In this document: positions 1 through 38,091 of the stretch, piece after piece
Numbering within the stretch: the first letter of the stretch is position 1
Layout: each line of letters starts with the position of its first letter
NCBI RefSeq assembly: GCF_024808875.1
Contig: NZ_JANUCT010000023.1
Coordinates: 1-38,091 of the forward strand
DNA length: 38,091 nt
Direction of reading: 5' to 3'
Source of the DNA: Methylohalomonas lacus
GTDB lineage: Bacteria; Pseudomonadota; Gammaproteobacteria; Methylohalomonadales; Methylohalomonadaceae
Translations under genes and position numbers: made by a program
The notes under the pieces: model-generated
The model's database searches: none
What the model saw: the letters and a program-made list of their open reading frames with translations, nothing else
What the model was told of the DNA's origin: nothing

Positions 1-207
1 CGGCGACGCAACAGCCGACAGGGCAATGACGACATGGACTGGGGCTTATACCGGTACCGACACCGGGTCGAAAATGCCTTTGCCCGACTCAAGCAGTTCC
101 GCGCTATCGCCACGCGCTACGACAAACTGCAGCGAAACTATGCCAGTATGATTGCGTTGGCCTGTGCAATCATGTGGCTGCCCATGTTAAAGATCAACAG
201 GCCCTAG
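1..207 (+). mobile_element. IS5-family transposase, 3' end only (cut by window edge)
   Basis: Frame 1 is open from the first base to a TAG stop and encodes the last 68 residues of a transposase. The segment RVENAFARLKQFRAIATRYD is the typical C-terminal part of the DDE domain in the IS5 family (IS427-like group), where the catalytic Glu lies in the R-x-E-N-x-F context. The stop codon overlaps the target site just outside the terminal inverted repeat at 189-204. The rest of the element is outside the window. Group assignment within IS5 is inferred from the TA flank and the C-terminal motif. Confidence 0.85.
189..204. repeat. Right terminal inverted repeat of the left-hand IS
   Basis: The 16 bases AAAGATCAACAGGCCC are the reverse complement, with 15 of 16 matches, of the 16 bases at 37973-37988. 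The bases that follow are TA, the target expected for IS427-type IS5 elements (YTAR duplicated as TA). Confidence 0.8.
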
Positions 208-232
208 TTAACTGGTTAAATGGTTATTGGTG
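208..232. repeat. Degenerate TGGTnATT-type repeat beside the IS end
   Basis: These 25 bases are made of variants of ACTGGTTAA / TGGTTATTGG. A close relative lies at 33736-33760, and a truncated one at 37959-37972 is cut by the right-hand IS. The remaining bases to 296 contain no gene that I can support. Confidence 0.5.
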
Positions 233-296
233 TTGAATTTTCCCTTGACACCGAAACAGGCTCGATCACGCTATTTTTAATCAACCAAACACCAGT

Positions 297-887
297 TCAA
301 CACAGCTTGCGCCGGATCAGCCGGCGTTCGGTGACGATCAGATCCACCGGCAGGTCATAGTCATCGGTGGGTAGCGAGTCGACGATCTGTTCCTCGAAGC
401 AAATGGCAATTTTGGTGTCGACATCGTGGCTGGCGAACCAGCGGTCGTAGTAGCCGCGGCCATAGCCCAGCCGGTCGCCGGCTTCGGTGAAGGCCACGCC
501 CGGGGTGACCGCGACGTCGAACGGTCCGGGATCATGGCTGTCGCTCGTCGGCGTCAGGATGCCCATGCGGTCGGGCTGCAGGTCCTGCCAGTCCTGCATC
601 GGTGCCGACAGCATGGTTGTTTTGTCGACGATCTTCGGCACTGCGACGCGACGTCCGGCTTCGAGCAGGTCGTTGATCAGCGGATGGGTGTCGACCTCGC
701 TGGCATAGGAGATGAACACGAACAGCGATCCGGCCGCCTGCACCACTGGCAGGGACAGCAGGCGCGCCCGGATCAGCCGGCTGGCTTCATCGCGGCTGGG
801 TTGGGGCAGGGCATCGCGGCGGGCGATAACGGCCTGACGCAGGGCCTTTTTCTGTTGTTGTAACGACTCGGCGGTTGATTCCGGCAT
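297..887 (-). CDS. ygfA: 5-formyltetrahydrofolate cyclo-ligase
   Basis: This gene encodes a 196-residue protein of the 5-FCL/YgfA family, which uses ATP to turn 5-formyl-THF into 5,10-methenyl-THF in the cytoplasm. The family signature is visible near residues 140-150 as GDRLGYGRGYYDR, the phosphate/substrate loop, and the N-terminal half has the usual R-x-x-L start and F-x-S-Y-x-S/A-E-V-D strand. The ATG is preceded by GGAGG at good spacing (TCATGGAGGCGCCATG on the minus strand), which fixes the start. It stands alone between the IS end and the divergently read rpsP operon. In many gammaproteobacteria it follows the 6S RNA gene; I could not recognise 6S RNA upstream here. Family call is firm. 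Confidence 0.92.
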   Translation of the reverse strand: MPESTAESLQQQKKALRQAVIARRDALPQPSRDEASRLIRARLLSLPVVQAAGSLFVFISYASEVDTHPLINDLLEAGRRVAVPKIVDKTTMLSAPMQDWQDLQPDRMGILTPTSDSHDPGPFDVAVTPGVAFTEAGDRLGYGRGYYDRWFASHDVDTKIAICFEEQIVDSLPTDDYDLPVDLIVTERRLIRRKLC

Positions 888-1139
888 GGCGCCTCCATGA
901 TTTTACGACCGGTTGTGGCGACCGGACGCTGGCCCGGGCGACGTTGCGGCGACATGATAACCGATAGCGGCCATCAGGCCAGCCGGCTGCACATCGCCAA
1001 AATAGCAATCAGCCCTTTTATTTTCAGCAAGATGGCGTAAAATAGCGCGTTTTTACGAACCGGGGTCAGGTTAGACCGGATTGCCGGGAATGCGTCCGCC
1101 GTGGCGCAGGAAACCTATTTACGAAGAGGTCTATACAGA

Positions 1140-1388
1140 ATGGTTACTATCAGACTGGCGCGTGGTGGCGCCAAGAAGCGCCCCTACTACCACATTATTG
1201 TCACTGACAGCCGCAACAAGCGCGACGGCCGCAATATCGAGCGGGTCGGCTTTTTCAACCCCGTTGCCCGCGGTCAGGAACGCCCCCTGCATATGAATGT
1301 CGAGCGCATCGAAGAGTGGATCGCGCATGGCGCCAAGCCTTCCGAGCGCGTCAACGATCTCCTGAAGGAGTTCAAGAAAAGCGCCTGA
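1140..1388 (+). CDS. rpsP: 30S ribosomal protein S16
   Basis: The protein is 82 residues and begins [17 protein letters not shown], the canonical S16 start, followed by the conserved IERVGFFNP block at residues 34-42. S16 binds 16S rRNA during assembly of the 30S body. A longer in-frame start at 1101 exists, but the extra residues are not part of the family, so the ATG at 1140 was chosen. It is the first gene of rpsP-rimM-trmD-rplS, 15 bases before rimM. A TAAAAT at 1038-1043 could be a -10 element for the operon, but no convincing -35 was found, so no promoter is listed. Confidence 0.97.
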
Positions 1389-1403
1389 TAGCGCGATCGG
1401 GTC

Positions 1404-1931
1404 ATGGACGCGCAACAACCGGCGCGGCTGGTGACACTGGGACAGGTTGTCGGGGTTCACGGTGTCAGGGGTGCAATCAAGATCATCTCCCATACCCGGC
1501 CGCGCACGAACATCTTCAGCTACCGGCAATGGTGGCTGCAACGCGCCGCCGAGTCATGGTCCCGGTATGAATTGAATGGCGGTCAGCCCCAGGGCAAGGG
1601 GCTGATAGCCGAACTCAACGGTGTAACGGATCGGGATACGGCACGCGGCCTGATGGGGGCCGCCATCGCTGTCGACCGTAGCGTTCTGCCGCCACTGCCG
1701 GCGCGCGAGTATTACTGGTGTGACCTGATCGGTCTGGCGGTTTACCGCGAGGACGGCAGCCTGATCGGCCAGGTGCGGGCGCTGGAAGAAACCGGTGCCA
1801 ACGATGTCCTGGTGGTTGTTACGGCGGCCGGGAGCGAACAATTGATTCCCTACGTGCCGGATCACACGGTTCTGGCGGTCGATCTGGAGAGCGGCCGGCT
1901 GACAGTGGACTGGCCGGAAGAGACGGACTGA
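1404..1931 (+). CDS. rimM: 16S rRNA processing protein RimM
   Basis: This gene encodes a 175-residue RimM, a maturation factor for the head of the 30S subunit. The N-terminal RimM domain carries the expected [16 protein letters not shown] motif at about residues 11-26. The C-terminal PRC-barrel contains YYWCDLIGL and the motif GANDVLVV, followed by LIPYV near the end, all hallmarks of the family. The last base of its TGA stop codon is the first base of the trmD ATG (TGATG), so the two genes are probably translationally coupled. Length is normal. Confidence 0.96.
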
Positions 1932-2668
1932 TGCTGAACGTCGGGGTCGTTACGCTGTTCCCGGAAATGTTTCGGGCGGTGACCGAGCATGGCGTTACCG
2001 GCCGCGCGGTTGACGCGGGCAGACTGGCGATCCAGTGCTGGAACCCGCGCGACTATACGCAGGACCGGCACCGCAACGTCGACGACAGCCCCTACGGTGG
2101 CGGTCCCGGCATGGTCATGCAGGTGGCGCCGGTGCGCGCCGCCATTGCCGCCGCGCGGGCGGCGCTGCCCGGGGCGCCGGTGATTTACCTGTCGCCGCAG
2201 GGCCGGCGCCTGGACCAGGCCGGCGTCGAGACGCTGGCGCCGGCCGCCAGGCTGATTTTGCTGGCGGGCCGCTACGAGGGCATCGACGAGCGGCTTATTG
2301 AGCTGGAAGTCGATGCCGAGTGGTCGATCGGCGACTACGTGCTCAGCGGCGGCGAACTGCCGGCGATGGTCATGATCGATGCGCTGGCGCGACGCCAGCC
2401 GGGTGTGGTCGGAGACGCCGGCTCGGTCGACGCGGATTCGTTTGCGACCGGCCTGCTGGACTATCCGCACTACACGCGGCCGGAATCGATCGACGGCCGC
2501 ACGGTGCCGGAAGTGCTGTTGTCCGGCGACCACGAGCGCATCCGCCGCTGGCGGTTGAAACAGGCGCTGGGCCGGACCTGGCAGCGGCGCCCGGAGCTGA
2601 TCGACCGGTCGCGGCTGAGCGCCGAGGAACAGGCATTACTGGATGAATTTCTGCGCGAACAGGAGTAG
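1931..2668 (+). CDS. trmD: tRNA (guanine-N1)-methyltransferase TrmD
   Basis: The 245-residue product belongs to the SPOUT methyltransferases that make m1G37 in tRNA using S-adenosylmethionine. The trefoil-knot motifs are all present: [11 protein letters not shown] near residue 52, [15 protein letters not shown] near 110, and [19 protein letters not shown] near 133-151. The C-terminal domain ends normally. It overlaps rimM by one base and is followed after 64 bases by rplS, as in other gammaproteobacteria. Confidence 0.97.
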
Positions 2669-2732
2669 AGTGCGCGCAGCATTTCAGCCGCTTTTGAATG
2701 AACAGACAATCAAGGCTGTGGAGTCTTTAAAA

Positions 2733-3107
2733 ATGAGCAACATCATAGAGCAACTGGAAACGGAACAGATGACCCGGGAGATCCCGGAATTCGCGACCGG
2801 CGACACCGTCACGGTCCAGGTCCGTGTCAAAGAGGGTGAGCGTGTGCGTTTGCAGGCGTTTGAGGGTGTGGTCATCGCCAAGCGCAACCGCGGCCTGAAT
2901 TCCGCCTTTACCGTGCGCAAGATTTCCTATGGCGAGGGCGTCGAGCGTGTCTTCCAGACCTACAGCCCGTCGATCGCCGAGATCCAGGTCAAACGCCGTG
3001 GTGACGTGCACCAGGCCAAGCTCTACCATATGCGTCAGCTGCGTGGTAAGGCGGCCCGCATCAAGGAAAAGGTCAAGAAGGAAAAGGCCGGCAAGGTCGC
3101 CGGCTGA
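2733..3107 (+). CDS. rplS: 50S ribosomal protein L19
   Basis: The 124-residue L19 sits at the 30S-50S interface. The N-terminus [13 protein letters not shown] and the core [16 protein letters not shown] and [12 protein letters not shown] are classical. An upstream in-frame ATG at 2643 lies inside trmD and gives a non-family extension; the ATG at 2733 has GGAG eight bases upstream and was chosen. The C-terminal tail is lysine-rich, as expected for rRNA binding. It is the last gene of the operon, followed by a small GC hairpin (3122-3139) and then the terminator at 3156-3204. Confidence 0.97.
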
Positions 3108-3155
3108 TACAGCCCGCCAGTGGTCCGCCGCCGCGGACCGTGACCCCGAGTTATC

Positions 3156-3204
3156 AAGCCCCGCCCGGGCCGGTTATCATGAACCGTGCCCGGCGGGGCT
3201 TTTT
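3156..3204 (+). terminator. Rho-independent terminator after rplS
   Basis: A long stem pairs AAGCCCCGCCCGGGC with GCCCGGCGGGGCTT, with one bulged base, and is followed directly by a T-run. It ends the ribosomal operon 23 bases before the xerD start. Confidence 0.85.
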
Positions 3205-3227
3205 CATGTGGCCGGCAGGAATCAACC

Positions 3228-4112
3228 ATGAGTGCTGACGCTACGATCGACCGCTTCCTTGATGCCCTGTGGCTGGAGCAGGGGCTGAGCGATAACACGC
3301 TGACGGCGTACCGTGCCGATCTGCGTCACTGCCAGCGCTGGCTGGAACAGCGCTCACACGGACTGGACTCTGCCGCGGCCGCCGATATTCTCGGCTACCT
3401 GGCCGCCCAGCAGGGCGGCTCGGTGCGCACCGCCGCCCGGCGACTGTCGACGCTGCGCCGCTTCTATGCCTGGCAGGTGCGCGAGGGGGCGCGTCAGGAC
3501 GATCCGACCGCACGCATCCAGGCACCGAAACTCGGTCGCAGCCTGCCGAAGTCGTTGACCGAGGCTGAGGTGGAAAGCCTGATCGAGGCGCCCGATACAC
3601 AGACCACGCTGGGCCTGCGTGACCGCGCCATGCTGGAAATTCTCTATGCCACCGGCCTGCGCGTATCGGAGCTGGTGGCACTGGAGCTGCGCCAGGTCAA
3701 CACGCGCCAGGGGGTTGTCCGCGTGACCGGCAAGGGCAGCAAGGAGCGCCTGGTGCCGCTGGGCGAGGAAGCTTTGGGCTGGCTGCAGACCTACATGAAC
3801 GCGGCCCGGCCCGATCTGCTGCGCGGCGTCACGACCGAGGCGCTGTTCCCGACGCGGCGCGGCGGTGCCATGACTCGGCAGGCATTTTGGTACCTCATCC
3901 GGCGCTATGCCGGGCTTGCCGGCATCGACAAGCCTCTGTCGCCGCACGTGCTGCGCCATGCCTTCGCCACGCACCTGCTCAACCACGGCGCCGACCTGCG
4001 CGTCGTGCAGATGCTGCTCGGCCACAGCGATATCTCCACCACACAGATCTACACCCATGTCGCCCGCGAGCGCCTCAAACAGCTGCATGCCGACCACCAT
4101 CCGCGCGGCTGA
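3228..4112 (+). CDS. xerD: Site-specific tyrosine recombinase XerD
   Basis: The 294-residue tyrosine recombinase acts with XerC at dif to resolve chromosome dimers. Catalytic residues are all visible: R145 (ATGLRVSEL), K169 (TGKGSKER), H240 and R243 (HVLRHAFATHLL), H266 (LLGHSDI) and the nucleophile Y275 (TTQIYTHV). The N-terminal SAM-like domain starts IDRFLDALWLEQGLSDNTL, which matches XerD better than XerC. The ATG at 3228 has AGGA seven bases upstream; an earlier start at 3186 lies within the terminator hairpin and was rejected. In Enterobacteria xerD is followed by dsbC; here two other genes (4279-8600) separate them. Confidence 0.95.
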   Translation: MSADATIDRFLDALWLEQGLSDNTLTAYRADLRHCQRWLEQRSHGLDSAAAADILGYLAAQQGGSVRTAARRLSTLRRFYAWQVREGARQDDPTARIQAPKLGRSLPKSLTEAEVESLIEAPDTQTTLGLRDRAMLEILYATGLRVSELVALELRQVNTRQGVVRVTGKGSKERLVPLGEEALGWLQTYMNAARPDLLRGVTTEALFPTRRGGAMTRQAFWYLIRRYAGLAGIDKPLSPHVLRHAFATHLLNHGADLRVVQMLLGHSDISTTQIYTHVARERLKQLHADHHPRG

Positions 4113-4278
4113 CGCGCGGTCGCCCGGCTCCGGGAGCTTATCTTTGCTGCAAAACAGGGGTATAGTCATTATGTATTGATTATCGCGGCAGACCGGCAGA
4201 TTAAAATGACGATAGCCGGCTGCTGCAGGTGCGCGGTGCTACCGCGTTTAAATTATCGCTGAGTCAAGGGGAAGTAAC

Positions 4279-6414
4279 ATGGCAGCACAACTCGATCCGA
4301 AAACCACCCAGGCCTTTGGTGGCTGTCCGCACGATTGTCCGGACACCTGCGCAATGATATTTGATATCGCCGACGGCAAGGTCGTTGGTGTGCGCGGCAA
4401 CAAGGATCACCCGATGACGCGCGGCGGCCTGTGCGTCAAGCTCAAGGATTACGAGAAACGCCATTACCATCCCGATCGCCTGCTGTATCCGATGCGCCGC
4501 ACCGGCCCGAAAGGCAGCAAGCAGTTCGAGCGCATTTCCTGGGATGAGGCACTGGATGAAATCACCACGCGCTGGAAGGCCATCATCGATGAATACGGCC
4601 CGCAGGCGATCATCCCCTACAGCTATCTCGGTCACCAGGGACTGGTGCACGGGTTGAATGGCGGCGATGCGTTTTTCAACCGCCTCGGTGCCACCGTCTG
4701 TGAGCGCACGTTCTGCGGCGAGGGCTCGGCGACCGCCTGGCTGCTGACTCACGGCCCGAGTGGCGGTATGGATCCGGAAAGCTTCGCCCAGTCCAAATAC
4801 ATCGTCATCTGGGCGTGCAACTCGGTCAGCACCAACCTGCACCATTGGCACATTATTCAGGACGCCCACAAAAAGGGTGCCAAGGTGGTGGTCATTGACA
4901 CCTACCGGTCGAAGACCGCGGCCCAGGCCGACTGGCATATCGCACCGAAGCCGGGCACCGACGGTGCGCTGGCCATGGCCATGATTCATACCATTATCGA
5001 GGAAGGGCTGGTCGACCAGGACTACGTCGATAATTACACCGTTGGCTTTGACGAACTGGCTGATCGGGCGAAAGCGCGCACGCCGGAATGGGCGGAAGAC
5101 ATTACCGGCGTGCCGGCGGACGTAATCCGCACGCTGGCGCGTGAATACGCGACCACGAAGCCGGCGGCAATCCGCATCGGCGTGGCGCTGGAACGCCACT
5201 ACGGCGGCGGTCAGACGATCCGCGCGGTTTGCTGTCTGCCGGCGCTGGTTGGGGCCTGGCGCGACGCCGGCGGCGGCATCATGCAGATGCCGGTGTGGGA
5301 ACACCCGTACAAGTTCGACGTCATCTGCCGGCCGGATTTTATTCCCGAAGGCACCCGCGTCGTGAATAATCTGCAGATCGGCCGGGCGCTGACCGGCGAG
5401 ATGGATCTGGATCCGCCAATTAAGTCGATGATGTGCTGGAATTCCAACCCGGTCACCCAGGCGCCGGAGTGCGACAAGATCGTCGACGGTCTGATGCGCG
5501 ACGATCTGTTCCTGGTTTCGGCCGAGCATTTCATTTCCGACACGGCGTCCTATGCCGACATCGTGCTGCCGGCGGCGATGGGTGCCGAGCTTGAGGACAT
5601 CATCCTGTCCTGGGGCCACAATTACCTGACCTACAACGCGAAGTCGGTGGAGCCGCCGGGCGAGGCGGTGCCGAACAACGAGATCTTCCGCCAGCTGGCC
5701 GCGCGCATGGGTTTCGACGATGAACGGTTCAAGTGGTCAGACAGCGAGTGTCTCGAGCACTATATCGACTGGGACGCGCCGGCCTGCGAGGGGATCGATC
5801 TGGACTATCTGCGCCAGTATGGTTTTGCCCACCTGAAGCTTGGCGCGCCGGCTGAACGGGCGCCGCACCGCGAGGGCAATTTCCCGACGCCTTCGGGCAA
5901 GTGTGAGCTGAAATCCTCGGCCGCCGCCGGCGGCAATTTCGTCGCGCCGGTATTCCGGCAGATGTACGAGGCGATGCAGCCCGGTGAGGCGCTGGATCCG
6001 TTGCCGGATTACGTGCCGTCACGCGAGACCGCGGCGACCAATCCCGAACGCGCGAAAAAATACCCGCTCAACATCGTTTCGCCGAAAAGCCACGGTTTCC
6101 TGAACTCCTGTTATGCCAACATGGAGAACAAGATTCAGGGGCAGGGCGAGCAGTTCGTGTTGATCAACGCGGCAGACGCCGACGCCCGTGGCATCCGTGA
6201 CGGTGAACCGGTGCGGGTCTTCAACGACCGCGGTGGTTTCGAGGGTGCCGCGCGGATCACCGACGACGTGAATGCCGGCGTAGTGGTTGCCACGCTGGGC
6301 TACTGGCGCCAGCTCAACAAGGGCACCGTCAATATTGTCAGTTCGGCGGAGTTCGTGAATATGGGTCACGCGCCGTCATTCTCCGACAACCTGGTGCAAG
6401 TCGAAGCGCTTTAG
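4279..6414 (+). CDS. Molybdopterin oxidoreductase, substrate unknown
   Basis: The 711-residue protein belongs to the complex iron-sulfur molybdoenzyme (DMSO reductase) superfamily. The N-terminal cluster motif is GGCPHDCPDTC with C16, C20, C24 and then C52 (GGLCVK), suited to one 4Fe-4S cluster. A probable Mo/W ligand is C146 in ERTFCGEGS, which aligns by position with the Cys/Sec-His-Gly of formate dehydrogenases. The C-terminal molydop-binding domain begins near residue 595 (YPLNIVSPKSHGFLNS). There is no twin-arginine or other signal peptide, so it should be cytoplasmic. GGGGAAG precedes the ATG. No electron-transfer or membrane subunit lies next to it. It is distinct from the FdhA encoded at 17419-20220; it might be a dehydrogenase for a small organic compound, but the sequence does not reveal the substrate. 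Confidence 0.85.
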   Translation: MAAQLDPKTTQAFGGCPHDCPDTCAMIFDIADGKVVGVRGNKDHPMTRGGLCVKLKDYEKRHYHPDRLLYPMRRTGPKGSKQFERISWDEALDEITTRWKAIIDEYGPQAIIPYSYLGHQGLVHGLNGGDAFFNRLGATVCERTFCGEGSATAWLLTHGPSGGMDPESFAQSKYIVIWACNSVSTNLHHWHIIQDAHKKGAKVVVIDTYRSKTAAQADWHIAPKPGTDGALAMAMIHTIIEEGLVDQDYVDNYTVGFDELADRAKARTPEWAEDITGVPADVIRTLAREYATTKPAAIRIGVALERHYGGGQTIRAVCCLPALVGAWRDAGGGIMQMPVWEHPYKFDVICRPDFIPEGTRVVNNLQIGRALTGEMDLDPPIKSMMCWNSNPVTQAPECDKIVDGLMRDDLFLVSAEHFISDTASYADIVLPAAMGAELEDIILSWGHNYLTYNAKSVEPPGEAVPNNEIFRQLAARMGFDDERFKWSDSECLEHYIDWDAPACEGIDLDYLRQYGFAHLKLGAPAERAPHREGNFPTPSGKCELKSSAAAGGNFVAPVFRQMYEAMQPGEALDPLPDYVPSRETAATNPERAKKYPLNIVSPKSHGFLNSCYANMENKIQGQGEQFVLINAADADARGIRDGEPVRVFNDRGGFEGAARITDDVNAGVVVATLGYWRQLNKGTVNIVSSAEFVNMGHAPSFSDNLVQVEAL

Positions 6415-6428
6415 ACACGAAAACACGC

Positions 6429-6464
6429 CTGGACAGTCCCGGGCTCGTCCCCGGGGCTGTCCAG
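6429..6464. terminator. Strong hairpin between convergent genes
   Basis: CTGGACAGTCCCGGG (6429-6443) pairs with CCCGGGGCTGTCCAG (6450-6464) over 15 positions including one G-U. A clear T-run is missing on either side, so it may stop transcription of one or both of the convergent genes or only protect their 3' ends. Confidence 0.6.
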
Positions 6465-6473
6465 TACTGTGTT

Positions 6474-8600
6474 CTAGTTATGCAACGGTGGCGACAGCGG
6501 CGCGCGTTGCTGGCTCTGTTGTGGCGCAGCCCCGGTGTTCTCCTGACGTGTCCGTTGTTGCCTGATTGCATTTCGTGTCTGCAGGAGCCGTGGCGAATCT
6601 GAATCCACTTTGCTCGCCCGCGTTAACATTTCCTCGGCATGCTGGATGTTGCCCCGGTCAAGCGATTGCCGGGCAATCCTCAGGTAGAGGTTCAGAATAT
6701 TGTTCAGACCCTCACGGGCTTTCTGGTTATCGGCGTCCTTTGCCAGCACGGCCTGATATTTTTCATAGGCGTTATTGCCCTCCGGCGTGGTTAGTCGCCG
6801 GTCGCGTACATCATTCTGCGCGGCATTGAGCAGTCTCTCGATTTCTTCCTGTTTGTCATCCTGCGCCTGACCGGCCGTTTGTTCCGCAACCTGTGGTGTT
6901 GGTATGGCCTCAAACTCGAGCGGTTCGTTCGTGTGGGCAACAGTCTCGGGACGCTCTGTCGGTTGTTCCCGGTTTGCTGGTTCAGCCTGGCGCGGATCAG
7001 CTGGCGCGGTATCCGTGTCAGGGAATAATGCATCAGATGACAGTTCGGCAGTAGACGCTGTGACTGCGTTCTGCAGATCGGCAATAAGCCTGTTCACAGT
7101 GTCCGTGTAGCTCATGGAAGCCAGAACACCGGCGAGTACAAGGCATAGCGTTCCGGTCAGGGCAAAATAGCGTAGTTTGTGCCTGCTTTTGACCCTCGGT
7201 TGGCCGGTTTCGTGTCCGGTCGGCATTTCTTCGGTTACCGGATCTTCGGACGCCAGTGGCGTCATGCGGGGCAGGTCTGAGGCTTCTTTCTCAATGTCAT
7301 CGGCAGCGCCCGGGTTGCGGAACAGGATCGGCTCGCCGTGATTTTGTATGGAGCTGATGACGTTGCTGTGTTCCTCGGGGGCGAGTATTTCGGTTCGTGT
7401 ATAGTCCGTAATAGCGTCATCGGCAGCGGGGACCGCCGCTGATGCTTTCTGAGCCGATGCTTTCCGGGCAGGGGCGGCTGACTTTGTTATATATGATTCA
7501 TCATCGTCTTGATCGACCCGATCGGTTTCCGGAATGGCCCTCAGTTGTGAGGTTCTTTCATCTTCGTGATACTCCGTGATGACATGATGATCGTAATCGC
7601 CGTCGGTCTCCTTGTGATCGAACGCCGTGAATGTGGCGCTCGCCGCGGTGTCCGCTTCCCAATCCGGGTAATCGGTATCATCCAATTCATAATCGGTCGG
7701 TGCCTCAAGGCCGAATTCCAGCCGCCAGGCCTCGATGGTGGGCGGTCGTTCATGGCTGCGCAAAGCCAGCCCATGTTTGATGGCACCAAGAAACTGCGCG
7801 CTGTACCGATGGTGGACGGTGTCGATCAAGGTATGAACGTCGTCATTATACCCTTGAGAAACCGTTTCCGCTCGGTCAACGGCTGCCGGTGGTAGATTGC
7901 CGGTTGTGGCCCGATAAAGGGTGGCTGCAAGACCGTAAATATCCGTCCATGGTCCCTCTTGTCCGCCATGCCGGGTATATTGCTCTATGGGGGCATAGCC
8001 CAGTGAAACCATGCTGGTTAATGATTCATCATGTTCCTGGATGGACTGCCGCGCAGAACCGAAACCTATGAGTACGGGCATGCCATCGTTATGGATATAG
8101 ATGTTCGCCGGTTTTATATCGCGATGGATAAAACCGGTGCTATGAATTTTCTCAAGACCGCTGAGCAGCGGTGTCACCAGGCGGGATAGACGTGCCTCGC
8201 TGATCGTACCTTCCTGTTTCAACAACGAAGCCAGACTGACGCCATCTTCATAATTCATGACCATATAGGCCGTGCCGTTTTTGGCGAATACATTGTTGAC
8301 CCGGATAATGTTCGGATGCTCGAGCTGCGCCAGGGTACGCGCTTCGCTCAAGAAGCGATCCAGGGCCGATTTGAACTGGCTGGTGGATTCGTCTGAAAAT
8401 GGCTGTGCCGTGGTGGCATCGCTGGCCCGCGCGCAATACTGTTTGGGAAAAAATTCCTTGATGGCGACGGCCCGGTGCAGGTTGATATCTTCAGCCAAGT
8501 AGGTGATGCCGAATGCACCACGGCCAATGACATTGTCGATGCGATAGCAGAGCAGTTGCTGCCCCGGGCTGAGTTCGTCGGCTAAGTTTTGTTCTTCCAT
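6474..8600 (-). CDS. Membrane-anchored Ser/Thr protein kinase-like protein with altered DFG motif
   Basis: The 708-residue protein has an N-terminal Hanks-type kinase domain (about 15-290). Visible motifs are the glycine loop IGRGAFGITY (25-34), the lysine AIK (K48), the alpha-C glutamate (E86), and HRDIKPANIYI (159-169). At the metal-binding site the usual DFG reads GFG (VLIGFGSARQ, G179), a GAT to GGT type change that removes the Mg-binding Asp. A linker rich in Asp/Glu follows, then one transmembrane helix near 478-497 (YFALTGTLCLVLAGVLA), then a periplasmic tail; residues about 600-700 form helical repeats resembling TPRs. Base composition is lower in GC than the neighbours. Targets are unknown. 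It may be a pseudokinase or a weak kinase. It is monocistronic as far as seen. Confidence 0.85.
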   Translation of the reverse strand: MEEQNLADELSPGQQLLCYRIDNVIGRGAFGITYLAEDINLHRAVAIKEFFPKQYCARASDATTAQPFSDESTSQFKSALDRFLSEARTLAQLEHPNIIRVNNVFAKNGTAYMVMNYEDGVSLASLLKQEGTISEARLSRLVTPLLSGLEKIHSTGFIHRDIKPANIYIHNDGMPVLIGFGSARQSIQEHDESLTSMVSLGYAPIEQYTRHGGQEGPWTDIYGLAATLYRATTGNLPPAAVDRAETVSQGYNDDVHTLIDTVHHRYSAQFLGAIKHGLALRSHERPPTIEAWRLEFGLEAPTDYELDDTDYPDWEADTAASATFTAFDHKETDGDYDHHVITEYHEDERTSQLRAIPETDRVDQDDDESYITKSAAPARKASAQKASAAVPAADDAITDYTRTEILAPEEHSNVISSIQNHGEPILFRNPGAADDIEKEASDLPRMTPLASEDPVTEEMPTGHETGQPRVKSRHKLRYFALTGTLCLVLAGVLASMSYTDTVNRLIADLQNAVTASTAELSSDALFPDTDTAPADPRQAEPANREQPTERPETVAHTNEPLEFEAIPTPQVAEQTAGQAQDDKQEEIERLLNAAQNDVRDRRLTTPEGNNAYEKYQAVLAKDADNQKAREGLNNILNLYLRIARQSLDRGNIQHAEEMLTRASKVDSDSPRLLQTRNAIRQQRTRQENTGAAPQQSQQRAPLSPPLHN

Positions 8601-9087
8601 AAATACTCGGCAGGCCTTGAGAGTTCGTCACCAGGGTGCACGTCAGAGGCCGGCTGTGGCCAGTTATGGTTTCATTACTTGTGAACACGCAGTCATGTTT
8701 ATAGTTCGACACCGTTGGACAAGAAACGTCGCTTTCTGTGGCATGGTTCACAGAATTATCGGTTTTTTTTCCGGATCAGGGCAGTTGCAAGGGCTGTCGG
8801 GTGTTTTTTATCTGTCTGATTATTAAATAGATTCTTCCTCTTTGTGCGCACATGAGTGCTCTCCGGTTGGGGCCGGGATAAGCGTAGTAAATTGCAGTGG
8901 CAAGGGTCCGCTGTCGTAGGTCATTTTTTGTATTGTCAGTATCAGTGGCAGGGTTGTGCGCGTAACCGGCAAAAAGCGCGCTGGCGTTTTATCAGCAGGA
9001 ACGAGTCGTGGGTTGCCGGGTCTGATATCATGCCCGCGCAGGGGCATGACCGGGGCGATTTCAGATTTAATCAGATTGGAGATAGGG
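8601..9087. other. Divergent intergenic region between kinase gene and dsbC
   Basis: This 487-base stretch must hold the promoters of both flanking genes. I see no supported gene in it. It has T-tracts (around 8763 and 8803) and an inverted repeat at 9029-9048. No sigma-70 promoter with both elements at good spacing was recognised. Confidence 0.5.
9029..9048. promoter_or_regulatory. Inverted repeat upstream of dsbC
   Basis: CATGCCC and GGGCATG form a perfect 7-base inverted repeat separated by six bases. It lies 40 bases before the dsbC start codon. It could be an operator or a hairpin in the leader; no regulator is suggested by the sequence. Confidence 0.3.
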
Positions 9088-9804
9088 ATGCGACTATTGG
9101 TGTTGTTGTTGGGGCTGTTCAGCGGCCTGCTGGCGCAGGCGCAGGATAGTTCCGAAATAGAACAAAACATCCGTGAGGGGTTGCAGAAAATCGCCCCGGA
9201 TATGGAAATCAGCCGGATACGGCCTACGGATGTGGAAGGTCTGTACGAAGTCGTCATCGGTGCTGAGGTGATTTACATGTCGGCGGATGGCCGTTATTTG
9301 CTGCGTGGTGATCTGCTGGACCTGAAAGAACAGCGCAACGTCAGCGACAACGTGCGTTCGCAAGCACGTCGCGAGTTGCTTGCTGATGTGTCCAAGGACG
9401 AGATGATCCGGTTTTCTAATGGCGAGTCCAAGCACGTTATTCATGTTTTTACCGATATTGATTGTGGCTATTGTCGCAAGCTGCATCAGGATGTTTCCTA
9501 CCTGACCGAGCAAGGTGTCGAGGTTCGTTACCTGGCCTATCCGCGCGCGGGCCTGGATTCCGATACTTCTGAAATGATGGAGGCCGTGTGGTGTTCTTCG
9601 GATAGACAGGCCGCGTTGACCGACGCTAAATCAGGTAAGGAAATCGAGGCGGAAAGCTGTGACAACCCGGTCGCTGAACAATACAAAATGGGCCAGACCA
9701 TGGGTATACGCGGCACGCCGGCCATTTTTCTTGAGAGTGGTCGTCAACTGCCAGGCTATGTGCCACCCAAGGAATTATTGTCCATTCTTGATTCGGACAG
9801 CTGA
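9088..9804 (+). CDS. dsbC: Thiol:disulfide interchange protein DsbC
   Basis: The 238-residue protein is a periplasmic disulfide isomerase. A short signal peptide (MRLLVLLLGLFSGLLAQAQ) is followed by the dimerisation domain and then the thioredoxin-fold domain with the active site C126-G-Y-C129, the usual DsbC sequence. The cis-proline loop is RGTPAIF near residue 210, and a second cysteine pair (WCSS..., ESCDNP) matches the structural disulfide of the family. The longer reading frame from 8956 adds a non-family extension before the signal peptide, so the ATG at 9088 with an upstream GGAGATAGGG was chosen. Its 3' end overlaps the convergent gene by 30 bases. Correct folding of the periplasmic XoxF system is one possible use, but that is inference. 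Confidence 0.93.
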   Translation: MRLLVLLLGLFSGLLAQAQDSSEIEQNIREGLQKIAPDMEISRIRPTDVEGLYEVVIGAEVIYMSADGRYLLRGDLLDLKEQRNVSDNVRSQARRELLADVSKDEMIRFSNGESKHVIHVFTDIDCGYCRKLHQDVSYLTEQGVEVRYLAYPRAGLDSDTSEMMEAVWCSSDRQAALTDAKSGKEIEAESCDNPVAEQYKMGQTMGIRGTPAIFLESGRQLPGYVPPKELLSILDSDS

Positions 9805-10539
9805 ATCGTCGCTATCAAGCCGGTTGTAGGATTCCAGAACGGCTGTGGTTTTCAGGCCGTCCGGTTCGATATGCACGATCTTGACCGGTAGGTAACCCAG
9901 TTTTTCGACACACCAGAGCAGTGTCTCTCGTTCACGATCGTCACGGAAACGCTCGACCTTGAGTGCCTCAAAATTGCCGTATGGGGTTTCAACGGGTTCG
10001 CGACCGAATATCTCGAAGTTATAGGACTTGATTTTGCCGCCATCTGCGACCCGGTAGCGGATATCACTGATACCATTGCCCAGATCGCGCATCATCGCGA
10101 GCTGATAAAGCATCTTGTCAAGGGTGCCGGGCTCGAGGGCCATCTCCCAGTTGTCATTATCGACTCGCATGCGGACTTCGTTGTCTGCCCAGTCAAAATT
10201 GATATGAACGTTACGGTTCTTTTTGCTGCCGGTATGTTGATAGACGTATTCGAGCGGTTCATAACCGCTATCGGTCAGCCGCCAATGACTGCGTTCGATC
10301 ACTTCATCGTCGCGAAATAGCGCCAGTACCCCTTTGGTTTCGCTGTAGGATTCATAGAGGTACTGGCCGTTGGCCTGTTGCTTGAACAGACGCTTGATCG
10401 TTGCCACCTTAAAGCCCTTGCTGTATAGCGTATATTCCGCCTCGAATAGCGGCGGCAGGGCAGTCGTGTCGGCCCAGCCCGGGGCCATGGCCAGCATCAG
10501 GCTCAATCCACTGAGCAGTCGGGTAAGGAACGTTTTCAT
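9775..10539 (-). CDS. DUF3108-type secreted protein
   Basis: The 254-residue product starts with a signal peptide (MKTFLTRLLSGLSLMLAMAPGWA) and continues as a beta-rich periplasmic protein. The block PPLFEAEYTLYSKGFKVATI and the C-terminal part with ETPYGNFEALKVERFRDDR and LPVKIVHIEPDG are characteristic of DUF3108 proteins, whose function is not established. An earlier in-frame start at 10602 precedes the signal peptide by 21 residues and was not chosen. The last 30 bases overlap the 3' end of dsbC on the other strand. Confidence 0.8.
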   Translation of the reverse strand: MKTFLTRLLSGLSLMLAMAPGWADTTALPPLFEAEYTLYSKGFKVATIKRLFKQQANGQYLYESYSETKGVLALFRDDEVIERSHWRLTDSGYEPLEYVYQHTGSKKNRNVHINFDWADNEVRMRVDNDNWEMALEPGTLDKMLYQLAMMRDLGNGISDIRYRVADGGKIKSYNFEIFGREPVETPYGNFEALKVERFRDDRERETLLWCVEKLGYLPVKIVHIEPDGLKTTAVLESYNRLDSDDSAVRIKNGQ

Positions 10540-10718
10540 AAAAATCTGTTTTTGAAAATTTTTGACCTGTAGTATCGAAATCGGTTGAATAGGGGCTGGC
10601 AAGCCCCTGCAACAACTACGAACATGGTTATAACTGATTTTATTGGAGTGCCGCTTGTCGAATTCATTCCGGCACCCGTGACACCATTCTCAATATTTCC
10701 CTGATAGCCTATTTGCAC

Positions 10719-12014
10719 GTGCGTCACCTTTACTCACTGATCCTGTTGTTATTGCTGCCGCTGGTCGTCATTCACCTCGGCTGGCTGAGCCTGCGCAACC
10801 CCGGCTATCGCCAGCGTTGGCTCGAGCGCTTCGGTTTCATCCCGGCACAGCCCGGGACGCCAACCATCTGGCTGCATGCCGCGTCGGTTGGCGAGGTACA
10901 GGCTGCGGCACCGCTTGTTGATCGGCTGCAAAACCAGTATGCCGATTATCGGCTGGTGATTACCACCATGACGCCGACCGGTGCGCGCGCGGCACGACAG
11001 CGCTTCGGCGGCAGTGTCACGCACTTCTATCTGCCGTATGACCTGCCGTTTATGGTACGTCGTTTTATACACCAGCTGCAGCCGAGTATTGTCCTGGTCA
11101 TGGAAATGGAACTGTGGCCGAACCTGTTTCGAGCCTGCCGGCGTGCCGGTATTCCACTTGTACTGATCAATGCCCGCATGTCGGCCCGCTCTGCAGCCGG
11201 CTACGCGCGCGTGCCCGGCTTGGCCCGGGCGACGCTGAATGATGTCAGTCTGGTCGCCGCGCAGTCGCAGGCGGATGCCGAGCGCCTGATAAAGCTTGGC
11301 GCCAGACCGGCCTCGACCGTGGTGTCCGGCAATCTGAAATTTGACATACGGCAACCGCACAGCATCACTGAACAGGCGCAGGTCCTGCGTCGCACGTTGT
11401 CGGTCAACCGGCCAGTCTGGATCGCGGCGAGCACTCATGAAGGCGAGGAAAAAATCCTGCTGGATGCCTTTGAGGCCGTGCTTGAGCGATATCCGGACTG
11501 TCTGCTCATGCTGGCGCCCCGTCACCCGGAACGTTTTGACCGGGTGGCAGATTTGTGTCGCCGCCGCGGCTTCAGTATCGTACGTCGACAGCAAGAGGCT
11601 GCAGCAGTTTCTGCCGCAACCCGGATATATCTGGTAGATTCGCTCGGCGAGTTACCGGTTTGCTATGCGGCCAGCGACATCGCCTTTGTCGGCGGAAGCC
11701 TGGTGAATATCGGCGGTCACAACATGCTGGAGCCGGCCAGCCTGGCGGTTCCGGTACTGACCGGGCCATACCATTTTAATTTTACTGAAATAACCAGCGT
11801 TTTGACCGGCCAGGGGGCGGCCTGGGTGGTCAACGACAGCGATGAACTGGCGGCGAAGGTGCTCGATTTGCTGGCTGATGCCAATCTGCGCTACCAGGCG
11901 GGGCAAAATGCACGTCGTATTGTTGAGGACAATGCCGGCGGGGTTGAGGCGCTGATGAAACTGCTACAGGGCCTTCTGGACGGTATCGGGACGGGAATCG
12001 GGAGAACTTCCTGA
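10719..12014 (+). CDS. waaA: 3-deoxy-D-manno-octulosonic acid (Kdo) transferase
   Basis: This is a GT30-family enzyme of about 431 residues that adds Kdo to lipid A precursor at the inner face of the inner membrane. The N-terminus is a membrane anchor (LYSLILLLLLPLVVI) followed by RNPGYRQRWLERFG. The catalytic base lies in ASVGEVQAA (E60). The C-terminal domain has FVGGSLVNIGGHNMLEPA, the sugar-nucleotide binding signature. The start is uncertain: TTG at 10713 and GTG at 10719 are both in frame and neither has a good ribosome-binding site. GTG was chosen for family alignment. Its presence shows a Gram-negative host. Confidence 0.93.
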   Translation: MRHLYSLILLLLLPLVVIHLGWLSLRNPGYRQRWLERFGFIPAQPGTPTIWLHAASVGEVQAAAPLVDRLQNQYADYRLVITTMTPTGARAARQRFGGSVTHFYLPYDLPFMVRRFIHQLQPSIVLVMEMELWPNLFRACRRAGIPLVLINARMSARSAAGYARVPGLARATLNDVSLVAAQSQADAERLIKLGARPASTVVSGNLKFDIRQPHSITEQAQVLRRTLSVNRPVWIAASTHEGEEKILLDAFEAVLERYPDCLLMLAPRHPERFDRVADLCRRRGFSIVRRQQEAAAVSAATRIYLVDSLGELPVCYAASDIAFVGGSLVNIGGHNMLEPASLAVPVLTGPYHFNFTEITSVLTGQGAAWVVNDSDELAAKVLDLLADANLRYQAGQNARRIVEDNAGGVEALMKLLQGLLDGIGTGIGRTS

Positions 12015-12087
12015 CGGACTTGCGAGTCATAGGGTCTAGTTGCCACAGTAATTGCCAAATTTTATACATAGACTGGAGAGAGAGAGG

Positions 12088-12492
12088 ATGAATCTACTGA
12101 AAGCATTGATTTTTACCGCACTGTGTTTGCCGTTGCTGGCAAGCGCGCAAACGGTGCAGCGCGCCGGAAATGTTGATACATCGAACCTGGACTTTCCGAC
12201 GTTTGACCGGGTCGGTATCGCCATGACCTGCATGGATTCGAACGGTGGCGCCAGCGTTGAAACCCTGACGGCCTGCTCCTGTCGAGTGGATTACATCGAT
12301 TCGAAGATGGACTACGCGGAATATGAGGAAGCCAATACCAATATGCGTTATGCCGGCATGCCGGGCGAAAAGGGCGCATTGTTCCGTGATATGGAACGCG
12401 GCAAGAAACTGGCTAACAAGCTGAAGAATATCCGCGACGAGTCGATCGAGGCTTGTCCGATAGCGCGGACTTCACCCGACAGCCGCGAATAA
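12088..12492 (+). CDS. Small secreted cysteine-containing protein, unknown function
   Basis: I do not recognise this 134-residue protein. The first 20 or so residues form a signal peptide (MNLLKALIFTALCLPLLASA). The mature part has four cysteines (MTC, TACSC, EAC), which could form two disulfides in the periplasm, and a highly charged C-terminal half. There is no heme-binding CxxCH motif. The ATG at 12088 is directly preceded by a purine-rich GGAGAGAGAGAGG tract; a start at 12052 would put residues before the signal peptide. It lies 73 bases after waaA and has its own terminator, and the next gene downstream is xoxF. Confidence 0.75.
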   Translation: MNLLKALIFTALCLPLLASAQTVQRAGNVDTSNLDFPTFDRVGIAMTCMDSNGGASVETLTACSCRVDYIDSKMDYAEYEEANTNMRYAGMPGEKGALFRDMERGKKLANKLKNIRDESIEACPIARTSPDSRE

Positions 12493-12515
12493 TTTTTACT
12501 TTATCACGGTATAAG

Positions 12516-12542
12516 AAAAAGGCGGGTTATCCGCCTTTTTTT
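12516..12542 (+). terminator. Rho-independent terminator
   Basis: GGCGG-GTTA-CCGCC type hairpin flanked by an A-run on the left and eight Ts on the right (AAAAAGGCGGGTTATCCGCC then T8). Confidence 0.93.
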
Positions 12543-12695
12543 ATGGCTATAATTTATGTCGCGGTGCATAGTGAGTCTGAATGGTAGGACGCTAAACAGT
12601 ATCGAGTGGGCCTTTGGCCGGGCCATGACCATGCTGCATTGCAAAACAAACAGTTTGCGTTGGGAATATGGCCCTGGTCGGACATGAAATCATCA

Positions 12696-12710
12696 TGTTG
12701 CGACGCAACA
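12696..12710. promoter_or_regulatory. Perfect 15-base palindrome upstream of xoxF
   Basis: TGTTGCG-A-CGCAACA has seven matching bases on each side of a single central A, the form of a dimeric repressor/activator operator. It lies about 640 bases before the xoxF start and 150 bases after the preceding terminator. Confidence 0.45.
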
Positions 12711-13080
12711 CTAACTGCCTGTGCTCATCCATACTCTTATAGAGATGTCAAAGACAAATGTTTTCGGTTCAGTTCAATAACTGCCTGTTTTGAATAAAAA
12801 ATCATGCCAACTCTGCAGCACGTATAAAACTCTTATGCCGGTTCGAAATATTCGTAATAATAGCTTGCGGTGTCCGAGAAAATTTCCTAGAATCCATCCA
12901 CTCTGATAAGAAATGGTTAAGCAGGCAATTTGTATATGATTCATGTCGCTTGCCATAGCAAAAACAAGAAAAATCAAAAACGAGTTTCAAGGGCGGATAG
13001 TTGACGGAACTTTATCACGCACAGTCGATGCTGAAAGTTGTCCTTACAGTGCAGCAATCAACGCATCAGGTTCATCGCGG

Positions 13081-13099
13081 CACCTGTTATCGACAGGTG
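13081..13099. promoter_or_regulatory. Inverted repeat in xoxF leader
   Basis: CACCTG and CAGGTG are separated by seven bases (TTATCGA), 247 bases before the xoxF start. It may be a protein-binding site or a small stem in the leader RNA. Confidence 0.35.
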
Positions 13100-13345
13100 T
13101 GTGGGTCGGCTGTACGCATCAGCGGGGGTGGCTGGTGAATCATAATATCAACAATTTTCTTTCCGACCGTACCGGTCTGTTGTCAGCCAGCATTCGCCAT
13201 CCGTTCCCTCGTTCCCCGTCATTTTGTCTCGAATTGTTTCGCCCATCGATTTTTTACTCGTCGTTGCTTTGTGATCTCGGAAGCATCGAGGAGATTCTTT
13301 TAACGAGATCAAACATGATCCAAATCAATAATAGAGGAGGAGGTC

Positions 13346-15283
13346 ATGACTCACTCATCAATCAGTAAGTGGCTAGCCGCCGCAGCTCTGGTTGTCACCG
13401 CTCCGTTGGTCTCTGCCAATCAGGCCGAGCTCGACAAGCTGATCGACAACCCGAACTACTGGGCTACGCCAAGCGGTAATCTGGCCGGTCATCGTTATAC
13501 CGAACTGGACCAGATCACCAACAAGAACGCCGACAAAATCCAGACGGCTTGGACGTTCTCCACCGGTGTCCTGCGTGGTCACGAAGGTGGTCCCCTGGTC
13601 CTGCCGGCTTCGGCCACGGGTCTGAAGGGCGACACCCTGTTCATCCATGCGGCCTTCCCGAACAATGTCTTCGCTATCAATCTCGATACGCTGGAAATTG
13701 TCTGGGAACACGCACCGCAGCAGGACTACGACACCGTCGTGCCGGTGATGTGCTGTGACACGGTTAACCGTGGTCTCAGCTACGGTGACGGCAAGATCAT
13801 GCTGCTGCAGGCAGACATGACCTTGAAGGCACTGGATGCCAGCTCCGGCGAAGTCGTCTGGAGTGTCGTGAATGGCCAGGATATTCCTGAGTCCAAGGGC
13901 GGCCCGCTGGGTCCGGAACAGGGTGCGACCAACACCCAGGCTCCGCTGGTTGTCAAAGACAAGGTAATGGTGGGCTGCTCCGGTGCCGAGTTCGGTGTCC
14001 GTTGCTGGATGGCCGCCTACAACCTGGACGATGGCAGCCTGGCCTGGCGTGCGTTCAGCATGGGTCCGGATGAAGACATTCTCGTCGATCCGCAGAAAAC
14101 CACCCATCTGGGCAAGCCGATTGGCAAGGACTCCTCCCTCAAGACCTGGTGCGCTGGCAAAGATGACAGCAACTGGACCTGGAACAAGGGCGGTGACTGC
14201 GCCAAGACCTCGGATCAGTGGAAGACCGGTGGTGGCTCCGTCTGGGGCTTCACGACGGCCGACACGGATCTGAACCTGGTCTACTACGGTACCGGTAACC
14301 CGAGCACCTGGAACCCGGTCGTTCGTCCGGGCGACAACAAGTGGTCCATGACCATGATGGCTCGCGATATCGATACCGGTATGGCCAAGTGGTTCTACCA
14401 GATGACCCCGCATGACGAATGGGATTATGACGGCGTCAACGAAATGATCCTGGTCGACATGAAGGTCAAGGGTAAGGAGCGCCAGGCTCTGGTGCACTTC
14501 GACCGTAACGGCTTTGCCTATACCATGGACCGCGTAACCGGTGAACTGTTGGTTGCCGAGAAGTATGACCCGGCCGTTAACTGGGCGACTCACGTTGACA
14601 TGAAGACCGGTCGTCCGAATGTCCAGGAGCGCTTCAGCACGCGTCAGCAGGGTGAAGATACCAACGCCACCAATATCTGCCCGGCCGCGCTGGGTTCCAA
14701 GGATCAGCAGCCTGCTGCCTACTCGCCGCGTACTGGCCTGTTCTACGTGCCGACAAACCACGTCTGCATGAACTATGAGCCGGTCTCTTACGCTGCGGGC
14801 GGTAGCGAGTATGTTGCCGGTCAGCCGTACGTCAACGCCATCCTGTCGATGTTCCCGGCCGGTGTGGTCGAAGAAGACGGCACCAACAACCTGGGTAACT
14901 TCATCGCCTGGGATGCCGACAAGGGCAAGATCGTCTGGTCGATTCCGGAACAGTTCTCCGTCTGGAGTGGTGTTCTGGCGACCGCCGGCGACGTTGCTTT
15001 CTACGGCACCCTGGACGGTTACCTGAAGGCTGTGGACGCCAAGAGCGGCAAGCTGCTCTGGAAGTTCAAGACCCCGTCCGGCATTATCGGCAACACCAAC
15101 GCTTGGGCACACAACGGCAAGCAGTATGTCGGCGTGCTGTCCGGTCTCGGTGGCTGGGCCGGTATCGGCTTCGCCGCGGGTCTTGAGAAAGACACCGACG
15201 GTCTGGGTGCGGTCGGCGCCTACAAGGGCCTCGACAAGTACAGCCGTCTCGGCGGTACGCTGAGTGTCTTCAGCCTGCCGTAA
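13346..15283 (+). CDS. xoxF: Lanthanide-dependent PQQ methanol dehydrogenase XoxF
   Basis: The 645-residue precursor is a periplasmic quinoprotein with an eight-bladed propeller. A signal peptide covers residues 1-24. [13 protein letters not shown] (69-81), the vicinal Cys pair C136-C137, E215 (GAEFG) and N318 (GTGNPS) are the PQQ/metal-site residues. The key motif is [12 protein letters not shown]: catalytic D360 followed two residues later by D362, the extra Asp that marks lanthanide-type XoxF; calcium-type MxaF has Ala there. It is longer than the roughly 600 residues usual for XoxF, partly through a segment near 269-288 with two extra cysteines. The GGAGGAGG site and use of GGT/CGT/C-ending codons suggest high expression. 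A terminator follows at once, so xoxF may be transcribed alone. Confidence 0.95.
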
Positions 15284-15320
15284 GCAGCGCTGTAGTTCCT
15301 CAGCTGTAAAGTAGTACCTG

Positions 15321-15352
15321 CCCCGGTCTTCCCCGTGAAGACCGGGGTTTTT
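15321..15352 (+). terminator. Rho-independent terminator after xoxF
   Basis: CCCCGGTCTTC pairs perfectly with GAAGACCGGGG around a short loop and is followed by five Ts. The remaining roughly 290 bases up to xoxJ hold no gene I can support and should contain the xoxJ promoter. Confidence 0.93.
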
Positions 15353-15639
15353 ATTTGTGTCTCCCGTATTCCCGGGGGAATATCTCCTAGAACTTCTCCG
15401 CTCGGGCCGAGTCTGACGCTGTATTGATTAAAAAATCAGTGGCTTAGCCCGTAAATGCTGGCTTGAGAATGGCCTGGCAAATTGCGAAAATTCTGAAACC
15501 GTAGTGAGCCGGCTGTCCCAGTTTTGACACCCGGTATATTCATTGCCAGTTGCCAGCCAGTGTTGCAGGCCGTTTGATATTGATGCTATGGCGGGTTGTC
15601 GGCCAGATAGCGAATACACAAAATAATTTGGAGTGAGTG

Positions 15640-16521
15640 ATGATGAATTTCCGCATAACAGGTTGTGGGAGTAACAGCTTCGGCAGGTATCTGGCGACTC
15701 TGGGACTTGCCCTGGTCCTGCCGGTCAACGCGGCAGCGCAGGAAAACAGCGAACGTGAAGCCCTCAAGGTATGCGCAGACGGCAACAACATGCCTTACTC
15801 AAACAAGGACAAGGAAGGCTTCGAAAACAAGATTGCCGAGCTTTTTGGCGACCACTTGGGCGTTCCGGTTGAATATACCTTCTTCCCGCAGCGCATGGGC
15901 TTTATCCGCAACACGCTCAAGGCCGAAGTCGGCATTGAAGACTACAAATGCGATCTGGTCATGGGTGTCCCCGAGAAATTCGATATTGCCTCGCCTACCG
16001 ACCCCTACTACAGAACCACTTATGTGCTGGCCTATGTTAAAGGTCGCGGTTTTGATGAAGTCGAGAAAGCGGAAGACGTTGTCAATCTGCCCGAGGAGAA
16101 AAAGGAAAAACTTCGCTTTGGCTTGTTTGACCGCGGTCCGGCCCAGCTTTGGCTGCACGAGAATGATCTGATGGAATACGGCATTCCATACCGGTCGCAG
16201 CCGGGGGATACCCGCACTACCATTGGTGACATGATGGACCGTCTTATCGAGGATGAGGTCAACATGACCATCATATACGGCCCGTTTGCCGGCTGGTGGG
16301 CCAAGAAAACCGATGACGTGGACATCAAGGTTATCCCCCTCATGAATGAGCCGGATAACCCGAGTATGCGTTTTGAATTCAACATGTCGATGGCAGTCCG
16401 CTATGGTGATGATGAATGGAAACAGCAGGTCAATGACTTTATCCATAGCCACAAGGATGAAATCCACGAGATTCTGGATGAATATAATATTCCGACGTTG
16501 CCGATGGATCAGGAAATCTGA
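15640..16521 (+). CDS. xoxJ: XoxJ/MxaJ-like periplasmic solute-binding-fold protein
   Basis: The roughly 293-residue protein has a signal peptide ending near VNAAAQ and a type-II periplasmic-binding fold. The sequence after it, LKVCADGNNMPYSNKDKEGFENKIAELF, is typical of the MxaJ/XoxJ family, as are QRMGFIRNTLKA and CDLVMGVP. The family is found beside xoxF/mxaF and is thought to bind or help activate the dehydrogenase. Possible starts are GTG 15637, ATG 15640 and ATG 15643; GGAG at 15630-15633 is best spaced for 15640. It forms a two-gene unit with the next gene, 30 bases downstream. Confidence 0.88.
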   Translation: MMNFRITGCGSNSFGRYLATLGLALVLPVNAAAQENSEREALKVCADGNNMPYSNKDKEGFENKIAELFGDHLGVPVEYTFFPQRMGFIRNTLKAEVGIEDYKCDLVMGVPEKFDIASPTDPYYRTTYVLAYVKGRGFDEVEKAEDVVNLPEEKKEKLRFGLFDRGPAQLWLHENDLMEYGIPYRSQPGDTRTTIGDMMDRLIEDEVNMTIIYGPFAGWWAKKTDDVDIKVIPLMNEPDNPSMRFEFNMSMAVRYGDDEWKQQVNDFIHSHKDEIHEILDEYNIPTLPMDQEI

Positions 16522-16551
16522 TCAGGCCCAATTGATAGCTTGATAATAACC

Positions 16552-17304
16552 ATGATTAAACCAACTACATTACTGTTTGGTACATTGATATTGGCCGCCA
16601 GCCAGCTGGCGTTTGCCCAGGATAGTGATGATTCCGATGCCGCCGGCGGTCAGCCTCGACAGCTGACACCGGCGGAGAAGGATCTGCTGATGCCGGGCCA
16701 TATGGATAATATCGACGAACCTGTAAGGCTCCGTTACGAGTTTGAGAAGACCGGCACCTATGAGGACGGCTTTGAAGACAAGGTGACGATGGACGTGGAA
16801 GAATTCCATGATGACGGCACTGTGTCTGTTGACTTGCAGTTCTTTACCGGACCCAGGGAGGCGACATTCGTCCAGCCGCACAATGAAGAGAACATCAGCC
16901 TGAATACGGTTCTGTTCATTTATCTGCAGGGCGATGTCTATGAGATGACGCGTCTGACTGAGCGCAAGCCTCAGCTGAATGCCTATTTCAACAAGCGTAT
17001 ACGCTGGGCGCTGGCGGACGACTACAAGTCAGAAAAGGTCAAGGTTACCTTCCAGGGTGAGGAGGTTGAGGCAACCAGGTATTCCATAACCCCCTATGCC
17101 GACGATCCCAATCGGGCTGACTATGACAAGTTCGCAGACAAGCGTTACGAGTTCATCGTTTCCGATGTGATCCCGGGCAAGCTCTACCAGATCCATACGG
17201 TCGTCCCGAATAATGTCGAGGAAGGCGCGCCGCCGCTGATAGAGGAAACCTTGACGATTGCCTCGGTAGAACCGTTGAAGGAAAAGACGGTATCTGCCGA
17301 CTGA
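16552..17304 (+). CDS. Unknown periplasmic protein in the xox cluster
   Basis: I do not recognise this 250-residue protein. It starts with a signal peptide (MIKPTTLLFGTLILAASQLAFA) and an acidic stretch (QDSDDSDAAGG), and the remainder is rich in alternating charged and hydrophobic residues that suggest beta strands (for example VRLRYEFEKTGTYEDGF, TVSVDLQFFTGPREATFV). No heme motif, no lipobox and no cysteine in the mature part. It is 30 bases after xoxJ and followed by a terminator, so the two are probably co-transcribed. It occupies the position where xoxG (cytochrome cL) might be expected but is clearly not a cytochrome. A weak ribosome-binding site precedes the ATG. Confidence 0.8.
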   Translation: MIKPTTLLFGTLILAASQLAFAQDSDDSDAAGGQPRQLTPAEKDLLMPGHMDNIDEPVRLRYEFEKTGTYEDGFEDKVTMDVEEFHDDGTVSVDLQFFTGPREATFVQPHNEENISLNTVLFIYLQGDVYEMTRLTERKPQLNAYFNKRIRWALADDYKSEKVKVTFQGEEVEATRYSITPYADDPNRADYDKFADKRYEFIVSDVIPGKLYQIHTVVPNNVEEGAPPLIEETLTIASVEPLKEKTVSAD

Positions 17305-17337
17305 ATTGCCTTAACGGATAAAACGCCAGGCAATAAT

Positions 17338-17364
17338 AGCCCGCTCACAGAGCGGGCTTTTTTT
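17338..17364 (+). terminator. Rho-independent terminator after the xoxJ unit
   Basis: AGCCCGCT-CACAG-AGCGGGCT followed by seven Ts; it also separates this unit from the convergent fdhA gene. Confidence 0.93.
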
Positions 17365-17418
17365 ATGCCAATGCGTGAGTTTTATGTCACGCCACGGGTA
17401 GGGCATACCGATGGGTCA

Positions 17419-20220
17419 TCAGGCGGCACCGACTGCTTCACTACGGCTGTGTTGCCCGGCGTCGCCATGGGTTTCCGGACGTATGCGGATGGCACAGTAC
17501 TTGAACTCCGGAATCTTGCCGAATGGATCCAGGGCCTCGTTGGTCAGCAGATTGGCGGCTGCCTCGTTATAGCAGAACGCCATGAACACCGACTTACGTG
17601 CCATGCCGGCATCGGCACGGGCCTTGGCGGTGACCTGGCCACGGCGTGACTCGATGACCACGTTGCTGCCCGGCTTGATATCCAGTGCCTTCATGTCTTC
17701 GGGGTGGATGTTGGCCACGGCTTCCGGCTCGATGGCGTCGAGCACCGTGGCGTGCCGGGTCATGCTGCCGGTATGCCAGTGTTCCAGCTGTCGACCCGTG
17801 GTGAAGATGAACGGGAACTCCGGATCCGGCATTTCCGCAGCGTGGACATAGCCGGCGGGCACGAAACGGGCGCGCTCGCTCTTGGTCGGGAAACCGTCCT
17901 GGAAGATGACCGGACTGCCGGGGTCGCCCTCCTTTTCCAGCGGGTAGGTCAGGCTGTCTTCGGCGTTCAGACGCTCCCAGGTCATGCCGGCGATACTCGG
18001 CGTGGCCAGGCGCATTTCCTCGAAGACATCGCTGACTGACTCGTACGTCCAGTCGAGCCCCAGGTGGTTCGCCAGCTGCTGGATGATCCACAGGTCCTGA
18101 CGGGCATCGCCCGGCGGGTCGATGGCCTGGCGGCCCAGCTGTACGCGGCGGTCGGTGTTGGTGAACGTGCCGGTCTTTTCCGGGAAGGCCGAGGCCGGCA
18201 GTATCACGTCGGCGAAACCGGCGGTTTCGGTGAAGAAGATATCCTGGACGACGAGGTGGTCCAGATCGGCCAGGGCCTGGCGGGCGTGGCTCAGGTTGGG
18301 ATCCGACATGGCCGGATTTTCACCCATGATGTACATGCCATTGAGCTTGCCTTCATGGACGGCGGTCATGATTTCTACCACGGTCAGGCCGGGTTTCGGA
18401 TCCAGCTTGGTGTTCCAGAGCTTCTCGAACTTGGCCTGGACTTCCGGGTCGTCGACCTTCTGGTAGTCCGGGTAGACCATCGGGATCAGGCCGACGTCGG
18501 AAGCGCCCTGGACGTTGTTCTGGCCGCGCAGGGGGTGCAGGCCGGTACCGGGCCGGCCGACCTGGCCGGTGAGCAATGCCAGTGCGATCAGGCAGCGGGC
18601 GTTGTCGGTACCGTGCACGTGCTGCGAGATACCCATGCCCCAGAAGATCATCGATCCCTTGGCCGTGGCATACGTGCGTGCGACTTCGCGAATGGTTTCG
18701 GCCGGAATGCCGGTGATCGGCGCCACCTTCTCCGGTGGATAGTCCATCACGTTCTGTTTCAGTTCCTCGTAACCCTCGGTATAGTTACGAATGTAGTCGT
18801 CGTTCTGCAGGCCTTCCTCGATGATCGTGTACATCATCGCGTTCAGCAGCGGCACGTCGGTATCGGCATTAAACTGCAAGGAGTAGGTCGCATGGCGGGC
18901 GATCTCGGACCGGTACGGGTCCATGACGATCAGTTTCTTGCCATTCTGGGCCGCGTTCTTCATGAACGTCGCCGCGACCGGGTGATTGACCGTCGGCCGT
19001 GCGCCGATGATGATCATGACCTCGGCTTCGGCAACGTCCTTCACCTGGTTCGAGACCGAGCCGGAACCGATCGTTTCCAGCATGGCGGCAACCGACGAAG
19101 CGTGGCACAGGCGCGTGCAGTGGTCGACGTTGTTCGTGTGGAAACCGGTGCGTACCAGTTTCTGGAACAGGTAGGCCTCCTCGTTGCTGCCCTTGGCTGA
19201 ACCGAAACCGGCCAGCGCCTGCGGGCCGATATCGTCGCGGATCTTCTTCAGGCCGGCGGCGGCGAAGGTCAGTGCCTCGTCCCAGGTGGCCTCGCGGAAA
19301 TACTCGTCGAGCTGGTCCTGGCTTAGGATCTCCGTGGTCTTGGGCTTGCCTTCACGACGGATGAGCGGTTTGGTCAGCCGGTCGGCGTGGTGTACGTAGT
19401 CAAAGCCGTAGCGGCCCTTGACGCACAGGCGGCTTTGATTTGACGGACCGTTGCGACCGTTGGCGTAGAGGATCTGGTTGTCCTTGACGTTGTAGGTCAG
19501 CAGGCAGCCGACACCGCAGTACGGGCAGACCGACTCGACCTGCTTGTCCGGTTCAATCTTGCCGACGCCGTTGGCCGGCATCAGTGCGCCGGTAGGGCAG
19601 GCCTGTACGCATTCGCCGCAGGTCACGCAGGTGCTGTCGCCCATCGGGTCGTCGAGGTCGAAGACAATCTTCGATTCCTCGCCGCGGAAGGCGTAGCCGA
19701 TGACGTCGTTGACCTGTTCCTCGCGACAGGCACGCACGCACCGCGTGCACTGAATGCAGGCGTCGAGATTGACGGCGATGGCGGCGTTGGTGAGATCGGG
19801 GGTCGGCTCGTGGCGCTGCTCGAAGCGCGGTTTGCCGACGCCAAGTTTCTTCACCCAGTAGTCGAGCTCGGAATTCTGCGCGTAGGGCGACTCGCCCTGG
19901 TCGGGCATATCGGCCAGCAGCAGTTCCAGCACCATCTTCTGCGACAGCAGGGCGCGTTCATTATCGCTTTTGACCTTCATGTCCGGCTTCGGCTGGCGGC
20001 AACAGGACGGCGCCAGGATGCGCTCGCCCTCGATTTCCACCATGCAGGAACGGCAGTTACCGACCTCACGGTAGCCGTCCTTGTAGCACAGGTGCGGAAT
20101 TTCAACGCCGGCGCGCTTGGCGGCCTGCAGGATCGTTTCGCCTTCCAGCGCCTCGATCGTGCGACCGTTGAGTTCGAACTGAACCTTTGTTTCGGGAATG
20201 GTGTCGGGATTCGCAGCCAT
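17419..20220 (-). CDS. fdhA: NAD-dependent formate dehydrogenase, catalytic alpha subunit
   Basis: The 933-residue cytoplasmic subunit oxidises formate to CO2. It begins with a 2Fe-2S domain (C45, C56, C59 and C73 or C74). Two ferredoxin-type 4Fe-4S clusters follow (C155-C158-C161-C165 and C198-C201-C204-C208), then the CISM domain with C232-C235-C239-C266 and the Mo/W ligand C372 in RLCHASS. No selenocysteine is needed. The His-Cys3 cluster motif found in some relatives is not visible between residues 98 and 130. The ATG overlaps the fdhB stop by one base (TAATG). The arrangement with a fused beta subunit resembles Fdh1 of Methylobacterium, whose metal is tungsten; Mo or W cannot be told from sequence. 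Confidence 0.95.
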   Translation of the reverse strand: MAANPDTIPETKVQFELNGRTIEALEGETILQAAKRAGVEIPHLCYKDGYREVGNCRSCMVEIEGERILAPSCCRQPKPDMKVKSDNERALLSQKMVLELLLADMPDQGESPYAQNSELDYWVKKLGVGKPRFEQRHEPTPDLTNAAIAVNLDACIQCTRCVRACREEQVNDVIGYAFRGEESKIVFDLDDPMGDSTCVTCGECVQACPTGALMPANGVGKIEPDKQVESVCPYCGVGCLLTYNVKDNQILYANGRNGPSNQSRLCVKGRYGFDYVHHADRLTKPLIRREGKPKTTEILSQDQLDEYFREATWDEALTFAAAGLKKIRDDIGPQALAGFGSAKGSNEEAYLFQKLVRTGFHTNNVDHCTRLCHASSVAAMLETIGSGSVSNQVKDVAEAEVMIIIGARPTVNHPVAATFMKNAAQNGKKLIVMDPYRSEIARHATYSLQFNADTDVPLLNAMMYTIIEEGLQNDDYIRNYTEGYEELKQNVMDYPPEKVAPITGIPAETIREVARTYATAKGSMIFWGMGISQHVHGTDNARCLIALALLTGQVGRPGTGLHPLRGQNNVQGASDVGLIPMVYPDYQKVDDPEVQAKFEKLWNTKLDPKPGLTVVEIMTAVHEGKLNGMYIMGENPAMSDPNLSHARQALADLDHLVVQDIFFTETAGFADVILPASAFPEKTGTFTNTDRRVQLGRQAIDPPGDARQDLWIIQQLANHLGLDWTYESVSDVFEEMRLATPSIAGMTWERLNAEDSLTYPLEKEGDPGSPVIFQDGFPTKSERARFVPAGYVHAAEMPDPEFPFIFTTGRQLEHWHTGSMTRHATVLDAIEPEAVANIHPEDMKALDIKPGSNVVIESRRGQVTAKARADAGMARKSVFMAFCYNEAAANLLTNEALDPFGKIPEFKYCAIRIRPETHGDAGQHSRSEAVGAA

Positions 20221-21911
20221 TACTTGAACTCCTCCGGGAAATACTTGATGGCACAGCGCAGCGGGTTCGGTGCCGCCTGGCCGAGGCCGCAAATCGAGGC
20301 ATCGACCATGGCTGTAGCCAGTTCTTCCAGCAGCGGTGTATCCCAGTGATCTTTCTCCATCAGCTTCACGGCTTTGGCCGTGCCAACCCGGCAGGGGGTG
20401 CACTGGCCACAGGATTCATGCGAGAAAAAGCGCATCGCGTTCAGCGCTGTCTGGCGGGCGCTGTCCTTGTCGGACAGCACGATAATAGCGGCCGAGCCGA
20501 TAAAACAGCTCTTGTCGACGTCCTGCAGCGTATCGAAGTCGAGCGGCACGTCGGCCTTCGAGGCCGGCAGGATGCCGCCCGAGGCACCGCCGGGAAAATA
20601 GCCATAGAGTTCGTGGCCGTCTTCCATGCCGTCGCAGTATTCATCGATTAGCTCACGCAGGGTGATGCCGGCGGGTGCCAGGTGCACACCGGGTTTTTTC
20701 ACCCGGCCGCTGACGGAAAACGAGCGCATGCCCTGGCGGCCGTTGCGGCCCTGGGAAGCGAACCATTCCGGTCCCTTCTCCAGCACGTCGCGGACCCAGT
20801 GCATGGTCTCAAGGTTTTGCTCCAGCGTCGGCTGGCCGAAGATACCGACCTGGGCGACCAGCGGCGGGCGCAAGCGCGGCATGCCGCGCTTGCCCTCGAT
20901 CGATTCGATCATCGCCGACTCCTCGCCGCAGATGTAGGCGCCGGCGCCGCGGCGGATATGAATCCGCGGTAACTTGCAGGGCGGATTGGCCTCGAGATCG
21001 GCAACCGTCTTGTGCAGGATGCGCTCGGCGGCGGCGTACTCGTCACGCAAATAAAGGTAGACATCGGGCGCGTTGACCGCCCAGGCACCAATCAGCGTGC
21101 CCTCGAGGAAACGGTGCGGGTCGCGTTCCAGGTAATAGCGATCCTTGAAGGTACCGGGTTCGCCCTCGTCGATGTTGATGGCCACGTAGCGCGGCTCCGG
21201 CTCCTGGCGCAGCGCGCGCCACTTGCGGCCGGCCGGGAAACCGGCACCGCCGAGGCCGCGCAGTTTGGCGTCCTCGAGTGTTGTGACGACTTCCTCGACA
21301 TCGCGCTCGCCGTTCACGCAGGCGGCCAGGGTCTGGTAACCGCCGTCCGCACGGTACCCGTCGTAATGGATCACGCCGTCGACTTCCGGTGGCATGATTG
21401 CGCCGGCATCGACTGCGGTCTTGACGTTGTCCTTGGTCGCGTGACCGATCTGGTTGCGGCCGACAACCGCCACCGGTGCTTCGTAGCAGCGGCCAACACA
21501 GGGTACGCGCTGGATACGTACGTCGGAACCGTGCTGCTTCTGCAGATCGTCAACCAGGCTGTCACAGCCGTACATCTCGCAGGTGACGGATTCGCAGACG
21601 CGAACGGTCAGTGCCGGGGGCGGGGTGTCGTCATCCTTGATGACGTCGAAGTGATGGTAAAAGGTGGCGACCTCGTAGACCTCGGTCATCGCCAGTTTCA
21701 TTTCATGGGCGAGCGCGACCATGTGCTCGGCGGAAATGTGCTGGTAGGTGTCCTGGATGCGGTGCAGGTATTCGATCAGCAGATCGCGCTGCCGCGGGTC
21801 ATCGCCCAGCAGCGCCTGTACCTCGGCCAGGGCCTGGCCATCCACTTGCCGGCCTTTCATGTGACCGCGCTTGTTTTTCTTTACTTTGGGTAATTCGGCA
21901 ACGTTGCTCAC
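20220..21911 (-). CDS. fdhB: NAD-dependent formate dehydrogenase, fused NuoE-NuoF beta subunit
   Basis: The 563-residue protein fuses a NuoE-like and a NuoF-like module and passes electrons from FdhA to NAD+. The N-terminal 2Fe-2S cysteines are C106, C111, C138 and C142 (CESVTC, CVGRC). The FMN site is GLGGAGFPAGRKW at 219-231 and the NADH-binding loop is GAYICGEESA. The 4Fe-4S site near the end is C501-G-Q-C504-T-P-C507 plus C541. Length agrees with the fused Fdh1B type. It lies 22 bases downstream of fhcC on the same strand, so it is likely in one transcript with the fhc genes. Confidence 0.95.
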   Translation of the reverse strand: MSNVAELPKVKKNKRGHMKGRQVDGQALAEVQALLGDDPRQRDLLIEYLHRIQDTYQHISAEHMVALAHEMKLAMTEVYEVATFYHHFDVIKDDDTPPPALTVRVCESVTCEMYGCDSLVDDLQKQHGSDVRIQRVPCVGRCYEAPVAVVGRNQIGHATKDNVKTAVDAGAIMPPEVDGVIHYDGYRADGGYQTLAACVNGERDVEEVVTTLEDAKLRGLGGAGFPAGRKWRALRQEPEPRYVAINIDEGEPGTFKDRYYLERDPHRFLEGTLIGAWAVNAPDVYLYLRDEYAAAERILHKTVADLEANPPCKLPRIHIRRGAGAYICGEESAMIESIEGKRGMPRLRPPLVAQVGIFGQPTLEQNLETMHWVRDVLEKGPEWFASQGRNGRQGMRSFSVSGRVKKPGVHLAPAGITLRELIDEYCDGMEDGHELYGYFPGGASGGILPASKADVPLDFDTLQDVDKSCFIGSAAIIVLSDKDSARQTALNAMRFFSHESCGQCTPCRVGTAKAVKLMEKDHWDTPLLEELATAMVDASICGLGQAAPNPLRCAIKYFPEEFK

Positions 21912-21933
21912 TCTTGGTAATCCGTAGTCGTTA

Positions 21934-22758
21934 TCAGGCTTGCAGTATCAGAATTTCACCTTTGCCGCCAACGGCGGTGTCACCGGCGATCCGCTTCACG
22001 GTTGCAGGCCAGTCGGACAGGTCTTTCAAGTGCCGGCTCATGTTTGTCAGATGCCGGTATAACAGAGACAGGAAGGCCGGTTCGTAATAACCGCAATCAT
22101 TAAAGGTTGCCGCCATCGTTTCCGGTTCTTCCAGCAGAATAATTGTGCCGCGCTTCATGCCCTGGCCGGTGAAACGGCCGAGCTCGCCGCAGGCGATGAT
22201 CGTGCCGGCGAGCATCTTCGCGCCGCAGTAGTCGCCGGCATCACCGTCAATGATGACAATGCCGCGACGCATGCGCTCGCCGATACGGCTGCCGGCATTG
22301 CCGCGCACGTGGATGATGCCGTCGCGCAGCCCCTGGGTATCGCCGGGAAAGGCCGAGGCCAGATAGTCACCGGCGTCGCCATGGATTTCCAGGAAACCGT
22401 CGCGCATGCCGCGACCGGCCCAGCGGCCGACGCCGCCACGTGCGATCAGCGTCCCGCCCTGCATGTTCAGACCGATAAAATCGCCGGCCGTGCCATGGAC
22501 CGTCAGCGTGCCGCCGGTCATCGCCGCGCCGACGTTGTCAGCCTGGCCCTTGAGACCGCGCAGCACGACTTCGTCGGCGCTTTTCGGCGAGCCCTCGACC
22601 TTGAACAGCTTGTTCACGGACACGTTGTGGCTGCCGGCGTTGAGTTTGATCTTGCCGATCTCGGCCTGGGTTTTTCCGAGCAGGTTGTCCGGGATCAGCG
22701 GGCTGCAGTCGAGCCGGCCGCTGACGGGCGTCTGCAGTGTCAGCGTCAGTTTGCTCAT
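21934..22758 (-). CDS. fhcC: Formyltransferase/hydrolase complex subunit C
   Basis: The 274-residue FhcC is homologous to FwdC of archaeal formylmethanofuran dehydrogenase and to the C-terminal domain of glutamate synthase. It shows the right-handed beta-helix repeats with Gly at regular spacing (GDAGDYLASAF, GNAGSRIGERMRRG, GDAGDYCGAKMLAG, GELGRFTGQGMKRG). It is a structural part of the Fhc complex that releases formate from formyl-H4MPT. Its ATG overlaps the TGA of fhcD (ATGA), which indicates translational coupling. Confidence 0.94.
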   Translation of the reverse strand: MSKLTLTLQTPVSGRLDCSPLIPDNLLGKTQAEIGKIKLNAGSHNVSVNKLFKVEGSPKSADEVVLRGLKGQADNVGAAMTGGTLTVHGTAGDFIGLNMQGGTLIARGGVGRWAGRGMRDGFLEIHGDAGDYLASAFPGDTQGLRDGIIHVRGNAGSRIGERMRRGIVIIDGDAGDYCGAKMLAGTIIACGELGRFTGQGMKRGTIILLEEPETMAATFNDCGYYEPAFLSLLYRHLTNMSRHLKDLSDWPATVKRIAGDTAVGGKGEILILQA

Positions 22759-23663
22759 CGGCAGATCTCCCGCAGTTTGAAATGGAACGGGCCGAGGTTG
22801 CCGCCGTAGTTGCCGGCGCTGATGCGGTGGATGCCGCGCTTGCGGCCCAGCGAGCAGGCGGCCTCGACACCGACCCGGGTGGCCTCCTTGATCGCCGCCT
22901 CGGTCACGCCGTCGATGACGATTTCCATCACCGAACCGATCTCGGGGCCGAGGTTGGATTTCACCTGGCCTTTGAGCGTCGGGCAGTAGGCGTCGTTGGT
23001 CGAGGCCGGCAGCGACTTGTACTGCGAGCCGACCTTGGAGCCGGAACGCACCACGCCGCCGGGGAACGGCATGATCACCTCGGGCACCTTGCGCATCGCC
23101 TTGATGGCCTTTTCGCAGGCGGCCAGCGCCTGCGCCTGGGTTTCCGCCAGCACCAGGAAGTTGCCGCCGCCGATGCCCTTGTTCATCCAGGCGCTTTCCT
23201 GGCACAGGAATTCGCCGTCCATCACCGGTACGCGCCAGTAACGCTGGCCGCCGAAGCGCTTGGAAATCTGCCAGCCGTCGCCGAAGAAGCGCAGGTTCTT
23301 GCCCAGCGGCACCTTCTCGCCGTCGTCCATGCCGGCAAAGCAGGCGCTGGTCGGGCAGGTCAGCACGCACTGGCCGACGCGGTTCTGGATTTGCTTGGTC
23401 ATGTCCTTGCCGCCCATGGTGAACAGCAGGATGGCAATGCCGGGCCGACCGTCGGGTGTTTCCTTCGGCTTGAGTTCGCGCTCAATGCCCGCCTCGCAAC
23501 CGCAGGCAATCACCGAGGTGGCGAAGCCGGTGGCGGCGTTGGCGGCGTTGTACGCCCAGTCCATGTTGTGCGCCGTGATGATGAGGCGCACGACCTTCAT
23601 CGGGAAGGCCTCGGCAAAGGTATCGTCGATGTGAACGCCGTTGATCTTCATGCCCTTATCCAT
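22755..23663 (-). CDS. fhcD: Formylmethanofuran:H4MPT formyltransferase subunit (FhcD)
   Basis: The 302-residue product is the bacterial Ftr homologue; it moves the formyl group from H4MPT to methylofuran inside the Fhc complex. Family motifs include the N-terminal INGVHIDDTFAEAFPMK, ITAHNMDWA, GREGIQ-type region around VIACGCEAGIE, and the conserved C-terminal GVEAACSLGRKRGIHRISAGN. Length equals that of known FhcD/Ftr proteins. Its start overlaps the fhcA stop codon by one base, and its end overlaps fhcC by four. Confidence 0.95.
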   Translation of the reverse strand: MDKGMKINGVHIDDTFAEAFPMKVVRLIITAHNMDWAYNAANAATGFATSVIACGCEAGIERELKPKETPDGRPGIAILLFTMGGKDMTKQIQNRVGQCVLTCPTSACFAGMDDGEKVPLGKNLRFFGDGWQISKRFGGQRYWRVPVMDGEFLCQESAWMNKGIGGGNFLVLAETQAQALAACEKAIKAMRKVPEVIMPFPGGVVRSGSKVGSQYKSLPASTNDAYCPTLKGQVKSNLGPEIGSVMEIVIDGVTEAAIKEATRVGVEAACSLGRKRGIHRISAGNYGGNLGPFHFKLREICR

Positions 23664-25333
23664 TACGAACGGGTCCTCGCGCGGGTCGGCTGCACGATCA
23701 GGCGGTTGATGCCGGTGTCAGTAATTTCACTGTCGGCAACACGGAAATTGTCGAGCTGCATGGTGTGATAACGATCGAAGTAACGCTTGAGATCTTTTTC
23801 GACGCCGCTGTCGTATTCCGGCCGCACCGTGTGCGTACCGCCGGCGACGACACGTACCACCTTGCCGCGCTTGACGATCAGGCGGCCGTCCTTGAACACG
23901 TATTCCGGCTTTTCGAACATCGTCTCGGCATTCCTGTGCGGCTTGTACACGGTGATGTCGGCCACCGCACCGGGGGCCAGGTGACCGTAGTCCTGCAGAC
24001 CGAGGCTCTTCGCCGGTGCCGCGCGCGTCATGATGGCGATTTCATACAGCGAGTATTCGCGTGACAGGCTGCCGACCGTGCTCAATGCTGCGGCATCCGG
24101 ATGGATGCGCTTGAGCTGTTCGTCGCGGAACGACTTGTCCATCAACAGACGGATCAGGTGCGGGTAGGTGGTAAACGGTGCGCCGTTGGGGTGATCGGTG
24201 GTCAGGAAGATGCGCCATGGATCGTCGACCATGAGAAACAGCTCCAGACCGATCGCCCACTGCAGGGCGTTGACGAAATTCTTGTCCTTGTACTTGAACG
24301 GCACGACGCCACAGCCGGCGTCGCACTCGATGTCCATTGCGATCCACTTGTTCGGCGAGGCGTGTTTGTGCGCGGCGTGCTGCTTCATGGTGTCGCCGGA
24401 GGCGGTGACGGTCTGGCCGAACATAATCTGGCCGACGTCGATGGAGACGTTCTTGTTGCGGTTGACCGCCTCGGCGATCTGCGCCGCACCCGAGGAAAAC
24501 GCGCGATCGCCCTCGGTGCCATAGCTGTGGAACTGGATATGCGTCAGATGTAGCGGCAGGCCGTCGCTGCCGTTGATCGTGCTCAGGGTCGTGTCGACGT
24601 TGCCGGGCACGCCCAGGTTGCAGCCATGAACATGCAGCGGATGGGTAACACCGAGCTCGTGCACGGCACGGCTCAATGCGGTGAGTATCTGCCGCGGCGT
24701 GACGCCGTAATGACTGTTCGGCTCATCGATGTCCATCTGCCGCTGGTTGAACTTGAAGGCATTGATGCCGCCGGGATTGACGACCTTGATCGCCAGCGAC
24801 TGCGTGGCCTGCAGGGTCCAGGCAACATAGTCGTTGATCGCTTCCTGTTCCTTGCCGCTTTTCAGCATGCGCAGCAGGTAGTCGTCGCTGCCGAGCAGGG
24901 CGTAGGCGCCCTTGTCGACCATCGGCGTGTCGGCCAGTTCCAGGTGCGTCTGGCGTGCGTTCGACGGCAGCATTGCCGGTTCGAAGCAGGCGGTGTAGCC
25001 GAGTTCGGCGTAACGGTAGCCGGCAGTGGGCGTCGCCGGTACGGCATGGCCGCAGCCGGAATGCGTCAGCCGGGTCGCCGGCACGGGATCGTCACGATGG
25101 TCTTCCGGCAGCAGCATGCGCGCCAGGTTGAGCTTGCCGCCGCCGATATGCGTATGGATATCGATGGCACCGGCCATTACGGCATAGCCTTTCAGATCGT
25201 AGTGTTCGTCGATGGTTTCATCGGCACCGGGCTGACTGATGATGCGGCCATCGCGGATGTAGATGTCGCGGACCTCGGCGTTGACGCCGTTGACCGGATC
25301 GTAAACTGTTGCGGATGCGAGTTTGATTAACAT
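23663..25333 (-). CDS. fhcA: Formyltransferase/hydrolase complex subunit A (amidohydrolase)
   Basis: The 556-residue FhcA is an amidohydrolase-fold subunit related to FwdA that hydrolyses formylmethylofuran to formate. Metal-ligand motif H60-T-H62 (GAIDIHTHIGGGK) and later conserved segments HVHGCNLGVPGN, HLTHIQFHSYG and TTDHPNGAPFTTYPHLIRL are present. It is normal length. It sits between fhcB (21 bases away) and fhcD (1-base overlap) and is the hydrolytic half of the complex. Confidence 0.96.
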   Translation of the reverse strand: MLIKLASATVYDPVNGVNAEVRDIYIRDGRIISQPGADETIDEHYDLKGYAVMAGAIDIHTHIGGGKLNLARMLLPEDHRDDPVPATRLTHSGCGHAVPATPTAGYRYAELGYTACFEPAMLPSNARQTHLELADTPMVDKGAYALLGSDDYLLRMLKSGKEQEAINDYVAWTLQATQSLAIKVVNPGGINAFKFNQRQMDIDEPNSHYGVTPRQILTALSRAVHELGVTHPLHVHGCNLGVPGNVDTTLSTINGSDGLPLHLTHIQFHSYGTEGDRAFSSGAAQIAEAVNRNKNVSIDVGQIMFGQTVTASGDTMKQHAAHKHASPNKWIAMDIECDAGCGVVPFKYKDKNFVNALQWAIGLELFLMVDDPWRIFLTTDHPNGAPFTTYPHLIRLLMDKSFRDEQLKRIHPDAAALSTVGSLSREYSLYEIAIMTRAAPAKSLGLQDYGHLAPGAVADITVYKPHRNAETMFEKPEYVFKDGRLIVKRGKVVRVVAGGTHTVRPEYDSGVEKDLKRYFDRYHTMQLDNFRVADSEITDTGINRLIVQPTRARTRS

Positions 25334-25354
25334 GACGATAAAGCGTGCTGGCGG

Positions 25355-26653
25355 TTAGAGTCGGGCATGGATGGCCTGGAGAATGTCGGCGGCCCGCGTC
25401 CGGCCGATGTCACGTACCTGTTTAAGCGGCAGTGACACGACGCTGTCGGCACGTATCAGGGTACCGATGTGATCGACGCCCGGAATGCCGGCCGGAATGA
25501 ACACATCCGGTTCACTTTCCAGGCATTGCTCGGAGTCGGCGATGACGATCGTCGGCAACTTGCGTTCGCCGGCCGGGACTTTACGTTCGCTGGCCAGGGT
25601 CGACAGCCACAGCATGGCGTCGACCGAGCGGTCATCCAGCAGGGTCTGCGTATCGTTGGCAACCGGATCGTATTCGGCATAGCCGCGGGCGAAGCTGACA
25701 CGCAGCGGATAGCCGGTGAGCCAGGCGCTGACGCTGGTCGCGGTCGTGGCACCGTCGCCGCCGCCGAGAATGAAGCCGGAGCTGCGCGTGGTTTCGTTCA
25801 GTGTCTCGACCAGGTTGCAGATCGATTCGATGGTATGTTCGGCGGTGTCGTCGGGCAATTCGCCCGGCGCCCAGACGATGACGCTGTACTTCGCGTTCTT
25901 CAGTTGTTCGGCCAGCTTTTCAATGGCGTCCGGCTTGATGCTGGCGACCCTGTTATTCAGTGGCTGTCCCAGCAACACGGCGTTGACCGCGCCGGCAAGT
26001 TCGCCGAGCTGTTCCGGCGGGCACTTCAGCTGGCTACTCTTGATGCCTTTCGGCGCGCCGCTGGTGGGGGCCTTCAGGCCGTTGCCGAGGTAGACCAGCT
26101 GGCGTTGCGCCGGCTTTGGCGCGAACATCGTCTCGGCCGGCCAGATGGCGCGTTCGTAGAAACGCTGAAACTGGCGCGCGTCGGTTCCGACGAAAACGAC
26201 CAGGTCGGCGCGGTTGCGAAGCTCGGTCAGCGAAGTGGTCATCCAGCCGCGTGATTGCAGCACGCGCATGTTGTTGCTGATGGCGCGGCCGTGCATGTGA
26301 TCGAGAATGCCGTGACTGGCTTCGGCGAGATGGACGGCCGCGCGCATGCCGTCGACATCGGTGCCGAGTCCGGCCAGCAGCGGTCGCTCGGCTTTTTTTA
26401 GATGGCCGGCAGCGGCAGCGATCGCCTCGTCCAGCGATGCGGCCTTGCCGTTGACCCGCGGCTGCAGTTCCGGCGGCGTCTGTTCAATTACACTCTTGGC
26501 GCGCGGGCAGCATGCGTCAATGACTTTGAGCTTGCCCTGGCTTCGCTCAATGATCATGTCATCGCACAATAACGGGCAGAAAGGGCAGGTAACGCCCTCG
26601 AATCGGGCATTCTGGAGCGGGCTTGTTTCGCTTCGGGCGTTTGCAGCAGACAT
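25355..26653 (-). CDS. fhcB: Formyltransferase/hydrolase complex subunit B
   Basis: The 432-residue protein is related to FwdB but has lost the pterin-metal active site: the region where FwdB has its Cys/Sec ligand reads HMHGRAISNNMRVLQSRGW here, with no cysteine. In the bacterial complex it is thought to be structural. An N-terminal cysteine set, C23, C26, C30 (CPFCPLLCDD) and C48-C49, recalls a 4Fe-4S motif although the last spacing is short. It is the first gene of the minus-strand unit; the ribosome-binding site is weak (AATTATAAAATG). The divergent intergenic region lies upstream. Confidence 0.92.
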   Translation of the reverse strand: MSAANARSETSPLQNARFEGVTCPFCPLLCDDMIIERSQGKLKVIDACCPRAKSVIEQTPPELQPRVNGKAASLDEAIAAAAGHLKKAERPLLAGLGTDVDGMRAAVHLAEASHGILDHMHGRAISNNMRVLQSRGWMTTSLTELRNRADLVVFVGTDARQFQRFYERAIWPAETMFAPKPAQRQLVYLGNGLKAPTSGAPKGIKSSQLKCPPEQLGELAGAVNAVLLGQPLNNRVASIKPDAIEKLAEQLKNAKYSVIVWAPGELPDDTAEHTIESICNLVETLNETTRSSGFILGGGDGATTATSVSAWLTGYPLRVSFARGYAEYDPVANDTQTLLDDRSVDAMLWLSTLASERKVPAGERKLPTIVIADSEQCLESEPDVFIPAGIPGVDHIGTLIRADSVVSLPLKQVRDIGRTRAADILQAIHARL

Positions 26654-26709
26654 TTTATAATTCTATCGGGTTAAACTCGGCGCACGACTGGCGCGGCCAC
26701 CACGGCGGC

Positions 26710-26725
26710 CATGATTTTTATCATG
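26710..26725. promoter_or_regulatory. 16-base palindrome, probable operator
   Basis: CATGAT-TTTT-ATCATG is a perfect 6-base inverted repeat with a four-T spacer. It lies 57 bases before the fhcB start codon, near where a promoter would be, and shares its right half with the larger repeat. Confidence 0.5.
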
Positions 26726-26776
26726 CACCGCAAAAAATCAGCTTATACATCAAATGCATCAGCGTTGTGCATGATA
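26719..26776. promoter_or_regulatory. Perfect 10-base inverted repeat with 38-base spacer
   Basis: TATCATGCAC (26719-26728) and GTGCATGATA (26767-26776) are exact reverse complements. Their centres are 48 bases apart, a distance suited to two protein dimers on the same face or to DNA looping. The probable target is a regulator of the two divergent C1 units. Confidence 0.5.
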
Positions 26777-27013
26777 CCGTGTTAGGCCAATGAATGCGAT
26801 GGAAAACCCGTTTTGGAAACGCTGTTACTGGCAACCCAGAGTGAACAGATTGGCCCTGTTTACGAAACAGCCAACAGCCGGCCAAGGCGGGGAAAAAACG
26901 TGCCCGCAGTGTTACCATGAACACTCAAGAACGCATACAATGCGGGACTGACCCCGGCGGGCGCCGGAATTCCGGCTCCAATAACAGATTTATCCGCGGA
27001 ACCAGAGTTTAGC

Positions 27014-28030
27014 GTGAGCGATTCCAGACCCTATAAAATGAGTCAGCATGATGCGATCAGCGTCATGGCGCCGGCCCGGCTGCACCTGGGGTTTGTCGAC
27101 TTGAATGGCGCTCGCGGCCGGCGCTTCGGCAGTCTCGGTCTGGGCATCGAGGATCTAGGCATCGAGCTCAACGCCAGCCCGCACGACAGCGTCGAGGTCA
27201 GCGGCCCGGCCGCCGCCCGCGCTGCCGACTATGCCCGTCAGCTGCTGACGCACCATGGCATCGATCGGGGTGTGCAGTTGACCATCAAGCACACCATTCC
27301 CGAACACGCCGGACTTGGTTCCGGCACCCAGCTGGCCCTGGCGGTCGGCGTGGCAGTGGCACGCCTGTATGACCTGCCGGCGGCCCCGGAACAGGTCGCC
27401 GCCATCCTCGATCGCGGCAGCCGTTCCGGCATCGGTATCGGCAGTTTCAGCCACGGCGGCTTCATCGTCGATGCCGGTCGTGGCGACGACACGCTGGTGC
27501 CACCGGTGGTCAGCCGGCTGCATTTTCCCGAGGCCTGGCGGCTGGTGCTGATGTTCGATCCGGACTGCGCGGGGCTCAGCGGGCCGCCGGAGCGGGCCGC
27601 GTTCGAGAACCTGCCGCCAATGCAGCCGGAAGTGGCGGATCGCATCAGCTGGCTGGTCTTGATGCAGGTTCTGCCGGCCATTGCCGAGGCCGATTGTGCT
27701 CGTTTTGGCGACGGCATCAGCCGTATCCAGCAGTACATCGGCGACTACTTCGCGCCGGTACAGGGTGGCGTTTTTTACAGCGACAGGGTCGCCGCCGCGG
27801 CCGAACAGTTACGCGCCGCCGGCGCCACGGGTATCGGCCAGAGTTCCTGGGGGCCGACCGGCTTCGCCGTATTCCCCAGCGAGACCCAGGCGCACCAGGC
27901 GTTGCGCGGGTTACGCGATGCGGAGCGTTTGCCGGATGGCCTGGACATCCGCATCTGCCGCGGCCGCAACGCGCCGGCCGAGATCCAGCCGGACGCCGCC
28001 GCGGCCAGCCGCCGCCTGCAGGGGCTGTGA
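27014..28030 (+). CDS. mptG: Beta-ribofuranosylaminobenzene 5'-phosphate synthase (H4MPT synthesis)
   Basis: The roughly 338-residue protein is a GHMP-kinase-fold enzyme of the beta-RFAP synthase family (called orf4/mptG in methylotrophs). It joins p-aminobenzoate or 4-hydroxybenzoate to PRPP in the first committed step toward methanopterin. The N-terminal APARLHLGFVDLNG and the glycine-rich IPEHAGLGSGTQLALAVG (near residues 95-113) are the family signature, and RSGIGIGSFSHGGFIVDAGR follows. The C-terminal segment GIGQSSWGPTGFAV is also typical. GTG at 27014 was used; ATG at 27038 is an alternative that would drop eight residues. First gene of the plus-strand unit. Confidence 0.92.
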   Translation: MSDSRPYKMSQHDAISVMAPARLHLGFVDLNGARGRRFGSLGLGIEDLGIELNASPHDSVEVSGPAAARAADYARQLLTHHGIDRGVQLTIKHTIPEHAGLGSGTQLALAVGVAVARLYDLPAAPEQVAAILDRGSRSGIGIGSFSHGGFIVDAGRGDDTLVPPVVSRLHFPEAWRLVLMFDPDCAGLSGPPERAAFENLPPMQPEVADRISWLVLMQVLPAIAEADCARFGDGISRIQQYIGDYFAPVQGGVFYSDRVAAAAEQLRAAGATGIGQSSWGPTGFAVFPSETQAHQALRGLRDAERLPDGLDIRICRGRNAPAEIQPDAAAASRRLQGL

Positions 28031-28079
28031 GCGGCGCAACCGAATTCATTCACACGCGACAATCAAAGACGGAAATCCG

Positions 28080-28997
28080 ATGAAAGACCCGTACCTGCTA
28101 CACGTATTCAATCCAACCAAAAATGTCAGCCCGTTCGATGTGAACATGGCCTATGAGGCCGAGTTCGACGGCGTAATCCCCTACAGCGAAGTGACCCTGG
28201 AAGAAGTTCACGACCTGACCCAGGACACGATTTTCTCGCGCGGCCCGACCGGCGTGAAGCGCACCGGCATTTTCATTGGTGGCCGCGAGTTCGGTCTGGC
28301 CATGGACATGCTGAACCGGGCGAGGTCGGCCATGGTGCCGCCGTTCGAGGTCTCGGTGTTCGCCGATCCGAGCGGCGCCATTACCACCGCAGCCGCGCTG
28401 GTCGCCGCCGTTGAAGTCCAGTTCAAGCGCAAGACCGGCGAGGCGTTGAAGGACAAGAACATTCATATTATCGGTGGTACCGGTCCGGTCGGTATCTGTG
28501 CCGGCATTCTGGCGGCCAACTGCGGCGCCAACGTCTACCTGGTCAGCCATCGCGGCGCCGAGGCGGCCCAGCACATCGCCAACGAGTACAACAAGCGCTA
28601 CGACGTCGATATGCGCGGTGCCGATGGCGCCAGTGACGAGGACCACAAGAAATACCTGCAGGAATGCGACGTGGTCATCGGTTCGGCCAAGGCCGGTCTG
28701 CAGGTGCTGTCGAAGAAACTGATGGGGGATGCACCGCGCCTGCAGGTGGCCGCCGACGTCAACGCCGTGCCGCCGCTGGGCCTGGAAGGTGTCGGCGTGC
28801 ACGACATGGGCAAGGAGCTCGACTTCACGCCCAACAAGGCGCTCGGTATCGGCGCGCTGGGCGTCGGCAACATCAAGTACAAGGTACACTACCGCATGTT
28901 CGAGCTGATGAAGCAGGCCGACAAGCCGCTGTACCTGGACCACGAGAAGGCCTTCGAGGCAGCCCGCGAGTTCGCCGCCGAGGCCAAGACCAAGTAA
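28080..28997 (+). CDS. mtdB: NAD(P)-dependent methylene-H4MPT dehydrogenase
   Basis: The 305-residue MtdB oxidises methylene-H4MPT to methenyl-H4MPT. The Rossmann-type nucleotide-binding site is IIGGTGPVGICAGILAA at about 139-155; the N-terminal KNVSPFDVNMAYEAEFD matches the substrate-binding part. The C-terminal segment GVGNIKYKVHYRMFELM is normal. The start ATG at 28080 has GGAA six bases upstream; it begins 50 bases after the preceding stop. The reading frame continues upstream inside the mptG region, but the first plausible start for the family is here. Confidence 0.95.
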   Translation: MKDPYLLHVFNPTKNVSPFDVNMAYEAEFDGVIPYSEVTLEEVHDLTQDTIFSRGPTGVKRTGIFIGGREFGLAMDMLNRARSAMVPPFEVSVFADPSGAITTAAALVAAVEVQFKRKTGEALKDKNIHIIGGTGPVGICAGILAANCGANVYLVSHRGAEAAQHIANEYNKRYDVDMRGADGASDEDHKKYLQECDVVIGSAKAGLQVLSKKLMGDAPRLQVAADVNAVPPLGLEGVGVHDMGKELDFTPNKALGIGALGVGNIKYKVHYRMFELMKQADKPLYLDHEKAFEAAREFAAEAKTK

Positions 28998-29004
28998 GCC
29001 GGCA

Positions 29005-30153
29005 ATGAGCGGGACGTCCGCCCGCCCGCCCCGAAGATTGCTGATCATTGCACGATCGGGCCGGGCGCTGGCGGCGTCGGCACGGCGTGCCGGTTACTCC
29101 TGCGACGTCATCGACCAGTTTGCCGACGCCGACACCCGGGCGCTGAGTGACTTCTGCCGGGTCGCGGCACAGCTGACACCGGCCGTGCTCGCGCCGTTGC
29201 TGGCTGAATGGCATGACCGGGCCGGCGATGCCAATATTATCGTCGGCGGTGGCATTGAGGCGCAGCCGGCGCTGGTCGACTGGCTGACCGAATACGCACC
29301 GGTAGCGGCCAACAGCGCCGCGATGCTGGCGGCGCTCAAGCAGCCCCGTAAGCTGGCGGCATTGCTGGATGAGCTCGCCATTCCGCACCCGGCGATCGTG
29401 ACTGATGCAGACGCCGCCCAGGGGCCGGCGACGGACTGGCTGGTCAAGCAGACCGGGGCTGACGGCGGCGGACACGTCCGCGGCTGGCAGCCCGCTGGCG
29501 GCCTGGGTACAGACGAGTACCTGCAGCGCCGCTGCAGCGGCCGGCCGGCGTCGGTAGTCTTTCTGGCCGGCGGTCACGGCGCGCGGCTGGTTGGCTACAA
29601 TCATTGTCTGCAGGCAGCAGCGCAGACCGGCGATGCCGACGATTACCGCTTCGCCGGTGCGATCGCGGCGCCCTGGCCGGCGTCCCTGACCGCAGCCATT
29701 GCCGCGGCGGTGAGCAGGCTGGTCGCCGCAACCGGTCTGCGCGGTTTGTGTGGTGTCGATCTGCTGGTCGACGAGTCGAGCGGTGCGTTTGTCCTGCTGG
29801 AGGTGAACCCGCGACCGCCGGCGAGCTTCGAACTGCACGAGCAGGGTGGCAGCCTGGTCGCCGCTCATCTGGCGGCCTGCGACGGCCGTTTGCCGACTGA
29901 CTGGCCGGCAGCGGGCGACTGTCCCGGCAAGCTGGTCGTCTACAGCGGAGACGCGGTCGCGGTGCCCGGCGACATCGCCTGGCCGGACTGGAGCGCGGAT
30001 CGGCCACCGGCCGCCAGCCGGCTGCAGGCGGGCACGCCGCTGTGTACGGTGTTCGCCCGCGCGGCGACACCGGCGGCCTGTGAACAGGCGCTGTACGCGC
30101 GCCGAGATAAATTGATTAAAAGCATTAAAAATAATTCACAAATTACTGATTAA
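29005..30153 (+). CDS. ATP-grasp protein of the H4MPT island (orfY-like)
   Basis: The 382-residue protein resembles the ATP-grasp gene found between mtdB and mch in methylotrophs (orfY). ATP-grasp features include DWLVKQTGADGGGHVRGW (lysine and glycine-rich loop), the segment RGLCGVDLLVDES, and EVNPRPPASFEL near residue 272-283, which supplies metal ligands Glu/Asn. The N-terminal domain is a Rossmann-like pre-ATP-grasp fold (RRLLIIARSGRALAASARRAGY). The substrate is unknown; the context suggests cofactor (methanopterin or methylofuran) modification. The gene starts eight bases after mtdB, and its last codons run into an AT-rich patch before mch. Confidence 0.8.
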   Translation: MSGTSARPPRRLLIIARSGRALAASARRAGYSCDVIDQFADADTRALSDFCRVAAQLTPAVLAPLLAEWHDRAGDANIIVGGGIEAQPALVDWLTEYAPVAANSAAMLAALKQPRKLAALLDELAIPHPAIVTDADAAQGPATDWLVKQTGADGGGHVRGWQPAGGLGTDEYLQRRCSGRPASVVFLAGGHGARLVGYNHCLQAAAQTGDADDYRFAGAIAAPWPASLTAAIAAAVSRLVAATGLRGLCGVDLLVDESSGAFVLLEVNPRPPASFELHEQGGSLVAAHLAACDGRLPTDWPAAGDCPGKLVVYSGDAVAVPGDIAWPDWSADRPPAASRLQAGTPLCTVFARAATPAACEQALYARRDKLIKSIKNNSQITD

Positions 30154-30179
30154 AAATACATTACTAAGGAAGCCAAGGC

Positions 30180-31157
30180 ATGACTGACAAGCCAGAAAAC
30201 CGCCCGAGCGTGAACCAGCTCACCGCCCCGCTGGTCGACGCACTCGTCGACGACGCCGATCTCCTGCGCCTCGGCGTCAGTACCATGGACAACGGCACAC
30301 GTGTCATCGACGCCGGCATCGAGGCCCGCGGCGGGCTTGAGGCCGGCCGCCTGATCGCCGAGATCTGCATGGGGGGTCTGGGCAGTGTCAGCCTGCGCGC
30401 GTCGAGCAGCTTCAAGCGCTGGGCCTGGAACCTCGACGTGTATTCCACCGAGCCGGTGCTGGCCTGTCTCGGCAGCCAGTACGCCGGCTGGGCGCTGTCG
30501 CACGGCGAGGGCAAGAGCGCGTTTTTCGGCCTGGGTTCCGGCCCCGGCCGTGCCATGGGCAGCAAGGAGGACCTGTTCAAGGAACTGGGCTATCGCGACA
30601 GTGGCGACAGCGCCTGCCTGGTGATGGAGGTCGACCAGCTGCCGCCGGTAGAGCTGGTGGATAAAATTGCCGAAATGTGCGGTATTAAGGCAGACAAATT
30701 AACGTTGATTCTAACTCCGACCAGCAGTCTCGCCGGCTGCGTACAGGTCGTCGGCCGGGTGCTGGAAACGGCTTTGCACAAGGCCCATGCGCTTGAATTC
30801 CCGCTGGAGAAAATCGTCGACGGTGCCGGCAGCGCGCCGCTGTGCCCGCCGTCCGGCGATTTCCTCACCGCCATGAGCCGCACCAACGACGCCATCCTGT
30901 TCGCCGGCCAGGTGCAGCTGTTTGTCGACGCCGATGACGACGATGCCAAACAGCTGGCCGAGCAGCTGCCGAGCAGCGCGTCGAAGGACTACGGCAAGCC
31001 GTTCGGCGAGATCTTCAAGGCGGTCAACTACGACTTCTACCAGATCGATCCGATGCTGTTCAGTCCGGCGCGCGTGACCGTCTCGGTGATGAAGTCCGGC
31101 AAGTCCTATCATGCCGGCAGCCTCGACGAGCCGTTGCTGGATCGCTCGTTCGGCTGA
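30180..31157 (+). CDS. mch: Methenyl-H4MPT cyclohydrolase
   Basis: The 325-residue Mch hydrolyses methenyl-H4MPT to 5-formyl-H4MPT. Conserved segments are DNGTRVIDAGIEARGGLEAG, AEICMGGLG, GEGKSAFFGLGSGPGRAM and VVGRVLETALHKAH; length is normal. AAGGA nine bases upstream supports the ATG. A TTCACA (30135-30140) and a TACATT (30157-30162) 16 bases apart look like a weak promoter, but its start would fall at the ribosome-binding site, so it is only a hint. Followed seven bases later by the orf5-like gene. Confidence 0.95.
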   Translation: MTDKPENRPSVNQLTAPLVDALVDDADLLRLGVSTMDNGTRVIDAGIEARGGLEAGRLIAEICMGGLGSVSLRASSSFKRWAWNLDVYSTEPVLACLGSQYAGWALSHGEGKSAFFGLGSGPGRAMGSKEDLFKELGYRDSGDSACLVMEVDQLPPVELVDKIAEMCGIKADKLTLILTPTSSLAGCVQVVGRVLETALHKAHALEFPLEKIVDGAGSAPLCPPSGDFLTAMSRTNDAILFAGQVQLFVDADDDDAKQLAEQLPSSASKDYGKPFGEIFKAVNYDFYQIDPMLFSPARVTVSVMKSGKSYHAGSLDEPLLDRSFG

Positions 31158-31164
31158 CGCCACC

Positions 31165-32103
31165 ATGACCACGGAGCTGCCGCCGGCCAACCGCCGGGTT
31201 GCGATCTTCACCGACGATCCGGGTTGGCACGGCCGCGGCCTCGTCCAGGCGCTGGCCGCGCGCGGCTACAGCGGGCACTTCGTGTCGCTGGCCGACTGCC
31301 GGCTGGAACCCGGCCGTGTGCCCCTGGATGTCGTGGTGCCGGGCTTCGCCCGCCGGGCCCCGGCGGCGGTGTTCGTTCGCGGTGTGCCGGGGGGCAGTCT
31401 CGAGCAGGTTATCCTGCGATTGAATATCCTGCACGCACTGGAATGGCTGGGCGTGCCGGTCATGAATGGCCCGCGGGTCATCGAACGCACCGTCGACAAG
31501 GGTCTGACGACCCTGCTGCTGACCCGTGCCGGCCTGCCGACGCCGCCGACTTGGATCTGCGAGTCGACCGGCCAGGCACGCAGCATCATCCGGCGCGAAC
31601 TGGCCGCCGGTCACCGGGTGGTCGGCAAGCCGCTGTTCGGCTCGCAGGGCGAGGGTCTGCAACTGTTCGATGCGACCAGTTCGGTCAGCGCCCACGGCGA
31701 GTTCTGCGGTGGCGCCTACTACCTGCAACGCTTTGTCGAGCGCATGCCGAACGACTGGTCGGACATTCGCGTGTTCGTCATCGACGGCGCGGCGGTCGCG
31801 GCCATGACCCGGCGCGGCGAGCACTGGATCACCAACCGCGCCCAGGGCGCACGCTGCGAGGCGTTGCCGCTGACGCCCGAACTGACGCGCCTGGCCGTGG
31901 ATGCGGCCCGCGCCGTCGGTGCCGACTACGCCGGTGTCGATCTTATAACCGACATTAATAACAACCTTTATCTTATTGAAGTCAATGGTATTCCAGCCTG
32001 GTATGGACTCAAGCAGGCAACCGGCATGGACATGGCGCCGCGGCTGATCGACAGCCTCCTGGCGCGGCTGCCGAAACCGGACCTGGCGGTTATCTCGTCG
32101 TGA
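31165..32103 (+). CDS. RimK-like ATP-grasp ligase of the H4MPT island (orf5-like)
   Basis: The 312-residue protein has the ATP-grasp fold: VVGKPLFGSQGEGLQLFD (ATP-binding Lys and loop, residues about 152-169), YYLQRFVER, DIRVFVIDG and GVDLITDINNNLYLIEVNG (metal-binding Glu and Asn). It corresponds to orf5 beside mch in methylotrophs and is related to RimK/MptN amino-acid ligases. A glutamate ligase for methanopterin or the polyglutamate tail of methylofuran is plausible, but it is inference. The stop codon overlaps the GTG of the next gene (GTGA). Confidence 0.85.
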   Translation: MTTELPPANRRVAIFTDDPGWHGRGLVQALAARGYSGHFVSLADCRLEPGRVPLDVVVPGFARRAPAAVFVRGVPGGSLEQVILRLNILHALEWLGVPVMNGPRVIERTVDKGLTTLLLTRAGLPTPPTWICESTGQARSIIRRELAAGHRVVGKPLFGSQGEGLQLFDATSSVSAHGEFCGGAYYLQRFVERMPNDWSDIRVFVIDGAAVAAMTRRGEHWITNRAQGARCEALPLTPELTRLAVDAARAVGADYAGVDLITDINNNLYLIEVNGIPAWYGLKQATGMDMAPRLIDSLLARLPKPDLAVISS

Positions 32104-32963
32104 AGGATCGCCTGTCCGCGGCGGCTGTCGAGCAGTCGCTGCATACCGCGTTTGTCATGGACATCCGCGCCCTCAAGCCCGGCAATGTCCATGCGTATGC
32201 CGCCGGCCACGACATGACGGCGGCGGATTTCGAGCGCAGTGCCGAGGTCAGCGTGCCGTGCCTGTTGCGCAGCGACCGTTCGCCGGGCGAGCGGCTCCAT
32301 GATGCGGTGGCGGCAACCCGCGCCGCGGTGGGCTGCAACACCAACCTCGGCATGCTGCTGCTGGCACTGCCGCTGGTGCTGGCGGTACAGCGGCCGGGGC
32401 AGGGGTCGTTGCAGGCACGCGTGCGGGACGTGTTGCGGTCGCTGGACGAGTTCGCCGACGCCGGGCATTTCTTTGCCGCGATCCGGCTGGCAGCGCCGGG
32501 CGGCCTCGGCGAGACGGAGCAGCATGACGTCAACAAGGCGGCCGACGTCTCGGTCATCACCGCGATGTGTGCGGCGCAGCATCGCGACCGGGTGGCGCGG
32601 CAATATGCCAGCGACTATGCTGATATCTTTGCTGAACCATTAAATGTGCTGCGCGACTGCAAAGAACGCTGGCACAGTGTAGAATGGTCGCTTGTTGCAT
32701 GTTATCTTTCGTTTTTGACACAATTCAGCGATTCCCACATCACGCGCAAGTATGGGGAGTCGGTCGCCCGCGACGTGCGGCAGCAGGGCGACAAGATCTT
32801 GACCAGTTTTTTGAGTTACAGAAATCCGGAAGAGGCCGCGTCAGAACTGCTCGAATTCGATGCTCAGCTCAAGGCAGAGGCCATAAATCCAGGGACGAGC
32901 GCGGATTTGTCAGTGACGTGTTTACTGGTCAGCGAGTTGGAAGAGCGTCTGACCGAACAATAA
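32100..32963 (+). CDS. CitG-family protein of the H4MPT island (orf7-like)
   Basis: The 287-residue protein belongs to the triphosphoribosyl-dephospho-CoA synthase (CitG/MdcB) family. Visible family motifs are ALKPGNVHAY near residue 24, GCNTNLGMLLLALPL near 78-92, HDVNKAADVS near 141-150, and the terminal GTSADLSVT. It is the orf7 type present in H4MPT islands that lack citrate lyase; a role in cofactor assembly is inferred. It starts with GTG overlapping the orf5 stop and ends about 130 bases before fae. Confidence 0.87.
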   Translation: MKDRLSAAAVEQSLHTAFVMDIRALKPGNVHAYAAGHDMTAADFERSAEVSVPCLLRSDRSPGERLHDAVAATRAAVGCNTNLGMLLLALPLVLAVQRPGQGSLQARVRDVLRSLDEFADAGHFFAAIRLAAPGGLGETEQHDVNKAADVSVITAMCAAQHRDRVARQYASDYADIFAEPLNVLRDCKERWHSVEWSLVACYLSFLTQFSDSHITRKYGESVARDVRQQGDKILTSFLSYRNPEEAASELLEFDAQLKAEAINPGTSADLSVTCLLVSELEERLTEQ

Positions 32964-33035
32964 AGTTCGCGATCCGGGGTTGTAGTTCCCTGAATCAAAA
33001 CACACTCGGGGAGTTCCCCGGTCGCACTCAGCAAT

Positions 33036-33096
33036 AAGGAAGGCAGCAATGTCTATCTTGAATAAAATAGTTAGCTTTTTAAAAGGAGAAGCACAG
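33036..33096 (+). other. In-frame upstream start of fae (possible 16-residue extension)
   Basis: AAGGAAGG at 33036-33043 precedes the ATG at 33049 by five bases. From there [16 protein letters not shown] reads in frame into the normal Fae start with no stop. The extension has hydrophobic residues at i, i+3/4 spacing (I, L, I, V, F, L) broken by K and N, so it could be an amphipathic helix. It may alternatively be a translated leader that is not part of the main product. Confidence 0.45.
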
Positions 33097-33609
33097 ATGG
33101 CAAAGATTGATCGAGTACTCACTGGCGAGGCCCTGGTCGGCGACGGTAACGAAGTTGCCCATATCGACCTGCTCATCGGCCCGCGTGGCAGCGCCGCTGA
33201 GAACGCGTTCTGCAACGCCCTGACCAACAACAAAGATGGTTTCAGCACCCTGCTGGCCGTGATTGCACCGAACCTGCCGTGCAAGCCGAACACCATCATG
33301 TACAACAAGGTCACCATCAAGGGCGCTACCCAGGCCGTCCAGATGTTCGGTCCGGCCCAGCGCGGTGTTGCCATGGCTGTGATGGACTGCGTTGAAGACG
33401 GCACCATCCCGGCTGACGAAGCTGATGATGCGTTCATCACCGTTGGCGTTTTCATCCACTGGCTGGCCGAAGACAACAACAAGATCCAGGACTACAACTA
33501 CGAAGCCACCAAGCTCTCGATCAAGCGTGCTATCGCTCGTGAGCCGAAGGCTGCCGAAGTCCTGCAGAAGCGCGGTTCCGCCGACCATCCGTTTGCCGCC
33601 CATTCATAA
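33097..33609 (+). CDS. fae: Formaldehyde-activating enzyme
   Basis: The 170-residue Fae condenses formaldehyde with H4MPT to methylene-H4MPT. The beginning [20 protein letters not shown] and [14 protein letters not shown] (with the catalytic His at residue 22), [11 protein letters not shown], and the end HPFAAHS match Methylobacterium Fae closely. AAAAGGAG eight bases upstream supports the ATG at 33097. A second in-frame ATG at 33049, also with a good ribosome-binding site, would add 16 residues (see the finding). Codon use (GGT, CGT, GCT, AAC) differs from the neighbours and fits very high expression. Confidence 0.97.
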
Positions 33610-33626
33610 GCGGTAAGCTGATCGGC

Positions 33627-33644
33627 TTCAGACTTCGGTCTGAA
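33627..33644 (+). other. Stable hairpin after fae
   Basis: TTCAGAC-TTCG-GTCTGAA is a perfect 7-base stem with a UUCG loop, just 18 bases after the fae stop. No T-run follows, so it is more likely an mRNA 3' stabiliser than a terminator. Confidence 0.6.
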
Positions 33645-33660
33645 TCCGTTTCTGTTCAAG

Positions 33661-33688
33661 TAGTACTGAAATACTAGTACTGAAATAC
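33661..33688. repeat. Tandem direct repeat of 14 bases
   Basis: TAGTACTGAAATAC occurs twice back to back without mismatch. The second copy runs into the ascending arm of the terminator that follows. Confidence 0.85.
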
Positions 33689-33714
33689 CCCGGTTCGCCG
33701 GGGTATTTCTTTTT
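33682..33714 (+). terminator. Rho-independent terminator after fae
   Basis: GAAATACCCCGG-TTCG-CCGGGGTATTTC is a perfect 12-base stem with a UUCG loop, followed by five more Ts. It closes the mptG-to-fae unit. Confidence 0.93.
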
Positions 33715-33735
33715 GTGCGGTCGGAAAGTCTTCTG

Positions 33736-33760
33736 GTGACTGGTAATTGGTTAATTGGTG
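33736..33760. repeat. Degenerate TGGTnATT-type repeat
   Basis: A 25-base array built of ACTGGTAATTGG / TTAATTGGTG, similar to 208-232 and 37959-37972. It lies in the intergenic stretch before the orf9-like gene. Confidence 0.5.
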
Positions 33761-33859
33761 GGGGCGGCGACCACGCCGCGAAGCAAGGTTTGAATGCCGC
33801 GCCATAACCGGTTTTTTGTTCGCCCGCGGTCGGGCCTCGTATAGAGGGGGTCGACCGCT

Positions 33860-34534
33860 TCAGCGACGACAGGCCCGGATTGTCTGCCGGTGCAGGGCGC
33901 TGGACACCAGCGCGCCGTGAATGCCCATATCGTCGAGCCGTTGCAGATCGGTATCGTCGCGCACGCCGCCGGCGGCGTACAGGTGCCGGTCCGGTGCCTG
34001 TCGTTGCAGCTGCTGCAGCCGCTCATAGTCCGGGCCCCGGTTCAGCCCGACCTGGTCCAGCGTCATGACAATGACGTCCGCGGGCCATTGCTCGCCGTGT
34101 TCGTGTATGTCGCGGTCACCGATCGCGGTTTCATTCATAAAATCCAGCGACAGGATCGCCCGCGGCCATTGCGCCAGCTGTTTCTGTGTCTCGCCGGTGG
34201 CCAGGTTTTCCGTGCCGATGACGGGACGCAGGCGCTTGTTGTCCAGGACCGGGATATTGTCGATACGCCCGGCATCCACCCAGAACGCGCAGTCCGACAG
34301 CTGTTCGAGCAGGTGTTCGATCAACGCGTACTGCGGGTTGTGCCCCTGAATGGCATCGAGATCGGCGACGTAGATCGTATCGAAGCGATACAATGCACGC
34401 AGTCCGGTGATGACCGCGAGCGGCTCGCTGCTCTCGGCGAGCGGTGAGCGCAGCGGCTGATAGCCGGCGCGCTGGCCGGCGCGCGCGGCCACAACCTGAC
34501 CGGCGCGGATATCGATAACGGGAATGATCTTCAT
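33860..34534 (-). CDS. HisA-related protein of the H4MPT island (orf9-like)
   Basis: The 224-residue protein is a TIM-barrel relative of HisA. It begins MKIIPVIDIRAGQVVAARAG, a HisA-like phosphate-barrel start, and contains DTIYVADLDAIQGHN and the C-terminal phosphate-binding loop YAAGGVRDDTDL. True HisA would sit in a his operon; none is present, and the type matches orf9 of methylotroph C1 islands, whose step is not established. It is read away from the orf17-like gene with only 21 bases between the start codons. Confidence 0.82.
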   Translation of the reverse strand: MKIIPVIDIRAGQVVAARAGQRAGYQPLRSPLAESSEPLAVITGLRALYRFDTIYVADLDAIQGHNPQYALIEHLLEQLSDCAFWVDAGRIDNIPVLDNKRLRPVIGTENLATGETQKQLAQWPRAILSLDFMNETAIGDRDIHEHGEQWPADVIVMTLDQVGLNRGPDYERLQQLQRQAPDRHLYAAGGVRDDTDLQRLDDMGIHGALVSSALHRQTIRACRR

Positions 34535-34555
34535 TATTCAGGCAAGTGGCAGTAC

Positions 34556-35533
34556 ATGCGTCTTTTAATCTGCGAGTTTATCACTGGCGGCGGCATGCTG
34601 AATGAACCCCTGCCACCGACACTGGCGCGGGAGGGCGAGCTCATGCTGCAGTCGCTGGTCAATGACCTGGCCGCGTGCGACCGCGTCACGCACATCGACG
34701 TGCTGCGCGATGCACGCCTGGAACTGATCAGCGGCGACAAGGTGACCAGCCTGCCGGTGGCGCTGGATTTTCTGCAGAGCCTGAAGCGCAGCTGCGACAG
34801 CGTCGACGTCGTGCTGCCGGTGGCGCCGGAATCCAGCGGCATACTGCAGCGCATGACCGAACTGATTACAGGCAAAAGCGTTCAGCTGCTGGCCAGCGAT
34901 ACCGCGGCGGTCGAGCTGGCCAGCGGCAAGCGCCGGACACTGGCGACGCTGGCCGGTCAGGGTATCGCAGTGGTGCCCGTCGTCGATCCGGCCGACGCGC
35001 ATTCGCGGCCGGCGCAGGACTGGGTGATCAAGCCGGATGACGGCGTTGGCGGCGAGGGTTGCCGCCGCCTGCCGGTGCCGCCGGACAATCTCGGTGGCGC
35101 GGATCTGCTGCAGCCGTTCATCGCTGGCTGCCCGGCGAGTCTCAGCCTGCTTTGCACCGGCGGTCGCGCGCGCCTGCTGGCCGTCAACGAGCAATACGTC
35201 GACCTGGATCAGGAGCATTGTCAGTTACGCGGCGTCAATGTGAACGGCCTGTTGCCGGACCTGACACGGCAACAGCTCGACGCTCTGCAGGCCCTGGCAG
35301 ACGCAATCGCGGCCGCCATACCGGGTCTCTGGGGCTGGGTCGGCGTCGACGGCATCTTCACCGATGGCGCATTTACGGTGCTTGAGATCAACCCGCGCCT
35401 GACCACGGCCTACTGCGGCCTGCACCAGTCCCTGCAGCACAACCCGGCCGAGTGGCTGCTCGATCTGGCCGTCGACGGACAGCTGCCGGCTTTTTCACTG
35501 GCACAGGCACGGCCGGTAGAGGTCTGGCTGTGA
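34556..35533 (+). CDS. ATP-grasp protein of the H4MPT island (orf17-like)
   Basis: The 325-residue protein resembles orf17 of methylotroph islands. The start MRLLICEFITGGG is distinctive for that group. ATP-grasp features include DWVIKPDDGVGGEGCRRL (Lys and glycine loop), LLQPFIAG, GWVGVDGIF and the metal-binding VLEINPRLTTAYCGL. The product of its reaction is unknown. Its stop overlaps the GTG start of orf1 (GTGA), so it should be co-translated with orf1 and pabB. Confidence 0.83.
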   Translation: MRLLICEFITGGGMLNEPLPPTLAREGELMLQSLVNDLAACDRVTHIDVLRDARLELISGDKVTSLPVALDFLQSLKRSCDSVDVVLPVAPESSGILQRMTELITGKSVQLLASDTAAVELASGKRRTLATLAGQGIAVVPVVDPADAHSRPAQDWVIKPDDGVGGEGCRRLPVPPDNLGGADLLQPFIAGCPASLSLLCTGGRARLLAVNEQYVDLDQEHCQLRGVNVNGLLPDLTRQQLDALQALADAIAAAIPGLWGWVGVDGIFTDGAFTVLEINPRLTTAYCGLHQSLQHNPAEWLLDLAVDGQLPAFSLAQARPVEVWL

Positions 35534-36570
35534 CGCACCATATCGGCTGGGACATCGGCGGCGCGCATCTGAAGATGGTCGCGCTGGATGACCGGGGTCG
35601 GGTGGTGCGGTTGCAGCAGCTGCCGGCACCGTTGTGGCAGGGGCTCGATACGCTGGTACAGGCCTTCACCACGGCGCTGGAAACATTACCCGCCGACTCG
35701 CGCGAACATGCCGTGACCATGACCGGGGAATTGGCCGACTGCTTTCCGGATCGCGCCAGCGGGGTATGCGCCCTGGTCGATGCGGCTGTCGAACGGCTCG
35801 GTACGGACATCCGCATCTACAGCACCGCCGGGTTGCTCGAACCGGCCGCGGCGCGCGTGCAGCCAGCCGGGGTTGCCTCGGCCAACTGGCATGCCAGTGC
35901 GGCGTGGCTGGGCCGGTATTATCAGGATGCGCTGCTGCTGGATATCGGCAGCACGACCACCGACATCATTCCGATCCGCGCCGGTCAGCCGGCCAGCCGG
36001 GGTTATACCGACCGCCAGCGCATGCAGTATGATGAACTGGTGTACAGCGGCGTTGTGCGCACGCCGGTGATGGCCGTGGCGCAGTACGCGCCGGTGGCCG
36101 GCGTCGATCAGCACCTGGCGGCCGAGACATTCGCGGTCATGGCGGACGTTTACCGATTGCTCGAACAGTTGCCGGCGGACGCCGATCAGCACCCGACCGC
36201 CGACGGCGGCGACCAAAGTGTCGCGGCCAGCGCCCGGCGGCTGGCGCGCATGGCCGGTACCGACATGCAGGACTGCGACATGTCGGTCTGGCTGGAACTC
36301 GCGGACCACCTCGGCCAGCGGCAGACGGATGTCCTGGTCCGTGCACTGGAGCGGGTCGCGATCGCTGCCGGTCTCGATGCGCAGGCGCCGCTGGTCGGTG
36401 CCGGCTGCGGTCGTTTCCTGGTCAGGACAATCGCGTGCATCACGGAGCGGCCCTATCACGATGCGCTGGAAACCATGAACGATCGACTCGATCAGCAACA
36501 CCAGACTACCGACATGCTGCCGGCGTTTGCGCTGGCCGACGGACTGTGTAAGCACGCGGATGTGACATGA
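35530..36570 (+). CDS. MfnF-related protein of the H4MPT island (orf1-like)
   Basis: The 346-residue protein begins V(M)THHIGWDIGGAHLKMVALD and contains LLLDIGSTTTDIIPIRAG, an actin/hydantoinase-like ATPase fold typical of the family named H4MPT-linked C1 transfer pathway protein. Its archaeal relative MfnF couples the furan unit with the tyramine-glutamate part in methanofuran synthesis, so a role in methylofuran assembly is a reasonable inference. The C-terminal LVGAGCGRFLV is also characteristic. GTG start and four-base overlaps on both sides show tight coupling. Confidence 0.85.
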   Translation: MTHHIGWDIGGAHLKMVALDDRGRVVRLQQLPAPLWQGLDTLVQAFTTALETLPADSREHAVTMTGELADCFPDRASGVCALVDAAVERLGTDIRIYSTAGLLEPAAARVQPAGVASANWHASAAWLGRYYQDALLLDIGSTTTDIIPIRAGQPASRGYTDRQRMQYDELVYSGVVRTPVMAVAQYAPVAGVDQHLAAETFAVMADVYRLLEQLPADADQHPTADGGDQSVAASARRLARMAGTDMQDCDMSVWLELADHLGQRQTDVLVRALERVAIAAGLDAQAPLVGAGCGRFLVRTIACITERPYHDALETMNDRLDQQHQTTDMLPAFALADGLCKHADVT

Positions 36571-37955
36571 AGCATATTGAAATCGCCTACCAATCCGATC
36601 CCACCATCCAGTTCAGCCACCTTGCCCATGAACCCTGGGCGGTGTTGCTGGACAGCGGCTACCCGCACATCAGTCGCGGCCGTTACGATATCTTCGCCGC
36701 ACGGCCGACGCGCACGCTGACTACGCGCGGCGGTATCACGCGCATTGAGACCAGTGACGGCGCGATCAGCGACAGCGAAGCCGACCCGTTCGCACTGCTG
36801 CGCGACGCGCTGGGCGAGCGCAGCCCGAACCATACCGGTCTGCCGTTCTGCGGCGGTGCGCTGGGTTACTTTGGCTACGATCTCGGTCGCCGTATCGAGA
36901 CACTGCCACAGATCGCCGAGCACGATATCGATTTGCCGGATATGGCGATCGGCATCTACGACTGGACCGTGGTCATCGATCATCACCAGCGCCGCAGCTG
37001 GCTGGTGACCGAATGCCGCGATCCGCGCACCGCCGGCCAGGCCGATGCGCTGCGCAGCCTGTTCAACGGCCCGGGCGCTACCAGCGAACTGGCACCGTTT
37101 GCGGTGACTTCGGATATACGTGCGAACATGGACGAGCAGCAGTATGCCGACGCCTTCGAGCGCATCAAGCACTACATCCGCGAGGGCGACTGTTACCAGG
37201 TCAACCTGGCACAGCGTTTCAGCGTCGACGTCAGTGGCGATCCGTGGCTGGCCTATCTCAACCTGCGCAGCATCAACCCGGCGCCGTACGCCGGTTTCAT
37301 GCGCCTGCCGGAAGGCGCGGTGCTGAGTTCCTCGCCCGAACGTTTCCTCAAGCTCGAGGACGACCGCGTCGAGACCAAGCCGATCAAGGGCACGCGTGCC
37401 CGCGGCACCAAGGGCTATGAGGATCTCGCGGTCGCCGACCAGCTCATCCACAGCGAGAAGGATCGCGCCGAGAACGTCATGATCGTTGACCTGCTGCGCA
37501 ACGACATCGGCAAGAACTGCCGCATGGGATCGGTCTCGGTGCCGAAACTGTTCGCACTGGAAAGCTTCGCCACAGTGCATCACCTGGTCAGCACCGTTAC
37601 CGGCACGCTGGCTGACGGCAGGCACGCACTGGACCTGCTGCGCGGCTGTTTCCCCGGCGGCTCGATCACCGGCGCACCCAAGGTCCGCGCCATGGAGATC
37701 ATCGAGGAACTGGAACCGCACCGGCGCAGCATCTACTGCGGCTCGCTGGGTTACATCGGTTTCGACGGCGACATGGACACCAATATCGCCATCCGCACGC
37801 TGGTGCAGTACAACGATCGCATGCACTGCTGGGCCGGCGGCGGCATCGTCAACGACTCGACCCGCGAAAGCGAATACCAGGAAAGCTTCGACAAGGCCGC
37901 CGCCATGCTGAAGGTGCTCGGTACCGATCATTACCCGCAGGCCGCGGGGGAATAG
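36567..37955 (+). CDS. pabB: Aminodeoxychorismate synthase component I
   Basis: The 462-residue PabB converts chorismate to aminodeoxychorismate, en route to p-aminobenzoate. The catalytic lysine is K274 in KPIKGTRARG, as in Escherichia coli PabB, which distinguishes it from anthranilate synthase (Ala there). CFPGGSITGAPKVRAMEII and the end GGGIVNDSTRESEYQES are the chorismate-binding signature. It overlaps orf1 by four bases (ATGA), placing it in the cofactor unit. No pabA or pabC is nearby; a glutamine amidotransferase encoded elsewhere is expected. Confidence 0.94.
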   Translation: MKHIEIAYQSDPTIQFSHLAHEPWAVLLDSGYPHISRGRYDIFAARPTRTLTTRGGITRIETSDGAISDSEADPFALLRDALGERSPNHTGLPFCGGALGYFGYDLGRRIETLPQIAEHDIDLPDMAIGIYDWTVVIDHHQRRSWLVTECRDPRTAGQADALRSLFNGPGATSELAPFAVTSDIRANMDEQQYADAFERIKHYIREGDCYQVNLAQRFSVDVSGDPWLAYLNLRSINPAPYAGFMRLPEGAVLSSSPERFLKLEDDRVETKPIKGTRARGTKGYEDLAVADQLIHSEKDRAENVMIVDLLRNDIGKNCRMGSVSVPKLFALESFATVHHLVSTVTGTLADGRHALDLLRGCFPGGSITGAPKVRAMEIIEELEPHRRSIYCGSLGYIGFDGDMDTNIAIRTLVQYNDRMHCWAGGGIVNDSTRESEYQESFDKAAAMLKVLGTDHYPQAAGE

Positions 37956-37958
37956 AAA

Positions 37959-37972
37959 GTGACTGGTGATTA
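37959..37972. repeat. TGGTnATT-type repeat interrupted by IS
   Basis: GTGACTGGTGATTA directly abuts the terminal repeat of the right IS and matches the first part of 33736-33760. Its final TA is the probable IS target. Confidence 0.45.
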
Positions 37973-37988
37973 GGGGCTGTTGATCTTT
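37973..37988. repeat. Left terminal inverted repeat of the right-hand IS
   Basis: GGGGCTGTTGATCTTT is complementary (15 of 16) to the end at 189-204, and is preceded by TA. It lies 72 bases before the transposase start. Confidence 0.8.
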
Positions 37989-38060
37989 GCGATGTGATTA
38001 AGGATGGGCATGGTGCCTGTTATCATTGTTTTTCCGACAAAACAGTGAGTTGAGGCGACC

Positions 38061-38091
38061 ATGCCCAGAATGATGTTAACAGATGCCGACT
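38061..38091 (+). mobile_element. IS5-family transposase, first ten codons (cut by window edge)
   Basis: ATG at 38061 opens a frame reading MPRMMLTDAD to the end of the window. Distance from the terminal repeat, orientation and the match of the repeat to the element at 1-207 indicate that this is the start of the same kind of transposase. Only ten codons are visible, so the call rests mainly on the inverted repeat. Confidence 0.65.

Follow-up and report, generated by a model that had tools for sequence, protein, structure and literature searches.

A blue copper protein as candidate electron acceptor of the lanthanide-type methanol dehydrogenase XoxF in Methylohalomonas lacus and its gammaproteobacterial relatives

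Introduction

The xox locus of Methylohalomonas lacus raises the question of where a methanol dehydrogenase passes its electrons when the gene for its usual acceptor is missing. Methylotrophic PQQ alcohol dehydrogenases have been described, in the portions of PMC7391723 available to us, as all being associated with a cytochrome cL. A first-pass annotation of the present DNA had seen no such cytochrome beside xoxF and xoxJ and had suggested that the acceptor is either encoded elsewhere or replaced by a different electron route; both branches have gained support, as the genome encodes the cytochrome MxaG and two stand-alone copper proteins. The absence of the cytochrome was confirmed, and what makes that annotation interesting is its suggestion of a different electron route. 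Our preferred reading, to which we assign a probability of roughly 0.58, is that XoxF of this organism would deliver its electrons to a pseudoazurin-like blue copper protein encoded elsewhere in the genome.

The xox locus of Methylohalomonas lacus

The window, i.e., the whole stretch of DNA analysed, is a contig of 38,091 nucleotides (C23) of the M. lacus genome, which is 2.76 Mb in size and 99% complete. The following features are relevant:

13346 to 15283, forward strand: xoxF, lanthanide-type PQQ methanol dehydrogenase of 645 amino acids (TIGR03075, 633 bits; 6dam/6oc5; DYD)
15284 to 15636, no strand: xoxF–xoxJ gap of 353 bases, site of the acceptor gene in relatives, empty in the window, with no credible remnant
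15320 to 15348, forward strand: terminator-like hairpin 3' of xoxF, 12 pairs followed by a T-rich stretch (pattern scan)
15637 to 16521, forward strand: xoxJ, Xox-system periplasmic binding protein (TIGR03871 over cut-off; 6onp, E 6.8e-38)
16552 to 17304, forward strand: orf7-like unknown periplasmic protein, predicted LolA-like half-barrel, conserved after xoxJ (profile, neighbourhood, structure model)
17338 to 17358, forward strand: terminator-like hairpin 3' of the orf7-like gene (pattern scan)

XoxF enzymes carry an extra lanthanide-binding aspartate, resulting in DYD where MxaF has DYA. The window's protein, in which PHDEWDYDG aligns with the DYD of 6dam, has its nearest solved relatives in 6dam (836 bits) and 6oc5 (775 bits), compared to at most 529 bits for MxaF-type chains, and is thus assigned to the lanthanide type; the corresponding motif in the MxaF of the same genome, translated by eye, is PHDEWDYAG. 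The assignment of xoxJ follows from TIGR03871, whose cut-off of 212.15 bits is exceeded with a score of 251.7. As the first-pass annotation had stated, xoxJ is followed, 30 bases on, by a gene for a periplasmic protein with a signal peptide and zero cysteine, which we call orf7-like for reasons of gene position given below. Because terminator-like hairpins follow both xoxF and the orf7-like gene, xoxJ and the orf7-like gene look like a two-gene transcript apart from xoxF, and their presumed co-transcription is compatible with the 30-base gap and the flanking hairpins; these hairpins are patterns only, ten having been found in the region scanned versus 4.5 expected.

Directly after the orf7-like gene and convergent with it lies a gene for a formate dehydrogenase alpha subunit (window positions 17419-20403). 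The same neighbour is present in many relatives (L049–L051, L053, L056, L059, L061–L064), and since it adjoins the orf7-like gene there as well, conservation of the neighbourhood extends past the xox genes. The genome further contains a second, stand-alone xoxF that is 79% identical to that of the window (G000:C18:10907-12793; L267:7905-9803). The upstream regions of the two xoxF genes have a 14-mer in common (one mismatch, near -120), judged against crude mononucleotide shuffles only.

The acceptor slot between xoxF and xoxJ

Gene content and gene order were read directly from 64 distinct loci, all chosen by the presence of the orf7-like gene and comprising, after removal of eight duplicates, the window, 30 relatives from the class sample and 41 loci on named contigs whose titles all denote MAGs. 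The contig loci were obtained with a smaller alignment (A4) biased to members having the motif QGDVYEM; as this motif comes from close relatives, these loci favour the copper type. For gene-order calls, XoxF and XoxJ were located by single-sequence searches, and the copper protein, XoxG and the orf7-like protein by profiles; the orf7-like and copper profiles were partly built from the same loci, and the XoxF and XoxJ searches used the window proteins only. The resulting gene order varies very little. At the level of the order, M. lacus is the sole genome in the set.

In the relatives, the acceptor gene is situated between xoxF and xoxJ, and the orf7-like gene comes after xoxJ as an additional conserved member; hence, the earlier assignment of this protein to the xoxG position was wrong. 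Where at least 2.5 kb of upstream sequence is available (46 loci), the slot holds a copper protein in 37 cases (with two copper-protein matches in four of them), XoxG in five and neither in four. For the 40 loci with xoxF in the same run, the respective numbers are 35, three and two, the last being the window and L134. Classified by locus, 18 of the 30 class-sample relatives are of the copper type, seven are of the XoxG type and five are undecided. In the window itself, nothing in the xoxF–xoxJ gap can credibly be read as a leftover acceptor gene: the best alignment covers 15 residues at E 0.006, and all others have E values of at least 0.049.

Several individual loci deserve mention. In L049, L050, L060 and L075 (genomes G315, G216, G096 and G173), xoxF lies on another contig, and the three accessory genes (copper protein, xoxJ and orf7-like gene) hold together without it. 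L134, from genome G747, has the order xoxF–xoxJ–orf7-like gene and an empty slot like the window. Two contigs titled as Klebsiella pneumoniae MAGs (L169 and L171) carry the operon; on the XoxJ tree they group with uncultured gammaproteobacteria, and the titles look like mislabels.

On this tree, which comprises 65 rows and the MxaJ of M. lacus, the type of acceptor is clustered, with four changes for three labels versus a shuffled mean of 15.7, a clustering that near-copies in the tree make easy to obtain. One change suffices for the XoxG rows, at weak support (47/89). The XoxJ of the window is located among copper-type rows, with L059 as nearest sequence (51% identity) and the branching around the window poorly settled, and L134 lies inside an otherwise copper-type clade (100/98).

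Cytochromes of Methylohalomonas lacus and its relatives

The initial statement that the window has no CxxCH-type gene held: no stop-to-stop frame of at least 50 amino acids contains the motif, and at the DNA level there is a single match (8738-8752), compared to 3.1 expected by chance. The search of the whole genome for xoxG that had been proposed yielded none. With a profile built from the XoxG of six relatives, the best match was at E 1.8e-4, within a frame of 388 residues whose sequence suggests an oxidase subunit. MxaG (C1:142863, 207 bits) is the only cytochrome cL to exceed the cut-off; its gene follows mxaF and mxaJ in a calcium-type mxaFJGI operon, and the short gene after it we take to be mxaI.

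This sole cytochrome cL provides the main rival explanation, according to which XoxF would pass its electrons to the MxaG of the calcium system, the copper proteins would do other work, and the xoxF locus would be an ordinary one that lacks a xoxG of its own. The availability of MxaG as a possible acceptor weakens the copper route, as does the occurrence of XoxG-like cytochromes (E<=1e-20) in eight of the 18 copper-type genomes (G119, G301, G234, G120, G163, G066, G011 and G341). Nevertheless, we consider electron transfer to MxaG the less likely route, because a copper protein occupies the slot in all nearest XoxJ relatives, because seven relatives manage with no cytochrome cL found, and because mxa genes are described, in the accessible part of PMC6277846, as lanthanide-repressed when the xox genes are on.

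The seven relatives emerge as follows. MxaG is over the cut-off in only two of the 30 relatives (G119 and G121), with G341 just under it at 133 bits, and ten of the 18 copper-type genomes have neither an XoxG-like match at E<=1e-20 nor an MxaG over the cut-off. Three of the ten were set aside, namely G070, which is 78% complete, G197, which has only partial xoxF matches, and G212, in which weak MxaG-profile matches lie just after two other PQQ-dehydrogenase homologues. In each of the remaining seven (G315, G216, G096, G091, G133, G245 and G173; 90-100% complete), a single homologue of methanol dehydrogenase is detected at E<=1e-100, and neither the XoxG nor the MxaG profile finds a cytochrome cL; in G315, G216, G096 and G173, xoxF is on a contig other than that of the copper–xoxJ–orf7-like genes.

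The acceptor might also be another c-type cytochrome of M. lacus, e.g., a diheme, a small class I or a SoxX-like protein, considering that eight places in the genome are over the PF13442 cut-off. Only MxaG bears a meaningful resemblance to XoxG or MxaG, and the remaining cytochromes read, in our view, as components of other pathways and as oxidase parts; this option thus appears improbable.

Blue copper proteins

Two stand-alone copper proteins are encoded in the M. lacus genome, at C4:174533 and C8:88211. They match the copper profile at E 3.2e-60 and 8.3e-58, are 62% identical to one another, and both pass PF00127 (Copper-bind; 71.8 and 61.5 bits, cut-off 21.2). As both miss the cut-off of TIGR02375 (pseudoazurin; 89.1 and 87.3 bits versus 109.85), they are named "pseudoazurin-like", and this shortfall counts to some extent against the copper route. 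All four type 1 copper ligands (His/Cys/His/Met) are present in the alignment in 54 of 55 copper domains, the exception being the distant match L230.

One of the two copies is soluble. The other (L080:1156-1815, on G000:C8) has a leader that reads as lipoprotein-like, yet was not flagged by a simple lipoprotein pattern, followed by a long Ser/Asp/Ala-rich linker, and it is possibly a membrane-anchored electron carrier. Copies with a longer leader occur in tandem with a soluble one in L052, L057 and L058.

In the copper-protein tree, the two M. lacus copies pair with each other (100/97) inside a 51-row group (94/96), which holds every xox-linked copper protein together with the stand-alone L223 and the long-branch outsider L229. 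On account of the tree placements of these copper proteins and of XoxJ, the window probably lost the copper gene from its operon, the gene having been kept elsewhere in the genome. The distribution across genomes is of note as well: at E<=1e-30, a copper protein is found in none of nine XoxG-type genomes (G074, G085, G121, G131, G170, G208, G311, G332 and G349, with G131 and G349 included since XoxF and XoxG lie together there), and weaker matches occur in G121 (3.8e-21) and G131 (7e-11).

Two further observations weaken the copper route. Neither copper gene of M. lacus is near any xox gene in the stretches examined, and the upstream comparison revealed no motif common to xoxF and the stand-alone copper genes; both points speak for the MxaG alternative. 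In addition, G747, the genome with an empty slot at L134, yielded no copper protein in a profile search and is a real exception.

The orf7-like protein

The family of the protein encoded after xoxJ has no Pfam match. For the window's protein itself, Pfam gave none and NCBIfam only a chance-level one (E 0.06); for 27 family members, only three one-member Pfam matches were obtained (E 0.018-0.035), and no PDB chain was matched in a sequence search with the family profile. The invariant residues (M1, Y62, D76, N118, F146, G169, P181, Y199, P208 and G209) include no redox-metal set.

The gene is present as a single copy in M. lacus, and the family occurs in 31 of 369 sampled genomes of the class, M. 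lacus included. Within 1.9 kb upstream and on the same strand, xoxJ is found in 60 of the 64 distinct loci; the four exceptions are L073 and L078, which are at contig edges, L074, with xoxJ 6.7 kb upstream, and L077, with none in 7.6 kb. A scan across the phylum covered 398 genomes, of which 17 (12 from other classes) carry the family, and added four gammaproteobacterial loci of the order xoxF–xoxG–xoxJ–orf7-like gene. In the 12 loci from other classes, the gene directly follows pqqE in six (L197 and L199-L203), is separated from pqqE by about 1 kb in L207, and is not by pqqE in five; in L200, L202 and L203, xoxFGJ is 3-5.6 kb away and a folP-like gene is on the opposite side. The proposal that the homologues are always next to xoxJ, therefore, stands nearly without exception for the gammaproteobacterial loci sampled, and fails for other classes, in which pqqE is often the neighbour. 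The forms of the window type and of other classes are only 22-26% identical. Three remote family members (L204, L205 and L198) are situated 4-6.5 kb from an XoxF homologue, with no xoxJ in the stretch.

That the orf7-like protein itself has replaced cytochrome cL as electron acceptor might be suspected from its place beside xoxJ in a window without an acceptor. This idea was rejected as highly improbable: the protein has no cysteine and no invariant redox-metal set, its predicted fold is LolA-like, and its gene coexists either with XoxG (seven gammaproteobacterial loci and four more from the phylum scan) or with the copper protein (48 of 64 loci).

The other-class gene layout offers a more informative parallel. 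In the tables and text of PMC7391723 at our disposal, the M. extorquens AM1 locus tags run from 1740 (xoxF1), 1741 (xoxG) and 1742 (xoxJ) to 1746 (orf6), 1747 (orf7) and 1748 (pqqE) (Table 1), and this order matches the layout in other classes, which makes the family the counterpart, by position, of orf7 (MexAM1_META1p1747); the link to AM1 is positional, not from sequence. According to the same partial source, loss of orf7 in M. extorquens leads to a lag of 9 h and to growth at 0.08 versus 0.16 per hour on methanol with lanthanum, and orf7 is needed only with lanthanum.

An AlphaFold2 model from the 27-sequence alignment (pLDDT 86.9, pTM 0.82) has its closest Foldseek folds among the LprG, LppX, LolA and RseB half-barrels (E 2.5e-5, TM about 0.3). 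VIA on the model gave 2yzy (Z 8.6, rmsd 4.1, 132 aligned), RseB (Z 7.8, rmsd 4.5, 143 aligned) and LolA (Z 7.8, rmsd 5.6, 138 aligned). The protein is accordingly predicted to be a LolA-like half-barrel, the similarity being moderate and a common fold being no proof of function.

Based on the orf7 position, the lanthanum-only phenotype and the adjacency to xoxJ, the family is best read as a helper on the XoxF side and not as an electron carrier, in agreement with the accessory role that the first-pass annotation had suggested and that the single copy, the proximity to xoxJ and the orf7 position of the homologue support. The nearness to pqqE suggests PQQ handling, while the lanthanum-only phenotype speaks for an XoxF-specific step rather than a general PQQ carrier. 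Tentatively, at slightly less than even odds, the protein may be a maturation or stability factor acting together with XoxJ.

Proposed electron route

The preferred reading, in which a blue copper protein accepts the electrons of XoxF, can be formulated as follows. The ancestral operon of the lineage would have consisted, in this order, of xoxF, the blue copper gene, xoxJ and the orf7-like gene, and the copper protein would have substituted for cytochrome cL in taking up electrons from XoxF in the periplasm. In M. lacus, the copper gene would have left the operon and would now be represented by the two stand-alone copies. XoxF would oxidize methanol with lanthanide and PQQ, with XoxJ aiding its activation, and the reduced copper protein would hand the electrons onward to a terminal oxidase. 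The orf7-like protein would serve as a periplasmic helper to make or keep XoxF active, its half-barrel probably accommodating a cofactor or a partner that is hydrophobic or unfolded. We infer the electron transfer to the copper protein, the departure of the copper gene from the operon and the ligand of the helper from the comparisons described above. For the lineage as a whole, which is large, gammaproteobacterial and mostly uncultured, it seems somewhat better than an even chance that lanthanide-dependent methanol oxidation proceeds via a dedicated blue copper protein, assisted by a LolA-like periplasmic XoxF helper that haem-type systems have as well.

If this is true, the rule that a methanol dehydrogenase requires a cytochrome cL would no longer hold, the demand of methanol oxidizers for haem and copper would be different, and XoxF systems regarded as incomplete because they lack xoxG may in fact be complete. 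Furthermore, a family without a Pfam match is tied to XoxF through its gene neighbourhood and the published mutant phenotype at the orf7 position. A link between XoxF and a blue copper acceptor was not found in the open-licence literature, and it may have been reported elsewhere; it is absent from the available portions of PMC9038741, PMC12848317, PMC6697039, PMC7391723, PMC3615186, PMC6189053, PMC2680597, PMC12124388 and PMC8262859. Literature naming both xoxF and pseudoazurin, blue copper protein, azurin or amicyanin does so, as far as the accessible text goes, only in passing or apart.

Comparison with known systems

Among the closest known systems is the XoxF/XoxG/XoxJ set of M. extorquens AM1 and M. 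buryatense. The XoxF of the window is nearest to 6dam and 6oc5, its XoxJ is like 6onp, and relatives of the window have the same gene order with the acceptor between xoxF and xoxJ. In contrast to this operon type, the slot is empty in the window, most relatives have a blue copper protein in it, and an extra gene follows xoxJ; xoxJ is present nearby, whereas no XoxG was found either nearby or elsewhere in the genome.

Pseudoazurins are usually encoded in the context of denitrification genes. The copper proteins described here belong to the same fold family as pseudoazurin and its kin (3tu6, 1bqk) by sequence (best E 5.7e-34) and have the type 1 copper ligands; they differ in that the M. lacus copies are under the TIGR02375 cut-off and that the family is linked to xox genes, not to denitrification genes. 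The orf7-like protein moderately resembles the LolA/LppX/LprG/RseB half-barrels in its predicted fold and matches no PDB chain by sequence.

With AM1 orf7, the protein has in common that its homologue family directly follows pqqE in six of 12 other-class loci, and a lanthanum-dependent role has been reported for orf7 (PMC7391723, accessible part). The gammaproteobacterial gene differs in following xoxJ instead of pqqE, and in its 22-26% identity to the other-class form. Methylamine dehydrogenase with its acceptor amicyanin belongs to another enzyme family and has another cofactor, but the similarity in principle is evident from the portions of PMC2680597 available to us: it is likewise a periplasmic dehydrogenase with a quinone cofactor and a blue copper acceptor, and it likewise involves an acceptor swap, since azurin replaces amicyanin with methylamine dehydrogenase in M. 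flagellatus.
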